Origin: Candidatus Woesearchaeota archaeon
GTDB lineage: Archaea > Nanobdellota > Nanobdellia > Woesearchaeales > GW2011-AR4
Direction: 5' to 3'
NCBI GenBank assembly: GCA_018303505.1
Contig: JAGVYA010000021.1
Span: 1-49,275 of the forward strand
DNA length: 49,275 nucleotides
In this document: positions 1 to 49,275 of the stretch, piece by piece
Layout: each line of letters opens with the position of its first letter
How positions within the stretch are numbered: position 1 is the stretch's first letter
The notes under the pieces: generated by a model
What the model was told of the DNA's origin: nothing
Seen by the model: the letters and a program-made list of their open reading frames with translations, nothing else
Databases searched by the model: none
Position numbers and translations under genes: made by a program

Positions 1-4
1 CAAA

Positions 5-14
5 TATTTATAAA
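5..14 (+). promoter_or_regulatory. TATA box of the first gene
   Basis: An archaeal TATA-like stretch (ATATTTATAAAG, around positions 5-14) lies about 25 bases upstream of the start codon at 37. Transcription would begin at or next to the ATG, so the mRNA is probably leaderless. An ATG at 29 runs into a stop after three codons and is not the start. Confidence 0.5.
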
Positions 15-36
15 GACGATTATTTGACATGCATCT

Positions 37-1650
37 ATGAAATTAAACAAAAACTATATTCAAACTTTCATCTTCATACTTGTCTATCTTTTTGCCATTT
101 ATTTCTGGTCGCAGCCTTATCAAGAAAGAAAACTTCCTTATGGCGAGTATGATGCAATGTCGCATTTTGAAGTAGCTGATTACATGGCTTACAATGACAA
201 GTCATTTCAAAAACTGCCTCCTTATATTGATTTGAGATATGGATTGGACAATAAATTCAAGCCACATACTTTATGGTATCCTCCACCATTTCATACATCT
301 CTTGGCATTATAGAAGTGATTGCAGGCGATAGGGTAATTCCAATCTTCTTGCTTAATACAATAATGTCAACATTTGTCATAATAAGCGTTTATTTTGTTG
401 TAAATTCTTTATTCGGATTTCTGCCAGCAATCTTGTCAGCATTATTGATAATTTTCTCTCCACGGGATTTCATGCCTTATTTGTGGGGGCAATGGCCAGA
501 GAGATTTGCATACGCATTTGTGCCAATAATCCTTTATTGTTTTTACAAGTATCTAATAAACTATTCAAAAGAAGATAAAAAACCAACATATCTTTACTTA
601 ACAGCCTTATTCCTTGGCATAAACCTGCTTGTGCACCCTCTTGTTTTCTTCCACTCTATTCTTGGCATAGCAGTGCTTTACGTATTTTTGGCTATAAAAA
701 AGAAAAAGATTATCTTTAACTGGAAGCATTCGCTGATTGCAGCAATCATTTTTTTGGTGATTTTCTTGCTCTTTCCTTACCAGACATTTAATGTTTTTTC
801 AAGCCTTGTTGGGCCAAGCTCTGATACAGAAGGCAAAAAATCAATAGACTTGTTAAGGCTTTTCCAATGGTCTTTAAACCCAAGTGATTACGCTGGCAGT
901 GTGCCTCCTAGCTACTTTTCCTTTAGGGAGATGCATGGGCTTTGGACACTGCCTTTTTTGCTCATTGGCATAATATTCTTAGTTTTAAGAAGGGAAGAAA
1001 GGGATGTGTTTTTGATTGCATGGCTTGTAAGCCTTTACATTGCGCTTCATAGAGATATTTTTGGAATCACGTTTTTCTTGCACCGATCATTGTCTGCAAC
1101 TGCACACATATTTGCTCCTTTGACTGCGATTGGCGCAGTTTATCTTGCTAATGCTGTAAAGCTCCCTTCGAACTATAACAAATACCTTAAGTACATGATT
1201 GCTGCAGTTTTTGTTTATCTTGCCTTGTCAATAAACATGGCAAGCGCCTCAAAAATGCTGAACAAGAACACATATAATGACTTTTTTGGCACATTAAATC
1301 AAGAGGAATATGAGGCAGCTCAATGGGTGCTTGAAAATGTTCCGCAGTCAGTGAATGTAACAGTACTTGGAATTCCCTACCAATCAAATGTGTTGAGCGT
1401 CACATCTAAGAAAATAAGATGGTTCGCAGCTGTGTCGCAGCATGTAACAAGATTTTATTATTATCTTGAGAATAAGGAAGAAGTTTTAAAATCCAAAGAG
1501 TGGTATGTGATGCTGGACTATACAATGTTGCCAGCGCTTAAGGACGTTGAAACTTTCAATAATATGCAGAAATTTGAAAGCGAAGCTTTGGCAAACCACA
1601 CATTAGCATATAATAAAAATAACATAAGGGTGTATAAACTTGCTAAATAA
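37..1650 (+). CDS. GT-C-fold membrane glycosyltransferase-like protein
   Basis: This 537-residue protein has about a dozen hydrophobic segments and a short C-terminal soluble tail. After the first membrane segment (residues 8-23) comes an acidic outer loop with D39-AMSHF and then YPPPFH at about 80-85. This is the layout of GT-C glycosyltransferases, which take sugars from polyprenyl-phosphate donors on the outer face of the membrane. The minus-strand protein at 2326-3957 has the same arrangement (SDAF, then YYPPVIHH), so the two look like distant paralogues flanking the end of the glycan operon. It overlaps the next gene by 11 bases, suggesting coupled translation. Substrate and acceptor cannot be read from the sequence. 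It could also be a membrane protein of unknown function that only shares the fold. Confidence 0.7.
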   Translation: MKLNKNYIQTFIFILVYLFAIYFWSQPYQERKLPYGEYDAMSHFEVADYMAYNDKSFQKLPPYIDLRYGLDNKFKPHTLWYPPPFHTSLGIIEVIAGDRVIPIFLLNTIMSTFVIISVYFVVNSLFGFLPAILSALLIIFSPRDFMPYLWGQWPERFAYAFVPIILYCFYKYLINYSKEDKKPTYLYLTALFLGINLLVHPLVFFHSILGIAVLYVFLAIKKKKIIFNWKHSLIAAIIFLVIFLLFPYQTFNVFSSLVGPSSDTEGKKSIDLLRLFQWSLNPSDYAGSVPPSYFSFREMHGLWTLPFLLIGIIFLVLRREERDVFLIAWLVSLYIALHRDIFGITFFLHRSLSATAHIFAPLTAIGAVYLANAVKLPSNYNKYLKYMIAAVFVYLALSINMASASKMLNKNTYNDFFGTLNQEEYEAAQWVLENVPQSVNVTVLGIPYQSNVLSVTSKKIRWFAAVSQHVTRFYYYLENKEEVLKSKEWYVMLDYTMLPALKDVETFNNMQKFESEALANHTLAYNKNNIRVYKLAK

Positions 1651-1978
1651 TGAGTCAAAGGAGTCAATGGTATTTTTGTTAATTACAGTATTAATAACTC
1701 TTGTTTTTTCATATATATTATTTGGAGTAACTGGAATTAGAGTTGTTCTTGGAGTTATTTTCATTTCATCTCCATTTTATCTTATGCTAAATAATTTTGA
1801 ACTCACAGAAGGAGAAAAATTTGTCTTTTCTATTTTATTTGGACTTACCTTATTTTCCGCTTTAGTTTATCTTCTTGGACTTGTCATTTCATTTAGAATA
1901 GCAATTATTGCAACATTCTTGGTTTTTATTATAGCAGCATTTTTAATAAGGAAATACAAACCAAAGAAACAAAGCTAA
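1640..1978 (+). CDS. small membrane protein, DUF1616-like
   Basis: This 112-residue protein is almost entirely hydrophobic, with four predicted membrane segments and a basic C-terminal tail (RKYKPKK). The middle, where an ELTEGEKF segment follows a membrane span and precedes a hydrophobic LLGL stretch, resembles the N-terminal part of DUF1616 proteins found in archaeal glycosylation and cell-surface loci. It starts 11 bases before the stop of the preceding GT-C gene. Its 3' end overlaps the 3' end of the convergent gene at 1929-2345 by 50 bases. The family assignment rests on pattern recognition only; function is unknown. Confidence 0.55.
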   Translation: MLNNESKESMVFLLITVLITLVFSYILFGVTGIRVVLGVIFISSPFYLMLNNFELTEGEKFVFSILFGLTLFSALVYLLGLVISFRIAIIATFLVFIIAAFLIRKYKPKKQS

Positions 1979-2345
1979 TTTTTAGTTCTTTTTTTCTTGT
2001 TGCTATAATAAAACCTGCTGCTATGATTGCTGGCGGCAGCAATATAGCATGGTACTTGATATTCAGTCCAAAGAGCCCAAGATAATAGCTTAATATGCCT
2101 GCAATGCCGGCAGCAACAGCAGTTCCAATAATCAGTCTCTCGACAAAATCCAGCTTTTCTGCCCAATAAAGCATTATGAAATAACCAGGCAAAACAAAAA
2201 GCCAGAATAACGACAAAACATTTCTAAACACAACGATTAAATTCTCATTAAAAAAGACAATTTTAAATATTATCAATCCCAATGCAAACAATATTCCAAC
2301 CTGCTTAAATTCCTTTTTTACCAGCTCAAAAAGTTCTTTTTTCAA
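1929..2345 (-). CDS. small membrane protein, DUF1616-like
   Basis: This 138-residue protein has four or five membrane segments. The LPGYF segment followed by the charged EKLDFVERL and then a LGLFGL hydrophobic stretch resembles the DUF1616 signature. It is the last gene of the long minus-strand glycan operon. Its start lies 20 bases inside the end of the GT-C gene at 2326-3957, and its stop lies inside the coding sequence of the convergent gene at 1640-1978. It and that neighbour share the same short-domain layout and may be separated relatives. No catalytic motif is visible. Confidence 0.55.
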   Translation of the reverse strand: MKKELFELVKKEFKQVGILFALGLIIFKIVFFNENLIVVFRNVLSLFWLFVLPGYFIMLYWAEKLDFVERLIIGTAVAAGIAGILSYYLGLFGLNIKYHAILLPPAIIAAGFIIATRKKELKISFVSLVCISLLKMLL

Positions 2346-3957
2346 TGCAATCAGCCCCTACTTTATTGTTCTTCAAAATAACCACAACATCATTCTGGAA
2401 TACAACTCCAGCACCTTTGCTTACCATCTCATTAACAATCAATAAATTGTAATCAACCAAAACCTTTTGCCTGCTAACCTTGTCAAATACAAAGTAATCA
2501 AATAAGCATACATCAGCATGGTCCTGCCAAACCAGCAAGTTTCTTGCTTCCCTTTGATGCAGACCTATCTTTAAAAAAGATTTCATATAAGGCATTCCTG
2601 CTCCATGGTCTGCAGGAAACTCAGTTGCATAGTCCCTTACGATAGTTCTGTTCTTTATCAATTCAACAAAATTTTCTGGGATAATCTGGGCATGAACTCT
2701 TTTAGAGTTGCGCAAAATAGCATCTTGGTCATACACATCACCATAAAAGAAATAAATCTTTGCATCTTCATTTGTATTTTTGCTTATCCATTGAAAAGCA
2801 TCCCAATGCCACTTGTCCATTAATCCTGGAGAAGAAATCTTGTAATAAGTGGGCACATTTGGGATTGGTACGGCATTAGATAAAGCCAAAATGAATAAAA
2901 AACTTAAAGCAAAAACAGAAACAGTCCTTAATTTTTGAGGTATAAATCTAACAATAGTGTATAAGCCAAAGCCAAAGAAGAATGATAAGTAAGTTGGCCA
3001 TAGCAATCTTGGCTGAAAAGCCCTAATCCCAAAGCCTATGTAATTAGTATAACCAATCCCTAACATATACAAGCCAGCAAGTGTAACTGTATCAAACTTT
3101 TTCAGCATTACAATAGACATCACTAAGCCCAAACCCATAAATAAAAGAAGAAGTCTAAAATCAGATAAATAAAGTATAGGAGTTCCGCCCCAGTCATTTG
3201 AAATATTGAATTTGTATGGATTGACAACCATAAAGCTATTGATGGATACAAAGAGATTATAGAAGCCTATCAAGCCTGAAATAATGCCGGCAATTATTAT
3301 TTTCTTAACAAAGCTCAGAGTAAAACTTTTTGTTAATATAAGCCACACACCATATACAAAAATAAATCCAACACCGTATATCAATTCCGATGTGTGTGAT
3401 AAAGCTAACGCACCAATAAACAAGCCTAACAAAACTTCTATTTTTTTAATTTCAATTCTGGATAGTGCCCAAAAAATACATATTAGAAATAATTGGCCTG
3501 TTATTGATGCCCAGTGCCCCCATAAAAAGCCTACGTATGTTTTGTTGGAGAATATAAGTATGGATAATGGCAAAGATAGCATAGCGATATGCTTAGAATA
3601 TTTTCTAATTAGGATGTACATTACTAAAGCTGCAAGAATTGCATTGAAAAAGACCATAAAGTAAATCGTATCGTATACAGGAATGCCTGATGCAAAATAC
3701 AACAGAATTCCCAAATGATGAATTACAGGAGGATAATATCCAATTACATCCTTGTACCCTTTAACAATGTAAAAAGGCTCGAGCCTGTAATTGCCAGCAT
3801 CTTTAATTCCTTCCACTCTGGTTTGCTGCTGAAATGCATCTGAAGCACCGTAAGCATAAGGAAAATCATGCTTTAATTTATGGTCAAAGAGGTTAGAGAT
3901 TCCCAAAAACAATAAAAGTCCGAAAATAATAACCAAATAGGGTTTTTCAAGGTTCAT
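2326..3957 (-). CDS. GT-C-fold membrane glycosyltransferase-like protein
   Basis: About 543 residues from the ATG at 3957; an in-frame TTG at 3966 is the only earlier start. It has about 11 membrane segments and a C-terminal soluble domain of roughly 170 residues. The first outer loop carries SDAF and then YYPPVIHH (about residues 74-81), matching the acidic-loop and YPP motifs of the protein at 37-1650 and of GT-C enzymes generally. It is the second-to-last gene of the glycan operon, 27 bases after the methyltransferase stop. A role in adding a sugar to a lipid-linked or protein-linked glycan is inferred from family and context. Confidence 0.68.
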   Translation of the reverse strand: MNLEKPYLVIIFGLLLFLGISNLFDHKLKHDFPYAYGASDAFQQQTRVEGIKDAGNYRLEPFYIVKGYKDVIGYYPPVIHHLGILLYFASGIPVYDTIYFMVFFNAILAALVMYILIRKYSKHIAMLSLPLSILIFSNKTYVGFLWGHWASITGQLFLICIFWALSRIEIKKIEVLLGLFIGALALSHTSELIYGVGFIFVYGVWLILTKSFTLSFVKKIIIAGIISGLIGFYNLFVSINSFMVVNPYKFNISNDWGGTPILYLSDFRLLLLFMGLGLVMSIVMLKKFDTVTLAGLYMLGIGYTNYIGFGIRAFQPRLLWPTYLSFFFGFGLYTIVRFIPQKLRTVSVFALSFLFILALSNAVPIPNVPTYYKISSPGLMDKWHWDAFQWISKNTNEDAKIYFFYGDVYDQDAILRNSKRVHAQIIPENFVELIKNRTIVRDYATEFPADHGAGMPYMKSFLKIGLHQREARNLLVWQDHADVCLFDYFVFDKVSRQKVLVDYNLLIVNEMVSKGAGVVFQNDVVVILKNNKVGADCIEKRTF

Positions 3958-3984
3958 TTCTTGCAATTATTATAATATAAAATC

Positions 3985-4875
3985 TTATATTTTCCTGGCA
4001 TACATAGTCATTTTATAAAAAGGATTTACATAAATTCTTTTATTGCTTAAATTAAGAATATCAGATAATTTTTCAATAAATCCAAATATTTTTTTATTAT
4101 AAATCTTGCCCCTTTTTATTGCAGAATCCACAGAAAAATATCTTCCAGCGCTTTCTGTCCTTAAGACTTTAAAATTATTCAACTCAAGCATACTTTTTAA
4201 TGTGGACTTTGAAAAGAAATAAATATGCTCTCTCACCCTTTTAACCTCTTCCCAGTTCCTGCCAAGAATTTTTGCTGATAAGCTTCCAATGTCTGGCGTT
4301 GTTATGACAAGCAAACCATTTGGCTTTAAGATCCTTCTTATTTCTTTTATTGTTGCATTTGGGTTTGGCAAATGCTCAATCACATCGAATAATGTGACAA
4401 CATCAAAGCTTTCATTTTTAAATTTAGCCTCTTCAAGAGCATTATTTAGTACTGGAAGCTTTAACTTATTTTTTGCGTACCTATAGGCAGCCTCGGATAT
4501 TTCCATACCTTGCACTTGCCAGCCATTTTTCTTTGCCAGTTCTAAGAAAAACCCATATGCGCATCCGACATCTAGTAATTTGCCACCTTTAAGGTAATTC
4601 TCTATTTGGTCAAGACGCTTTTTGAATGTCGCGACTATAAAATCTTTTTCTTGCAGATACTCGATATATCCCCAAAGACTTGATTTTGCGCCGTTAAATG
4701 CTGGATTTTTGTAATAATTTTTGTTGTATATTTTATGCAAGCTTACTGGCTTTAGCCTTGGGTTGACATATGCTAATCCGCAGTTTCTGCATTTAACAAT
4801 ATGAAACCCGTTAATATTCATTAATGGCTTAGTCGAATTTGAGTTGCATAAATTGCAACTGACAAATTCCATCAT
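3985..4875 (-). CDS. class I SAM-dependent methyltransferase with N-terminal zinc-binding knuckle
   Basis: The start is taken at 4875, where ATGA overlaps the stop of the upstream YfhO-like gene; a longer start at 4896 is possible. The N-terminus has a CNLC pair and a CRNCGLAYVNP segment, the four-cysteine ribbon often found in front of type 11/12 methyltransferases of sugar loci. The SAM-binding motif I LLDVGCAYG follows at about residue 100, then VVTLFDVIEHLPNP (motif II region) and ILKPNGLLVITTP. In surface-glycan operons such enzymes typically methylate a sugar or lipid-linked sugar; the exact substrate is not visible. Confidence 0.85.
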   Translation of the reverse strand: MMEFVSCNLCNSNSTKPLMNINGFHIVKCRNCGLAYVNPRLKPVSLHKIYNKNYYKNPAFNGAKSSLWGYIEYLQEKDFIVATFKKRLDQIENYLKGGKLLDVGCAYGFFLELAKKNGWQVQGMEISEAAYRYAKNKLKLPVLNNALEEAKFKNESFDVVTLFDVIEHLPNPNATIKEIRRILKPNGLLVITTPDIGSLSAKILGRNWEEVKRVREHIYFFSKSTLKSMLELNNFKVLRTESAGRYFSVDSAIKRGKIYNKKIFGFIEKLSDILNLSNKRIYVNPFYKMTMYARKI

Positions 4876-7178
4876 TCTTCTTTCGTTGTAATCCATTTCC
4901 TTTTCAGGATAAATATCACATATATAAAGATTATCAGAATTGTAAATATAGAAATAAAGAGCCCTCGATTAAAAGCTTTAGGATAATAGGTAAATTTAAT
5001 AGCGCCGGGCTTATAAACATATACAGAACTTATTATGCTATCAGCCTTCAAAATATCAATATTTCTGCCATCTTTCTCAGCTAACCACTCTTCAAAACCA
5101 GAGAACCTTTCGCTTAAAACTAAAAAGCCTGTGTTTTTTGGCATTAATTCTATTTCATTCACAGAAATTGTTTTTGAATCGACTTCAATTAAATCGCCTT
5201 TAAGAGAACTGAGAAAATTTTCAATTGCAGAAATATCAAGTGTGTTTTCATTATTTAGTATGTCTGGAAATATTTTGCCGCCGGAATCTTTATATTGTTT
5301 CAATAGCTGCAATGAATTTTGGTCTATAGAAGTTCTTGTTAGTATTACTGCATTAAAATTTTTCAAGAAATTAATATCATAATCATTGATTTTATTATGC
5401 GAGCCTTGGATTACTACAGTTGTTTTGGGATTGAAGTTTTTGTTGAGTAGAATAGAATAAATAAGCTCTTCTGAAGGCATATTCTCGCCAATCACCAGTA
5501 CAGCATTTTTCACAAAATAAAACCTTGGCATAAAATCTTCATTTTCGTAAAGATAAGGGCCATCTATCCATTCCGTCGCTCCTATTAATTCATTGCATGG
5601 AATGCACTCCTCAAATTTCCTTACCAGCTTAAATCCAGGCATGCTAACTTTTTGGGTAGAAGTTGCATACTTCAGGTTTAATATCCCAGCTAATTTTGAA
5701 AAGTTATAGCTTTTCGCCACTGCTAAATACATAGTAAAATCATTAAACCAAACTCCACCGCCTCCAGATAAAGTTTCAAGTCCGTATTGTGCATAATAGC
5801 TGCTTCCGTAAAAAGACACCAAATCATTAACATCAAATGTGGTAATTCTGAATTTTTCATTCTGCTGCTGTAGATGCTTAGCAAGCTCATTTTGCTCAAG
5901 CTGCTCTTTTATATTAAAGCCCTTTGGCAAACCTTTCGCAACAACTAGCTCAATTAAAATCAAGAATATAATTACAACAAAAAAAGCATTTTTTATTTTG
6001 TTCGAAACATTGAATTTTTTTGACATTATTTCAGCTAAAAGACTGAAACCATAGCCTGCTAAAATTGAAATTGCAAAAACAAACACAAATAAAGATCTTC
6101 CGATATGCCTTGTCTGTGAAAAAACGGGTACATAATCATAAAAGAATCTTGAAATAAAGCTGCCGCTTCCTAACAATAGTATAAATGCAGAAGTTAAAAT
6201 TAAGAAAAACGCCATTCTTTTCTTCCATAGAGACAATGAAACCAGTGCTAAAACAAAAGCAGTAACTCCAAGATATGCACTCGAAAATGGTTTAGTGAAT
6301 ACTAATATTTTAAAAAAATCCTGAAAAACAAATCTGTCACCGCCAACATACTCCTCATAAGAAACGCCAAATGCTCTATTTGTTTTATTTATGAAATCAA
6401 AGCCCGGCAGTAGCTTTACTGCGGCAATTCCAAAAAATATGGTGAAGGTAATCAATCCGATTACAAACAATTTTAAAAGATTTGAAGTAAAATTCTTGTT
6501 AATTGAGCTAAAAGCAAAATACAATCCAATAAATAAAGTTGTATAAATAAAAACCTGGGCTCCTCCTGAGAAGATTTGGAAGGCAAGCAAAATTCCTGCA
6601 GCAATCGAGTAATTGACAGGATTTTTTGATTTTCTTGCTTTTAGTATGCACAAAAATATCAATGGCATAAGCGAGTAGGGCTCTAAAATGCTTGGATTGC
6701 CGCCTGTAATAAACCCGTATATCAAGCCATTGAACATAAATATAATCGCAGCAATGAAAGCAGGGCTTCTTGAGCCAATAAGGTGTTTTGCAAGCAAATA
6801 CATACCTAAGCCAGCAATAAAAAAATAAATTAATGTTGAAAGATTAATGGCTAAGAATATATTTTTGAGCAATATCATAAATATGTGTGTAAGATTCAGA
6901 AAAAAAACCTGCCCATCGCCAAAAAGAGGCTGCCCGCTGTACCAATAAGGTGTCCAAAAGGGCAAAGTTCCATCTTTAAGAGCTGTTTTATAGTTGTATA
7001 TGAAAAATGTCTGCTCATGGAGATAATGCCCGTTGTTCATAAGAGTATTAGTGCCTATGACATTCTTGAAGAAAACCAAAGAAAGCAAGAATATTATCAG
7101 CACTGCCAATAAGTCATTTTTATTGCCCAATATTTTGCTTTTAAATAATGCTCCTAAATCAAACTTGATTTTTATCAC
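4872..7178 (-). CDS. YfhO-family membrane protein (GT-C-like)
   Basis: This 768-residue protein starts with a GTG at 7178 that overlaps the end of the preceding truncated paralogue. It has roughly 12 membrane segments, a large outer domain at about 400-740 and a final C-terminal membrane segment before a basic tail. The first outer loop contains LPFWTPYWYSGQPLF (about residues 75-90), the hallmark of YfhO proteins. The family resembles GT-C glycosyltransferases and is implicated in bacteria in sugar modification of surface polymers. Its position inside a glycan operon supports such a role here. Donor and acceptor are unknown. Confidence 0.75.
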   Translation of the reverse strand: MIKIKFDLGALFKSKILGNKNDLLAVLIIFLLSLVFFKNVIGTNTLMNNGHYLHEQTFFIYNYKTALKDGTLPFWTPYWYSGQPLFGDGQVFFLNLTHIFMILLKNIFLAINLSTLIYFFIAGLGMYLLAKHLIGSRSPAFIAAIIFMFNGLIYGFITGGNPSILEPYSLMPLIFLCILKARKSKNPVNYSIAAGILLAFQIFSGGAQVFIYTTLFIGLYFAFSSINKNFTSNLLKLFVIGLITFTIFFGIAAVKLLPGFDFINKTNRAFGVSYEEYVGGDRFVFQDFFKILVFTKPFSSAYLGVTAFVLALVSLSLWKKRMAFFLILTSAFILLLGSGSFISRFFYDYVPVFSQTRHIGRSLFVFVFAISILAGYGFSLLAEIMSKKFNVSNKIKNAFFVVIIFLILIELVVAKGLPKGFNIKEQLEQNELAKHLQQQNEKFRITTFDVNDLVSFYGSSYYAQYGLETLSGGGGVWFNDFTMYLAVAKSYNFSKLAGILNLKYATSTQKVSMPGFKLVRKFEECIPCNELIGATEWIDGPYLYENEDFMPRFYFVKNAVLVIGENMPSEELIYSILLNKNFNPKTTVVIQGSHNKINDYDINFLKNFNAVILTRTSIDQNSLQLLKQYKDSGGKIFPDILNNENTLDISAIENFLSSLKGDLIEVDSKTISVNEIELMPKNTGFLVLSERFSGFEEWLAEKDGRNIDILKADSIISSVYVYKPGAIKFTYYPKAFNRGLFISIFTILIIFIYVIFILKRKWITTKEE

Positions 7179-7512
7179 CTGATTTATATTTCTTCATAAA
7201 AAAATAAAAGACAAGCGCAAGGTTCATGGCAAGATATATATTATTGAACAAATAAATTAACAAAAGATTCAAATCAAACATGTAATTTTCAGGAATAGCC
7301 AGCAACGGATGACCAGAATAGAAATAAGGTGTCCATAAAGGCAGTTCATTATTTTTGAGGGCTTCTTTTGTATTGTAAGAAACAAACATTAAGTCATTGA
7401 TATAGTGAACATTGTTTAATATTACATCTCTATGCAGAATGCTATTTAAGAAAAACAAACTCAAAATAAATAGAACAGCAATAAATATGATATGTGCATT
7501 AATTTTTCTCAT
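7159..7512 (-). pseudogene. N-terminal fragment of a YfhO-like paralogue
   Basis: These 117 codons match the first part of the neighbouring 768-residue YfhO-like protein. Both have a membrane span, an NNxHY segment, LPxWTPYxYSGxPL and an xxLAxNL membrane span, but this frame then ends in a lysine-rich tail that overlaps the start of the next gene by 20 bases. About 650 residues of a normal family member are missing. The simplest reading is a tandem duplication whose rear was deleted by recombination. It begins directly after the 2-epimerase gene and may still be translated as a small membrane protein. Confidence 0.7.
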
Positions 7513-7513
7513 T

Positions 7514-8983
7514 TCACAAATACTCTATCCCTTTTGACTCTTCTTTCCACAAGCCAAGCGCTTCATGAGCCCACTTAAAAGGGTGCTCGCCTCTTTTAAT
7601 TAGCTTTGAAATGATTGACATTTGTTTGTAGCCAACATTACTGCCATAAAGCTTCTTAGCGCTTCCCATTTTTTTAATTAATGCAGCATTATTTGTTATA
7701 TGTGCTATCAATCTTACCATGTAATTGCTGCTTATAGGCGGCACAAGGACATTGCTTTTTGCGTCATAAACAGTTTCTGGTCTGTCTGTGCTGACTCTGC
7801 ATGTCAAACATGCTTTTCCAATCAAATTTAGCTCTTCCTGCACACCACCAGAGTCGGTTAAGGCAGCCAAGCAATTTTTCGACTCAAAAAATTCAACAAC
7901 ATTAGCGTATTCCGGCCATACATTTGTATGCAAAAAGTTTTTATATTTTCTAAGCTTGTTCATTATATCGCGCATTTTGTAATAATCAAGCGCATTTCTT
8001 GTTGCACTCATCTCAATAAAATTGACATTATACCCTTTTTTTACCAAATCTCTTGTGGTTTCAACTATTGCCTTGAACCTTCTAGGCGTTAAATTTTCTC
8101 TTCTATGGATATCAACTCTTAACCATTGCCCTTTCTCAAGCTGAGGATAAACGTCAAAAACACTCCTCTCTGCTTTTTCCTTTCTTTTCAATTCAAGCGC
8201 ATCCACCACAACACCGCCAACAACCCATATGTTTTTTTCATGATAGCCTTCTCTTAAGAGATGTTCTTTGTTTAGCTCTACAGGCGCAAAAAGATATTCA
8301 CTTCCTGCCGCAGAAGTGTAAGTGTCCCATTGCTCTGGAAAAGGCTCATTTCTAAGCAACAGCCATTTGCCGTAAAATTGCTGGTCAATGAAGGTTTCAA
8401 TATCAACATCTTTGTAGCGCTTCATAACCTCAGGGGCCATTGAGCGCAACCCAGCTTCTACTTGCACAGCTTTCTCAACCCTTGAAAACATCCATGCAGC
8501 TGGCACAATTGCAGTCATGATTGTGTCGCCTAATACAACAGGAACAACCGTCACATTTGGCCAATTCTTTTTCAAGTATCTTGCAAACCAGCTTACTTTC
8601 ATCAGCAATTCAGCTGATTTTTGAGCTAAGTCCCCTCTTATTGCAAGATTGCATGCAATTTGAGTTTGCAAATTGAATTCTGTCAAGCCTCTTGTCAGCA
8701 CATCATCATAATGCTGGTTGGAGTTTATTATGAAGTTTGGAATTCCAAGCTTGTTGGCGGCAACTATTGAGCCGTAAAACTTGTAAAAACAAGGCTTTGT
8801 TCCAATAACAAATATAAGCACCCATTTTTTTTCTTTTTTGGCTTTTTCCATTACAGAATGTATAAGCTGTTTGTTCAAATTCAATGGAAGAATGCTCGGC
8901 AAAAAGCTCTCTGTTTCTTCAACTTTGCTTCCAAACATTGACTCATACGCATCTGTTACTGGAAAAGTTTTTTGTTTAGCCAT
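7514..8983 (-). CDS. wecB: UDP-N-acetylglucosamine 2-epimerase (WecB-like)
   Basis: At 489 residues this is somewhat longer than typical WecB proteins (about 370-400). Family features are visible in order: FVIGTKPCFYK near the N-terminus, VVLGDTIMTA, QVEAGLRS, VDIHRRENL, and the UDP-binding LTDSGGVQEE followed by CLTCRVSTDRPET. The enzyme family converts UDP-GlcNAc to UDP-ManNAc, a precursor for surface glycans. The extra length sits mainly in a YKDVDIETFIDQQFYGKW insertion before the C-terminal domain and in the C-terminal tail. A Shine-Dalgarno-like GAGAGG precedes the ATG, and the start is one base after the stop of the upstream GT2 gene, so the two are co-transcribed. Confidence 0.88.
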   Translation of the reverse strand: MAKQKTFPVTDAYESMFGSKVEETESFLPSILPLNLNKQLIHSVMEKAKKEKKWVLIFVIGTKPCFYKFYGSIVAANKLGIPNFIINSNQHYDDVLTRGLTEFNLQTQIACNLAIRGDLAQKSAELLMKVSWFARYLKKNWPNVTVVPVVLGDTIMTAIVPAAWMFSRVEKAVQVEAGLRSMAPEVMKRYKDVDIETFIDQQFYGKWLLLRNEPFPEQWDTYTSAAGSEYLFAPVELNKEHLLREGYHEKNIWVVGGVVVDALELKRKEKAERSVFDVYPQLEKGQWLRVDIHRRENLTPRRFKAIVETTRDLVKKGYNVNFIEMSATRNALDYYKMRDIMNKLRKYKNFLHTNVWPEYANVVEFFESKNCLAALTDSGGVQEELNLIGKACLTCRVSTDRPETVYDAKSNVLVPPISSNYMVRLIAHITNNAALIKKMGSAKKLYGSNVGYKQMSIISKLIKRGEHPFKWAHEALGLWKEESKGIEYL

Positions 8984-8984
8984 T

Positions 8985-9719
8985 TTAATTGCCTCTCATT
9001 CTTATATCAATCCACAATTTAAACATCTCCTTCAAAATATCTATAACCACTTTCGGCTTCGGTAGGTTTAAGCCTATTTTCCATTCAAAAACAGGCTTGC
9101 CTAAGATTCTTGGATAATGATTTACACCAATCTCCTTTATTTTAAAACCCCTTTTCCTCGCTTTAGCTAGTAGTTCAGTTGTTGCAACTCCTGTGCAGCA
9201 TATTAAGCTGATATTGTTTATAACTCTTTTGTTGACTAACCTGAATGCACAATCCAAGTCGCGCTCTTTTGTACCAAATAAAAGACGCATCATTGCATTG
9301 TAAATTCTTGATATTATAATCCTTGTCTTCGGGTCATGCCTTTTAATCCTGTAACCTGCAATAATATCGTAATTATCTATATAGGGTAAAAATTTCTTAA
9401 AATCGTTTAAATCAAACTGGTTGTCAGAATCTGCATAAAAAATATGTGGATATTTTGCATTTTTAAATCCCATTATCTTTGCATAGCCAATCCCTTTTTT
9501 ATCTTTTGGCTGGAGCAAAAGTTTTATTTTCTTATTCTTGTCTGTAAACTTTTTGACAATATCTATTGTTCCATCAGTCGAGCCTTCATAAACAATAACT
9601 AAAATCTCGTAATCGTTGGCGACCTCTTTCAGAATTTTTGTTGCTGACTCAAGCAGTTTTGGAATGTTTTCCTCTTCATTATAAGCAGGAAAAAACATAG
9701 TGATATTCGGCTTTTTCAT
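8985..9719 (-). CDS. GT2-family glycosyltransferase
   Basis: This 244-residue GT-A protein begins ITMFFPAYNEEENI, the usual GT2 nucleotide-binding start. It has VIVYEGSTDGT in place of the common VDDGSxDGT and a metal-binding DSDNQFD at about residue 139. No membrane segment is evident. Proteins of this shape resemble dolichol-phosphate mannosyl- or glucosyltransferases, which load one sugar onto a polyprenyl phosphate, or transfer a sugar to a lipid-linked chain. It sits one base after the stop of the preceding GT2 gene in the heptose operon. Confidence 0.85.
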   Translation of the reverse strand: MKKPNITMFFPAYNEEENIPKLLESATKILKEVANDYEILVIVYEGSTDGTIDIVKKFTDKNKKIKLLLQPKDKKGIGYAKIMGFKNAKYPHIFYADSDNQFDLNDFKKFLPYIDNYDIIAGYRIKRHDPKTRIIISRIYNAMMRLLFGTKERDLDCAFRLVNKRVINNISLICCTGVATTELLAKARKRGFKIKEIGVNHYPRILGKPVFEWKIGLNLPKPKVVIDILKEMFKLWIDIRMRGN

Positions 9720-9720
9720 T

Positions 9721-10419
9721 TTAATCTACAAATCTGTATTTAATGAGGTAATATGCAGCTTTAATCCCATCCCTCCATGTTATTTTCTTGCCTTCCTTAA
9801 ACTTTCTTCCTACAAAACTGATAGACACTTCATGAATTTTGTAGCCTTTCTTAAGTATTTTTGCCGTAATTTCAGGCTCAAAATCAAAGCGGTTGGCTTT
9901 TAAATTTATATCCTTAATTACCTCTCTTCTAAATACCTTGTAACCAGTTTCCATATCAGTAATTTTTGCCCCATATAATAAATTTGTAATTAGTGTTAGA
10001 AATAAATTTCCAATGTAATGAAGTTTGTACATATTTTTTATATTCTTTCTTATGGCATCTAGTCTTGAACCATAAACTACCTTTGCTTTGTCTTCTATTA
10101 TTGGCTTTAGCAATTTTTCATATTCATCTGGATTGTATTCCAAGTCAGCGTCTTGTATTAGAATTATGTCTCCAGTGGAGCTTTTGAGTCCTGTTTTTAT
10201 TGCAGAGCCTTTACCCACATTTTTTTTGTGAAATAATATTTTTAATGAGATGTCATTAATGTTTTTCAATATATTCTTTGTATTGTCTTTAGAACAGTCA
10301 TCTACTACGACAATCTCCTTTGATATATTTTTTAATTTTACCTTTTTTACTTTGTCTATAACTTTCCTTATGGTCTTTTCTTCGTTATATACCGGGATTA
10401 TAACTGAGAGTTTTATCAT
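9721..10419 (-). CDS. GT2-family glycosyltransferase, polyprenyl-phosphate sugar synthase type
   Basis: This 232-residue protein has all the landmarks of the DPM1-like GT2 group. They are VIIPVYNEEKTI at the N-terminus, VVVDDCSKDNT, NVGKGSAIKTG, the metal-binding QDADLEYNP at about residue 90, and DMETGYKVFRREV. Members transfer a sugar from a nucleotide donor to dolichol phosphate on the cytoplasmic face. The GT-C-like proteins in this operon would be natural users of such lipid-linked donors. It starts 30 bases after the adenylyltransferase gene. Confidence 0.88.
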   Translation of the reverse strand: MIKLSVIIPVYNEEKTIRKVIDKVKKVKLKNISKEIVVVDDCSKDNTKNILKNINDISLKILFHKKNVGKGSAIKTGLKSSTGDIILIQDADLEYNPDEYEKLLKPIIEDKAKVVYGSRLDAIRKNIKNMYKLHYIGNLFLTLITNLLYGAKITDMETGYKVFRREVIKDINLKANRFDFEPEITAKILKKGYKIHEVSISFVGRKFKEGKKITWRDGIKAAYYLIKYRFVD

Positions 10420-10449
10420 GACACAAAAAAACTATAAATCTTTAAAAAA

Positions 10450-10938
10450 TTATTGGTTTTTGTGCAATCTGAGAATTCTGTTTATTAATTTGGTTGTCGA
10501 ATAACCTTTCTCCATTTTTGCAATTACAACTTTGCCGCCATTCTTTTCAACAACACCTTTTTCAATAATTTGGCTTAGCTTGTAGTCGCCAGCTTTTACA
10601 TGAACATGTGGCTTTATTTGTGAAATCCATTTTATAGGGTTTTTCTCATTAAACAAAAAAACATAGTCAATGCTTTTAAGTCCTGCCAAAACTGCTATAC
10701 GAGCTTTCTCATCATTGATTGGTCTTTTATCTCCTTTATTCTGCTTTACCGAAAAATCTGTATTAACTCCAACAATCAAAACATCTCCAAGCTTTTTTGA
10801 TTCTTCCAAATATTTGACATGCCCGAGATGAAGAATGTCAAAAATGCCGTTTGTTGTAACAATTTTTTTATTTTGTTTCTTTAGTTTTTGGACTATTGGG
10901 ATTAATTTTTTTAATGTTGTAATTTTGTTGTTTGACAT
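10450..10938 (-). CDS. rfaE2: heptose-1-phosphate adenylyltransferase (HldE C-terminal-domain type)
   Basis: This 162-residue cytidylyltransferase-fold protein has TNGIFDILHLGHVKYLEESK at about residues 29-48, including the HxGH nucleotide-binding motif, and RPINDEKARIAVLAGLKSIDYV further on. This matches the stand-alone nucleotidyltransferase half of bacterial HldE, which makes ADP-D-glycero-beta-D-manno-heptose from the 1-phosphate and ATP. The other steps, gmhA, the kinase and gmhB, lie in the same operon. It starts 12 bases after the gmhB stop. No HldD epimerase is seen, so the product may remain the D-glycero form. Confidence 0.88.
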   Translation of the reverse strand: MSNNKITTLKKLIPIVQKLKKQNKKIVTTNGIFDILHLGHVKYLEESKKLGDVLIVGVNTDFSVKQNKGDKRPINDEKARIAVLAGLKSIDYVFLFNEKNPIKWISQIKPHVHVKAGDYKLSQIIEKGVVEKNGGKVVIAKMEKGYSTTKLINRILRLHKNQ

Positions 10939-10950
10939 CTTAATTTTTAT

Positions 10951-11520
10951 TCACTTTTGATATTTGCTATCCTTCTTCAAAATCCATTTTGCAGCATCAA
11001 GCAAATTCTTTGCAAAATAATCCGGACTTACTTCATTTTTAGCATTAATGCCATAGCCAGTCAGCACGTGAATTGTCTTGCAGCCTACATTTTTCCCCAT
11101 TTCAAAATCGCTTTTTCTGTCGCCTATCACAAATGATTTTTTCAAGTCAATTCCAAACTCTTCTGCTGCTTCTTGAAGGAACTTTGTTTTTGGCTTGCGG
11201 CATTCGCAGTTGTCCTCTGGCTTATGAGGGCAGTAATATGTTTTTTGAATTTTTATATTCTGTTTTTTCAATTCTTTAATTAAATGGTTATTGAATTTAT
11301 TGAAATCTTCTAATGTGTAATATCCCCTTCCGATGCCTGATTGATTTGTGATAATAATTAGCTTAAAATCTTTTGATAATAATTTTAAACCTTCGACTGC
11401 ATTTGGTATTAATTTGAAATCTTCCAGCTTATGATGGTAGCCAACGTCTTCAACCAAAACGCCATCCCTATCGACTAAGATTGCTTTGTTTTTGTTTTCT
11501 CCAATTTTTGTGGTATTCAT
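10951..11520 (-). CDS. gmhB: D-glycero-beta-D-manno-heptose-1,7-bisphosphate 7-phosphatase
   Basis: This 189-residue HAD-family phosphatase has the catalytic DRDGVLVED at about residue 17, IITNQSGIGRG, a CPHKPEDNCECRKP zinc-loop region typical of GmhB, and GDRKSDFEMG. The family removes the 7-phosphate from heptose 1,7-bisphosphate. The present open frame begins with an ATG at 11520 that lies inside the 3' end of the homing-endonuclease gene, so its first 12 or so residues (NTTKIGENKNK) are read out of endonuclease DNA. The ancestral start is probably the ATG at 12521, which overlaps the kinase stop as ATGA and encodes MKKAILV. The same KAILV recurs just before DRDG. See the insertion feature. 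Confidence 0.88.
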   Translation of the reverse strand: MNTTKIGENKNKAILVDRDGVLVEDVGYHHKLEDFKLIPNAVEGLKLLSKDFKLIIITNQSGIGRGYYTLEDFNKFNNHLIKELKKQNIKIQKTYYCPHKPEDNCECRKPKTKFLQEAAEEFGIDLKKSFVIGDRKSDFEMGKNVGCKTIHVLTGYGINAKNEVSPDYFAKNLLDAAKWILKKDSKYQK

Positions 11521-12289
11521 TGTATCTCTTTCTATATTCTGGGTTTTGCATTCTTCTCTGATGATTTATTTGATGTTGCTTTTTTATAAGTTCATGTCTT
11601 ATAGGATTTGCCATATACTTATAGTATCTAATCTTATCTTTTTGCCTTCTTTTTAAATTTTCTTCATTTAATCTTTTATTGTTTTCTTCTGCAAACGGTC
11701 CTAACTTGTAATTCATGCATTTAGGAATGTAATCTTTTATCAAATTTAAGAATTTCTTAATTTGTTGAACACTAAAATACAAGTAATATCTCTTATAATC
11801 TCTGTTTATGGTGCAATTTATATCAAATTTTTCTTTCAAGAAATCCACTAAAATTTTGTTTTCTTCATATGACACATAAGTGGCAATTTTCGCATTTTGA
11901 TTTATATATCCAAAAGAACCATCATCACAATACCATATAGCCAATGCTAATGGTCCTACCTTCTGCAATGTTTCTTTTGCTATACATTTCTTATTATTTT
12001 TGTAAAATATTTTAAAATAACTGGTTAATACCGGGTGTGTTTTTGTCAATAATATTATATGGTAATAAACTTTGTTTGTGCGTGAATCAAAAACCTTAAA
12101 TTCTAAAGTTTTAGGTCTAAAACAATCTAAATATTTAGCTTTATATTCTAGATATTTTTTTTGTTTGAGTGAATGCTGTATCCTAAAATTTGCATTTATT
12201 GCTTTGCCTCTCAGTTGTAATCCACCATCCCCTAACAAACTTCCAATTAAAACTTGTTCTGCATCTAAATCTACTTTAGTGTATACCAT
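11468..12289 (-). CDS. LAGLIDADG homing endonuclease
   Basis: The start is placed at the ATG at 12289, preceded by GGAGG at good spacing; the frame stays open to 12418 but that part is a hairpin-rich leader. The 273-residue protein has two LAGLIDADG-type motifs, EQVLIGSLLGDGGL near the N-terminus and GPLALAIWYCDDGSF at about residue 110. Each brings the acidic residue that binds the catalytic metal. The last 75 residues are very rich in Lys, Arg and Tyr and probably bind DNA. Its stop codon falls inside the DRD codons of gmhB, and its 3' end supplies the present gmhB start. It would cut an empty gmhB allele and spread by repair. Confidence 0.85.
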   Translation of the reverse strand: MVYTKVDLDAEQVLIGSLLGDGGLQLRGKAINANFRIQHSLKQKKYLEYKAKYLDCFRPKTLEFKVFDSRTNKVYYHIILLTKTHPVLTSYFKIFYKNNKKCIAKETLQKVGPLALAIWYCDDGSFGYINQNAKIATYVSYEENKILVDFLKEKFDINCTINRDYKRYYLYFSVQQIKKFLNLIKDYIPKCMNYKLGPFAEENNKRLNEENLKRRQKDKIRYYKYMANPIRHELIKKQHQINHQRRMQNPEYRKRYNEYHKNWRKQKQSNLSR

Positions 12290-12500
12290 TTTAATAACCT
12301 CCGCAGTTTTTGAACTGCAAGAGTTTCCTAAAATTTTTGAGCCATATGTTTTTAGGCTTACCGTAGCCGACCTTTCTGAAGGAAAGGAAAAAACATAATG
12401 AGCGAAAAAATTACTCATTTAATCATCTCTCAAGAATTAGACCTTTAAATAGTTCACGCGAAAATGTCCAGTGCTTTTTTGTCCAGTGGTACGTAATTCC
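11473..12500 (-). mobile_element. homing-endonuclease element inserted near the start of gmhB
   Basis: The kinase stop overlaps an ATG at 12521 (ATGA) that opens MKKAILV and then runs into unrelated sequence. About 1,030 bases later the frame KAILV resumes and continues into DRDGVL of GmhB. The 14-base block GCAATTCTAGTTG and its relative GCAATCTTAGTCG flank the element and differ only at third codon positions. Between the 5' boundary and the endonuclease ATG lie several good hairpins, for example CCTTTC-CTTCA-GAAAGG, GGCT-ACGGTA-AGCC and GCAGTT-CAAA-AACTGC. This could be an intron or a free-standing endonuclease insertion. Exact borders are uncertain by about 15 bases. Confidence 0.7.
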
Positions 12501-12517
12501 AACTAGAATTGCCTTTT

Positions 12518-13369
12518 TCATAGGTTCTCAATTTCCCTTTTTATTTCGTCAATGCTTACAGAAGCAGTTCCTATTTTTCCAACTTTTATGCCTGCAGCAA
12601 TATTTGCTAATGTGGCAGCTTCTTCAAGATTTGCTCCTGATGCCATTGCAAGAGCAATTGTAGCAACAACTGTGTCGCCTGCCCCAATCAAGCTGTAAAC
12701 TTCTTTTGCATTTGCCGGGATGTGCTTTATGCTTCCATCCCTCTCAAACAAAGACATTCCTTTTTCTCCTCTTGTTATAAGCACATTTGTGTTGAGATAC
12801 TTCAACAGCTTATTGCCAATTTCTATTAAAGCATCATCACTTTCATCCTCGATATTAGTCATTTCACTTGCTTCTGCGTTATTTGGAGTTATCAAAGTTA
12901 CATTTGCATATAAGTCACGGTGCTTTGGCTTTGGGTCCACTATCACGATTTTGTTGTTTTCCCTTGATATTTGGATTAGCCTTTGGCTTATCTCAGGAGT
13001 TATAACCCCTTTTGCATAATCTGAAATTACAACAACATCAATATCTTTGATTGTTTTTTCCAGAAAAGTTATCATTGCGCTTTCTATATTTTTATGAACA
13101 TGCTCTTTTTTCTCATAATCAACCCTTAGCAATTGCTGGCTTCTTCCGACAATTCTCACTTTTTGCGTTGTTGGCTTGTCATTATCGGTGAAAATGCCGT
13201 TTGTGTTTATTCCTTTCCTTTTCAGCTCTTCAAGCAGAATATTCTTTGCTTCGTCATTTCCAGCTATTCCAACCATGAAAGCATTTCCATCAAGCGCAGC
13301 TACATTATTGGCCACATTTGAAGCTCCTCCCGGCTCATAGGTTTCTTTCAGCACATTTACAACCTGCAC
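12518..13369 (-). CDS. rfaE1: heptose-7-phosphate kinase, N-terminally truncated
   Basis: This ribokinase/PfkB-fold protein matches the kinase half of HldE. It has PGGASNVANNVAAL, RVDYEKKE, VVISDYAKGVITP, DPKPKHRD, LITPNNAEASEM, LITRGEKGMSLF and the catalytic GAGDTV near the C-terminus. The family phosphorylates D-glycero-D-manno-heptose 7-phosphate at C1. The homology extends upstream of the GTG at 13369 as RISPEAP, but a TAA stop sits directly before the R codon. The usual first 30 or so residues (GDxMLDxYxxG, which help bind the sugar) are absent from the AT-rich DNA upstream. The gene is therefore truncated or decaying, or starts at a non-standard codon. Position +2 before GAGD is also unusual (YSLIGAGD rather than YDVTGAGD). 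Confidence 0.8.
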   Translation of the reverse strand: MQVVNVLKETYEPGGASNVANNVAALDGNAFMVGIAGNDEAKNILLEELKRKGINTNGIFTDNDKPTTQKVRIVGRSQQLLRVDYEKKEHVHKNIESAMITFLEKTIKDIDVVVISDYAKGVITPEISQRLIQISRENNKIVIVDPKPKHRDLYANVTLITPNNAEASEMTNIEDESDDALIEIGNKLLKYLNTNVLITRGEKGMSLFERDGSIKHIPANAKEVYSLIGAGDTVVATIALAMASGANLEEAATLANIAAGIKVGKIGTASVSIDEIKREIENL

Positions 13370-13565
13370 AGGCGCCTCTGGGCTTATTCTTTAGTAGTCT
13401 TTGTTTCATTTTTTAATTTATTTTTTTCAATGTTTTATTTAATTGATAATTTTTAATTTTTTCAATTTTAATTATGTTTTATTAAATATAAACTTGATGT
13501 TTTTTGTAATTTTATTTTTTACTTTCTCAGCGCATTATTTATATTATCGTTTCAAAAAAATCTCA
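13370..13565. other. AT-rich spacer where the kinase N-terminus should be
   Basis: About 196 bases of extremely AT-rich sequence separate the deoxyhypusine-synthase-like gene from the kinase. No reading frame resembling a PfkB N-terminus is seen in any minus-strand frame. Only the codons for RISPEAP at 13370-13390 remain recognisable, directly after an in-frame stop. Confidence 0.6.
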
Positions 13566-14459
13566 TCAAATATTATCAACAATCTTTCTATGCAGTGTTG
13601 GTATTGTTTTTTCGTGCTTCTCTATTATTATAAATCCTTTTCCTCCTAATGATGTCGGCCTTTTCACAACATTTTCTCTTGGGCGATAATGGTCTATCAT
13701 GTCAAGGTTTGCTGCTGTTATGTTTTCAACTTTAAAGCCCAGATTTCTTGCTATTGTTAAAGCCTTCAAAAAAATTTCTGGAAGTATTACAGCACATCCT
13801 AGATTTAAGATAACACCATCTTCAAGCTTGCTCACGCTTTCTGCAAAAACCTTGAAGTCATGATAACTGGTTTTGCCAATTGCAGCTCCATCACAGCTTG
13901 GATGCTGATGTATTATATCGGTTCCGATTGCGACATGAACTGTTGCTGGCATGTTTAATTTGTAGGCATTCCATAAAATGCTGTATTCTTTGTTTGGCAA
14001 GTTTAAGTCATTAATTTTCTTTCCAATTGCAAAGCCCATTCCAAAGTTATTCTTTGCGCCTTCATTTATTGCCCCATTAAGAATGCCTCCAGTTTCCTCT
14101 ATCATTCCAAAAGTGCCGTCTTCGATTGTCTGCTCGACATATTCCGATGTTTCTCCGATAAGCGCAAGCTCAAAATCATGGATTGGGCCTGCGCCATTCA
14201 TTGCAATATGCTTTATTATGCCTTTTTTCATCAAGTCAATAATAAGCAAACTCATGCCAACCTTCATCACATGTGCGCCAATCATAAGAATTATTTGTTT
14301 ATTGTTTTTGTAAGAATTAATAATTTTGTTAACCAATTCATTGAAATCGTTTGAATTCATCATAATTTTAGAATTCTCAGGCATAATCAAATCATTCAAT
14401 CTTACTTTATTCTTTCTTTGCTTTATAGATATAGTTTTTATCTTATTAAAGTCCAACAT
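13566..14459 (-). CDS. deoxyhypusine-synthase-like protein of the heptose operon
   Basis: This 297-residue protein resembles the deoxyhypusine synthase fold. It has ILMIGAHVMKVGMSLLIIDL, HIAMNGAGPIHDFELA, EDGTFGMIEETGG and a C-terminal SLGGKGFIII, whose lysine is in the place of the active-site lysine of true synthases (WGK). It lacks the typical substrate tail of the eIF5A-modifying enzyme, and it sits between gmhA and the heptose kinase. That position suggests a sugar- or NAD-linked job rather than eIF5A modification. Whether it is a true deoxyhypusine synthase cannot be decided here. It follows the structured repeat at 14464-14744. Confidence 0.65.
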   Translation of the reverse strand: MLDFNKIKTISIKQRKNKVRLNDLIMPENSKIMMNSNDFNELVNKIINSYKNNKQIILMIGAHVMKVGMSLLIIDLMKKGIIKHIAMNGAGPIHDFELALIGETSEYVEQTIEDGTFGMIEETGGILNGAINEGAKNNFGMGFAIGKKINDLNLPNKEYSILWNAYKLNMPATVHVAIGTDIIHQHPSCDGAAIGKTSYHDFKVFAESVSKLEDGVILNLGCAVILPEIFLKALTIARNLGFKVENITAANLDMIDHYRPRENVVKRPTSLGGKGFIIIEKHEKTIPTLHRKIVDNI

Positions 14460-14463
14460 TTTA

Positions 14464-14744
14464 TTTAAACATCAAAATTCCACTTATGTATCATAAGTGG
14501 TTTACATATAACTAAACATTGCATGGAATTTGGATGTCAGGAAAATGCAATGCATTTTCAGGATCTCGAAAATCTATGATTTTCGCGATGCTCAAAAACC
14601 ACTCAAATAAGTGGAATTTTGTAGCCATGAAAATTCAAGGAATTTTCAGGGTTTCGAAAATCGTGGATTTTCGCAATGTCCAAAACCAATGAATGTGATA
14701 GTAATATAATCATGCCACCCATCTATGATGTGTGGTTTTTGACA
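14464..14744. repeat. dispersed multi-hairpin element, copy 1
   Basis: This 281-base element is nearly identical to 47718-48010. It contains six perfect or near-perfect 8-9 bp hairpins with three-base loops: CCACTTATG-TAT-CATAAGTGG, GAAAATGC-AAT-GCATTTTC, CGAAAATC-TAT-GATTTTCG, GAAAATTC-AAG-GAATTTTC, CGAAAATC-GTG-GATTTTCG, and a last CCAC...GTGG hairpin followed by T5. A competing 15-bp inverted repeat joins 14473-14487 to 14607-14621. It lies 21 bases after the gmhA stop, inside the minus-strand operon. The two hairpins at about 14541-14590 and 14629-14674 look like a duplicated module. Confidence 0.85.
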
Positions 14745-14765
14745 GATTAATAAAATTTTAACCAG

Positions 14766-15335
14766 CTAAGATATGCTCTTATCAACAAATTCGCAAATTA
14801 TGTGGAAAACCATAAGATGGTTTTCCTGTATTACTGGAGTATTATCTGAAGGAACTATAATCTCTATGTCAGAAGCATTCTTCATCTTGCCACCTCCTTT
14901 TCCAAGAAGACTTATAACATTCATCTTCAGTTTCTTTGCTTCATCAACAGCCCTTATGATGTTTTCTGAGTTGCCGCTTGTAGATATTGCAACAAAAACA
15001 TCATTTGGTTTCGCGAGAGCATGTAGTTGCCTTGCAAAAACTGTGTGGTACCCATAATCATTTGACCATGCAGTAAGCAACGAAGAGTCTACAGTCAATG
15101 CAATCGCAGGCAGAGCTTTTCTTTCCTTTTTGTATCTGCCTACAAATTCTGCCGCAAAATGGGAAGCCTGCGCTGCGCTTCCCCCATTTCCTGCAAGAAA
15201 AACCTGGTTTCCGGTCATGAAAGCTTTTAGTATTGCCTTCGCGGCACTTTCTATATCTGCAATTATTGACTCGTCAAGCATTGCCTTCTTTACTTGAAGG
15301 CTTTCAACAATCATAGTTTTTATGTCTTCTTTCAT
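14766..15335 (-). CDS. gmhA: sedoheptulose-7-phosphate isomerase
   Basis: This 189-residue SIS-domain protein has GNGGSAAQASHFAAEFVGRY at about residues 48-67, ALTVDSSLLTAWSNDYGY, VFVAISTSGNSENI and IQENHLMVFHIICEFVD near the C-terminus, the full GmhA pattern. The family converts sedoheptulose 7-phosphate to D-glycero-D-manno-heptose 7-phosphate, the first step to ADP-heptose. It is the first gene of the long minus-strand operon. An AGGTGA ribosome-binding site precedes the ATG. Its promoter region is shared with the divergent regulator-like gene at 15464, and a palindrome sits over the expected transcription start. Confidence 0.93.
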   Translation of the reverse strand: MKEDIKTMIVESLQVKKAMLDESIIADIESAAKAILKAFMTGNQVFLAGNGGSAAQASHFAAEFVGRYKKERKALPAIALTVDSSLLTAWSNDYGYHTVFARQLHALAKPNDVFVAISTSGNSENIIRAVDEAKKLKMNVISLLGKGGGKMKNASDIEIIVPSDNTPVIQENHLMVFHIICEFVDKSIS

Positions 15336-15346
15336 GCAATCACCTT

Positions 15347-15365
15347 AGTATGAATATTTCATACT
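15347..15365. promoter_or_regulatory. palindromic operator candidate at the gmhA transcription start
   Basis: AGTATGA-ATATT-TCATACT is a perfect 7-bp inverted repeat. A TATA-like ATATTTAAAT at about 15380-15389 (read on the minus strand) would place the gmhA transcription start close to or within this palindrome. That is a position where a ribbon-helix-helix dimer could block initiation. Confidence 0.6.
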
Positions 15366-15379
15366 TTAATTAAGCCTAC

Positions 15380-15389
15380 TATTTAAATA
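15380..15389 (-). promoter_or_regulatory. TATA box for the gmhA operon
   Basis: Read on the minus strand, an AT-rich ATATTTAAAT core lies about 45-50 bases upstream of the gmhA start codon. This leaves room for a short leader that contains the palindrome and the AGGTGA ribosome-binding site. Confidence 0.45.
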
Positions 15390-15401
15390 TTTTGTTTTTC
15401 C

Positions 15402-15455
15402 AAAGTATATATTCTACAATATAAAAATATATAAAGTAATACTTTTTACTACTTT
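15402..15455. promoter_or_regulatory. cluster of TACTTT/AAAGTA half-sites and TATA box of the RHH gene
   Basis: AAAGTA occurs at 15402 and 15433, and TACTTT at 15440 and 15450; a fifth half-site overlaps the palindrome at 15362. The sites at 15433-15445 form a perfect 13-base palindrome, AAAGTA-A-TACTTT. A TATA-like AAATATATAAAG lies at 15425-15436, so the sites flank or overlap the promoter of the gene starting at 15464. This fits autoregulation. Confidence 0.55.
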
Positions 15456-15463
15456 ATCATACC

Positions 15464-16213
15464 ATGACTAAGTCAAAGATTGCCATATCGCTAGATAGTT
15501 CTTTGCTCAAGCTAGTTGATTCTAAAGTAGACGGCTCTGTAATAAGAAGCAGGTCACAAGCAATAGAATACTTTTTAAAAAAAGGTATTCAGGAGCAGTC
15601 AGTCAATGTTGCGGTGTTATTGCTGAAAGGTGAGCACCAGGCTTTTGCATTAAAAGATATCAAAGGCACATCATTAATCAAACACCAAATTAATTTCTTT
15701 TCAAAATTTGGCATAAGCACAATATACATCATAACGCAGCATACTAAAAATATAAATATGCTTCTTGATGAAATTTCAGATTCAAAAATAAATGTTGAAA
15801 TTGTGGAAAAACAAGCAAAGGGAAATGCTGACGCACTCAAAGCTATTAAAGAAAAAGTAAATAACAACTTCATTGTAATGTCAGGCGACACTTATAACAA
15901 CTTTGACATGTTAAAAATGATAAAAAAACATACAGAATCTGAGAAGATTGCCACAATGGGGCTGATGACAAGGGAAAAAACAAGTAGTTACGGCACGGCA
16001 ATTCTTGATGGCGACTTAATTGTTGATTTTCAGGAAAAGCCAAAGCATTATTCCACCAATATAGTCAATGCAGGAATTTATATTTTTAATCCTGAAGTGT
16101 TTGAGATATTTGAAAATGCGGTTTCATTGGAAAAAGATTTGTTTCCAAAGCTGGCAAGAACAAAGCAGTTAGTCGGCTTTTTTACGTATGGAGAGTACAG
16201 GCACGTAGTTTAA
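15464..16213 (+). CDS. ribbon-helix-helix regulator fused to a degenerate sugar nucleotidyltransferase
   Basis: Residues 1-45 (KIAISLDSSLLKLVDSKV, then RSRSQAIEYFLKKGI) are a ribbon-helix-helix DNA-binding domain of the CopG/NikR N-terminal type. Residues 49-249 follow the NDP-sugar pyrophosphorylase fold, with LIKHQINFFSKFGISTIYII, FIVMSGDTYNNFD (the LxGD metal site), DFQEKPK and NAGIYIFNPEVF. The nucleotide-binding loop, normally GGxGTRLxPLT, reads LLKGEHQAFALKD, and the protein ends at GEYRHVV, about where GYWxDIGT normally occurs. Catalysis is therefore doubtful, and the domain may sense a sugar phosphate or nucleotide sugar. It is divergent from gmhA and overlaps the end of the convergent heptosyltransferase gene by 4 bases. 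Confidence 0.82.
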   Translation: MTKSKIAISLDSSLLKLVDSKVDGSVIRSRSQAIEYFLKKGIQEQSVNVAVLLLKGEHQAFALKDIKGTSLIKHQINFFSKFGISTIYIITQHTKNINMLLDEISDSKINVEIVEKQAKGNADALKAIKEKVNNNFIVMSGDTYNNFDMLKMIKKHTESEKIATMGLMTREKTSSYGTAILDGDLIVDFQEKPKHYSTNIVNAGIYIFNPEVFEIFENAVSLEKDLFPKLARTKQLVGFFTYGEYRHVV

Positions 16214-17346
16214 ATTAATTTCTCAACTTCTTTCAGTGCATCATTCACGCTTATATTTTTCATGCATTTCTGATAATCATTGCTGTCTTTTGGGTACAAG
16301 CAGTCTGGAACTTGCCCTTTGTGGACATTAATGCAGGGACTAAACTCGCAATTATTGCCTTTGTATAAACCAATATTTCCTTCTCCATAAGGTCCAAACC
16401 TTATGGGAAGATTTGGTCCAAATAAGCCAAGTGTCTTTACACCTTGAGCAGCTGCAATATGCATCGGCCCAGCGTCATTGCCAATAAAAAGATTAGATTT
16501 GCCAATCAAATAAAATAATTGTTTTAAAGTTATTTTTCCAGCTGCGTTTATTGTTTTGTTTTTGCTTTCCATGATTTTTTGTATATCTTCAATCAATTTA
16601 ATCTCATCCGAAACACCAACAAAAATCACCTTTGCATTGTGCCTTGCTATTATTTCGTCGCAAAGCTCAGCATATCTATCAAATAGCCACATCCTCGCTT
16701 TTGCTGATTCTGCAGCGCCTGTAGCAACGCAAACAATAAAATCATTGCTTTTTATTTCATTATTTTTTAGAAATTTATCAACAATATTTTGGTCATTTTT
16801 TGAGAAATTCAATTTTGGTAAATTATTTATGGTATAATTAATATCTAAAACTCTTGCCAAATCCAAGAAAGTTTGAACAGCATGCTGTTTGTCGTTGTAT
16901 TTTACTTTATTTGTGTATAATCCTGCTCTTGCATTATGGGAATAGCCAACAATTCTTTTGCCGACAAAAAAAGAAATGATAGATGATATGTTTAGATATT
17001 CTTCCATGTCTATAACCAAATCATATTTTTGAGTGTTTTTTATGATAAAATTTAGAATTGAAAATGGATTTAAATTCAACTTAACTGTTTTATTTATATT
17101 TTTATTATTGTAATAAACATCCTCATTTCTTGATGTAACTAAGACATTAATCTCTGCTTTAGGAAATCTTTTTCTTAGCGCTTCAATTGCAGGCAATGTC
17201 AAGATTGTTTCGCCAATGCCCCACAATTGAACTACTAATATTTTTTTAATTTCTATGCTGTCATGAGTTTTCCTATTAAATAAGCCTAGGAAATTACAAA
17301 TAGTATTTCCAACATATCTGTCAAAAAATTTTATTATCGGTATCAT
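16210..17346 (-). CDS. GT9-family heptosyltransferase
   Basis: About 378 residues from the ATG at 17346; a TTG four codons earlier is less likely. It shows the ADP-heptose glycosyltransferase pattern: KKILVVQLWGIGETILTLPA at the start of the Rossmann core, VGYSHNARAG, the donor-domain VCVATGAAESAKARMWLFDRY, and FIGNDAGPMHIAAAQGVKTL followed by GLFGP near residue 290. GT9 enzymes add heptose to surface glycans. Its presence with gmhA, gmhB and the kinase and adenylyltransferase halves suggests that the archaeal glycan contains heptose. Four cysteines near the C-terminus (CEFSPC and later) are also common in the family. Confidence 0.88.
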   Translation of the reverse strand: MIPIIKFFDRYVGNTICNFLGLFNRKTHDSIEIKKILVVQLWGIGETILTLPAIEALRKRFPKAEINVLVTSRNEDVYYNNKNINKTVKLNLNPFSILNFIIKNTQKYDLVIDMEEYLNISSIISFFVGKRIVGYSHNARAGLYTNKVKYNDKQHAVQTFLDLARVLDINYTINNLPKLNFSKNDQNIVDKFLKNNEIKSNDFIVCVATGAAESAKARMWLFDRYAELCDEIIARHNAKVIFVGVSDEIKLIEDIQKIMESKNKTINAAGKITLKQLFYLIGKSNLFIGNDAGPMHIAAAQGVKTLGLFGPNLPIRFGPYGEGNIGLYKGNNCEFSPCINVHKGQVPDCLYPKDSNDYQKCMKNISVNDALKEVEKLI

Positions 17347-17383
17347 GCATAGAAGCAAAATTATGCCTTATTTAAATCTATAT

Positions 17384-17473
17384 ATAGACAATTGCGTTGA
17401 TTATTGGATTTGTACGCAATTGTCTATCTCGTAAATTGCGGCTATTTATTATACTAATCACCGCAATTTACGA
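17384..17473. repeat. two back-to-back perfect hairpins between DUF2304 and heptosyltransferase genes
   Basis: The first hairpin pairs ATAGACAATTGCGT (17384-17397) with ACGCAATTGTCTAT (17414-17427), 14 bp with a 16-base loop. The second pairs TCGTAAATTGCGG (17429-17441) with CCGCAATTTACGA (17461-17473), 13 bp. Both stems share AATTGCG. They fill the gap between two co-directional genes and could process, attenuate or separate the transcript. Confidence 0.75.
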
Positions 17474-17484
17474 TATAAGAAATC

Positions 17485-17820
17485 TTATTTCTTTTTGCTT
17501 TTACTCGTAGCAATTGCCCTAACAATAGTTTCAAGCTGTTTTTGGTTTTTTCGCGCAATCGTGTAGGTATAGAAAATAGATGCTATTAAAAAAAGAAATC
17601 CACTTATAATCAGCAAATCAAGAGCCCTCAAGAATCCGCCTACCTTAACTATTGGATCAAGTATATTTGGAAACAACGAAATTAAAATAAAAACTCCCCA
17701 GACTAAAAACCAAAAAGTCAATTCTTTTGTTGAGAACTCTTTTCTTTTGTAATTTAGGAAAGAATAATACAGCATAAACAATCCAAACAAAAAGCCCGCT
17801 ATCTGTATTCCTAGCGCCAT
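17485..17820 (-). CDS. DUF2304 small membrane protein
   Basis: This 111-residue protein has three hydrophobic segments and a charged C-terminal helix ending SKSKKK. The WFLVWGVFILISLFPNI segment followed by a second span and TYTIARKNQKQLETIVRAIA is the DUF2304 pattern. Members are regularly found beside dolichol-phosphate-sugar synthases, as here, where the GT2 gene stops one base before it. A role as membrane partner or lipid-carrier helper of that GT2 is inferred from this conserved neighbourhood; no activity is known. Confidence 0.75.
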   Translation of the reverse strand: MALGIQIAGFLFGLFMLYYSFLNYKRKEFSTKELTFWFLVWGVFILISLFPNILDPIVKVGGFLRALDLLIISGFLFLIASIFYTYTIARKNQKQLETIVRAIATSKSKKK

Positions 17821-17821
17821 T

Positions 17822-18490
17822 TTACCTGCTGTTAAATAATTTCCACCAAAACATGTTCAAGACTATTTTTATTCCATCAATAATTGTCGTGCCTTTGTAC
17901 TTATCAGAGTATACTGTTTGTATCGGAATCTGCACATATTTTAATCTTTGCTTTCCAGCCCTTGATATCATTTCAGACTCCATTGAATAATCAGAGGCGT
18001 TCCATCTAATTTTTTTATAAGCCTCTCTTGAAAAAGCACGGAAGCCGCATTGTGTGTCATTTAAACTTATTCCATACAAAATGTTTACAACATTCGATAT
18101 AAACATGTTTCCAAATCTGAAGACAATAGGCATTTTGTTGCTCGCTTTTCTGTAGCTAAAAACAATATCGTACTTTTTTAATTTTTCTAAAAACCTCGGG
18201 ATGTCATCGGGATCATGCTGGGCATCAGCGTCCAATGCAATAATAAATTTTGCACCTTTTTTAACTGCTAAATCACAACCTGTTTTAAGCGCAGCACCTT
18301 TGCCAAGATTCACTATATGCCTAAGAACAATTGCGCCTGCTTTTTCTGCTGAAACTTTTGTTTTGTCTTTGCTGCCGTCGTCAACAACTGCCACATTGTT
18401 CACATATTTTTTTGTTTTTTTGACTATGCTGATTATATTACCTTCCTCATTATAAGCTGGAATTACAGCCCAAATATTGTTTATTTCCAT
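17822..18490 (-). CDS. GT2-family dolichol-phosphate sugar synthase-like
   Basis: This 222-residue GT-A enzyme has AVIPAYNEEGNI, VAVVDDGSKDKT, NLGKGAALKTGCDLA, the DADAQHDPDD metal site at about residue 87 and NDTQCGFRAFSREA. There are no clear membrane segments. The family makes polyprenyl-phosphate-linked sugars, the donors used outside by GT-C enzymes, or starts the lipid-linked N-glycan (AglJ-type). It lies directly between aglB and DUF2304, with its start adjacent to the AglB stop. Confidence 0.88.
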   Translation of the reverse strand: MEINNIWAVIPAYNEEGNIISIVKKTKKYVNNVAVVDDGSKDKTKVSAEKAGAIVLRHIVNLGKGAALKTGCDLAVKKGAKFIIALDADAQHDPDDIPRFLEKLKKYDIVFSYRKASNKMPIVFRFGNMFISNVVNILYGISLNDTQCGFRAFSREAYKKIRWNASDYSMESEMISRAGKQRLKYVQIPIQTVYSDKYKGTTIIDGIKIVLNMFWWKLFNSR

Positions 18491-21400
18491 TTAAGAATTT
18501 GTATTAGTTACGTTTGTATTGTTTTTTATTAAAGTTACATTTTCAATCATACTTTCTTCTTTAACTTGTTTTTTAAGATATGATTCAACAATTGTGGCAT
18601 TTTTGCCTTCCCAATCAATCTTGTAAGTATAGATATCTGTTCCTGTCAAACCACGCTGATGGTTAAATAATTTAAAATATTTAAGACCATGACCTTGCAT
18701 ATAAAACATTCTTGTGAACATTCCTCCTGTAAGTTCTTTGCTCGATAAAACAACATCAAGCTCATTTTCATTTCTTGGGATTACTGTCATACCAAAATCA
18801 AGAGTGCTGCCATTAAACTCCTTGAAAAACAAGCCCTCTTCTGTAGTAAATGCCACTATCCTCGGCCTTACAATGCCTTGCTGTCCAATTGCAAAAACAT
18901 CATAATTGCTCAAGTTGATTTGAAAACCATTGCCGCACACATAAATTTCTTTGTCATTTTTACTGCAGCTTGTTGTTCCGCCATAGCCTGGCCATGGAGC
19001 AACCCATGTGTTGGCTTCGCTATCACTCGAAATCGATTGCACCTCAAAATAAATGTTTTCTGCCGTTTCTCTTGTGTAATTGAACTTTTTTATCATGTAT
19101 TCAACTGCTTTCTCCTGAGGCATTTTTCTTGCATTTTGCCATATGTCAGCCCTTTCAAAATTCCAAGAGCCAAAATGGCTCCAAACACCGCTTTTGCCAA
19201 TCATGTCTTCAGACGCGATGAAATAAGCTTCAGGCGGGTTGCAATGCGTATATGAAAGGATTTTTTTAATCTGCTTGTCGCTAATTTTTAATCCTTTCAA
19301 TTCTTTCTCAGCCTGCTCATTGCCCATTAGGATTATTTTGTTTAACACTTTCAATGAAAGATGTGTGTCATTAAACACTTCGTCTATGGCTCTAAAGCCT
19401 TCATAGTTGCCGCAGTCCAGCATCCTCAAAATGCCAACAGCCTGCCTTTCGTCATTTATCATTAAAAGTTTCCCAACCCAGTGTGCAGCAGGTGATGTCT
19501 GGGTAGTTCCGTCAAAAGTTACTGGCCTGTCAGCTATAGCTTTAAAATGATGCCCAAAATCCCACCATGAAGTTATTATTGCATCATCGCTTGAGTTTTG
19601 CTTTATTGCAATTAGAGCATTATGCCATGCATCGTTAATGATAGGTATATCAGACCCAGCAGTACTTATAGCACCTCTAATAGGGTTAACATAAATCAAG
19701 AGCAATAATACAATTAAAACACTGCTGCCTATAGCTTTATGAATCTTAAATTCTTTTGTTAGCCATTTCGACAAATAAACATAAGCTTTTCCAAGAGCAA
19801 CACCAAATGCTACGCTAAAGGCAGGAGCTAGCAATAGAGTGAACCTAATGCCTTTTATACTCGCAAAAATAGTTGATATCACCCAAAGAGATAATAGTAT
19901 TGAAAGTTTGAAATCGTATGATGAATCTTTTTTGTAAGTAGAAATACCAATCCTTATCAAAATAGGCAGCATTATCCAAATTAACAAACCAACAACAGAT
20001 ATGTCAAAACCCAACTTTCTAAATAAAAAGTATGTGCCATAAAATACAATAGTACCAATTATGTAAATGAAATCAATTTTTTTTACTCCTTCGCTTCTAG
20101 ATATTGCCAGAGCTAACCCCACTAAACTTATGAAAAAAAGAAATGGGCCGCCAATTGAGTTTATTATGCCGTTAATTGAGCCTTCATTCAGCTCTGCAAC
20201 AGTTGTTAAGACATTTGGCCATAATGAAGCACTTACAGGAGCTTTAATTGATGGGAAGCTTAAAGGCCCAAGAAAGCTGTTTCTAAAAGTGGACCAACCT
20301 GAAAATAAAGTAGCAAATATTGCTGTCGATAAAAAATAAACAAAACCCACTATCAAAATATTTCGCAAAGCTAAATTTAAAAAAATAGATTTTATATTTC
20401 TTTTTATATTGTCAAAATTAACAAATATTAGATATAATAATGTAAAGAAAATTGTTGCAAGCAAAAAATCAAATATGTACCACCATCCACTCCAAGCAAA
20501 AGTATAAAGCCCCGTAAAAAAACCAGCAAGTAAGGCTAGAGATACAATTTTTAAGGTATTTTTAACGTCTATGGTTGCCGCAAATATCCAAGTGATTAGC
20601 AAAGGAAAGAAAATAACCCATACATCATTATCCGGGTGTAAGGTTCTTGATAGAAAAGCAGCATTAACTGCCATAATCATGCCTGCAAAAAATCCACCAG
20701 TATTACCTGCAATCTTTTTTGCGATTAAAAAAACAAGCAGTACGCACAATGCCGAAAAAAATACGATAAGGTAAAACATAGATTTCATTAATGTTAAACT
20801 AGGAGCAAAAAAATGCAGAAATTTGTAAAAATAAGCATATGCATATGAGGGGAACATGTCTGGAAATACGAATCTTCCAACTGGAGCTAGTTGATGATTG
20901 TCAAATGGTTTTCCTTCTTTTAATATGTCGCCCGGGTGCCCGTGCTCGACAATATTTTTTGCGTATCTGAACCAGTAATATGGGTCTATATCCGGCATGT
21001 AACTTTTTCCACTTTCGTCCTGAAAAAAACTTCTGAAATAATTTGAAGTTGCCTTTATCTGCTCATCAATCTGCCCCTTATTTTGGGCTAACACCTTCTG
21101 CAGTTCTGTATCAACAAGCGCATTTTTGTTAGCATCAGGCAAATTTGGATATTGCTGGTCAATTCCTGCCCTTATCTGTGATTTTATGCCGTTGATTACA
21201 CTATTTACTGCCCAGTCATCAGTTATCGGCAAGAATCCAGCCTGCATTCTGACATAGATTGAAAGAACTATTGGAATTAGCGCAAGAAAAACAATGCCAT
21301 ATTTTTTGAAGAAATCAATAACATTAGTCCAGTTTACAGATATTTCTTCACCAATTTCTTTTGTTTCTTCTTCGCTAGATTTAAAAATTTTTTTAACCTT

Positions 21401-21667
21401 GCCAAAGTCAAAAGACAATTCCATGTCCTCGTCATCTTTTGTGATGTGTCCTGCTTTTGTTTCTTCTTTTTTTTCACCTTTAAATAAATTTTTTATCTTA
21501 CCGAAATCAATGGCTATATCATCATCTTCTTTTTCTACTTTTGCAGAGTCTTCTATAGCTTTTATATTTTCATCTATATTCTTGTCATCTTCTTTCTTAT
21601 CGCTTTTAAAGAACTTTTTTATCTTGCCAAAGTCGATAGATATCTCTTCATCTTCTTTTGGATCCAT
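18491..21667 (-). CDS. aglB: archaeal oligosaccharyltransferase AglB/STT3
   Basis: This 1,058-residue enzyme has about 13 membrane spans followed by a large outer domain. The catalytic WWDFGHHF is at about residues 700-707, and an acidic TDDWAV in the first outer loop (about residue 145) fits the metal-binding aspartate. AglB transfers the lipid-linked glycan to Asn in N-x-S/T sequons of secreted proteins. The first 115 residues are a charged cytoplasmic extension not usual for the family, carrying three copies of a (I/L)xxDFGKxKxxFK motif at about 9-21, 51-63 and 84-96. A GAGGTG ribosome-binding site precedes the ATG. It follows the geranylgeranyl-reductase gene by 51 bases. Confidence 0.92.
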   Translation of the reverse strand: MDPKEDEEISIDFGKIKKFFKSDKKEDDKNIDENIKAIEDSAKVEKEDDDIAIDFGKIKNLFKGEKKEETKAGHITKDDEDMELSFDFGKVKKIFKSSEEETKEIGEEISVNWTNVIDFFKKYGIVFLALIPIVLSIYVRMQAGFLPITDDWAVNSVINGIKSQIRAGIDQQYPNLPDANKNALVDTELQKVLAQNKGQIDEQIKATSNYFRSFFQDESGKSYMPDIDPYYWFRYAKNIVEHGHPGDILKEGKPFDNHQLAPVGRFVFPDMFPSYAYAYFYKFLHFFAPSLTLMKSMFYLIVFFSALCVLLVFLIAKKIAGNTGGFFAGMIMAVNAAFLSRTLHPDNDVWVIFFPLLITWIFAATIDVKNTLKIVSLALLAGFFTGLYTFAWSGWWYIFDFLLATIFFTLLYLIFVNFDNIKRNIKSIFLNLALRNILIVGFVYFLSTAIFATLFSGWSTFRNSFLGPLSFPSIKAPVSASLWPNVLTTVAELNEGSINGIINSIGGPFLFFISLVGLALAISRSEGVKKIDFIYIIGTIVFYGTYFLFRKLGFDISVVGLLIWIMLPILIRIGISTYKKDSSYDFKLSILLSLWVISTIFASIKGIRFTLLLAPAFSVAFGVALGKAYVYLSKWLTKEFKIHKAIGSSVLIVLLLLIYVNPIRGAISTAGSDIPIINDAWHNALIAIKQNSSDDAIITSWWDFGHHFKAIADRPVTFDGTTQTSPAAHWVGKLLMINDERQAVGILRMLDCGNYEGFRAIDEVFNDTHLSLKVLNKIILMGNEQAEKELKGLKISDKQIKKILSYTHCNPPEAYFIASEDMIGKSGVWSHFGSWNFERADIWQNARKMPQEKAVEYMIKKFNYTRETAENIYFEVQSISSDSEANTWVAPWPGYGGTTSCSKNDKEIYVCGNGFQINLSNYDVFAIGQQGIVRPRIVAFTTEEGLFFKEFNGSTLDFGMTVIPRNENELDVVLSSKELTGGMFTRMFYMQGHGLKYFKLFNHQRGLTGTDIYTYKIDWEGKNATIVESYLKKQVKEESMIENVTLIKNNTNVTNTNS

Positions 21668-21718
21668 AAGTTGTGACCACCTCTCTGAAGGTAAAGAGCG
21701 CTTTTTAAAAAGCTTTTG

Positions 21719-22810
21719 CTAAGCAAAAAGTATCTTTGAGAAGTATAAAAATCTTGGCTCTTTAAACAATAGATTGGTAACCAAAGGTATTGGAGTGTCT
21801 CTATCGTATTTTTTTAATATTTTTCTTACTTTTTCCTGGCTCATTAGATTGAGCAGTTTGTTGTAATCCTTGTCAGAGAACTTATTTAGCATATTTCTGA
21901 TCCTTAAATGCAAAAGAAGCTCCTTTCCAGATTGTTTTTTGAATTCCTTATTGTAGTCTTTTTTGTTGGTAATGCAATCGCATAATGTTTGCGCAGCTTT
22001 TAAAGAAGGGATTATCCCGCCGCCGGTGGTTGCTTTAACTTGCGCAGCCGCATCCCCAATTAAATAAACATTATCTTTTTGTATGATCTTTTTTGGGTTG
22101 TACAATGGTATCAAGCCGGATTCCCAGCATAAAACATCTTTTTTGCCAGTTCTGCTTTTCAAGAATTTGTAAAAGTGCTGTTGTGCATTTTCGAAGCAGC
22201 CAATGCCAAGCCTTGCAGTATCATCACTTTCGGGCACGCACCACCCAAAAAAGTTTGGAAAATCATTTCCAAAGTATGTTTCAAATGCTGTTGTGTCCAT
22301 TGCAAGCTTTACTTTTGCCTGCATACCTATATAATTTTTTGGGCTTGAATCAATGCCAGCTGCCTTTGCAACAGCAGAATAAGGGCCATCAGCTCCTACA
22401 AGTATACCGGCATTTAGTTTTTTTATTTTATCATTTTTTTTGTTTTTCACCTTGATTGAATTTTTCCCGTCAAAACCCAGAAATTGATGATTAAGCAAAA
22501 TTTCAGCTCCTGCGTCTTCTGCCATTCCTGCCACAAACCTATCAAATTTATCGCGCCACATCACTATTTCATCGACATTTACAGTTATTTTGTTGTTTTT
22601 GCTCACAACAATTACTTTATCAAGCCTTTTCGCTATCACATCATTTCTAAGCTTGAAGAACTTTTCAATAGAATGTGTGACAATGCCAGTGCATTGTACA
22701 GGTGAGCCAACTTGGCTATGCTCTTCCAAAATTGTCACTTCCTTGCCCTGCTTTGCCAGCAAATAACCTAGGTAGCTGCCTGCAGGACCAGCACCAACTA
22801 TTGCTATCAT
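21719..22810 (-). CDS. geranylgeranyl reductase family flavoprotein
   Basis: This 363-residue FAD-dependent oxidoreductase has IVGAGPAGSYLGYLLA at residues 4-19, EEHSQVGSPVQCTGIV (typical of archaeal geranylgeranyl reductases) and YLIGDAAAQVKATTGGGI at about residue 247. Family members saturate isoprenoid double bonds of membrane lipids or, in some archaea, of dolichol phosphate. Because it opens the aglB operon, reduction of the glycan carrier lipid is an attractive reading, but membrane lipid reduction is equally consistent. A TATA-like CTATATAAATT sits about 30 bases upstream. Confidence 0.88.
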   Translation of the reverse strand: MIAIVGAGPAGSYLGYLLAKQGKEVTILEEHSQVGSPVQCTGIVTHSIEKFFKLRNDVIAKRLDKVIVVSKNNKITVNVDEIVMWRDKFDRFVAGMAEDAGAEILLNHQFLGFDGKNSIKVKNKKNDKIKKLNAGILVGADGPYSAVAKAAGIDSSPKNYIGMQAKVKLAMDTTAFETYFGNDFPNFFGWCVPESDDTARLGIGCFENAQQHFYKFLKSRTGKKDVLCWESGLIPLYNPKKIIQKDNVYLIGDAAAQVKATTGGGIIPSLKAAQTLCDCITNKKDYNKEFKKQSGKELLLHLRIRNMLNKFSDKDYNKLLNLMSQEKVRKILKKYDRDTPIPLVTNLLFKEPRFLYFSKILFA

Positions 22811-22831
22811 GGCTTTTTGGTAAATTTGCCC

Positions 22832-22842
22832 AATTTATATAG
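22832..22842 (-). promoter_or_regulatory. TATA box of the aglB operon
   Basis: Read on the minus strand, CCTATATAAATTG lies some 25-30 bases upstream of the flavoprotein ATG at 22810. This implies a leaderless or very short-leader transcript. Confidence 0.5.
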
Positions 22843-22900
22843 GTAATGCCCTGTATGCATAAATAAAGCCAAAATTGTACCTACTCTCCAATAACGAAAA

Positions 22901-22910
22901 CTTTAAAAAG
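22901..22910 (+). promoter_or_regulatory. TATA box of the secreted-protein gene at 22956
   Basis: ACGAAAA followed by CTTTAAAAAG forms a BRE/TATA-like pair about 50 bases upstream of the ATG at 22956. It is divergent from the aglB operon promoter 60 bases away. Confidence 0.5.
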
Positions 22911-22955
22911 GGTCATATACTACCACATAACTAAGTATTTGGGGTTGATTATTTA

Positions 22956-24626
22956 ATGAACAAGAAAATTTTTGGTTTGACAGCATTTTTGCTTGTACTT
23001 GTCTCTTTATTCAGCGCTATTGGCTATGCCGATGTTTTTGGCAATGCAGGTGATGTTTCTATTGACAGGGTTAAGGCAAATGGCAAAGTCCTTGCAGAAG
23101 GCAGAACAAACTTCTTAGAGGACGAAGATGAGATTGATTTGCAAATAAGCCTTACAGCTACAGAGGATGTAAGCAATATACATGTCGAAGCTATTTTGAC
23201 AGATTTGAAAACAGGCAACACAGTTGCTGACTCAACAGGCACTTTTACTTTGAAGACAAATCAAAGCACTCTTGTAGCTTTGAACATGAAGCTTATTGAT
23301 GTTCTAAAAAGACAAAAAGACTTCAGGCTTGAAGTGAGGGTTGTGGACGTAAAAGGAGGTACAGAGCAGAAATCATATGGCATAAAATTTACAGGCGGCG
23401 CTGGCGGAGGCGCAAGAGAAGAGCTTGACATTTCAATTGACAGCGTTGAGCTTGAAGGTGATGCTTTGGCAGAAAATGAAAATAATTTTGTTGTTATAGA
23501 CAAAGGAGAGAAAAAGCTTAATTTAAAAGTAAGGTTGACAGCTCTTGAGAATGTTGAAGATGCTCATATCGATGCAGTTCTTGCTTTTGAAAATGGAGAT
23601 GTAGTTGCTGATGCAACAACAACATTTGACATTGCTGATGGAGAAAATGCTGTTAAAGAGCTTGAGTTGAGTTTGCCTGTTAAATTTGAGCAGAGCAATT
23701 TTAGGCTTAAGGTAAAAGTTGTTGATGCAGAAGGCGACTCAGAAGAAAAGTTATACGGCTTGAAAATAAGCCAAAAGAAGTTCCCATTTGTTATAAGCAG
23801 CATTTCATTAACACCCGATAATGCGGAAGCGGGCAAAAATCTTATTGCTAGATTAAGCTTCAAAAACAGCGGTGTTGTTCCGCTCGAAGGCATCAATGCA
23901 AAAGTCAGCATTCCCGAGCTTGGCATTTCATCCACAAAATTTGTTGACCAGATAAAAAATAGCAACAAGCTCTCTGAAATAAGGGAAGATTTCATACTCA
24001 AAATTTTGGATAACACCCCAACAGGAACTTATACACTGAAATCAGAGATATCCTCGCAGTTTGGTAGCGATAGTGAAGTCAAGGAACTGCCAGTTTTTAT
24101 CCTTGGCAAAAGCGAGCAAAGCATGCAGATAGTCAACGACAAGTTAGTCATTAATATTCCAATAGTAAATCAAGACATTTATAATGACGGCAGCGAGGTT
24201 ATATACCCTTTTATTCTGACAAATGAAGGTCCAGACGCAAATAGCTATACATTGCTGCTGGACGGGGCAAACTGGGCTGATTTAAGGTTAAGTGAATCAA
24301 ATGCATTTGTTATAAAACCAAAAGAGTCCAAGACAATAAATATTTTTGCTTCAACAAATGCAAATGCAATAGGCGAGCAGATATTTTTGGTTACAATAAA
24401 AAGCAACGACAAGATTTTAAAGCAGGTTCCGTTAAAAGGAAATGTTATTGCTGCAAAAGGCATGTCAATTGCCAAATTAAAGAATATTTTGGAAATAGTA
24501 TTGATAGGAATTGCTATTTTCCTTGTCGCAATGGGCTTATTTTTCGGCATTAAAAAATACATAGAGAGCAATGGCAGCGAAGAAGAAAGCGAGATGCCAA
24601 GCATGGAAAGTGAATCTTATTATTGA
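22956..24626 (+). CDS. secreted, membrane-anchored protein with two tandem beta-sandwich repeats
   Basis: This 556-residue protein has a signal peptide (residues 1-25, cleavage near AIGYA-DVFG). Two related repeats of about 115 residues follow: DVSIDRVKANGKVLAEGRTN to KSYGIKF, and DISIDSVELEGDALAENENN to KLYGLKI. Next come NEW3/Ig-like domains (SSISLTPDNAEAGKNLIARL; YPFILTNEGPDANSYTLLL). A membrane span at about residues 510-530 is followed by an acidic, serine-rich tail. It looks like a surface protein anchored by its C-terminus with the bulk outside. Few sequons are present compared with the giant protein downstream. Function is unknown; its promoter is back-to-back with that of aglB. Confidence 0.7.
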   Translation: MNKKIFGLTAFLLVLVSLFSAIGYADVFGNAGDVSIDRVKANGKVLAEGRTNFLEDEDEIDLQISLTATEDVSNIHVEAILTDLKTGNTVADSTGTFTLKTNQSTLVALNMKLIDVLKRQKDFRLEVRVVDVKGGTEQKSYGIKFTGGAGGGAREELDISIDSVELEGDALAENENNFVVIDKGEKKLNLKVRLTALENVEDAHIDAVLAFENGDVVADATTTFDIADGENAVKELELSLPVKFEQSNFRLKVKVVDAEGDSEEKLYGLKISQKKFPFVISSISLTPDNAEAGKNLIARLSFKNSGVVPLEGINAKVSIPELGISSTKFVDQIKNSNKLSEIREDFILKILDNTPTGTYTLKSEISSQFGSDSEVKELPVFILGKSEQSMQIVNDKLVINIPIVNQDIYNDGSEVIYPFILTNEGPDANSYTLLLDGANWADLRLSESNAFVIKPKESKTINIFASTNANAIGEQIFLVTIKSNDKILKQVPLKGNVIAAKGMSIAKLKNILEIVLIGIAIFLVAMGLFFGIKKYIESNGSEEESEMPSMESESYY

Positions 24627-24682
24627 TTGTCCTGATTCTTTTTTATATTATTAGTTGAATTCATCCTCTAGGGAAACTATTC

Positions 24683-26230
24683 ATGAACACAAACAAAAAG
24701 GCATTAATTGTTTTTGTTGTATTCCTATATCTAATTAGTTTTGTTTATGCTCAAGATTACGCCTTATTCTCTGGCAAATTTTACGAACTAAAGCAAGGAG
24801 AGGAAAAAATAGAATTTGAATTTTATAATGGAACTTATAACATCTGTGAAAGCGAGGAAAAATCAGTGTCAATCCTAGTTGTCAATAAAGAGGCTATTGA
24901 CAACAGCTACAGGCTGGATGCATCAGGAGTTAGCTGGGCCAGCCTAAATGTTCAGGAATTTTCATTGCCTAAAAAGCAAAGCGGTGTTATTTTTTTGGAA
25001 TTAAGCCCGGGCTCGAATACAAACGGCAAATATACTGTCGGAGTCAATTCTTTATCCTCTATTGGAAATGTAAGAAAAAACTTGAATTTGAATGTAAATG
25101 TGGAAAAATGCCATTCTTTAAAATTGGAGATACAAGACGAAGACAAGGTTTGCGGCGGGACAAAAAAGCAATATGATGGTGAAATAATCAATGACGGAAA
25201 GCAAAAAATTGATGTTGATTTAAACTTGAATGCTCCGAATTGGGTTAATCTAGACGACAATTCTTTTTCAATTGCTCCAAATGACAAAGAAAAGTTTGAA
25301 TTAAATGCGGATATTCCAGCAAATGCAAAAGGCATTTTTAAATTGGTGGTGGGTGCAGTAATACAAGATTTACCCTCAATAAAAACAGAAAAAAAACTAA
25401 GCATAGAAGTTGTCCCAAAATACGACTGCTATAAAGCTGATGCAATAAGCGATGAAAAAATTGTAAATTCTTATTCAAACGAGTTTGTTCCAATAAAAAT
25501 CAGAAACAGCGGCATAAAGCAAGCGAATTACGAGATTGTTATAGAAGCCCCAAGCTGGGTTTCTATAGAACCCAATAAACTCATAATAAATTCAGAACAA
25601 ACTGGAAATATAAATCTTCAAATAAATCCAAGTTTTGAAATCCCAGAAGGAAATTATCCAATAAAAATTCATGTAAAATTTGATGATGTTGCATATCCAA
25701 AAAATATTGAAATTGTTTTAAGTAAAAATATTTTTTTAAAGAAATTTAAATCATTTTCAGTTTTTTACCAATATTATATCTACGTTTTGCTACTCATTGC
25801 AATTATTTTATTTATCTTCAGGCGGCAAATATCAAACAAAATTAAAATTTATTATAAAAATTATAAAATAAAACAAGCGAGGTTAAGGGCTTTAAAAGCA
25901 GCAAGAAAAGCAAGACGGCTGAAAATACAGCTTAAAAAGCTTGAAAAAGCGCAATTAGAAGTCAAAAAAATAGATAAATTCAGAAGGAAATGGATTTCAG
26001 TTGTGAGCGAGTTCACTTCGCTCACTCGCATTCGACTGTTTTTTATTGCAGTAATCGGAGCTGTTTTAATCTTATTTTTTTCAATTTACCAATATAATTT
26101 TCCTGTTTCAAAAGATTTCGTTAAAAGTTATTATGTTTATTTTATTGCAGGAATTTTAATCTCAATTTTTATCATTTTTTTAATCGAGTTCTATAAGCCG
26201 TTGTTTAAATTGTTGAAGAAAATAAGATAA
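24683..26230 (+). CDS. secreted Ig-like protein with three C-terminal membrane spans
   Basis: This 515-residue protein has an N-terminal signal peptide (residues 1-23), three Ig/NEW3-like beta domains with LNAPNWVNLDDNSFSIAPND and IEAPSWVSIEPNKLIINS repeats, and a membrane span at about 365-380. A strongly basic helical stretch (about 390-430) and two further spans follow. It lies 57 bases after the preceding surface-protein gene and may share its transcript. Codons for VSEFTSLTRIR at about residues 440-450 are made of a palindromic repeat (25998-26038) also found in intergenic DNA, so part of the protein derives from an inserted repeat that kept the frame. Confidence 0.7.
   Translation: MNTNKKALIVFVVFLYLISFVYAQDYALFSGKFYELKQGEEKIEFEFYNGTYNICESEEKSVSILVVNKEAIDNSYRLDASGVSWASLNVQEFSLPKKQSGVIFLELSPGSNTNGKYTVGVNSLSSIGNVRKNLNLNVNVEKCHSLKLEIQDEDKVCGGTKKQYDGEIINDGKQKIDVDLNLNAPNWVNLDDNSFSIAPNDKEKFELNADIPANAKGIFKLVVGAVIQDLPSIKTEKKLSIEVVPKYDCYKADAISDEKIVNSYSNEFVPIKIRNSGIKQANYEIVIEAPSWVSIEPNKLIINSEQTGNINLQINPSFEIPEGNYPIKIHVKFDDVAYPKNIEIVLSKNIFLKKFKSFSVFYQYYIYVLLLIAIILFIFRRQISNKIKIYYKNYKIKQARLRALKAARKARRLKIQLKKLEKAQLEVKKIDKFRRKWISVVSEFTSLTRIRLFFIAVIGAVLILFFSIYQYNFPVSKDFVKSYYVYFIAGILISIFIIFLIEFYKPLFKLLKKIR
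25998..26038. repeat. palindromic GTGAGCGA repeat inside a coding sequence
   Basis: GTGAGCGA (26003-26010) pairs with TCGCTCAC (26018-26025), and outer CAGT and ACTG pair as well. The complement of the 41-base block resembles 47641-47678 and parts of 39060-39178. The common core is ATGCGAGTGAGC followed by GAACTCGCTCACAACTG. Confidence 0.7.
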
Positions 26231-26237
26231 ATAAAAG

Positions 26238-26388
26238 TGGGGACGCGAGGATTTGAACCCCGATTTCGGCTCTATGCAATTTCTTGCAAAAGATCAGCCG
26301 GTATCGCCATAATATAATTCATTGTCTTGCGACTCATTTTTCCAGTTAACTGGAGCCGGCGATAATAGCCAGGTTATACGACGTCCCC
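26238..26388 (-). tRNA. trnW: tRNA-Trp (anticodon CCA) with two predicted introns
   Basis: The acceptor stem GGGGACG (from 26388) pairs with CGTCCCC, followed by discriminator A at 26238; CCA is not encoded. A14, GG18-19 and A21 are in place. The T arm is CGGGG-TTCAAAT-CCTCG. The anticodon loop CTCCAG gives CCA at 26353-26351, with stem GCCGG pairing CCGGC at 26301-26297. This requires removal of about 47 bases after position 37 (26349-26303, the canonical intron site) and about 29 bases in the variable region (26291-26263, containing TGCAA-GAAA-TTGCA). The remaining 75 bases make a normal tRNA. The D stem is weak. Confidence 0.82.
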
Positions 26389-26450
26389 ATCAACGTTTAG
26401 AATTGATTATCGTTATATAAAGATTGTTGTTTTATTATTTTATTACTGAA

Positions 26451-28472
26451 TTATTTTTTTATGAGAGTGAAAGAGAACAAATATGCGGTTAAGGCTATTA
26501 AATACAAACTTTTGATTCCGAATATTAGCGAGCTGTACTCTAAAGAGCCGCCTAATACGGCGCCTAATATATTTGAACCAAAAGCGCTGTGTATATCTTT
26601 AACTTTCTTAAACGATGTGGCAAATATCAAGCCTGAAAAAAATATCGGCAATGAAACAATCAGCATTGCAAAAATTTTAGATAAGATATTATTTTGGAGG
26701 AAACTGCTCGGCTTAATCATATAATTCATCACTATTACTACTGCCAAAAGCAGATAAGATATGCGCATATTCACCTTGAAGTTAAATGTGTAATAATTTG
26801 CTAACAAAACCATAATCAAAATGCTTCCTATAACAAATGAATTAACAATCCAAGTAGACCCAAACATTAATGCCATTTCTGTAATGCTTTTTGTCTCTAT
26901 TAGCAAAAATCCAGATCCTAAAAAGAAAAAATGCCACGATAACGACTTTATGCCTGGGGTGGTAAAAATAACCAACATGACTGTTATGATTAACACAATA
27001 GCAAGTATTCTTATATAACTTGTATCTTTCAATCTATTTTTCAAATAAAGAAAAGGATAGTCGTCAGTTGGTACAACAACATTTAAATCTTTAGTCTTTG
27101 TGTATGACGAGCTAGAGGGAAGCTCTGCCCTTTTTACATTTTCGCCTATAACAAAAGTCTTTACATTCCCGGTTGATATAACAAGCGGTTCTTTACCAAA
27201 AGTTTTTTTTAAAAGGTCGTATATTTTCGCCTCTATAAAATCCTTTCCTACCCAAAAGCTCAATACTACAATGCCATCAGGCTTTAAGATATCTTTTGCC
27301 TCTTCAATTGCTTCTTCTGTGTATACAAAGTTGTCCAACCTAACACTTGATTGATGGGCAAAAACCCTATGGCTGTCTAGAAGCCCATATACAATCATGT
27401 CGTACTTTTTGTCAACATTCTTAATAAAATTCCTTGCGTCATTTAAAACCACATTAACATTATCATAGCCATATGGTCTATTAGGGTGTTTATCAGCAAA
27501 TGAAATAATTGCCGGGTCTATTTCAACCGCATCAATTTCTTTTGCGCCATTTAAAATAGCTAAATACGCATCATTGCCTGTGCCAGCGCCAACAATTAGA
27601 ACACTATTTGGCTTTTTGAACAAATAAGGCAGGAAGTAATGCGTTCCAAGCGTTTCCTTCCTGCTAAAGTTTAATGAAGATAGTATTGAGTCATCGTTTA
27701 CAGTCATCGAAAACTCCCCGAATTTATTAGTTTCGGTCGATATAATCTTGTAATAAGGACTCCAAACAGTGCCTGCGCCGAGCAGCCCAACAATAATCAG
27801 CGAAATAATAAAGGAGAATGCGCCAAGCACTTTAAATTTAAAATTAGTCAAAAATGGAAAATAAAGAATAAAGCTTAGCAAGAACCACCAAAATGGCTGA
27901 ATTGAAAAAAAACTCATTACAAACAAAGCTATAATTCCAAATAGCGAGCCCAATATGTTGATAGTGTAAGCTTTTAATGGGCTTAGTCCTTCCATTTTTT
28001 CTCCGAGAATTTGCCCGATTGGGATGAATACAAGCGCATTTAAGAGAAAAAACACCGGAACTAGATAAATCAAGAAATTGGAGGTGTTCCAAATCCATTC
28101 GCCTTCAGGAAGAAGCAACTTTGATAAAAAACTTCTTTGGGAAATTGTTTGAATTTTTTCTTCTACTTGATCTATTGTAACTGCACCTACAGAAAAAAAA
28201 AGCGAATAGGTTAATTGGTATGCGAATGCAGATAAAATCAGGAGTAAGATAAGGAATGGAAAATAATTAATGTATTTTCTCTTCTTGACAAGCAGACCAA
28301 TGCCTCCTCCAAGAAAAGCCGATATTAATAGCATATTTGTAAAATAAGCAACTACCTTTACGTAACCAGAAACCCACCTTATCAAGGCTATTTCCAAGAA
28401 TAAAAATAAGAAGCTTATTGCAAAAATTCCAAAACCTTTCTTGAATTTCTGGCTTTTTAAAATTTTCAACAT
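26451..28472 (-). CDS. membrane-embedded spermidine-synthase-like protein
   Basis: This 673-residue protein has about seven N-terminal membrane spans, a Rossmann domain at about residues 285-430, and six to seven C-terminal spans. The Rossmann part reads VLIVGAGTGNDAYLAILNGA, VEIDPAIISFA, NVVLNDARNFI, YDMIVYGLLDSH, as in spermine/spermidine synthases. The catalytic aspartate region is altered (YGLLDSH rather than DxxDP), so polyamine transfer is doubtful. Similar membrane fusions are widespread in uncultured prokaryotes with no assigned substrate. It stands alone, convergent with the secreted proteins and beyond the tRNA. Confidence 0.72.
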   Translation of the reverse strand: MLKILKSQKFKKGFGIFAISFLFLFLEIALIRWVSGYVKVVAYFTNMLLISAFLGGGIGLLVKKRKYINYFPFLILLLILSAFAYQLTYSLFFSVGAVTIDQVEEKIQTISQRSFLSKLLLPEGEWIWNTSNFLIYLVPVFFLLNALVFIPIGQILGEKMEGLSPLKAYTINILGSLFGIIALFVMSFFSIQPFWWFLLSFILYFPFLTNFKFKVLGAFSFIISLIIVGLLGAGTVWSPYYKIISTETNKFGEFSMTVNDDSILSSLNFSRKETLGTHYFLPYLFKKPNSVLIVGAGTGNDAYLAILNGAKEIDAVEIDPAIISFADKHPNRPYGYDNVNVVLNDARNFIKNVDKKYDMIVYGLLDSHRVFAHQSSVRLDNFVYTEEAIEEAKDILKPDGIVVLSFWVGKDFIEAKIYDLLKKTFGKEPLVISTGNVKTFVIGENVKRAELPSSSSYTKTKDLNVVVPTDDYPFLYLKNRLKDTSYIRILAIVLIITVMLVIFTTPGIKSLSWHFFFLGSGFLLIETKSITEMALMFGSTWIVNSFVIGSILIMVLLANYYTFNFKVNMRISYLLLAVVIVMNYMIKPSSFLQNNILSKIFAMLIVSLPIFFSGLIFATSFKKVKDIHSAFGSNILGAVLGGSLEYSSLIFGIKSLYLIALTAYLFSFTLIKK

Positions 28473-28592
28473 AGCTTTAGGAATTGGTTTTATTATTTAA
28501 ATTTTGTTTAAATTTTAAATTCCAATAATTTTAAATACACAATTTTTTTCCACGATTTTATGAATGTTAAGAACTTTTTAAAGCCAACTATT

Positions 28593-28982
28593 TTATTTTA
28601 AAAGAAATACATTCTCCAAATTTTCAAAATGTCTATCACCAGTTACCAGTGTTGCATTGTTCAATAGAGAAGAACAATAAATTAGGCTGTCTATAGTGTG
28701 CAACTTGTGCTTGATTGACAGTTCAACAGCACTATTGCATATCTTTTCATCAATTCCCAGCAACAAACTTCTTGTTTTTATAAATTTTAAAAACTCCTCA
28801 ATTTTAGGCTCTTTAACATTTTTCATTAGTATCTTTCTTTTAATTTCAAAAATAGACAGTACAGAAGTCATTAGCAAGTGCTTGCCCTCTTCTATAAGTT
28901 CCTTGCTTAAATCGTTCTCAGCCAAAAAATAAGATAGCCAAACAGAAGAGTCTAATAAGACGTGCTCACCTATCGCCTTCAT
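28593..28982 (-). CDS. vapC: PIN-domain ribonuclease toxin (VapC)
   Basis: This 129-residue PIN protein has the acidic residues of the active site in VLLDSSVWLSYF (D11), SIFEIKRK (E near 46), HTIDSLIYCSS (D near 98) and TGDRHFENL (D near 116). VapC toxins cleave RNA, commonly tRNA, when not bound by VapB. The start overlaps the antitoxin gene by 17 bases, the usual arrangement. Confidence 0.88.
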   Translation of the reverse strand: MKAIGEHVLLDSSVWLSYFLAENDLSKELIEEGKHLLMTSVLSIFEIKRKILMKNVKEPKIEEFLKFIKTRSLLLGIDEKICNSAVELSIKHKLHTIDSLIYCSSLLNNATLVTGDRHFENLENVFLLK

Positions 28983-29178
28983 CTCTTAGCCCTCTCAAGA
29001 TATTTTTCATGCTTTTTTCTTTTCCCAAAGCGCCGTACATAGATTTTTTGATTCCGCCTTTTAGTATGGCATTTATTACATCGTTATAGCTCTCGGCATT
29101 CAAACTGCTTTTAAATCTCTTCAATAACTCTAACGTTTCATTCTCAATCTGAATTGTAGTTGGCATTTTTGTGTCCAT
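28966..29178 (-). CDS. vapB: VapB-type antitoxin
   Basis: This 70-residue protein has a ribbon-helix-helix-like N-terminus (TTIQIENETLELLKRFKSS, then SYNDVINAILK) and a basic, flexible C-terminal tail (KEKSMKNILRGLRDEGDR) of the kind that wraps VapC. It begins the vapBC operon. An inverted repeat (TATAAG at 29182-29187 and CTTATA at 29196-29201) lies between the TATA-like region and the ATG and is a likely autoregulatory operator. Confidence 0.8.
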   Translation of the reverse strand: MDTKMPTTIQIENETLELLKRFKSSLNAESYNDVINAILKGGIKKSMYGALGKEKSMKNILRGLRDEGDR

Positions 29179-29181
29179 TAC

Positions 29182-29210
29182 TATAAGGCTATAGGCTTAT
29201 ATATAAATTT
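29182..29210. promoter_or_regulatory. vapBC operator and TATA region
   Basis: TATAAG-GCTATAGG-CTTATA is an inverted repeat just upstream of vapB. On the minus strand, an AATTTATATATAAG TATA-like stretch lies beside it at about 29198-29210. The transcript would start close to the ATG at 29178. Confidence 0.5.
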
Positions 29211-29264
29211 TTCTATTACAAAATCTGCTGGTTTTCGTAATTATTTAGCTTTCTGAAGTTAAAA

Positions 29265-29455
29265 TTCAATCCGTCGCTTCGCGACAATATTTTGTGCTCG
29301 GCGTATTTTTTCTGCCATTAAAATACGCCTCGCCAATTTATTCACTAAAAATAATTTTTTTCATTGATTTTAATGTTAGTTCATTGGCGAGGCAAAAATT
29401 CGTGACAGACAATTTTTGCCGAGCACAAGAATTTGTGCCGAAGGCACGGATTGAA
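29265..29455. repeat. cloverleaf-shaped multi-arm palindrome
   Basis: This is a 191-base nested set of perfect inverted repeats. The outer stem is TTCAATCCGT/ACGGATTGAA (29265-29274, 29446-29455). The first small arm is GTCGC-TTC-GCGAC (29273-29285). The inner stem is TTGTGCTCGGC/GCCGAGCACAA (29292-29302, 29418-29428). Inside it lie GGCGTATTTT/AAAATACGCC, CCTCGCCAAT/ATTGGCGAGG and GCAAAAATT/AATTTTTGC. The last small arm is GTGCC-GAA-GGCAC (29435-29447). The arms abut each other with 2-3 shared bases. No gene is present. Confidence 0.85.
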
Positions 29456-29563
29456 ATCCTAAATGTACAAAATGTGCTTCAATATACTGAAGTATTACAG
29501 TTTTGTATTATAGTTTTTTAAAAATTGAATAATTTTAAATATTCATGTTAAATCTTAATTTTC

Positions 29564-29911
29564 ATGAGTGCCAGAAATTTTTTAAAACCCTCTATTTCCA
29601 AAATCTTGATTTTTTTATTTATCGGGATTTTATTCCTTTACTTTGCGAATGAATCTGCATGCGGCATTAGTTTCTTTTTTGCATTTTGCTACAAAGCTTA
29701 TGGATTCCCGTTGGCGCACTTGATAACAGGCGACATTGCCAATTCAATGGGCTACATTAAAACCCTGCCTTTCGGGCAATTTTTCTACAAATCCGGAAAT
29801 CTGCTGTTTAATCCTGCAGCTTTGCTGATAGACATTTCCTTGATTTATCTTTTAGCATGCCTTTTAGATTCATTATTTAGGATGCGAATTAAGAAATTTC
29901 ATTCAGAATAA
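29564..29911 (+). CDS. small membrane protein of unknown function
   Basis: This 115-residue protein has a basic N-terminus, a first membrane span (about 13-28), a cysteine-containing hydrophobic region (ACGISFFFAFCYKAYGFP), a short loop, and a C-terminal span (about 82-105) ending in RMRIKKFHSE. I do not recognise the family. The last 13 bases overlap the end of the convergent DUF192 gene. Confidence 0.55.
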   Translation: MSARNFLKPSISKILIFLFIGILFLYFANESACGISFFFAFCYKAYGFPLAHLITGDIANSMGYIKTLPFGQFFYKSGNLLFNPAALLIDISLIYLLACLLDSLFRMRIKKFHSE

Positions 29912-30249
29912 AATTCAATTTTGTCGCCTATACCTGTTTTTGTTTTTTTTATAAGCCCATTTGGCATTTCAATTGCGTAGAGTGCTTTTTTTTTGGAATT
30001 GTAGAATGTAAATGGCTTGAAATTCTCTTTCTTGTCGACAACAATCTTATTTTTATCCAGAAACAGCACGTCTATCGGATAAAACACAAAAAACATGTGC
30101 AAAGAAATTATTCTTTCTTTTTTGAATTTGAAGATTAATGCTTTGTTTTGTTGTTTTGAGAACATTAATCCAATAAATTTTGAAATGATATTATCTATTA
30201 AAATAGGCTTTTTTGAAATTATTGTTTTTTTTGTTGAATTTTCAATCAT
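29899..30249 (-). CDS. DUF192 family protein
   Basis: This 116-residue protein has the DUF192 sequence pattern: GLMFSKQQNKALIFKF, then HMFFVFYPIDVLFLDKNKIVVD and KALYAIEMPNGLIKK. The family forms a small beta-barrel-like fold found in bacteria and archaea, usually secreted, but this copy shows no obvious signal peptide. Function is unknown. The gene stands alone and convergent to the small membrane protein. Confidence 0.8.
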   Translation of the reverse strand: MIENSTKKTIISKKPILIDNIISKFIGLMFSKQQNKALIFKFKKERIISLHMFFVFYPIDVLFLDKNKIVVDKKENFKPFTFYNSKKKALYAIEMPNGLIKKTKTGIGDKIEFYSE

Positions 30250-30305
30250 TTTATCTGTTACATTTGCTATTATTACTAAAAATATTCTTTAAAATATATG
30301 TATTG

Positions 30306-30350
30306 CAAAATATAAATTATCCAAAATATAAGTTATCCAAAATAACGAAA
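30306..30350 (+). repeat. 16-base tandem repeat upstream of the giant surface protein
   Basis: CAAAATATAAATTATC (30306-30321) is followed directly by CAAAATATAAGTTATC (30322-30337) and a partial third unit beginning CAAAATAACG. A TATA-like AGTTTAAATATAATC follows at 30351-30365. The repeats may be binding sites for an upstream promoter of the gene at 30521. Confidence 0.5.
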
Positions 30351-30458
30351 AGTTTAAATATAATCTCATTTTTGAATTTTGAAAGGGGGTTTGGTATTTT
30401 AAGAGTTCGAACTTAATTAAAATTTTTATATATAAAGCATATATCACTAATCAAAAGA

Positions 30459-30469
30459 TTTAAATATAT
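30459..30469 (+). promoter_or_regulatory. TATA box of the giant surface protein gene
   Basis: AAAAGATTTAAATATATG is a strong archaeal BRE/TATA pattern about 55 bases upstream of the start, leaving room for a leader with the AGAGGAG ribosome-binding site. A second, equally good TATA lies at 30352-30362. Confidence 0.55.
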
Positions 30470-30520
30470 GTTGCCAAATCAATAACCTTTAATTCACCGC
30501 AAATACAAAGAGGAGTGATG

Positions 30521-33500
30521 ATGAAAAAAGAGGGTTTAAGTGATTTTTTTAATTCTCAAAATGGCAAAGTAAACATTGTGCTGTTGTTCTCTATAGTTTT
30601 AGTTTTTGTTCTAAGCGTTTATTTTGTTGAAGCATTGACAATAACAATTAATGCACCTGGAAATTTATCTTACGTCGGCGGCAACAATACTAGAAATGTA
30701 AATTTTACATTTACACCGGTTTGGAGTGGTCCTGATGAAAATGCAACCTATAATTGTTCTTTGTATACTAACTCCAGTGGCATATGGGACAGTGTCAGGA
30801 ACTTTACACCAAAAAGTGCTGGCACAAACATATCAAACAATACTCTAAGCTGGGTTAATTTCACTTTTAACAGCGAAGGTAACTTTACTTTCAACATAGG
30901 GTGCTATGCCACAAATTATACATCTTCTGCTGCCCTAAACTTCTCTGGTCTCGGCAATGGAAATGGCAATAGAACATTTTTCATTGATACTTTAGCTCCT
31001 ACAATAACTTTGGACACCCCGAAAGGTGGTGTATTGGCTGATGTTACAGCATACAACATAACTTCTTACGAAACAGCCACATTCTATGTTAATGTTTCCG
31101 ATAACTCTACTCAATTTGTATGGATGGTGCTGAACACCAATGCCACTGTTACTCCTCTAGCTCCTAACCCAGGACTAAATGAAAGTGTTAATCGCACTAT
31201 GACAGGGAACGGAACTGGTATTTCTGCTCTAGACACAAGACAATATTTCTTCAATTTGTCGGGTATAATGAACTTTAATAGCACTTTTACAAGTCCAGGC
31301 CCACATGGTGTAAGTTTCTGCGCAAATGATACGCTTGGCAGGCTCACGTGCACCAATAAGAGTGATTACATCATAAAAGGAATGAATGTAACCCAGATGG
31401 AGAATATGTTTGCTGGAATGCAGCAAGGAATAACTGGATTTGCATTCGGTGGATTGAACATCACTCTTGGAAATGGAACAGAAATACCAGAAAGCACATT
31501 TATGAATCCAATTGATGGAGTTGTAGTTGGTGGCTTAACTCATAAGAACTTTACCTTCATATTTAATTTTTCCAATAAAGCAATTATACACATTGTTGCT
31601 GGCACAATTGACGAAGACCAGTTTGCAAACGCAAGCAACTCAAGAGTTAATAGTACGCCAACTACAGAGGTAAGGCAGCAATTAGGTCGTTACACACCAA
31701 ATATGGCATGGGCTGATATTGCAAGCTTTATACCAAACGAAGTCCGTTACGAGTATGGAATAATACAAATAGGTGGTACAACCTATTCAAAGAAGATGTA
31801 CTGTAATGGCACCTCAATGTCAGCTCCTCAGTGTCATACAATAAGCCAGTGTAATGCAACAGTATTTGGCATACTGAATCATTCTATTGTGATTCCGCCA
31901 AATGATGGATGCTGGCTTGAATCTGGCGTGATTAATACACAAAGCCTAAGTTCAGGCTATACATATATATTTGTTGACAAATTCTCAGGCGCTGTTGGCG
32001 GAGAGGACCGTGGACCGCCAAATGCAACATTTATTTCACCTGCTGCAAGTGAGGCAAATCATAGACTTAATAGGTCAACCACAGTAACCCAATTAATAAA
32101 CTTTACAGTTGACGACACTGATAGTACAGGGCTTAACTTAAGCGCTAATTCTTCGATAAATGTTACAATTACCCTTGGCGGAAGTCAAGTGGCGCTGTTC
32201 AGTTATCTAAACAACGCTTCAACAAACTTAACCTGCACATCTGCAGATACAGTTTCTCCGCAGAACACAACCAGAATAACCTGTAATGTTACATACGGAT
32301 TTAATTCAAATGGAACATATTTAATAAACGTTACTGGCAGAGACGCAAGCAATAACAGCAACGCTATGAATACATCATCTAATTATGTATATTTCACAGT
32401 CGATCAAATACCTCCTATTTTTATCTATTATAACTTTACAAATTCAAGCAATTTTAATACAACTGGTACTGATGCAACTGCTTCGTTTGAATTAGGAACA
32501 ACTGCAGGCACTTCAAGAGCACAAGGAGATGCTAATACTGGAAGAATTTTTGCAGTTGCTAATTGGACAGACAACCTGACAGATGCAAGATATGGAATGC
32601 TGCAATTCTATAACACTTCTAAAGCAGCAGGGCAAGAATGGCGGACTTTGAATACAACAGCGGTAAATGGAAGCGGTCTCCAATTTAGAAGTGGCGGATG
32701 GACAAACTTCTCATTCCCCATCCCCAAAGGCCATAATAATTTTGAAGGCAAGAACGTAAGCTTCAGGATTATTGCCAATGATACTTTAGGCAATGTTAAT
32801 AATTCCGATTTAGTTAAGAACTTTACAATACAAATTAATGATACAACTGTGCCTGCTACAACTATTAATGGGACTATCTCAACAAATAACACAAATACAA
32901 CAAATACAAGACCTCTTGTAAGTTGGTTTATAAATGACAATAATAAACTAACAAGTATAAATGTAAGTGTTGATGATACTGTAGCTCCTGGCACAGGAGT
33001 AGAAAGTAATTGCCAAAAATATGCATTCTTTGACACAACTGCTGGTGCTAATAATGTAGAAAAATTCAGAAATTCATCATTCCAAATTTTAGATGATTCA
33101 GCATGCACCTTAGCAAATGGTACACACTTCATAAGGATAATAGCAATTGATTCATGGAGTAATTCCGAGACAGTTTTCCATAACTTCACAGTACAAAGCG
33201 GAAGCACGCCAGAACTTACATTAACAGTATTGCAAAACGGCTTATCTGCAATAAACCAGTCTAATGTAACGCCATACACCGGCATGAACTTTTCAGCAAC
33301 AGTCGGAGCAACAGGCACACTTAAGAACATGAGCTTTACATCAAGCTGCAATTCAACTGTACAAACATTTACAAATAACACAATGATATGGCCATTTAAT
33401 TATTCAGACTGTAAAAGAAGGGAAGCTAACCAGACAGTAACAGTGACTGTATTTGACGCTGCGGGAAATTTCATTACCAATACAACACAATTTTTGGTTG

Positions 33501-35698
33501 ATGATTTAGGACCTTCATTAGCAGTAGATGATCCAACAAATGGATTTAGTGGTCCTAATGAAATAGCTCTTAACTTGTCTGCAAAAGACGGCAATCAGAG
33601 AATTTCATTCTTTGGATACTATTTGGACGACAGACCGATACTAAGATTGAACTTAACAGGAAGCTATGCAGGTGCAGCAGCAAATATCTCTTTATCTAAT
33701 TATACTAACTTTACGCCCGGTACACATAGCATTAAGTTTACAGTTAACGATACTTTAGGCAATTCAAGAAACAGCAGTACCATCACGTTTACTGCAACTG
33801 GACCGATAATATCAGGTGAAATAGGTAATAGTACAAGCGGATACCTAACCAATTTAATGGGTTATCCAGCCAATGTAACTGTTAAATTAAAAACCTCAGA
33901 TGGCAGCTATCAGCAAGTCGATGCAAATGCCACAGACGTAAGCAGCACATTTGAGCTATTACTATACTTAAATGAGACGAGCGCTGACAATCAAATAAAT
34001 GTAACAATAACAGAAATAAATGGCTCTGGAGCTAATTGGGATAAGATAAACTTCTCTGTCTTAATAAATGAATCTAAAGTGCAACTGGATATACAAAATA
34101 ATTGGAGCAATGCTATAAGGCATCTGGTATACTTCAACAGCAGCATTGATGAGTTTTTATCAAACGCTAATGATTACTATGGAATTGTTGTATTGCCAAT
34201 GAATGTAAGCGGTGGCTTGGAGATATGGTGGATAGGCAATGAATCTAATTTAAGCAGAACTAATGTAAGTGCGTGCACTGGCGGCTTTAGCGCAACAACA
34301 ACAACGCCATGCTTTAATTTTACTTCTGGCGGAAAAACAATTGTACAAGTACCTCACTTTAGTATAGTTGTAGTTTCTAACAATTCAAATGCTCCAACAA
34401 TTAATGTAACAACTCCAGATTCAGCAGCAAATCAAAGCATAAGCATGTTTGTGCCTAATATAACAGTTTCGAATGATGCAGTATTGTGCGAATATTCTGT
34501 TAATGGGACAGTGCCAAAAGTAACAATGACAAAGAGCGGAAATATATGTCTTGGCCAAACTGAAAGGTTTAAAAATCTCAATGCGTTAGATGGAAACTAT
34601 AACTTTACATTTAATGTTACCGACTCCTCAAGTAATGTAAACACTTACATATTGAAATTTAATGTTACAGATGGCACAGCGCCAAACACGCCAAACAGCA
34701 CAAGAATATCGGTCAGTGAGAGCAGCACTTCTGCAACAGTAACCATAAGCGGAATGAATGAAAGCGTTAATGCGTCTATAACTGCCTTTTCCGGATCATC
34801 AAATGCAACTAGCACAATTGCAACCCCGCAGCCAGACTTTAACACCACTCAGGCAGTTTTATTCCCCACTTTGACCGCAAGCACAACTTACCATATGAAT
34901 ATTACTATATGCGACTTTGCAGGAAACTGTGCAACAAATAGCACCAATTTGGCCTTCACAACAAGCGCAGCAGCAGCTACTACAACTACAACAACCACAA
35001 CAACAAGTGCAGCAGGTGGTGGCGGAGCAGCACCAACAAGCAATGTAGAAGCATCAGCAGCAAGACAATGGGACAGCATAGCAGCAGGCTCAAGTGGCGT
35101 ATTAGCCATAAATAACGAGAAGATAGCTGTAACAGGAGTCATAATTGATGTGCAGAATACAGTTGCAAATCCTTCAATAACTGTTGAAAGCCTAACCTCA
35201 AACCCATTATCAACTGCAGCAACAGCAGCAAAAGTGTACCAATACTTGCAATTAAGAAAAAGCAATATCGCTGATTCAGACGCATCAAAGATTACAATCA
35301 ACTTTAGAGTGCCAAAATCATGGCTGACAAGCAACAATGTTGCAGAAGACAACATTGTGCTGTACAGATACAGCGATAATAAATGGAATTCATTGCCAAC
35401 AACAAAGACAGGAGCAGATGCAAATAATGCATTATACCAATCAATAACACCTGGATTTAGCACTTTCGCTATAGGGACAACAGAGGCTGCTCCAGCTGCA
35501 CCAATCCCAGAGGCGCCGCCAGAAGAAGTGCCAGCAGAGGTGCCAGCAGAAGTTCCAGTAGCTCCAACAGAGGTACCAGCAGCACCAGAAGTCAAGAAGC
35601 CAGCACTAAGCAGAACAGCAATCGCATGGATTGTTGTTGTAATAATTGTAATTGTAGCAGCAGTTGGCTATTACATGTGGCAGAAGAGGAAAGAATAA
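30521..35698 (+). CDS. giant S-layer-like surface protein with PGF-pre-PGF domain
   Basis: The start is taken as the ATG at 30521, five bases after AGAGGAG; GTG 30515 and ATG 30518 are in frame. The protein of about 1,725 residues has a signal/anchor segment near residues 20-40. A long series of Ig-like beta domains follows, with repeated VNDTLGN, DNxxP and FTVxD segments, then a Thr-run linker (about residue 1490). Next is a PGF-pre-PGF domain with WLTSNNVAEDNIVLYRYSD and ITPGFSTFAIG, a Pro/Glu/Ala-rich stalk and a C-terminal membrane span before KRKE. N-x-S/T sequons are extremely dense, fitting the AglB pathway in this window. It is probably the major cell-surface or adhesion protein. Confidence 0.85.
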   Translation: MKKEGLSDFFNSQNGKVNIVLLFSIVLVFVLSVYFVEALTITINAPGNLSYVGGNNTRNVNFTFTPVWSGPDENATYNCSLYTNSSGIWDSVRNFTPKSAGTNISNNTLSWVNFTFNSEGNFTFNIGCYATNYTSSAALNFSGLGNGNGNRTFFIDTLAPTITLDTPKGGVLADVTAYNITSYETATFYVNVSDNSTQFVWMVLNTNATVTPLAPNPGLNESVNRTMTGNGTGISALDTRQYFFNLSGIMNFNSTFTSPGPHGVSFCANDTLGRLTCTNKSDYIIKGMNVTQMENMFAGMQQGITGFAFGGLNITLGNGTEIPESTFMNPIDGVVVGGLTHKNFTFIFNFSNKAIIHIVAGTIDEDQFANASNSRVNSTPTTEVRQQLGRYTPNMAWADIASFIPNEVRYEYGIIQIGGTTYSKKMYCNGTSMSAPQCHTISQCNATVFGILNHSIVIPPNDGCWLESGVINTQSLSSGYTYIFVDKFSGAVGGEDRGPPNATFISPAASEANHRLNRSTTVTQLINFTVDDTDSTGLNLSANSSINVTITLGGSQVALFSYLNNASTNLTCTSADTVSPQNTTRITCNVTYGFNSNGTYLINVTGRDASNNSNAMNTSSNYVYFTVDQIPPIFIYYNFTNSSNFNTTGTDATASFELGTTAGTSRAQGDANTGRIFAVANWTDNLTDARYGMLQFYNTSKAAGQEWRTLNTTAVNGSGLQFRSGGWTNFSFPIPKGHNNFEGKNVSFRIIANDTLGNVNNSDLVKNFTIQINDTTVPATTINGTISTNNTNTTNTRPLVSWFINDNNKLTSINVSVDDTVAPGTGVESNCQKYAFFDTTAGANNVEKFRNSSFQILDDSACTLANGTHFIRIIAIDSWSNSETVFHNFTVQSGSTPELTLTVLQNGLSAINQSNVTPYTGMNFSATVGATGTLKNMSFTSSCNSTVQTFTNNTMIWPFNYSDCKRREANQTVTVTVFDAAGNFITNTTQFLVDDLGPSLAVDDPTNGFSGPNEIALNLSAKDGNQRISFFGYYLDDRPILRLNLTGSYAGAAANISLSNYTNFTPGTHSIKFTVNDTLGNSRNSSTITFTATGPIISGEIGNSTSGYLTNLMGYPANVTVKLKTSDGSYQQVDANATDVSSTFELLLYLNETSADNQINVTITEINGSGANWDKINFSVLINESKVQLDIQNNWSNAIRHLVYFNSSIDEFLSNANDYYGIVVLPMNVSGGLEIWWIGNESNLSRTNVSACTGGFSATTTTPCFNFTSGGKTIVQVPHFSIVVVSNNSNAPTINVTTPDSAANQSISMFVPNITVSNDAVLCEYSVNGTVPKVTMTKSGNICLGQTERFKNLNALDGNYNFTFNVTDSSSNVNTYILKFNVTDGTAPNTPNSTRISVSESSTSATVTISGMNESVNASITAFSGSSNATSTIATPQPDFNTTQAVLFPTLTASTTYHMNITICDFAGNCATNSTNLAFTTSAAAATTTTTTTTTSAAGGGGAAPTSNVEASAARQWDSIAAGSSGVLAINNEKIAVTGVIIDVQNTVANPSITVESLTSNPLSTAATAAKVYQYLQLRKSNIADSDASKITINFRVPKSWLTSNNVAEDNIVLYRYSDNKWNSLPTTKTGADANNALYQSITPGFSTFAIGTTEAAPAAPIPEAPPEEVPAEVPAEVPVAPTEVPAAPEVKKPALSRTAIAWIVVVIIVIVAAVGYYMWQKRKE

Positions 35699-35737
35699 GA
35701 TTTTCTTTTAGATTTTTATTTAATTTTATTAACTTAA

Positions 35738-35912
35738 ATGACAAGATTAGGCGCCCTCATACTTAAGTTGCACGATAAAGCCAATCATTAAGTGCTACTG
35801 TCATAGCGGGTTACCTTCAACACTATTACTTCCAAAGGTCGCTCGTGGATTGTTGAATTTTTATTTTATATTTTTCAATGAATTATTTTTATTGAGTTAA
35901 TGTTTTGAAGGT
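35738..35912. ncRNA. candidate structured non-coding RNA
   Basis: This gene-free stretch is locally richer in G and C than its AT-rich flanks. It contains ATGACA (35738-35743) pairing TGTCAT (35799-35804), inside which ACTTAA (35761) pairs TTAAGT (35788). It also contains ACCTTCAA (35813-35820) pairing TTGAAGGT (35905-35912), and a competing TTCAACA/TGTTGAA pair. It lies between the convergent giant protein and pilin genes. Strand and function are unknown, and it matches no RNA family I recognise. Confidence 0.35.
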
Positions 35913-35976
35913 CGTTGTAGGTTTGTTTAATATTGGTTGGTAAATTACAATAAAAAACAAAAAAGAAATAATATAT

Positions 35977-36435
35977 TTACTCCATCCTTGATGTTATTTG
36001 TCCAATATTGTTATGGCTTAAGCCTGTTTCTGTTATGGTGTAAGAAATATTCAACTGTTGATTATATTTTGAACCGGGTAATGCTGCAGCACAAGTAATT
36101 GTTCCTTGAGTTGTTGTGGTCTTTTCTCCATTTGCAAGGTTAAAGCTTGCGCTCTCACCGCAACCACCAGCTTTAATAGTGACTGATGACATGTCATAGC
36201 CTAAAGAGTTTTGTATTATAACTTGGACTCGTCCTACACCACCTGCTCCACCATTATCTACTCTATGATCTAAACAAGCAATTCCCGATTGCAAACTGCA
36301 CTTAGCTGGCAAAAACTTATCCGGGCTTAAAACTCCAAAATAAGCCAAGGCCCCTACAGCAACTAAAACAACAAGTATTGCCCACCCATAAGTCATTAAG
36401 AATTCCAATGCCGCTTGTGACTTTCTGTTAACCAT
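35977..36435 (-). CDS. type IV pilin-like protein with class III signal peptide
   Basis: The start is placed at the ATG at 36435, which gives good spacing to GAGGTGA; GTG 36444 is inside that site. The 152-residue protein begins MVNRKSQAALEFLMTYGWAI, where the archaeal prepilin peptidase would cut before Q and the following 25-residue hydrophobic helix packs into the pilus core. The remainder is a beta-rich head with three or four cysteines (CSLQSGIAC, GGCGES, TITC) that may form disulfides. It is a paralogue of the next gene upstream and the last gene of the pilus cluster. Confidence 0.85.
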   Translation of the reverse strand: MVNRKSQAALEFLMTYGWAILVVLVAVGALAYFGVLSPDKFLPAKCSLQSGIACLDHRVDNGGAGGVGRVQVIIQNSLGYDMSSVTIKAGGCGESASFNLANGEKTTTTQGTITCAAALPGSKYNQQLNISYTITETGLSHNNIGQITSRME

Positions 36436-36456
36436 CATTTTCACCTCATCATATGA

Positions 36457-36921
36457 TTATTCAACTTTTGAGTTTAAATTGCCATACATTGTTTTTGTAA
36501 GTTGTGTATTTTTTTCAGTATAGCCTATTACTATTTCCCCTTTATATCTGTCTTTTACAGCGCCATTGCTGCAAGTGCCCCCTATTAAGAAATTACTAGA
36601 AGGTCCGCCGCCAACCAATTCAGTGTTTAATGATGTACTACTGCAACTGCCCACTGTAATGCTGTTGACGGTTACGGTTCTGCCTTCAACAGTATTGGAA
36701 ATAATTAAAGTGATTTTGCTAGTTTCTACTTTATGGCCCTCGCAAAGAAAGCCTGGTTCCAAAATGCATTTTTCTGGAAGAAACTTTGCAGGGCTTAAAA
36801 CCCCAAAATAAGCAAGAGCTGCAATTGCAGCAAGAACAACAAGGATAGCCCATCCATAAGTCATCAAGAATTCCATTGCGGCTTGAGACTTTTTGTTATT
36901 AAGCTTAGTAGAAATTCTCAT
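36457..36921 (-). CDS. type IV pilin-like protein with class III signal peptide
   Basis: The start is placed at the ATG at 36921, six bases after GAGGTG. The 154-residue protein begins MRISTKLNNKKSQAAMEFLM, with the same QAAxEFLMTYGWAILVVL pilin core and GVLSPxKFLPxKC continuation as its neighbour. The head carries CILEPGFLCEGH and later cysteines. The two pilins are about 60-70% identical over the N-terminal 60 residues and diverge in the head, which suggests duplication and specialisation. It is followed at 21 bases by the second pilin. Confidence 0.85.
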   Translation of the reverse strand: MRISTKLNNKKSQAAMEFLMTYGWAILVVLAAIAALAYFGVLSPAKFLPEKCILEPGFLCEGHKVETSKITLIISNTVEGRTVTVNSITVGSCSSTSLNTELVGGGPSSNFLIGGTCSNGAVKDRYKGEIVIGYTEKNTQLTKTMYGNLNSKVE

Positions 36922-36983
36922 CAAATACACCTCATTTTTAAAGCCATTTTTTATTTTAAATACAAATTGAATAACTAATATTT

Positions 36984-37045
36984 AAATCTGTCGAAATGCT
37001 TTAGGGCATTTCGGAGATTTAAATTCCGAAAATTTCTAATTTTCG
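36984..37045. repeat. two-hairpin intergenic element related to the dispersed repeat
   Basis: CGAAATGC (36992-36999) pairs GCATTTCG (37006-37013), extended by AAATCT/AGATTT. A second hairpin is CGAAAATT-TCT-AATTTTCG (37027-37045). The second has the same CGAAAATN-triloop-NATTTTCG form as the hairpins in the 14464 and 47718 elements. It lies between the T2SF gene and the pilins. Confidence 0.65.
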
Positions 37046-37080
37046 TTATTTAAATATTTCTAAGTTTAGCTTTTTATTCA

Positions 37081-38181
37081 TTAAATAAAAAAACCGAGCA
37101 ATTTGCTTGCTATTCCTTGAGCTATAAAATATAAAGTTAATGAAACAAAAATAAATATGGGTATATATTTCACCCCTGACTTTATGTTGCCCCTTTTAAT
37201 GGTTGAAATCATCATTGCAGAGAAGAGTGAAGTAAGAATTAGGGATACAATTGCAAAAATCCTGAAGTCAGATTCTGTCACCCCGGTTCCGGAGAAGCTT
37301 AGGGAAAGCCCAACCCCTCCTGCCACATTTGACGATGAGCCAAGCGCAGAGCCAAGATTCTTCACAACCTCTATTAGCACCTGGGACAATGCAAACAGGA
37401 ACGGAGCAGCAACAACAGTTGCAAATGTTATGAATATCACATAAGTTGTTACATTTGCCGACATCTCCTTAAGCATGGCTTTTTGCTCCTGTATATTCGT
37501 TGCAATCCTGTTCAGCAAATCCCCTATTTTGCCTCCTGCTTCCACGCCCTCATTGAGCATGCTTATTGACCTTTTTAAAATAACTGAGTCGTATCTTGCT
37601 GCAAACCTCTCCAACGCTGTCTTTAAGTCAGTTCCGCTCATGGTTTCTTTGGCAACCATCTCAACCTCTTTTGCCAGCACGCCAAATCTTGGCCTAATGG
37701 CATACCACAAAGCCCTGTCAATTGTCATGCCTGCGTTTATGTTAGATGCTGTCAGCTGCAAAAAATCCGGCAAGACATCTTCTATGTCAACCTTTCTCCT
37801 GAAAATCTTTAAATCAACAGCTACGTAGAACATAATCCATAAGGCAAATATCAAAATGACAAAAATAAAAACCCAAAGTACAATCATTGATGCAACAACA
37901 GTGCCCCATGTAATGCCATACGTTACAGAGAAATAATAAATAAGATAGATTGATATTGCAAGATTTATCAGAACAGCTATGTTAAAAAAGGTTTTGGACA
38001 GTCTTTGAGGGCTTATATCAACGCCAGCCCTTTCAAGATAGTCTTTTATTCTTTGCTTCCTCTCCTGCTTTACTATGCTTTTTTGCTGGGCTTTCTTAAA
38101 CTTTCTTTTGAAAAACTCAATTCTTCTTTCTGGCTGGACTATGCCAGTCTTTTTTTTAAAAAGATTTTTTATATTGAACAT
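37081..38181 (-). CDS. T2SF/TadC-like pilus assembly membrane protein
   Basis: About 366 residues from the ATG at 38181; a TTG at 38223 is inside the previous gene. A basic N-terminal region is followed by two spans (about 70-125), a cytoplasmic T2SF domain (EDVLPDFLQLTASNINAGM to NEGVEAGGKIGDLLNRIATN) and three C-terminal spans. T2SF proteins form the membrane platform on which the secretion ATPase acts. The gene follows a second, shorter T2SF gene, so the platform may be a heterodimer as in Tad-type systems. Confidence 0.83.
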   Translation of the reverse strand: MFNIKNLFKKKTGIVQPERRIEFFKRKFKKAQQKSIVKQERKQRIKDYLERAGVDISPQRLSKTFFNIAVLINLAISIYLIYYFSVTYGITWGTVVASMIVLWVFIFVILIFALWIMFYVAVDLKIFRRKVDIEDVLPDFLQLTASNINAGMTIDRALWYAIRPRFGVLAKEVEMVAKETMSGTDLKTALERFAARYDSVILKRSISMLNEGVEAGGKIGDLLNRIATNIQEQKAMLKEMSANVTTYVIFITFATVVAAPFLFALSQVLIEVVKNLGSALGSSSNVAGGVGLSLSFSGTGVTESDFRIFAIVSLILTSLFSAMMISTIKRGNIKSGVKYIPIFIFVSLTLYFIAQGIASKLLGFFI

Positions 38182-38212
38182 GGTATCTGAATATGGGTGT
38201 CTCACAAGCAAA

Positions 38213-39049
38213 TCAAAACTCAATTGCCGGCCTGGAGAACTTCACCATTGCTATGAACATGAACTGCACAAATCCAAGGAAGCCTGCAAGCGCAAGCAGA
38301 ATTGTCAGGCTAAGCTCAAATTGTATGAAGGAAGATAATATAATAAGCATTGTTATTCCCAATGACGGCAGAATCACAGCAACTATCATGTAAAACATTG
38401 CCAATGGGTTCAGTTTTTTCCCGTATTTATTGACCTCAGTCATCTGGTCCTTTGTTACCTGGTCCATGACAGAATAAAGGGATTTTGCCACATCAGAGCC
38501 TGTCCTTATGGAGTTTATTATCTGCCACAGCACTTTTCTGAAATCGTTTGAGGGAATGAACTCAACTGCCTCGTTCAGGGCATCTTCCATGCTCGTACCT
38601 AAATCAACCTTGTCTGTTATTTCCTTGAAGTACCTTCCTATGACTTCATAATTTTTTGATACATTGAGCATTGCATTATACAGAGGAACGCCAGATTCAA
38701 GCTCTATTATAATGAATCTTCCTGCAAAAACAATTTCCTTGCTGATTTCTTTTTCTTTTTTTGATATTTTGACGTCAGGCAGCCTTATCATGTAAAAAAA
38801 CATAACAAAAAATATTATTGGAACAGCAAGAAACAACACGCCCTTGAGAACATTTAATTTAGCAAGCACAAGGAACAATGCAACAACTAATCCAGTTGTC
38901 ATGTAAAATGCAGAAACAAATGTTTTTTTGATAAAATCCTCTGGTTTGTCCTCCATGCCCGCTTGCTTTAACTTTGCCTTAAGCGTTGGAAAGAATTTTG
39001 AAATCCTCTGGAACAATGTGTTTAAATTGCCTGCTTTTATTTTAATCAC
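38213..39049 (-). CDS. T2SF/TadB-like pilus assembly membrane protein
   Basis: This 278-residue T2SF protein has two membrane spans (about 45-90), a cytoplasmic domain (EIVFAGRFIIIELESGVPLY to ADVAKSLYSVMDQVTKDQM-like heptads) and two C-terminal spans. The start is uncertain, because the GTG at 39049 is embedded in GAGGTGATT, which looks like a ribosome-binding site. It is the partner of the 366-residue T2SF protein immediately downstream. It is separated from the ATPase gene by the palindromic element at 39060-39206. Confidence 0.8.
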   Translation of the reverse strand: MIKIKAGNLNTLFQRISKFFPTLKAKLKQAGMEDKPEDFIKKTFVSAFYMTTGLVVALFLVLAKLNVLKGVLFLAVPIIFFVMFFYMIRLPDVKISKKEKEISKEIVFAGRFIIIELESGVPLYNAMLNVSKNYEVIGRYFKEITDKVDLGTSMEDALNEAVEFIPSNDFRKVLWQIINSIRTGSDVAKSLYSVMDQVTKDQMTEVNKYGKKLNPLAMFYMIVAVILPSLGITMLIILSSFIQFELSLTILLALAGFLGFVQFMFIAMVKFSRPAIEF

Positions 39050-39059
39050 CTCAACTGCA

Positions 39060-39206
39060 GTGGAATGCGAGTGAGCTTCGTTCAGTCGAATGCGAGAGCT
39101 CGTGTGACATGCGAAAGCTCGCTTTCGCTCGCTTAACTCAACGCTCGCTCAGCTACCCGAAACTCGCTCACAACTCAATCAGTTGACACTTTGGGCGACA
39201 TTCCAC
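39060..39206. repeat. multi-arm palindromic element between ATPase and T2SF genes
   Basis: The outer stem GTGGAATG (39060-39067) pairs CATTCCAC (39199-39206). Inside are GCGAAAG-CTCG-CTTTCGC (39111-39128), CAACT-CAATC-AGTTG (39170-39184) and two copies of AATGCGAG (39064, 39089), plus AACTCGCTCACAACT at 39161. The AATGCGAGTGAGC and ACTCGCTCACAACT parts match the repeats at 25998 and 47641. No gene is present between 39050 and 39267. Confidence 0.75.
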
Positions 39207-39267
39207 CTTCGGTGAAGTCCCCGTCAACATAATTATTGTTTTTATTAAACTTAACAAATATGATTTT

Positions 39268-40920
39268 TTAATCGTCCAAAAGCTTGTTTTTTCTTACAGA
39301 AGACATCAAATTGTCCGTGTTTGTGTAGTATTCTGCCATGACCCTTCCAACAGTGTCTACTGTGTTAATATTACTCTTTACAAGCCACTTCAACACAGCT
39401 TCTTTTTCATTTAGAGATTTGCTTATCTCGCTTCTGGTAAATCCTGTAAATAATTCTATAGTGCTCATTAACGCTTTTGAGTTTGCAACCTTTTTCAATA
39501 CACCCTTTCTTATGTCCAATTGTATAAGCACATTTGCCTCAGAATCTGGAAGTATTTCAGCAATCTGGAATGTTTTTCTCACACCAGTTCTTCTGTTTCT
39601 GTACTGGACAACTATCATTGATATTGCTGGAAGCATTGTCTTTGGGATTTCAATAGGAGGATTAGTAAGCCTTGTTATTGTTTCTCTGGTGTCATTTGCA
39701 TGCACGGTTGCATAAACAGAATGACCTGTGTGAATTGCCTCGAAAAGCACCTCTGCTTCCCTTTTTCTTCTTATTTCTCCTACAATAATCCTGTCAGGCC
39801 TCATTCTTAATGAGTTGACAAGCAAGTCAAGCATTGAAACTTCACCCTTGCCTTCTGGATTTGGCAGCCTTGTTACCATAGGAATCCAATGCAAAAATTT
39901 TGGCAATTGAATCTCGCGAGTGTCTTCTATGCTTATAATTCTCTGGTTAGGCGGAAAGAAATTTGCAACTACATTAAGCATTGATGTTTTTCCAGTTGCA
40001 GTGCCGCCGGAAATTAAGGTTGACAGCTCGTATTGGACTCCAAGCCATATTAATGCAGCTGCTTCTGTTGAAATTGTGTTGTCTTTTATGAAGTCTGTTA
40101 TAGTCCATGGCTTTGCTGCAAACTTTCTCAATGTGATGGTGTTGCCTTTAACAGAAATAGGCTCAAGAGTTGCATTTACCCTGTCTCCTCCTCTGAGATG
40201 AGCGTCCATTAATGGCTCAAGTATTGTCAGTTGCCTTCCAACCCTTCTTCCAATCATTGCAGCATAATGCCTTATCTGGTCTTCGCTTGCAAGCATTATA
40301 GTTGTCTTCAGCCAGCCAAATTTGACATGGTAAACCCACACAGGCTCCTCAGCGTCGTTAATTGCTATTTCCTCAAGATTTATGTCATCCATTAAAATTT
40401 CAATGCTTCCTAAGCCAAGGCTTCTTTGTACGAGATAAGATTTTAGGAAATTTGCTGTTGTTTCATTGGCATCTGGGAAATGCTTATTAACCAATGTTGT
40501 TATTGCGTCCATAAATCTCTGCTCAATAATTCCAGTGTCTTTTGTTGTGAGAATATCAACCATGCCCAAGCTTACTTGGGATGTTAACTCTTCTCTTATC
40601 TTTTCAAGAATTATTTCTGTGTTCTTGCTTATGCTTGAGATTGAAACTTCGTATATGGGCACAAATTCGCCCTTTTTTTTGTATATATTAATTGTAATTG
40701 GTATATTGTCAGAAACAAAGTTGTATGCTGCAAGAGGCTTTATGCCCTCTTTTTTAAGAGAAGTTAGCTCTATTTTTTCCTCTTTCTTTTTGCTTTCTTT
40801 TATAGCAATCGGAGGCAACCCAGTAACTTTCACTTCTCCCTTTAAACCCTCTTCTTTAAGAGAAGTAATATTCTCTAGCGCATTTTTCTCACGTTTCTTT
40901 AGACTAAATCGTTTCAGCAA
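39268..40920 (-). CDS. FlaI/PilT-type secretion ATPase
   Basis: The start is taken as the TTG at 40920, six bases after GAGGTG; the longer TTG at 40944 lies upstream of that site. The protein of about 550 residues has an N-terminal domain, then the ATPase core with ISGGTATGKTSML (Walker A, about residue 320), SIEDTREIQLP, RMRPDRIIVGEIR (Walker B) and GHSVYATVHANDT (His box). These motors drive pilus assembly from the cytoplasm. It precedes both T2SF genes and the two pilins, making a minimal pilus locus. No prepilin peptidase is in view. Confidence 0.92.
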   Translation of the reverse strand: MLKRFSLKKREKNALENITSLKEEGLKGEVKVTGLPPIAIKESKKKEEKIELTSLKKEGIKPLAAYNFVSDNIPITINIYKKKGEFVPIYEVSISSISKNTEIILEKIREELTSQVSLGMVDILTTKDTGIIEQRFMDAITTLVNKHFPDANETTANFLKSYLVQRSLGLGSIEILMDDINLEEIAINDAEEPVWVYHVKFGWLKTTIMLASEDQIRHYAAMIGRRVGRQLTILEPLMDAHLRGGDRVNATLEPISVKGNTITLRKFAAKPWTITDFIKDNTISTEAAALIWLGVQYELSTLISGGTATGKTSMLNVVANFFPPNQRIISIEDTREIQLPKFLHWIPMVTRLPNPEGKGEVSMLDLLVNSLRMRPDRIIVGEIRRKREAEVLFEAIHTGHSVYATVHANDTRETITRLTNPPIEIPKTMLPAISMIVVQYRNRRTGVRKTFQIAEILPDSEANVLIQLDIRKGVLKKVANSKALMSTIELFTGFTRSEISKSLNEKEAVLKWLVKSNINTVDTVGRVMAEYYTNTDNLMSSVRKNKLLDD

Positions 40921-40965
40921 AATATACACCTCTTTTTTAATCAAACAATGCGAATATTAAATTTT

Positions 40966-42111
40966 TTATCTTCTCATAAATGAGCCTAATTCTTTGAGTT
41001 CCGCTTCGAACTGGGTTTTCTTTTTGTTTACCTCATTAAACTTTTTTTCTAAATCAATCATTTGCTTGCCTACATCCCCGCTTTTGGCAGTTAATTGGAA
41101 TGACTTGGCTTTTTTTATTAACTCTATCAGGCTTTTTTCCAAATCATCACGGTCTTTATTTACCCTGTCAACTAAGTTTACAACAGCTAATTTTTTATCA
41201 AAAAACTCCTTGACTTTTTTTGTTACATCCTTTACACCTGCAACGCTTTTCTGCTTTTGCGCTATTTTTTTCATAATCTTGTCTTGGATTTCAAGCACTT
41301 TCCTTTCCTGCTCCTGGCTTTTCTCTATCAAAGGCTCAATAATGGATTTTTCCTCCTCAACTCGCTGCTTTATATCATCTATAAGCAAGATCAGCTTTTC
41401 TATGTGCAATTCTGAATTTTTTATCGCTGCGTCCTCCTCCAAAACCTTTTTTTCTATCAAGCCTATCATTGCTTTTAGCTCTGTTAGCCTTTTATTCAGG
41501 ATTTTCTCGCTTTCCTCTATGGATTGGGCTTCTGCCTTTTCTCTGCTTAATTCCTCCCTTTCCTTTGTTATGCCCACAGCTATTTCCTGGTATTTTTTTT
41601 GCTCTCTTGAAACCTGCTGTGTTAACTCTCCTATCTTAAGCTTTGCTTCATTTTTTTGCTCTTCCACTTGCTTCTGCAGATCTTCTTTTAATTGCTGGTA
41701 TCTCTCAAGCTCTTTTAAGTCCTCTCTTACAGTATCAAGCTCCATTCCAAGCTCGCTTTTCAATCTGTCAAATTCACTTTTTACTTTTTTTAAGTCCTCT
41801 GCCTGTTTTTCAAGAAAATTTAAGCTTACTTCAGCCTTTCTGACAAAGACATCCCTTTTGCTTGTAAATTCCTTTGCCTTTGCCTCTACTTCTTTCTTAG
41901 TTAATTTTCTTTCAACAAGATAAGGCTTTGTTAATTTGTACTCTACACTTATTATGCCCTCTTCTTCGAGAAAATCAACCCATTCCTGGATTACAGTCAT
42001 GCTTACACCCAGCTCTTTTGCAGCGTCTTGCAATGCAATTCTTCCCCTTTCCTTGACAAGACTGACTAATTTGTCTACTCCTGTCTCTATTACACTGCTT
42101 TCTATTTCCAT
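40966..42111 (-). CDS. winged-helix plus long coiled-coil protein of the pilus locus
   Basis: This 381-residue protein has a winged-helix-like domain at about residues 8-60 (DKLVSLVKERGRIALQDAAK, then VSMTVIQEWVDFLEEEGII) and a continuous coiled coil from about 72 to 378, rich in Glu, Lys and Leu heptads. No signal peptide or membrane span is visible. The gene is 45 bases upstream of the ATPase start. A cytoplasmic scaffold or motor partner, or a regulator of the pilus genes, would fit. I do not recognise a named family. Confidence 0.65.
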   Translation of the reverse strand: MEIESSVIETGVDKLVSLVKERGRIALQDAAKELGVSMTVIQEWVDFLEEEGIISVEYKLTKPYLVERKLTKKEVEAKAKEFTSKRDVFVRKAEVSLNFLEKQAEDLKKVKSEFDRLKSELGMELDTVREDLKELERYQQLKEDLQKQVEEQKNEAKLKIGELTQQVSREQKKYQEIAVGITKEREELSREKAEAQSIEESEKILNKRLTELKAMIGLIEKKVLEEDAAIKNSELHIEKLILLIDDIKQRVEEEKSIIEPLIEKSQEQERKVLEIQDKIMKKIAQKQKSVAGVKDVTKKVKEFFDKKLAVVNLVDRVNKDRDDLEKSLIELIKKAKSFQLTAKSGDVGKQMIDLEKKFNEVNKKKTQFEAELKELGSFMRR

Positions 42112-42155
42112 CTTTACAGAATTTCTTTAATTATATGTTTAAAAATGTTATGATT

Positions 42156-43085
42156 TTATATTGTTATATTCTCCACCTGATAAAATTTCAAATGTCCTTG
42201 GTCAATTTTAAACCATTCTGGCGTATTATTAATCCTAAAATTAGTTGTGGATTTTGTTCCAAAATAAATATAATCAACTACGCTTCTGTCTTTAAGAGTT
42301 AAGCCTTGTTGCTGAAATTCATCCAGATTAACTAAACTTTCAATTCCATAAGTTGAGTTGCCAAGATTGCCTTCAAATCTCATAAGAAAGCTCGGGCTGT
42401 CATTATGAGCAATATACCATGAATTATTTGCATGGATTAGAAGATTATCAACTTTTCCACTAATAACAAATTGAGTAATGTTGGATTTTACAATTGTATT
42501 AGTTACCCTTCCTTTGCTGTTGATGATATAAAGAGGATCTTCAAAACCAATAATACTTATGCTTTGTGTCAAATATCTATCTCTTATCCAATAGCTTGTA
42601 TTTCTTTTATCTCTGATATCCAAACTTAGATTCAAGCCAACAGTAACACTCCAAGGATCTGTGTGGTTTATTTTAACTTCATTCACTGTAAAATTAAATT
42701 TTATATCAACTTTATTAGCTTCAGTAGAAATTTTATTCGCCCAGTCTGTAAAAGTAGAGTCTTTCATTAAGCCAAGAGGCTGCTGCTTTATCGTTCCGTT
42801 TAGAAAAGACTCCTTAAATCTTTCATTTATATTATCGATAAATGTACCATTGTTGGCAATAAACTGGTTAAAGCTTAATAAAGTTCTAAATCCAGCAATA
42901 TAAGCGCCATTATTTATATCTCTTTCAACATCTTTAAGGAAGAAATTTACAGTTTCAATTCTTGTCTGTATAACATCCATCTTGTCGCTCAGCCTATATG
43001 TGCTGTAAGCGCTGTAAGTCACGATTATGACTATTGTCAAGGCAATTGCAGCTGTTGTGTAAAAAATACCTCTTTTTTTTGTCAT
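42156..43085 (-). CDS. membrane-anchored extracellular protein of the pilus locus
   Basis: This 309-residue protein has a single N-terminal membrane span (about 8-28) after MTKKRG, then a helical stretch and a beta-rich outer domain with several N-x-S/T sequons (NINHTD-like, NLS, NTS, NIT, NNS). It resembles the minor-pilin or stalk-type accessory proteins found beside archaeal pilus ATPases, but no class III signal is evident. It lies directly upstream of the coiled-coil gene. Function is unknown. Confidence 0.65.
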   Translation of the reverse strand: MTKKRGIFYTTAAIALTIVIIVTYSAYSTYRLSDKMDVIQTRIETVNFFLKDVERDINNGAYIAGFRTLLSFNQFIANNGTFIDNINERFKESFLNGTIKQQPLGLMKDSTFTDWANKISTEANKVDIKFNFTVNEVKINHTDPWSVTVGLNLSLDIRDKRNTSYWIRDRYLTQSISIIGFEDPLYIINSKGRVTNTIVKSNITQFVISGKVDNLLIHANNSWYIAHNDSPSFLMRFEGNLGNSTYGIESLVNLDEFQQQGLTLKDRSVVDYIYFGTKSTTNFRINNTPEWFKIDQGHLKFYQVENITI

Positions 43086-43240
43086 GATAAAATTTATTCT
43101 TAACTCAAAACATCGTAATACTATATTTTTGTACCATCTGATACATAAATATATCGATTATTTTAATTAGTGTTATTTCATTAATTACCTTTTGACAGAA
43201 ATTTATTAGAAAATATTCACTAAATTTTAGAATTATTTAT
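43086..43240. promoter_or_regulatory. spacer with possible promoter for the pilus operon
   Basis: This is 155 bases of AT-rich DNA. Read on the minus strand, CGATATATTTATG at about 43155 is TATA-like and could start a transcript covering the genes from 43085 to 35977. Nothing else is recognisable. Confidence 0.3.
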
Positions 43241-43558
43241 CTAACTGCTACTAATTTTCAATTTTATTGATTCTGGTTCTAGCTCGAACTCTATTCTTTT
43301 ACCTTTTGTAATTCTGTATATTTGTTCTATTGATTTTGGTATTCTCAATATTTTGCTCTTGCCTAAAACACCCACCTTCGAAGCGACTTTTTTTGCAGTT
43401 TTAAGTTTGTTATACTTTAATATAGGCTGTATATCTGCCTCATCATAGACTATATCCTTACATTTAGGGCACTGCCAAGCATTTACTTTAAAGCCTTGGA
43501 AATTATCCATTATCCTATTCATATCCATATTGCATTTCCAACACTTCAAGCTTTTCAT
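43241..43558 (-). CDS. zinc-ribbon plus AbrB-like antitoxin candidate
   Basis: About 105 residues from the ATG at 43558, which follows AAGGTGA. An N-terminal ribbon has CWKCNMD and CPKCKDIVYDE (two CxxC pairs, YgiT/MqsA-type). The C-terminal part, GVLGKSKILRIPKSIEQIYRITKGKRIEF, resembles a SpoVT/AbrB DNA-binding domain. The preceding gene, whose stop is only 5 bases away, is a small protein with toxin-like features, so this pair is probably a toxin-antitoxin module with the toxin first. Confidence 0.65.
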   Translation of the reverse strand: MKSLKCWKCNMDMNRIMDNFQGFKVNAWQCPKCKDIVYDEADIQPILKYNKLKTAKKVASKVGVLGKSKILRIPKSIEQIYRITKGKRIEFELEPESIKLKISSS

Positions 43559-43563
43559 ACTGC

Positions 43564-43827
43564 TCACCTTTTCTTATAACTAAATACCCCAAAATGAATC
43601 ACAAGCCAGTAATTACCACAGTCTACAATTACTGCTTTATGAATTTTGTTACCTTTCTTTACACAATTCTCTATAATATTTGGTTTTCTTTTTGAACTTC
43701 CACATGGGTAACCTTCTTCTAATATTTCCAAAACATCATAAAGATCTTTTTTAAATTGCCAAAGTTCGTTAGAGGCTGCTTTGGTAGCTTTTATTTCCTT
43801 ATTTTGATATTTTGGAAATATATTCAT
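43564..43827 (-). CDS. small toxin candidate, DUF4258-like
   Basis: The start at the ATG at 43827 gives 87 residues; the frame is open to 43911 but that part overlaps the vWA gene. It has a helical N-terminus (ATKAASNELWQFKKDLYDVL) followed by EILEEGYPCGSSKRKP, then a beta pair KAVIVDCGNYWLVIHFGVF. This helix-then-strand layout and size resemble small RNase toxins such as DUF4258/RelE-like proteins. The assignment is tentative and rests on size, layout and the adjoining zinc-ribbon/AbrB gene. Confidence 0.5.
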   Translation of the reverse strand: MNIFPKYQNKEIKATKAASNELWQFKKDLYDVLEILEEGYPCGSSKRKPNIIENCVKKGNKIHKAVIVDCGNYWLVIHFGVFSYKKR

Positions 43828-43871
43828 GAATATCTCTAATATTAAAAAAGAGATATTATATTTAAACCTTT

Positions 43872-46800
43872 CTACTCCCACACCCTTATCTCTATTATAG
43901 CAGGCCCCCACAAGGAAGGAACTTTTGAGATTGTTAGTGTGTTCACATTAAGATTGCTCTCGTCGATATTGACATTAAGTTTGCCGTTCTTGTCTATATC
44001 CAAATTGCTGAAAAGCTGGAAAACTGCATTGTCCAGCGCATCATTTGCATCATAAGTTTTGGATGCGCTTGTATAACTGCATGTATCTGCTCCGCTATAA
44101 GTTGAAGGAACTTTTATTGTAGAAAATGTTCCATCCTCAAAGCTTACTGTCCAAGAACAGCCATCTGATTTAGCAACAACACTGCTGTAATCAGCAAATC
44201 CGCTTAGCAATAAAGTATATATTGCTCTGTCATCGCTTGAGCCATTTGTTGGTGCTGTTGAGTTAACGCCTGTGCTTATTGTAATGCTGTTGCTTCCTTC
44301 ATTTATATTGCCTACTGGAATATTTACTGCAAATGGATCGCCTAAAATCTGATAGTCACTTCCGTAGTCGCTTAATCTATAGACTGTATTTCCATTAACA
44401 ACTAACTTGTCTGTCCACTTGCTTCCAGAATAAGATGTTACTTTTGCATCTGAAACTGATGTATTTGCATAAATTGTCAAAGTTCCAGTTGAAATATTGT
44501 TACCAAACCTGTCAGTTTCAAAGCTAAGCGGTACTTTATTGAATTGAATATCTGGTGCTGAGTAGTTAAATTCTATATAAGAATCAGGATAAAGCCTTGT
44601 TTTTTGTATGTTTCCGCTGGTTATATTTATGTACTGAGCTTCAAAAGTAATATTCACAACCGATTGTGCTATTTGCGTGTATATACTCAGCAGTTCATCC
44701 TCATTGTTGCTAGTGTAGAAGTGTGAGCAATCATCACAGCATGCAGTTTGGTTTAATGTGTTGATGGCAGTTGCGCCTACATTACCAAATGCAATTGCAT
44801 AGATCTTAATTCCATACAAATCATTAGCTTCGCAAGCCTTTGCAATTGTCTCTGCTCTTGCTCCTGCAGAATCACATCCTGAACAATCTCCTATTTTTGT
44901 ATTTGCCTCGCCATCACTCATCACAACCATTGATTTAGACTTGGCATAACTATAGCCGTCATCGCTCCAAACAACGCTTAAATTTACATTTCTGAAGCGC
45001 CATTCATCATTGTCTCCACTGGTTCTTTTACAGCCAGAAGTTGTTCCTGAAGTAAAATTTATTTCGTTCATTCCATTTTTCATCCACGCTGTTGGCACAT
45101 CAATTAGCACTTTTTGCCAAACATTTGTATTGTTCCATTCCTGATAATCAACTCTGCCAATGTAATTGCCGTTTACGTAAACACAATCAAAATAATTTGG
45201 GCTGACATCAATTGCTTCAAACTCTAGGCTTACAGCTTTCGTTTTAGATTTGTCTACATTAATGTTCAGATTAACTGTGGCAATTTGCTGGAACGGCGAA
45301 TCACCAATTTGCACTTCGCTAGAGGCTGTGTTAAACTCAATGCCAGGCGCAGAGCTTTGAGTTTGCCATACACTTATTTTTACATCCTTAAAGTCCCAAT
45401 TATCATTAGTCCCCGATGTCGCAAAGCAACCGTTAGTAGTTCCTGCTGTTATCGTTACATTTGCAACATTACCAACAAACCATTTTGGCTTTAAAGGGTA
45501 AGAACATGTATGCCATCCAGGATCGCCTAATGGTTCGCACATTCTGCCTAGATAGATTCCATTAAAATATATGCATTGTTGGTAATTATTTTCAGTCTCT
45601 ACCGATTTTCCTAGCACCGTCAAACGTGATTTGATCAATTTATTTGGGTTAATAGTAACGTTAAATTTTTCAGTCACTGAATAAAGAGAAGTTGCATCGC
45701 CTATGCTGAATCTGGTCTCATTAATTGCTGAAGTCTCATTGAAGCCATGCAATTTTTCTTCCTCAGTCAAAAGCTCTGTCGCGCTTGCAATGCCGCAAGA
45801 AATACAAGTGTAGTCGCAAAATTCATTTGAGTAATTGCTGACACGATACTTAAGTGATGCGTTGTCAATGCTGAAGTCATGAAAATCACATACTGGATCA
45901 GTTTCTGAGCCATAACCAACTAAGGCTACTTGGTTGCCTTGCGTTGCCAGAATTGTGTCAATGAATTTTTTATTCGATTTAATGGCTACATTGTCTCTTC
46001 TATCATGGCAGCCTCCAGTTGGGTTTGAATCGCAAATTCCTGCTGTGCAATTGACATTTACATCGCAAGCATTCATGCTGCCTGTTCTGTCTGTAATCAA
46101 AGCTGCATCAGAATTTGAGCCTCCTAAAATATAGCTTACATTCCTCAATCCCATTCTAATTGGAATGGTTTTTTTGCCGAGAAGATTGTAGTTTAGCATG
46201 CCTGAAATATTTGAATTATTTAACAGAATTGTTTGCTCGCCTAAAGAGGAATTTGATTCAAAAACAGTTGTATTGCCTATTGTCAGGTAAATTTGATATT
46301 GGCTTAGGAAATGAAGCGATATATTCATATTGCTTGGCTCATTAGGGGCGTAAATCGATGAATACAAATTAATAACACCCTCAATGCCAGGGAACAAATA
46401 TTTTTCATACCCATGAGTTTGTGTGTCATTGTAAGAAGAAGTTGTGTAAGTTGCTCTTAAAAACCCTCCGGCAATATAGTTATTTTCTGATGCAAAGTTT
46501 ATTGTTATATTATTTTCTCCTGGCTTAAAATTAACCAAATAAGCATTGCTAATATTCCATTTGTCAGCAAGCATATTGCCTCCTCCAGAAGAGCCCTTGA
46601 CATAACTTCCTGAAAAAAAGCCGTTGATGTAAAGATCAAAATTACCGCCTGAATCCACTTCAAGATAAGAGCTGTTGAAAGAAATTACATCATTAGGCAG
46701 CACTAATTTTTTTGTTAAATTGCCATCTCCTTCATAACCCCCAAAATAAACATAGGCATTTGTCTTCTTGCTTTTAATTCCATTCAGCAGAACTCTTGCT

Positions 46801-47264
46801 GTGAATCCCTCTGTCGGCTTTGCCTTTGCAATGCCGCTTATGATTTTTCTTGAGCTGACAAGCGCTCTTTTAACAGGGATATTCCTTGAATAAATCTCTT
46901 CACCATTGATTAATACGCTAACTCCATAACTGCTTGGTATAATGTCATCAGTAAGATTTTTTGTAAGATTATATGACAAATTCAATTTCTCTTCAGTGTT
47001 TTCAGCCCAGAAATCTCCAATCTGCTCAATAATGGTATTATCTGTATTTGTTATTTCCCCATTTGCAATCAACGTCTTCACATAATCATTTTTCACATCA
47101 CCAACAGTCAAAGTGGAAAAAACCCTCACTAAATCCTGAGAAGCATAGTTAACATTGACTTGCTGCTGCTCCTGAGAATAAAAATTAGAAACAAGCAGAA
47201 CTGCAATTATTATAATGCCTGATGCCAGCAAGCTGTCGATTGTAAAAAAAATTGCCTTTTTCAT
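43872..47264 (-). CDS. pilus-locus vWA-domain surface protein
   Basis: This 1,130-residue protein has an N-terminal span (about 8-28) preceded by MKKAIFFTIDS, then beta-rich domains. A von Willebrand A domain starts at ALITDRTGSM (about residue 390; MIDAS metal site, DxTGS form) and resumes at MVVMSDGEANTK (about 778), followed by GIKIYAIAFG. Between these parts lie two related jelly-roll-like repeats with CIYFNGIYLGR and CVYVNGNYIGR. Many sequons and cysteines are present. It resembles tip or adhesin proteins of archaeal pilus loci. The stop lies 44 bases upstream of the small toxin-like ATG. Confidence 0.8.
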   Translation of the reverse strand: MKKAIFFTIDSLLASGIIIIAVLLVSNFYSQEQQQVNVNYASQDLVRVFSTLTVGDVKNDYVKTLIANGEITNTDNTIIEQIGDFWAENTEEKLNLSYNLTKNLTDDIIPSSYGVSVLINGEEIYSRNIPVKRALVSSRKIISGIAKAKPTEGFTARVLLNGIKSKKTNAYVYFGGYEGDGNLTKKLVLPNDVISFNSSYLEVDSGGNFDLYINGFFSGSYVKGSSGGGNMLADKWNISNAYLVNFKPGENNITINFASENNYIAGGFLRATYTTSSYNDTQTHGYEKYLFPGIEGVINLYSSIYAPNEPSNMNISLHFLSQYQIYLTIGNTTVFESNSSLGEQTILLNNSNISGMLNYNLLGKKTIPIRMGLRNVSYILGGSNSDAALITDRTGSMNACDVNVNCTAGICDSNPTGGCHDRRDNVAIKSNKKFIDTILATQGNQVALVGYGSETDPVCDFHDFSIDNASLKYRVSNYSNEFCDYTCISCGIASATELLTEEEKLHGFNETSAINETRFSIGDATSLYSVTEKFNVTINPNKLIKSRLTVLGKSVETENNYQQCIYFNGIYLGRMCEPLGDPGWHTCSYPLKPKWFVGNVANVTITAGTTNGCFATSGTNDNWDFKDVKISVWQTQSSAPGIEFNTASSEVQIGDSPFQQIATVNLNINVDKSKTKAVSLEFEAIDVSPNYFDCVYVNGNYIGRVDYQEWNNTNVWQKVLIDVPTAWMKNGMNEINFTSGTTSGCKRTSGDNDEWRFRNVNLSVVWSDDGYSYAKSKSMVVMSDGEANTKIGDCSGCDSAGARAETIAKACEANDLYGIKIYAIAFGNVGATAINTLNQTACCDDCSHFYTSNNEDELLSIYTQIAQSVVNITFEAQYINITSGNIQKTRLYPDSYIEFNYSAPDIQFNKVPLSFETDRFGNNISTGTLTIYANTSVSDAKVTSYSGSKWTDKLVVNGNTVYRLSDYGSDYQILGDPFAVNIPVGNINEGSNSITISTGVNSTAPTNGSSDDRAIYTLLLSGFADYSSVVAKSDGCSWTVSFEDGTFSTIKVPSTYSGADTCSYTSASKTYDANDALDNAVFQLFSNLDIDKNGKLNVNIDESNLNVNTLTISKVPSLWGPAIIEIRVWE

Positions 47265-47417
47265 TATTTTGGTTTTAGTTATGTTTATTTTATTGTAATC
47301 GTGATTGATTTTGTTATTTTTTGTTATCTCCCTTAACGCAATATTTTTCTTTTACCATAAATTTTTTCAACAAACATCACAAACGGTTCACTTTCTTCAT
47401 GTTTGCTTCTAAATGTT

Positions 47418-47466
47418 GGAAATCGGAGATTTCCGAGCATGATCGGAAATGCGAAGCATTTACCGA
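47418..47466. repeat. pair of triloop hairpins upstream of the vWA gene
   Basis: GGAAATC-GGA-GATTTCC (47418-47434) is followed by TCGGAAATGC-GAA-GCATTT(A)CCGA (47443-47466). Both have three-base loops and the GGAAATNC/GCATTTCC composition seen in the dispersed element. Confidence 0.6.
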
Positions 47467-47596
47467 CAAGTCATTGCTGATTTTTGAATTTTTTATTTAT
47501 TGAAATTTTTGATGTATAATCCTCATTATTGTTTCAAATTGCGGATATTTTTGAATATTTATTTTATTTATTGTGTTTTTGTTGTTGATTCTATTT

Positions 47597-47687
47597 CCCG
47601 AGAAATTTTATTAAAATTTCTGGGCACAGGAAATCGGTGAGATGCGAGTGAGCTCATTGCGAACTCGCTCACAACTGTCCGATTTCC
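47597..47687. repeat. hairpin plus GCGAGTGAGC palindromic element
   Basis: CCCG-AGAAATTTT-ATT-AAAATTTCT-GGG (47597-47624) is a strong triloop hairpin. Next, GGAAATCGG (47629-47637) pairs CCGATTTCC (47679-47687) and encloses GATGCGAGTGAGC and GAACTCGCTCACAACTG. This enclosed unit matches the complement of the block inside the gene at 24683-26230. Confidence 0.7.
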
Positions 47688-47717
47688 TCGTGTATTGAAT
47701 TATTATTATTTTTTATT

Positions 47718-48010
47718 TTTAAACATCAAAATTCCACTTATGTTTCATAAGTGGTTCAAGTATAGCTAAACATAACATGGAATTTGGATGTCAGGAAAAT
47801 GCAATGCATTTTCAGGATCTCGAAAATCTATGATTTTCGCGATGCTCGAAAACCACCACAAATAAGTGGAATTTTGTAGCCATGAAAATTCAAGGAATTT
47901 TCAGGGTTTCGAAAATCGTGGATTTTCGCAATGTCCAAAACCACTGAATGTGTTAGTAACCATAAGTAACCATAATCATGCCACCAATCTATGATTGGTG
48001 GTTTTTGACA
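47718..48010. repeat. dispersed multi-hairpin element, copy 2
   Basis: This copy is nearly identical to 14464-14744 and in the same orientation. It begins 11 bases after the stop of the gene at 48021 (read on the minus strand), just as copy 1 lies beside the gmhA stop. The same six hairpins are present. The first loop is TTT rather than TAT, and the last hairpin is a perfect CCACCAATC-TAT-GATTGGTGG followed by T5. A GTAACCATAA duplication accounts for most of the 12-base length difference. Confidence 0.85.
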
Positions 48011-48020
48011 ACTTAATTTA

Positions 48021-49220
48021 TTATTGCCATAAATAAATTATCATTCTGACAATTTTTGAATTGTAAGTCAAGTAGCGCTCAGTCTTCACAAGCTTATTTT
48101 TGCTTATGCCTGTAACATTAATAGGATTGCATGTGCCTTCTATAAAACTTAATGAAAGATCTTCTACTACTTTTATGAAATCTCCATTGAAAATTGGAAC
48201 ATCAAAGTCGCTAAAGAAATAGACAGTGCCATTGCCGTATTGCCACTTAGCAATTGCATAATCTTCAGGAGTTTTATTAAAAGAGGCGATAATTTTGAAG
48301 TTAACCGCTGGAAACGGGTTGTAGTCATCATCGTTAGGGTCAGTTTCAATAGGAAGTACTGTATTATTAGTTACAAAGTAATATTGTATAAATGTGATAG
48401 CATCTCCAACGTTTAACGCTAAGTATTGGTCGCTGTTATTAACTATTGCTGCTCTTTCTGGCTCTGATTGCCCTGTTTTTTTCCAGAATCGAATTCCATT
48501 TAAATCTGGTCCCGAGCCTGATGTTGTTAGTTCTCCGCTTATGATTATGTACCCTCCTCTAGCGGTATAGTTGTTAAGCTCTCTATAATATTTATTGTAA
48601 TCTCCGCCACTTAATAATGGATGTTCGATCACTACTAAACTGTACTTGCTCAAGTTGCTCATTAAGCCATCTAAGCCATATATGTCATTATTCTGGTCAT
48701 CAAAATAAATATCCGCTTTAAATACATTATTCATAAAATCTTTCAAGAATGAATCTGCTGGATCTTGGTAATAATAAGCGCTTTTGATATTGTAGCTGAC
48801 ATTTACAGAAGGGTATCCTATGGCGCATACGCCGTTAATGTTGATAATCTCTCCTTTCTCATTTACAAAAAATACAACATAATCATACACAGTTCCAAAT
48901 TTTTTTTTTGTGATGGTATAGTTAAGCTGCTTGAAGGATTTTACTTTTGTCGCATTTACTTTTTGCTCATCAGCAATTCCTATTCTTATTACTGTTGTAT
49001 TGTCCCAGTTTGCGGGATAGCCGCTTAAAGTCAATGAAGAGGACATTGCCTTTGCATCTGTAAGCAAAGTATTAAGTTCTCCCTTTTCCTGCTTCTGGAA
49101 ATTGGTTGTATAGCTGAAATAAACAACAAGGGTAAAGGTGAAGAGCAGCAATGCTATTGCAAAGTCCATGTACCAAGCCTGACCTGAACGCGAGCTTGAG
49201 ATGAATGCGAGCGTGCGCAT
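48021..49220 (-). CDS. pilus-locus membrane-anchored protein with amidotransferase-like domain
   Basis: About 399 residues from the ATG at 49220; a TTG at 49250 gives ten more residues made of palindromic repeat, and the start may lie beyond the window. After RSGQAWYMDFAIALLLFTFT the hydrophobic helix is pilin-like. The outer part includes YSLVVIEHPLLSGGDYN and ARGGYIIISGELT, the layout of an amidotransferase/ThuA-like Rossmann domain, followed by a beta region with FFSDFDVPIFN. It is the first complete gene of the pilus cluster in this window and is followed by repeat copy 2. Confidence 0.65.
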   Translation of the reverse strand: MRTLAFISSSRSGQAWYMDFAIALLLFTFTLVVYFSYTTNFQKQEKGELNTLLTDAKAMSSSLTLSGYPANWDNTTVIRIGIADEQKVNATKVKSFKQLNYTITKKKFGTVYDYVVFFVNEKGEIININGVCAIGYPSVNVSYNIKSAYYYQDPADSFLKDFMNNVFKADIYFDDQNNDIYGLDGLMSNLSKYSLVVIEHPLLSGGDYNKYYRELNNYTARGGYIIISGELTTSGSGPDLNGIRFWKKTGQSEPERAAIVNNSDQYLALNVGDAITFIQYYFVTNNTVLPIETDPNDDDYNPFPAVNFKIIASFNKTPEDYAIAKWQYGNGTVYFFSDFDVPIFNGDFIKVVEDLSLSFIEGTCNPINVTGISKNKLVKTERYLTYNSKIVRMIIYLWQ

Positions 49221-49244
49221 TCTCGCACGCAACTCGAAGCGTTC
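49188..49244. repeat. palindromic repeat over the start of the last gene
   Basis: GCGTGCG-CATTCT-CGCACGC (49211-49230) is a perfect 7-bp hairpin. GAACGC (49188) and GCGTTC (49239) form an outer stem. The AATGCGAG within it also occurs in the other palindromic repeats. The block supplies the codons for the first residues of the protein at 48021-49220. Confidence 0.6.
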
Positions 49245-49275
49245 TCGCAAGCATCTTGCTTTAGTTGATATAGAT

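Follow-up and report, generated by a model that had tools for sequence, protein, structure and literature searches.

The present study analyzes the 5′ end of gmhB in a 49,275-nt stretch of DNA (contig JAGVYA010000021.1, positions 1–49,275, assembly GCA_018303505.1) from a metagenome-assembled Candidatus Woesearchaeota archaeon, the whole of which is called the window here. The features at the locus, with the basis for each in parentheses, are as follows.

12518–13369, minus strand: heptose-7-phosphate kinase of the HldE domain I type, N-terminally shortened in the assembly (PF00294, TIGR02198)
12501–12521, minus strand: relic of the native gmhB start, MKKAILV, and proposed left homology arm (empty sites of relatives, codon comparison)
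12423–12521, minus strand: 32-codon dead-end frame from the native ATG (sequence)
12444–12488, minus strand: putative promoter motif, CACTGGAC twice and then TATTTAAA (dispersed in 30 of 36 family genomes; a single copy in the window)
12297–12415, minus strand: structured 5′ leader RNA of the endonuclease gene (fold z −2.65, covariance model matches, covariation)
12298–12302, minus strand: GGAGG Shine-Dalgarno site (sequence; kept in other copies)
11468–12289, minus strand: LAGLIDADG_2 homing endonuclease with two motifs, I-SceI-like, its stop inside gmhB (PF03161, I-SceI match, alignment)
11473–11487, minus strand: replacement KAILV codons carried by the element (empty sites of relatives, codon comparison)
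10951–11520, minus strand: gmhB from its likely start, ATG 11520 (MNTTKIGENKNKAILVDRDG...), overlapping the endonuclease tail, with the gene body from 11472 (ATG at the matching position in contig L221)

The kinase reading frame ends in a TGA that overlaps the native gmhB ATG at 12521, as an earlier sequence-only reading of this DNA had proposed. Beyond MKKAILV the native frame continues as GITYHWTKKHWTFSRELFKGLILER, which is 25 element-derived codons, and then stops at 12423. An insert of about 1 kb separates this start from a second KAILV (11487–11473), which leads into DRDGVLVEDVGYHH and so into an intact GmhB. The earlier observation that KAILV recurs about 1 kb on with silent changes and runs into DRDG holds in full: the two copies read AAG GCA ATT CTA GTT and AAA GCA ATC TTA GTC, with 4 of 15 bases different and every difference silent. 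Four random base changes would leave the peptide intact with a probability of about 0.002, and a six-frame translation of the 49-kb window contains KAILV only twice. That reading did not see that the element itself brings the downstream KAILV as a replacement part, nor that gyrB and a nucleotidyltransferase gene of other archaea show the same layout. At the far end of the kinase, compared with genome G019 (locus L055), about 33 codons including VIGDIMLDKYIWG are gone after MKQRLLK, with a frame change (13369–13409, minus strand); this N-terminal loss is either real decay or an assembly fault.

The endonuclease (273 residues) belongs to the LAGLIDADG_2 family, scoring well above the curated cut-off for PF03161 (E 2.9e-37, 128.7 bits, cut-off 25) and retaining both motifs with their acidic residues; G20 D21 and D122 D123 G124 are invariant in the alignment, and I-SceI is matched at E about 3e-12. 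Upstream of it is the dispersed motif followed by a 120-base structured 5′ leader that is common to other LAGLIDADG genes. Paired positions of the leader covary (0.328 vs 0.203 in shuffles and at most 0.14 in slid versions, from four sequences only) and show compensatory changes, and the Shine-Dalgarno site sits at the end of the second stem. The hairpin-rich leader, the GGAGG and the LAGLIDADG gene ending inside gmhB had all been recognized from the letters, and the fold score, the covariation and the PF03161 match bear this out. A covariance model of the leader matches five genomes, all from one Woesearchaeota genus: two matches are the gmhB elements described here, two lie upstream of other LAGLIDADG-type open reading frames, and one is at an open reading frame without a Pfam match. 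LAGLIDADG genes of different subfamilies share this leader (window 12297–12415 and loci L018, L053, L054, and L055), and no Rfam family corresponds to it. A coding origin for the leader was considered and rejected, as changes in hairpin length between copies break the frame and RNA structure fits better.

The CACTGGAC/TATTTAAA motif may act as a promoter, to judge from its position and its TATA-like box; in the family genomes it precedes endonuclease genes, other genes, and tRNA-like sequences. In loci L056–L064 and L103–L142 the CACTGGAC boxes and TATTTAAA resemble a promoter dispersed through the lineage and lie upstream of endonuclease genes, ribonucleotide reductase, a methyltransferase, and tRNA-like sequences. 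At L056 (about 1640–1750) and L062 (about 1490–1590), partial tRNA-like 5′ halves stand between the motif and an apparently complete tRNA-like sequence, and these partial copies may be scars left where elements replaced the 5′ halves of tRNAs.

Comparison with relatives shows what the site looks like when empty. gmhB was found in 31 of 36 family genomes, and among the 28 readable starts 26 run uninterrupted into DRDG while two are occupied, the window and G015 (locus L018, JACPTD010000060.1, Candidatus Woesearchaeota). At empty sites within the genus the kinase TGA overlaps an ATG and the gene begins M-x-x-A-V-F-x-DRDG, from which MKKAILV can be recognized as the native start. The sequence-only reading had held that a homing-endonuclease element splits that start, which these counts uphold; it had also named, as evidence against itself, uninterrupted gmhB genes in relatives lacking MKKAILV, and the opposite was found, the native ATG overlapping the kinase TGA within the genus. 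G015 has MTKAVFI as its relic and keeps the leader; its endonuclease has suffered truncation and a frameshift, and the endonuclease tail shares its reading frame with KNKVVILDRDG. The 26 empty and two occupied sites, together with the decayed endonuclease of G015, therefore show that the insert is an acquired element and that gmhB persists once its endonuclease has been lost. A third copy of the gmhB type is on the IMG/VR contig L221, with 51% identity over nearly the whole endonuclease, the 3′ end of which overlaps the GmhB start MKEKNRAIFLDRDG. An assembly or binning artefact might be suggested by the metagenomic origin of the contig and its damaged kinase start, but G015, an independent genome, has this element at the identical site, and L221 has a related one, which makes an artefact extremely improbable.

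The gmhB start codon is probably the ATG at 11520, and L221 carries an ATG at the matching position and in the matching frame; ATG 11520 has no strong Shine-Dalgarno site, and it has no counterpart in G015, whose gmhB shares a frame with the endonuclease tail. That shared frame, and an A-rich run where the two genes meet in the window, would suit production of GmhB as an endonuclease fusion or by frameshifting, with no internal start of its own. This we regard as unlikely, because stops and frame differences intervene in both the window and L221, and both have an ATG in the gmhB frame at a matching place.

The sequence-only reading had left two routes to GmhB, translation from a start inside the endonuclease gene or RNA splicing to restore MKKAILVDRDG; the former is supported and the latter is not. 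An intron, whether group I, bulge-helix-bulge or of an unknown kind, could be favored by the native start kept upstream and in register, by a structured leader, and by the frequency of LAGLIDADG genes in archaeal introns (PMC6125680). But the covariance search that had been suggested, run with Rfam over the window and the insert, gave no match at gathering or relaxed thresholds, to group I introns or to any other model, and the best bulge-helix-bulge score in the insert (21) equalled the shuffle median (21), with no position shared with G015. A tRNA search found none in the window. The leader is a putative promoter motif and an untranslated region common to other endonuclease genes, and the second KAILV lies in the gmhB frame with its protein motif kept in three copies. 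Splicing would leave that second copy unexplained; the parallel elements considered below have complete second starts. An intron is thus very improbable. Nor is there an unbroken frame into both exteins, as an intein would have: stops occur at 12423 and at the endonuclease end, and the frames differ.

The same layout recurs at gyrB. At twelve DPANN gyrB loci a native N-terminus (..IKVLEGLEGVRKR) is fused in frame to an endonuclease, and a complete gyrB with an N-terminus of its own, the second at the locus, comes next; these endonucleases are close relatives of the one in the window. Empty gyrB sites in the window's genus read SYEAKDIQVLAGLSAVRKRPAMYIG. The genus has two occupied genomes, G012 and G003. 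Their upstream relics are of the host type, with identities to genus sisters of 0.91 and 0.83; their downstream starts are foreign, at 0.46 and 0.45, and past residue 40 GyrB identity is back to about the genus baseline. In six further gyrB pairs, 10–13 of 13–19 shared residues are specified by different codons. An automatic relic test covered 158 loci; of the twelve at gyrB, L172 scored 48, just under the 95th percentile (50) of a null inflated by gyrB cross-matches. High scorers outside gyrB proved to be low-complexity or repeat-like DNA or tandem endonuclease pieces and were discarded.

A sugar nucleotidyltransferase gene provides a further host. Its empty sites read ATGGAxGCxATA(A/G)T followed by LAAG codons. 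In G018 the gene is occupied: the relic ATGGAAGCCATAATA is joined to the endonuclease, and the nucleotidyltransferase begins downstream at a new GTG. In G014 a scar remains (L332 2226–2410, minus strand) in which the endonuclease is gone, the relic reads ACGGAAGCAATGATATTAG, and the native ATG is ACG, so that this nucleotidyltransferase apparently depends on the element's start. At gmhB, gyrB, and the nucleotidyltransferase alike, the endonuclease has a complete host gene on one side and, on the other, a leftover piece of that gene's end. The leftover is host-type and the functional end foreign at gyrB, in G012 and G003; the duplicated stretch at gmhB is five codons, too short to tell host from foreign origin, and sliding identity along gmhB showed no departure from baseline that would mark a co-conversion tract. 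A single chance insertion of an endonuclease gene, with gmhB on an internal start and the KAILV repeat a small target-site duplication or a coincidence, would be compatible with a repeat of only five codons at gmhB taken by itself. This is quite unlikely given three copies of the gmhB type, the same layout at twelve gyrB loci and the nucleotidyltransferase, and foreign gyrB starts of more than 20 residues, beyond any target-site duplication.

Several other loci resemble these in part. L165 has the same arrangement of endonuclease tail on host start, and it and the related elements L156 and L179 have no clear relic upstream. In L002, L069, L070, L071, and L207, a small conserved gene that matches no Pfam family comes immediately after the LAGLIDADG_2 gene, and a radA-like gene follows it where the locus extends far enough. 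In L082 (genome G200, 1019–1973) an endonuclease is fused behind a Gmd-like N-terminus and precedes an Rmd-like gene; this is either another case or an effect of similar neighbours, and since Gmd and Rmd are similar neighbours it was excluded from the cases. In L072 (G033:C67) the tail of an endonuclease fragment overlaps a transaldolase start (MKIFIDSAN), and the contig ends too soon for a relic to be judged.

Taken together, we judge it very likely that the insert is a homing element that acts at the gmhB 5′ end by replacing the gene's start, with host function preserved without splicing. In the mechanism we propose, the endonuclease would cut uninterrupted gmhB at the conserved codons of HAD motif I (hhhhDRDG), and an element-bearing donor would template repair, with the native start MKKAILV as left arm and the gmhB body as right arm. 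The endonuclease cassette and the re-coded first codons would be copied in together, so that the recipient would carry the relic, the endonuclease and the replacement start ahead of its own gene body. Translation of gmhB would then begin within the 3′-terminal part of the endonuclease gene, and the element's KAILV would rebuild the first beta strand of GmhB. The gmhB-site endonuclease would be expressed from its own promoter, leader, and Shine-Dalgarno site, and the endonucleases at gyrB and the nucleotidyltransferase would use the host's native start. Silent re-coding of the replacement codons should guard both against cleavage and against loop-out recombination with the relic.

Comparable elements have been described in fungi. 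WHO elements, known from Torulaspora and Lachancea yeasts and put forward as a third structural class, replace the FBA1 3′ end at each homing and leave the old end behind as a fragment (PMC7282813). As in WHO, the archaeal endonuclease gene lies beside a chimeric host gene (FBA1 in WHO), homing would replace one gene end with no splicing, the recipient's old end is kept as a fragment that would serve as homology arm, and resistance would come from sequence differences (PMC7282813). WHO elements act at the 3′ end of a eukaryotic nuclear gene, lie downstream, and derive from an intein/zinc-finger fusion (PMC7282813); unlike them, the archaeal elements act at the 5′ end in prokaryotic chromosomes, lie upstream, and are I-SceI-like, and at gyrB and the nucleotidyltransferase they use the host's own start. 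Mobile endonuclease ORFs in fungal mitochondria (Glomus atp6, atp9, cox2, and nad3; Allomyces atp6) replace C-termini (PMC3630166). In them, too, a protein gene with one end duplicated contains the endonuclease ORF; the native end resembles close relatives and the inserted end is foreign, with silent differences (PMC3630166). The archaeal elements replace the N-terminus and the start codon. Because it is the 5′ end that is replaced here, and not the 3′ end and C-terminus as in WHO elements and mitochondrial ORFs proper, the archaeal elements are read as a 5′-end mirror image of both, a variant and not a member. Archaeal group I and bulge-helix-bulge introns with LAGLIDADG genes share the endonuclease superfamily, including PF03161, and the archaeal phyla (PMC6125680), but intron structure and splice motifs are absent here and replacement codons keep host function. 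Synthetic home-and-rescue drives likewise place a nuclease element within conserved coding sequence and supply the interrupted gene end in re-coded form (PMC7968924); being engineered, Cas9-based, and directed at 3′ coding ends in insects, they are an analogy of design only. In the open-access literature, with most subscription journals outside its coverage, we found no report of an archaeal or 5′-end version.

Our broader interpretation, somewhat less secure than that for gmhB but still probable, is that DPANN archaea carry a distinct and widespread class of homing elements that replace the 5′ ends of conserved genes and amount to natural home-and-rescue drives. Each would take over or discard the native start and supply a re-coded one, so that the host gene would go on needing the element's start once the endonuclease had disappeared, and the gmhB branch would also use a leader RNA common to other LAGLIDADG genes. 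Hosts usually tolerate homing endonucleases because these are spliced out as parts of introns or inteins. If the interpretation is true, a mirror-image class at at least three archaeal host genes would extend the WHO-type class to prokaryotes and to gene starts, and would be a natural counterpart of the re-coded rescue in synthetic drives. The idea is directly testable, the enzymes being I-SceI relatives with known uninterrupted sites. It would also account for chimeric N-termini of archaeal GyrB, which would mislead both start annotation and phylogeny.

Follow-up and report, generated by a model that had tools for sequence, protein, structure and literature searches.

An RHH–sugar nucleotidyltransferase fusion as predicted regulator of a divergent heptose operon in a Woesearchaeota archaeon

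Regulators derived from enzymes are a known kind. PutA, in which a ribbon-helix-helix (RHH) domain is fused to a proline-catabolic enzyme, regulates the genes of its own pathway, and NrtR is a Nudix-derived regulator of NAD genes, i.e. an enzyme fold that has turned regulator beside the genes of its own pathway. No regulator built from a sugar nucleotidyltransferase (NTase) is known to us, and none was described in the open-access literature searched, the coverage of which was incomplete. The operator of NikR has the sequence GTATGA-N16-TCATAC (PMC7055735). TrmBL1/Tgr of the Thermococcales, a sugar-sensing archaeal regulator, recognizes a 17-bp palindrome with an N5 spacer; bound downstream of the TATA box it blocks polymerase recruitment, and bound upstream it activates (PMC4706686). 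GMPPA is a paralogue of GDP-mannose pyrophosphorylase B that lacks catalysis; it regulates the synthesis of the nucleotide-sugar, which it binds (PMC11228364).

The window, i.e. the whole stretch of 49,275 nucleotides analysed here, derives from a 1.3-Mb draft genome of a Candidatus Woesearchaeota archaeon. It contains an ORF of 249 aa, starting at an ATG, that encodes an RHH domain (aa 1-48) followed by a sugar NTase domain (aa 48-249). Rfam and tRNA scans of the whole window gave no match. The features of the ORF are as follows.

15464..16213, plus strand: RHH-NTase fusion of clade A, predicted regulator of the heptose operon (ORF, Pfam/NCBIfam, AF2, tree)
15464..15607, plus strand: N-terminal ribbon-helix-helix DNA-binding domain, aa 1-48 (RHH_1, NikR profile, AF2 helices)
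15626..15646, plus strand: KGEHQAF (aa 55-61), what is left of the pyrophosphate-binding loop GGxGTRL..PK (alignments)
15881..15889, plus strand: SGD (aa 140-142), with the phosphate/metal Asp142 kept (43/43 clade-A members)
16034..16087, plus strand: EKP...NAGIYIF (aa 191-208; EKP at 191-193, NAGIYIF at 202-208), with the sugar-side Glu191, Lys192 and Asn202 kept (each 43/43 in clade A)

With PutA the protein shares the union of an RHH domain and a metabolic enzyme; the two enzymes are unrelated, a Pfam scan found neither the proline dehydrogenase nor the P5C dehydrogenase domain of PutA in the regulator, and its enzyme part appears to be a pseudoenzyme (clades A and C, see below). NrtR differs in being bacterial and in combining a Nudix fold with a winged helix. 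TrmBL1 has unrelated DNA-binding and sensor domains and a global regulon, in contrast to about one site per genome here; no TrmB winged-helix domain was detected in the regulator by Pfam scan, an RHH domain being found instead. GMPPA is likewise a pseudo-nucleotidyltransferase of the same fold, but it acts on the enzyme by protein contact and has no DNA-binding domain.

The sequence-only reading had placed an RHH domain ahead of an NTase domain, and this order was confirmed by RHH_1, a NikR profile match and PF00483. PF00483 (NTP_transferase) matched aa 68-217 with an E-value of 1.2e-24 (87.7 bits; cut-off 21.2). RHH_1 matched aa 8-35 with E 0.007 when the whole protein was searched, and with E 5e-4 and 20.3 bits, just under the gathering value of 20.5, when the 48-aa domain was searched alone; 29 of 39 family members matched RHH_1 (best E 2e-6). 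The best match of a family RHH profile in the PDB was E. coli NikR (1q5v, E 4.3e-5). NikR models covered only aa 4-48, the remainder matching NTP_transferase. The AF2/AlphaFold model (pLDDT 87.9) agreed with the proposed domain pair, giving the RHH helices and an NTase fold which superposes on the GDP-mannose pyrophosphorylase VTC1 (7x8k_A; Z 26.4, rmsd 1.7, 199 residues). The inferred RHH elements are a strand KIAISL and helices at 12-21 and 30-44; in the AF2 models both helices are placed as expected of an RHH domain, and the strand was not assigned in the monomer model. The RHH domain superposed on ParD (7ycw, Z 5.9) and on the RHH domain of PutA (2jxg, Z 4.7). A Foldseek search with the RHH domain alone gave no significant match, which is uninformative for an obligate dimer of 48 aa. 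Judged by sequence match, the domain belongs to the ribbon-helix-helix superfamily, with RHH_1 marginally below gathering.

NikR, a nickel-responsive repressor and the nearest RHH protein in the PDB by sequence profile, likewise has an N-terminal RHH domain and a ligand-binding domain; its C-terminal nickel-binding domain is absent from the regulator, which has the NTase fold instead. The half-site GTATGA is the same in both, with a spacing of N16 in NikR and of N5 and N15 here. Strand positions 5/7/9 are fixed by clade (K-A-S in A, R-T/S-T in B, K-S-T in C), and the NikR residues aligned with them are R-T-T, identical in most of clade B. These residues (R3/T5/T7, aligned with K5/A7/S9 of clade A) presumably make the base contacts of NikR.

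Alignment with fused relatives that have an intact site (GGRGTRLRPLTDKTPK) showed that the regulator has KGEHQAF at this position, about nine residues being deleted, and that it terminates at GEYRHVV where the relatives have GQWFDIGN and about 30 further residues. Both the degenerate GGxGTRL loop and the shortened end had been noticed from the sequence alone, as had the retained sugar-binding side (SGD, EKP, NAGIYIF), whose contact residues proved to be kept in 43/43 clade-A members. The ligand contacts of product-bound VTC1, taken from PMC9168903, were mapped onto the 43 clade-A proteins. The pyrophosphate loop (VTC1 Gly9, Thr12, Arg13) is replaced by KGEHQ-type residues and partly deleted, by about nine residues, in all 43, and the equivalents of VTC1 Trp217/Asp219 are Tyr/His in 42, so that the second metal-binding Asp (WxDxG) is gone. 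Retained in all 43 are G120 (VTC1 Gly85, base), D142 (Asp111), G177 (Gly146, sugar), E191 (Glu162), N202 (Asn173, sugar), E223 (Glu195) and the EKP lysine K192; E115 (base; equivalent to VTC1 position 80) is kept in 42. Because the loop and the second metal Asp are lost and the contacts are kept, the alignment makes catalysis by the clade-A domain very unlikely and indicates that its product pocket is under selection. A whole nucleotide-sugar would be a likelier ligand than a bare heptose phosphate, since base-side positions are retained besides the sugar-side ones; ligand binding is inferred only from residues kept in a homologous pocket, and the base contacts do not identify the base. The conserved GEHQ and H247 could also point to new chemistry instead of loss.

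The regulator lies divergently to a heptose operon that runs from 15335 downwards on the minus strand, as had been read from the sequence. The genes of this operon are as follows.

14766..15335, minus strand: gmhA, sedoheptulose-7-phosphate isomerase, first gene of the target operon (TIGR00441, E 8.6e-61)
13566..14459, minus strand: GSU2086-family protein, target operon (NF052581, E 4e-122)
12518..13369, minus strand: hldE kinase domain, apparently with a damaged 5' end in the assembly (TIGR02198, E 1.8e-93, profile 36-314)
10951..11520, minus strand: gmhB, heptose bisphosphate phosphatase
10450..10938, minus strand: hldE adenylyltransferase domain (TIGR02199, 192 bits, cut-off 181.5)

Since the operon encodes a nucleotidyltransferase of its own, the hldE adenylyltransferase, a catalytic role of the fusion would be redundant. 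This adenylyltransferase was not found within the examined stretch of every clade-A operon. Most genomes of the family contain a full-length orthologue of 61-85% identity, and more distant orthologues are found across the order; because these share the RHH domain, the lost loop and the shortened end, the fusion with its degenerate loop is, by sequence comparison, more than a chance occurrence. The hldE kinase was found at most five genes away in 30 of 32 informative clade-A loci, where the divergent first gene is usually gmhA, a cupin gene or hldD. A conserved link to a divergent heptose operon, on which the regulator hypothesis had been made to depend, was therefore upheld.

Several minor observations were made at these loci. 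The first operon genes vary within clade A (L014, L023, L060, L066, L068, L129, L132): some genomes have gmhA and the GSU2086-family gene, others a small cupin, an ADP-heptose 6-epimerase-like gene or both, and the operator described below stays constant. The hldE kinase (12518-13620, minus strand) lacks its first approximately 35 residues; its start MKQRLLK and the remainder lie in different frames, the stretch between them is missing, and the N-terminus is intact in relatives. The gene may truly be decaying, or the assembly may be at fault. Between the hldE kinase and gmhB lies a free-standing LAGLIDADG_2 homing-endonuclease ORF (11468-12418, minus strand) that overlaps the start of gmhB; Rfam detected no intron at this ORF, and locus L015 likewise has an extra coding sequence at this position. 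The region 9721-18490 carries a full ADP-heptose pathway and a heptosyltransferase-like GT9 gene in an archaeon, adjoining an AglB-like gene; heptose and Woesearchaeota are seldom named together in the open-access literature searched.

The intergenic region between gmhA and the regulator contains the following predicted elements.

15348..15364, no strand: predicted operator O1, GTATGA-ATATT-TCATAC, between the TATA box and the gmhA start codon
15380..15387, minus strand: TATA box TTTAAATA of the divergent heptose operon
15428..15435, plus strand: TATA box TATATAAA of the regulator gene
15436..15462, no strand: predicted operator O2, GTAATA-N15-TCATAC, directly after the regulator TATA box

O1 is a perfect 17-bp inverted repeat, GTATGA-N5-TCATAC. 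It was found exactly in 30 and with at most one mismatch in 37 of the 43 clade-A upstream regions; the corresponding values in shuffled sequences were 0-0.1, with no exact match. The half-sites are constant across orthologues and the five spacer bases vary; among the half-site spacings compared in these upstream regions, none approached N5 except N15. O2, which has the latter spacing, shows two mismatches in the window and ends 1 nt ahead of the regulator ATG. Among the 43 orthologues, GTATGA-N15-TCATAC was exact in 8 and present with at most two mismatches in 23, and in most of them it follows directly on the TATA box and stops 1-3 nt short of the ATG. The distances between O1 and O2 cluster at 69-71, 79-82 and 91-94 (p 0.0002 on distinct values), which is suggestive of cooperation on the same face of the DNA; this phasing was not counted as evidence because orthologues share these lengths.

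The orthologues are related, and the counts are therefore not independent; insertion, relocation and absence provide tests for which counts are not needed. In L065 and L055 inserted DNA parts the regulator from the operon, and the perfect site remains beside the latter; no O1 site was found in three clade-A loci without an adjoining heptose operon (L062, L136, L047). L133, a clade-A locus that does have a heptose operon, also had no O1 site at up to one mismatch. In the source genome O1 is the only site with at most one mismatch, so that no second O1 site of a wider clade-A regulon was detected there. In a scan of 35 relatives, 19 of 23 exact A sites fell at the clade-A locus; the stray sites of L191, L199 and L208 adjoined none of the compared genes and were at chance level. 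In the phylum of a Micrarchaeota genome, two clade-A-like genes lie beside heptosyltransferase-like or hldD-like genes; ahead of one of the two (L259), the 17-mer of the window, GTATGAATATTTCATAC, recurs unchanged, with a TATA-like sequence on one side and the ATG on the other. The expectation that the protein binds the intergenic region thus found comparative support in a conserved, genome-unique inverted repeat and a second site at the regulator promoter; DNA binding is strongly supported by this comparison and remains an inference, binding data being absent for either operator. As a separate observation, an exact GTATGA-N5-TCATAC precedes a fructose-bisphosphatase (FBPase) gene in L189 (G041:C29), with a clade-B regulator on another contig of the same genome; this palindrome is possibly a clade-B site in inverted form.

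We interpret the fusion as an autorepressing, nucleotide-sugar-responsive transcriptional repressor of heptose synthesis, made from a sugar-1-phosphate nucleotidyltransferase, and assign this reading a probability of about 0.75. RHH domains would pair and read TCATAC/GTATGA half-sites, which are one helical turn apart in O1 (N5) and two in O2 (N15); each operator lies between a TATA box and the corresponding start, O1 at the heptose operon and O2 at the regulator gene. The bound regulator would block recruitment of RNA polymerase at both promoters, and would therefore repress ADP-heptose synthesis as well as its own gene. Repression of both is likely because O1 and O2 lie downstream of the TATA boxes, as does TrmBL1 when repressing. 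The NTase domain, without catalysis and with its product pocket kept, should bind a nucleotide-sugar, most likely ADP-heptose; because this pocket is retained, the end product is inferred to act as co-repressor in a feedback loop. The sign of the response is inferred as well, and the opposite response is possible; the oligomeric state of the protein is likewise only inferred.

The same DNA-binding regulator could instead respond to an inducer that releases a default repressor, or to an early intermediate (heptose-1-phosphate or heptose-7-phosphate) rather than the end product. This remains a tentative possibility: the sugar-side contacts are kept in all members, and loss of the pyrophosphate loop would suit a ligand that lacks a long phosphate tail, but the base-side E115 and G120, taken as invariant in clade A (E115 with the single exception given above), would be needless for a bare sugar phosphate. 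This objection is itself weak, both residues being near-invariant across the whole RHH-NTase family. It is unlikely that the degenerate domain serves only as a dimerization scaffold of a constitutive, ligand-free autorepressor. RHH proteins do require an oligomerizing partner, and NTase domains of the VTC1/PF00483-type fold commonly form dimers or tetramers, but a pure scaffold would hardly retain sugar- and base-contact residues at 42-43/43.

Even less support was found for activation through the two sites. The clade-B operator lies upstream of the BRE/TATA elements of both divergent genes, the activating position of TrmBL1 (PMC4706686), whereas both clade-A sites lie between TATA box and start codon, i.e. 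in the repressing position. Scarcely credible, finally, is an active nucleotidyltransferase with an unusual active site that uses its RHH domain for autoregulation only (a trigger enzyme). Clade B keeps the full signature, and the conserved His58, Gln59 and His247 might stand in for the lost residues of clade A; yet the PPi loop is deleted in 43/43, the second metal Asp is His in 42, and the operon's own adenylyltransferase passes its family cut-off. Apart from these readings, a toxin-antitoxin pair of RHH antitoxin and NTase toxin was rejected: PF00483 marks the NTase as the sugar type rather than the minimal polymerase-beta type, and the adjoining operon is biosynthetic.

A survey of similar fusions beside sugar loci, which had been proposed as a check, revealed a large DPANN family of three clades, each with its own sugar operon. 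Altogether 132 distinct full-length RHH-NTases were found in the sampled loci. In the phylum of the window, 175 of 279 sampled genomes matched the family profile strongly, most of those listed spanning the RHH domain, and in the phylum of the Micrarchaeota genome 47 of 76 genomes matched, some by the NTase part only. In the tree, clade A had an SH-aLRT of 99 and included one unclassified member; a few such members also fell in each of B and C, and A and C tended to group (90). The active site of clade B is mostly intact, with the loop Gly and the PK lysine in 48/48 and the last Asp in 38/48, so the family ancestor was probably active. In clade C the active site is lost, as are sugar contacts (Glu to Gln and Asn to Phe, each in 28/29). 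Clade-B genes adjoin a phosphohexomutase in 23/35 loci and a divergent class II fructose-bisphosphatase in 7, some also aldolase and GAPDH; clade-C genes adjoin UDP-glucose dehydrogenase in 22/28 (divergent in 18), together with an NTase and an NAD-dependent epimerase/dehydratase.

The predicted operators differ likewise. Clade B shows a tandem TCATAC-N4-TCATAC (period 10; at most one mismatch in 27/47) and clade C an ATCTTAC-N4-ATCCTAC (period 11; ATCCTAC in 23/29). All 21 exact B sites among relatives fell at a clade-B regulator locus, 20 of them also by the FBPase gene. The two promoters stand back to back with the B site between them, upstream of each, so that clade B may activate; it may be an enzyme as well. 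All 20 C sites examined precede UDP-glucose dehydrogenase. Four loci (L233, L236, L240, L247) had a C site but no clade-C gene in the examined stretch, and in three of these four genomes (G052, G010, G016) clade-C genes were found on other contigs. Because C sites precede UDP-glucose dehydrogenase with the regulator elsewhere, the operator goes with the target, as a trans-acting regulator requires.

The proposal of a regulator made from a metabolic enzyme was supported in general and had to be narrowed to one branch of three, one of which has an intact site. From these comparisons it seems probable, with some reserve, that the DPANN regulators arose from one ancestral RHH-NTase fusion, the apparently still active branch being bifunctional and coupling nucleotide-sugar synthesis to gluconeogenesis genes, and the branches without catalysis being sensors for heptose and UDP-glucuronate-type pathways with operator codes of their own. 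The family appears to display, among living relatives, the stages by which an enzyme became a sensor, with intact, eroded and re-specialized members and matching operators. For the poorly understood DPANN archaea it offers a defined, testable regulatory circuit whose operators and targets are sequence-based predictions, and it hints at how the synthesis of cell-surface sugars may be controlled.

Further variants were observed within the family. Two clade-B members (L138, L139) have lost the pyrophosphate loop independently (GATQEHLAL and GTTQDHLRA), a separate loss of catalysis, and adjoin an hldE-adenylyltransferase-like gene and a phosphohexomutase. A stand-alone NTase inside the fused B clade (L099) points to an apparent loss of the RHH domain, and in L168 a B-type and a C-type RHH-NTase lie close together.

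Follow-up and report, generated by a model that had tools for sequence, protein, structure and literature searches.

A modular family of dispersed intergenic palindromes in a lineage of Woesearchaeota

Dispersed intergenic palindromes are already known as a kind of repeat. The ERIC/IRU elements of enterobacteria are located in transcribed spacers. They are short, imperfect intergenic palindromes with strongly variable copy number and presence or absence between strains, and they affect mRNA via RNase E (PMC10969869). BIME, REP and REPIN sequences are mosaic palindromic units that form inverted doublets and adopt hairpin or clover alternatives (PMC3116915). MITEs, such as Sulfolobus SM1–SM4 and the Correia elements, are non-coding, intergenic and multicopy with inverted-repeat ends, and structured 5′-leader RNAs (ribosomal-protein leaders and riboswitches) combine a 5′-leader position with in-situ compensatory change and non-canonical G·A pairs. 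DPANN archaea have small genomes and no easy genetics, and to our knowledge little is known of their non-coding repeats or post-transcriptional control.

We analyzed a cloverleaf palindrome in a 49,275-nt stretch of Candidatus Woesearchaeota archaeon DNA (the window). With a probability of roughly 0.55, we read it as belonging to a modular family of dispersed palindromic repeats that is restricted to one lineage and is an archaeal counterpart of ERIC and BIME, with some copies kept as RNA structure. The likeness to ERIC (intergenic palindromes of variable copy number) is one of description, and no sequence relation to the 126–127-bp ERIC consensus is expected. The present repeat differs in being archaeal, in its unit anatomy and exchangeable left parts, in the near-fixed distance of ~30 nt between the outer end of its right module (R) and start codons and in the tandem G·A pairs conserved in some arms. 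It shares mosaic palindromic units, inverted doublets and hairpin or clover alternatives with BIME/REP/REPIN, but its unit is ~80 nt with two hairpins, whereas REP is ~20 nt, and, unlike for REPINs, RAYT/Y1 was not found in this genome (88% complete). All the MITE properties named above apply; however, no parent IS was found, no target-site duplication was seen, and the copies are highly diverged with stems still paired. The properties of structured leader RNAs recur too, but R precedes many unrelated genes, is variably present in related species and has no Rfam match. What appears new is the family itself, together with its modular build and its spacing to start codons, and the family was not described in the literature found, within a partial coverage of papers.

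The window element and its alternative folds

The initial annotation had described seven perfect stems between 29265 and 29455. All seven were recovered, together with the 2–3 bases common to adjoining stems at each junction, so the stems can never all be full length simultaneously. The element, its two half-units (scored with R1, a model of the unit built from 50 copies) and the neighboring genes are as follows.

29265–29274 with 29446–29455, unstranded: outer stem, 10 bp
29273–29285, unstranded: small hairpin GTCGC-TTC-GCGAC; in other copies the stem sequence changes and pairing is kept
29292–29302 with 29418–29428, unstranded: stem TTGTGCTCGGC and partner GCCGAGCACAA, 11 bp
29300–29309 with 29320–29329, unstranded: arm 1, 10 bp; loop TTCTGCCATT with the conserved CTGCCA
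29327–29337 with 29383–29393, unstranded: middle stem, 11 bp
29391–29400 with 29411–29420, unstranded: arm 3, 10 bp; loop CGTGACAGAC, a diverged TGGCAG
29435–29447, unstranded: small hairpin GTGCC-GAA-GGCAC; in other copies the stem sequence changes and pairing is kept
29265–29346, minus strand: left half-unit, R type, 102.5 bits, with R-type motif TGTGCTCGGC; points at the vapB-like gene
29374–29455, plus strand: right half-unit, R type, 80.1 bits; points at the 115-aa open reading frame (ORF)
28593–28982, minus strand: VapC-like PIN-domain toxin gene (Pfam PIN, E 3e-13)
28966–29178, minus strand: VapB-like antitoxin gene (Pfam VAPB_antitox, E 3.7e-4, under the curated cut-off)
29197–29211, minus strand: TATA-like box AAATTTATATATAAG for the vapB-like gene, on the stretch that separates this gene from the element; identified by eye
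29564–29911, plus strand: 115-aa ORF with no Pfam family

That this fold is not a product of chance, as first proposed, was confirmed by z scores of −8.5 as single-stranded DNA (ssDNA) and −10.4 and −10.6 as RNA of either strand, with 0 of 200 dinucleotide shuffles matching it as ssDNA or as RNA of either strand. The ssDNA energy minimum is the cloverleaf, whereas for RNA an extended hairpin is lowest (−78.9 kcal/mol versus −64.0 for the seven-stem cloverleaf). With the RNA hairpin better by ~15 kcal/mol, the two folds are alternatives.

Each half of the element is a diverged copy of one ~80-nt unit, in opposite orientation to the other half, and the 73-nt arms are 74% complementary. The geometric design that the initial annotation saw in the mirrored small arms and the complementary TTC/GAA loops is present, but it reflects common descent of inverted copies, and loop–loop contact is not needed to explain it. 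CTCGGC within stem TTGTGCTCGGC is near-invariant across copies (alignment A1). The 10-bp terminal inverted repeats of the window copy (TTCAATCCGT/ACGGATTGAA) are degenerate or absent in solitary R copies.

The element lies between divergent genes, both transcribed away from it, at 86 nt from the vapB-like gene and 108 nt from the 115-aa ORF. Because a clear TATA-like box separates the element from the vapB-like gene, the window copy is probably upstream of promoters rather than in an mRNA leader; the 115-aa ORF has weaker AT-rich promoter candidates only. The suggestion of a structured RNA beside vapBC held in part: many family copies lie in mRNA leaders, but the repeat is not specific to vapBC, and no functional link of the window copy to vapBC was found. 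Elsewhere in the window, 30515–35698 encodes a repetitive, secreted-looking 1,727-aa protein with a Thr-rich C terminus and a transmembrane anchor, typical of surface proteins.

Copy number, lineage range and exchangeable modules

A fuller scan with R1 for further copies found 101 half-units in this 1.3-Mb genome. A stricter scan, used across genomes, gave 76 half-units here, matches in 20 of 20 congeneric genomes (1–77 per genome) and in 9 of 16 other genomes of the same family, and none in 23 genomes of the order that belong to other families. One 21-mer from the unit was shared by 24 public contigs, each with Woesearchaeota or Nanoarchaeota in its title, and was absent from IMG/VR; four IMG/VR hits to a looser pattern were dismissed as chance, as they are in GC-rich, apparently coding sequence and do not pass the model. 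The existence of the family, its copy number and its lineage limits are thus directly supported. In Rfam, no family reached the gathering threshold for the repeat, and the only match was RNase P elsewhere on one locus (L054). None of the searches made placed the structure within a known IS or phage.

The typical copy is asymmetric, with a stable right module R and an exchangeable left module (L, X, Y, W or V), and R is also found alone. In gene sense, R reads ATTGAATAAATA-GGCGAGGC-arm (loop TGGCAG)-GCCGAGCAC-AAATWTTG-small hairpin-GGATTGAA, or in detail ATTGAATAAATA-GGCGAG-GC[arm, loop TGGCAG]GC-CGAGCAC-AAATWTTG-[small hairpin]-GGATTGAA. Module L, with ACACTCGGC, is the inverted homolog of R, and joining L to R gives the cloverleaf. 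Among doublets of recognizable halves, 25 of 29 were L–R, 2 of 29 L–L and 2 of 29 R–R, the rare form to which the window copy belongs. Some copies hold other palindromes nested inside their arm loops.

Module X is CGAGAGCGACTTTT...AAAAGTAAACCGCTTTT, with a covarying form X′ (CGAGAGCGTCCTTT...AAGGAGACCAGCTTTT), and module Y is CGTCGCTTCCCAGCATCT...CCCAGCTCAGGACAGT...GCCTGA. Just upstream of R at L005, L006, L190, L192 and other loci, X and X′ covary (ACTTTT/AAAAGT versus TCCTTT/AAGGA) and have the look of a structured RNA repeat in their own right; a K-turn in X was considered and dropped, as the GA does not adjoin the stem. Y also occurs as CGTCGCTTCCCAGCATCT...GGGAGCCCAGCTCAGGACAGT..GCCTGA, a repeated structured motif at L064, L069, L177, L183, L194 and L202, with no Rfam match in the loci scanned. 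Module V (GTTGACG.CGGGAAACTTTTT..AAAAAGTTTCATCAAAAA) is repeated and hairpin-rich (L008, L065, L212, L213, L242 and L256).

Pairing between loops, raised at the outset, found no support: the complementarity goes back to the inverted duplication, and no covariation links the L and R halves within an element. As a kissing-loop candidate, the match between CTGCCA and TGGCAG was likewise set aside, because it comes from the inverted homology of the two halves and solitary R also retains TGGCAG; moreover, the duplex energy of an element's own L and R equaled that of swapped L and R (permutation p 0.25–0.39).

Placement, retention and pairing at genes

Placement was counted for 169 non-redundant halves from sampled loci, using mechanical ORF calls and predicted start codons. 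The outer end of R faced a start codon in 88 cases and a stop in 30. It lay 25–49 nt before the ATG in 52 of the 88 and less than 25 nt from the start in three only, two of which have negative distances and are probably wrong start calls. Conversely, L faced a stop in 24 cases (15 of them at 20–42 nt after it) and a start in 12. Spacing and polarity are direct observations, and, as with ERIC, the copies are intergenic palindromes near stops and starts. Codirectional spacers lacking an element have a median of 18 nt, so the elements occupy lengthened spacers. Most R copies are followed by an A-rich leader without a Shine–Dalgarno sequence; where one is present, the leader tends to be longer. 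Relative to the neighboring gene, a quarter of R copies are antisense, and the genes downstream of R have no common theme. Spurious ORFs run through the repeats, which affects the annotation of these genomes.

Leaders with and without R coexist at orthologous genes within one genus, giving occupied and empty sites at psmA, rpsO and pyrG. At psmA, X–R is present in this genome only, with ordinary gaps in 16 relatives. At rpsO, a TATA-like box and a conserved leader were found in 18 of 18 genes, with R downstream in 13, absent in 3 and replaced by the unrelated module V in 2 of 18 genomes (L242 and L256). At pyrG, a promoter-like region is common to all genes with enough upstream sequence, and 6 of 18 genomes have R in the interval from that region to the start codon. 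As R sits downstream of a conserved TATA-like promoter in both leaders, it should be transcribed there, and we infer transcription of R-bearing spacers from such upstream promoters. For the same reason, the idea that R is itself a promoter (ATTGAATAAATA as TATA) was rejected as a general case.

Several of these loci carry further features. The congeneric rpsO (S15) leader TTGAAAGATAGCTCGGTGAAAGCTTGGCTATGCTGGATGAA...TTCTCCAG, behind the TATA-like box in 18 of 18 (L239–L256) and ~60–200 nt upstream of rpsO, is a candidate leader for S15 autoregulation in archaea; a scan of two rpsO loci (L158 and L226) gave no Rfam match. Upstream of R at rpsM (S13) in two species (L054 and L221), a conserved AGGGTTAGCGAAT..TTCGTTAATTAT is a possible S13 leader. 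One genome bin (G017) has two different pyrG loci (L269 and L278), each with its own R, through contamination or duplication. Downstream of a tRNA-Leu gene, L18e is preceded by L–R in two species and by X with a reduced R in one, and its leader is short and A-rich in most other species. In most congeneric genomes (L105–L123), a tRNA-Leu-like gene lies directly upstream of L18e across a short A-rich gap, which suggests that the two are co-transcribed.

R-bearing downstream genes are common to species pairs beyond chance: 6 are shared between sets of 29 and 17 (p about 7e-7) and, in a second pair, 4 between sets of 29 and 11 (p about 6e-5), assuming about 1,300 genes per genome. Shared ancestry of old copies can explain this sharing. 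At 72–92% protein identity, however, the R motif would hardly be retained in an unconstrained spacer. In several cases, species have different left modules at one and the same gene (gyrB X/X′, dnaK W/V and ribB L/Y). Because it is kept at orthologous genes, a single R is not a mere remnant, unlike in the REPIN comparison.

Pairing was kept as sequences diverged. Across ten orthologous R copies at rpsO, 64 of 78 arm cells and 45 of 45 small-hairpin cells are paired, a level reached by 0 of 2,000 shuffles; these copies have several unrelated arm sequences, which amounts to compensatory change at one orthologous site. Among 196 arms, 54% of the cells at positions 3–9 are paired, compared to 29% with shuffled arms. 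Tandem GA/GA internal loops occur on the gene-sense strand in 32 arms, while TC/TC is not among the commonest loops, and mismatches in well-paired arms comprise 62 G·A plus A·G versus 1 C·T. This sense-strand bias, observed directly as are presence or absence at orthologous leaders and paired stems of altered sequence, indicates that the mRNA-sense strand is the one that folds. G·U pairs are rare (7 of about 770 arm cells versus 4 A·C; 6 versus 9 as isolated mismatches), which is unusual for RNA-level selection and may instead reflect ssDNA folding or replacement of whole palindromes.

These observations bear on whether R was ever mobile. It could be an RNA leader with a cis-regulatory or translational role, encoded purely by the host, in which L, X, Y, W and V are exchangeable upstream modules for sensing or closing. 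The fixed ~30-nt spacing to the ATG, the 88:30 sense bias, the location downstream of the pyrG and rpsO promoters, the retention with paired stems at orthologous genes and the sense-strand G·A pairs would all suit such a leader. Yet R is missing at the same gene in close species, congeneric genomes range from 1 to 77 matches, and antisense copies and downstream genes without a common theme fit poorly, so that we consider a never-mobile origin doubtful.

Origin and retention of the repeat

The proposal of a mobile element was partly upheld, in that the repeat is dispersed and present or absent at orthologous sites, but present-day mobility is unsupported. No target-site duplication was seen by eye in the AT-rich flanks, no consistent transposase partner was found among the Y1, TnpB and DDE_Tnp_1 families, and the closest other copy to the window element has 87% identity over 89 nt, with no recent near-identical copies. 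A MITE or REPIN moved in trans by an IS transposase (for example, an HUH/Y1 enzyme acting on an ssDNA clover), and located as it is only through selection against harmful insertions, would account for the TIR-like TTCAATCCG ends, the two inverted units, presence or absence and the intergenic position. Perfect pairing without wobble and a cloverleaf as the DNA minimum also fit ssDNA recognition, and REPINs have a comparable clover fold (PMC3116915). Against this, Y1 transposase was not found in this genome (88% complete) or in several other R-rich genomes, matches to TnpB-type and DDE_Tnp_1 families do not follow R number, and old, diverged copies lacking a visible target-site duplication are kept at orthologous sites. 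We therefore regard transposition of this kind as a rather improbable full account.

A DNA-level site, whether a cruciform or a replication, chromosome-organization or packaging signal, might be expected of a strong, extrudable palindrome with little wobble. Strand-specific G·A pairs, gene-linked spacing, and gain and loss at individual genes make it very improbable. The replication or packaging site proposed at first is unlikely in particular, because the genes next to the ~100 half-units are unrelated and the viral searches gave no genuine copy.

In the preferred reading of an archaeal ERIC/BIME counterpart, the repeat would have spread long ago by a mobilization or conversion process and would persist only at sites where the stable fold stays clear of the ribosome's footprints at starts and stops. 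The fold would form on the mRNA-sense strand of transcribed spacers and 5′ leaders, and in some leaders the repeat may be kept as an RNA structure that stabilizes, insulates or processes the mRNA. In this reading, ancient mobility, ribosome clearance and an effect on mRNA are inferred.

A bolder and unlikely possibility is that R is a portable translational or mRNA-stability cassette ~30 nt upstream of many starts, with exchangeable upstream modules. If true, ultra-small symbiotic archaea would have a modular system of leaders that spans the genome. With as many as ~100 half-units in a 1.3-Mb genome, a near-constant distance from start codons and exchange between orthologous leaders of related species, the repeat family offers a natural experiment on how mobile palindromes turn into RNA leaders.
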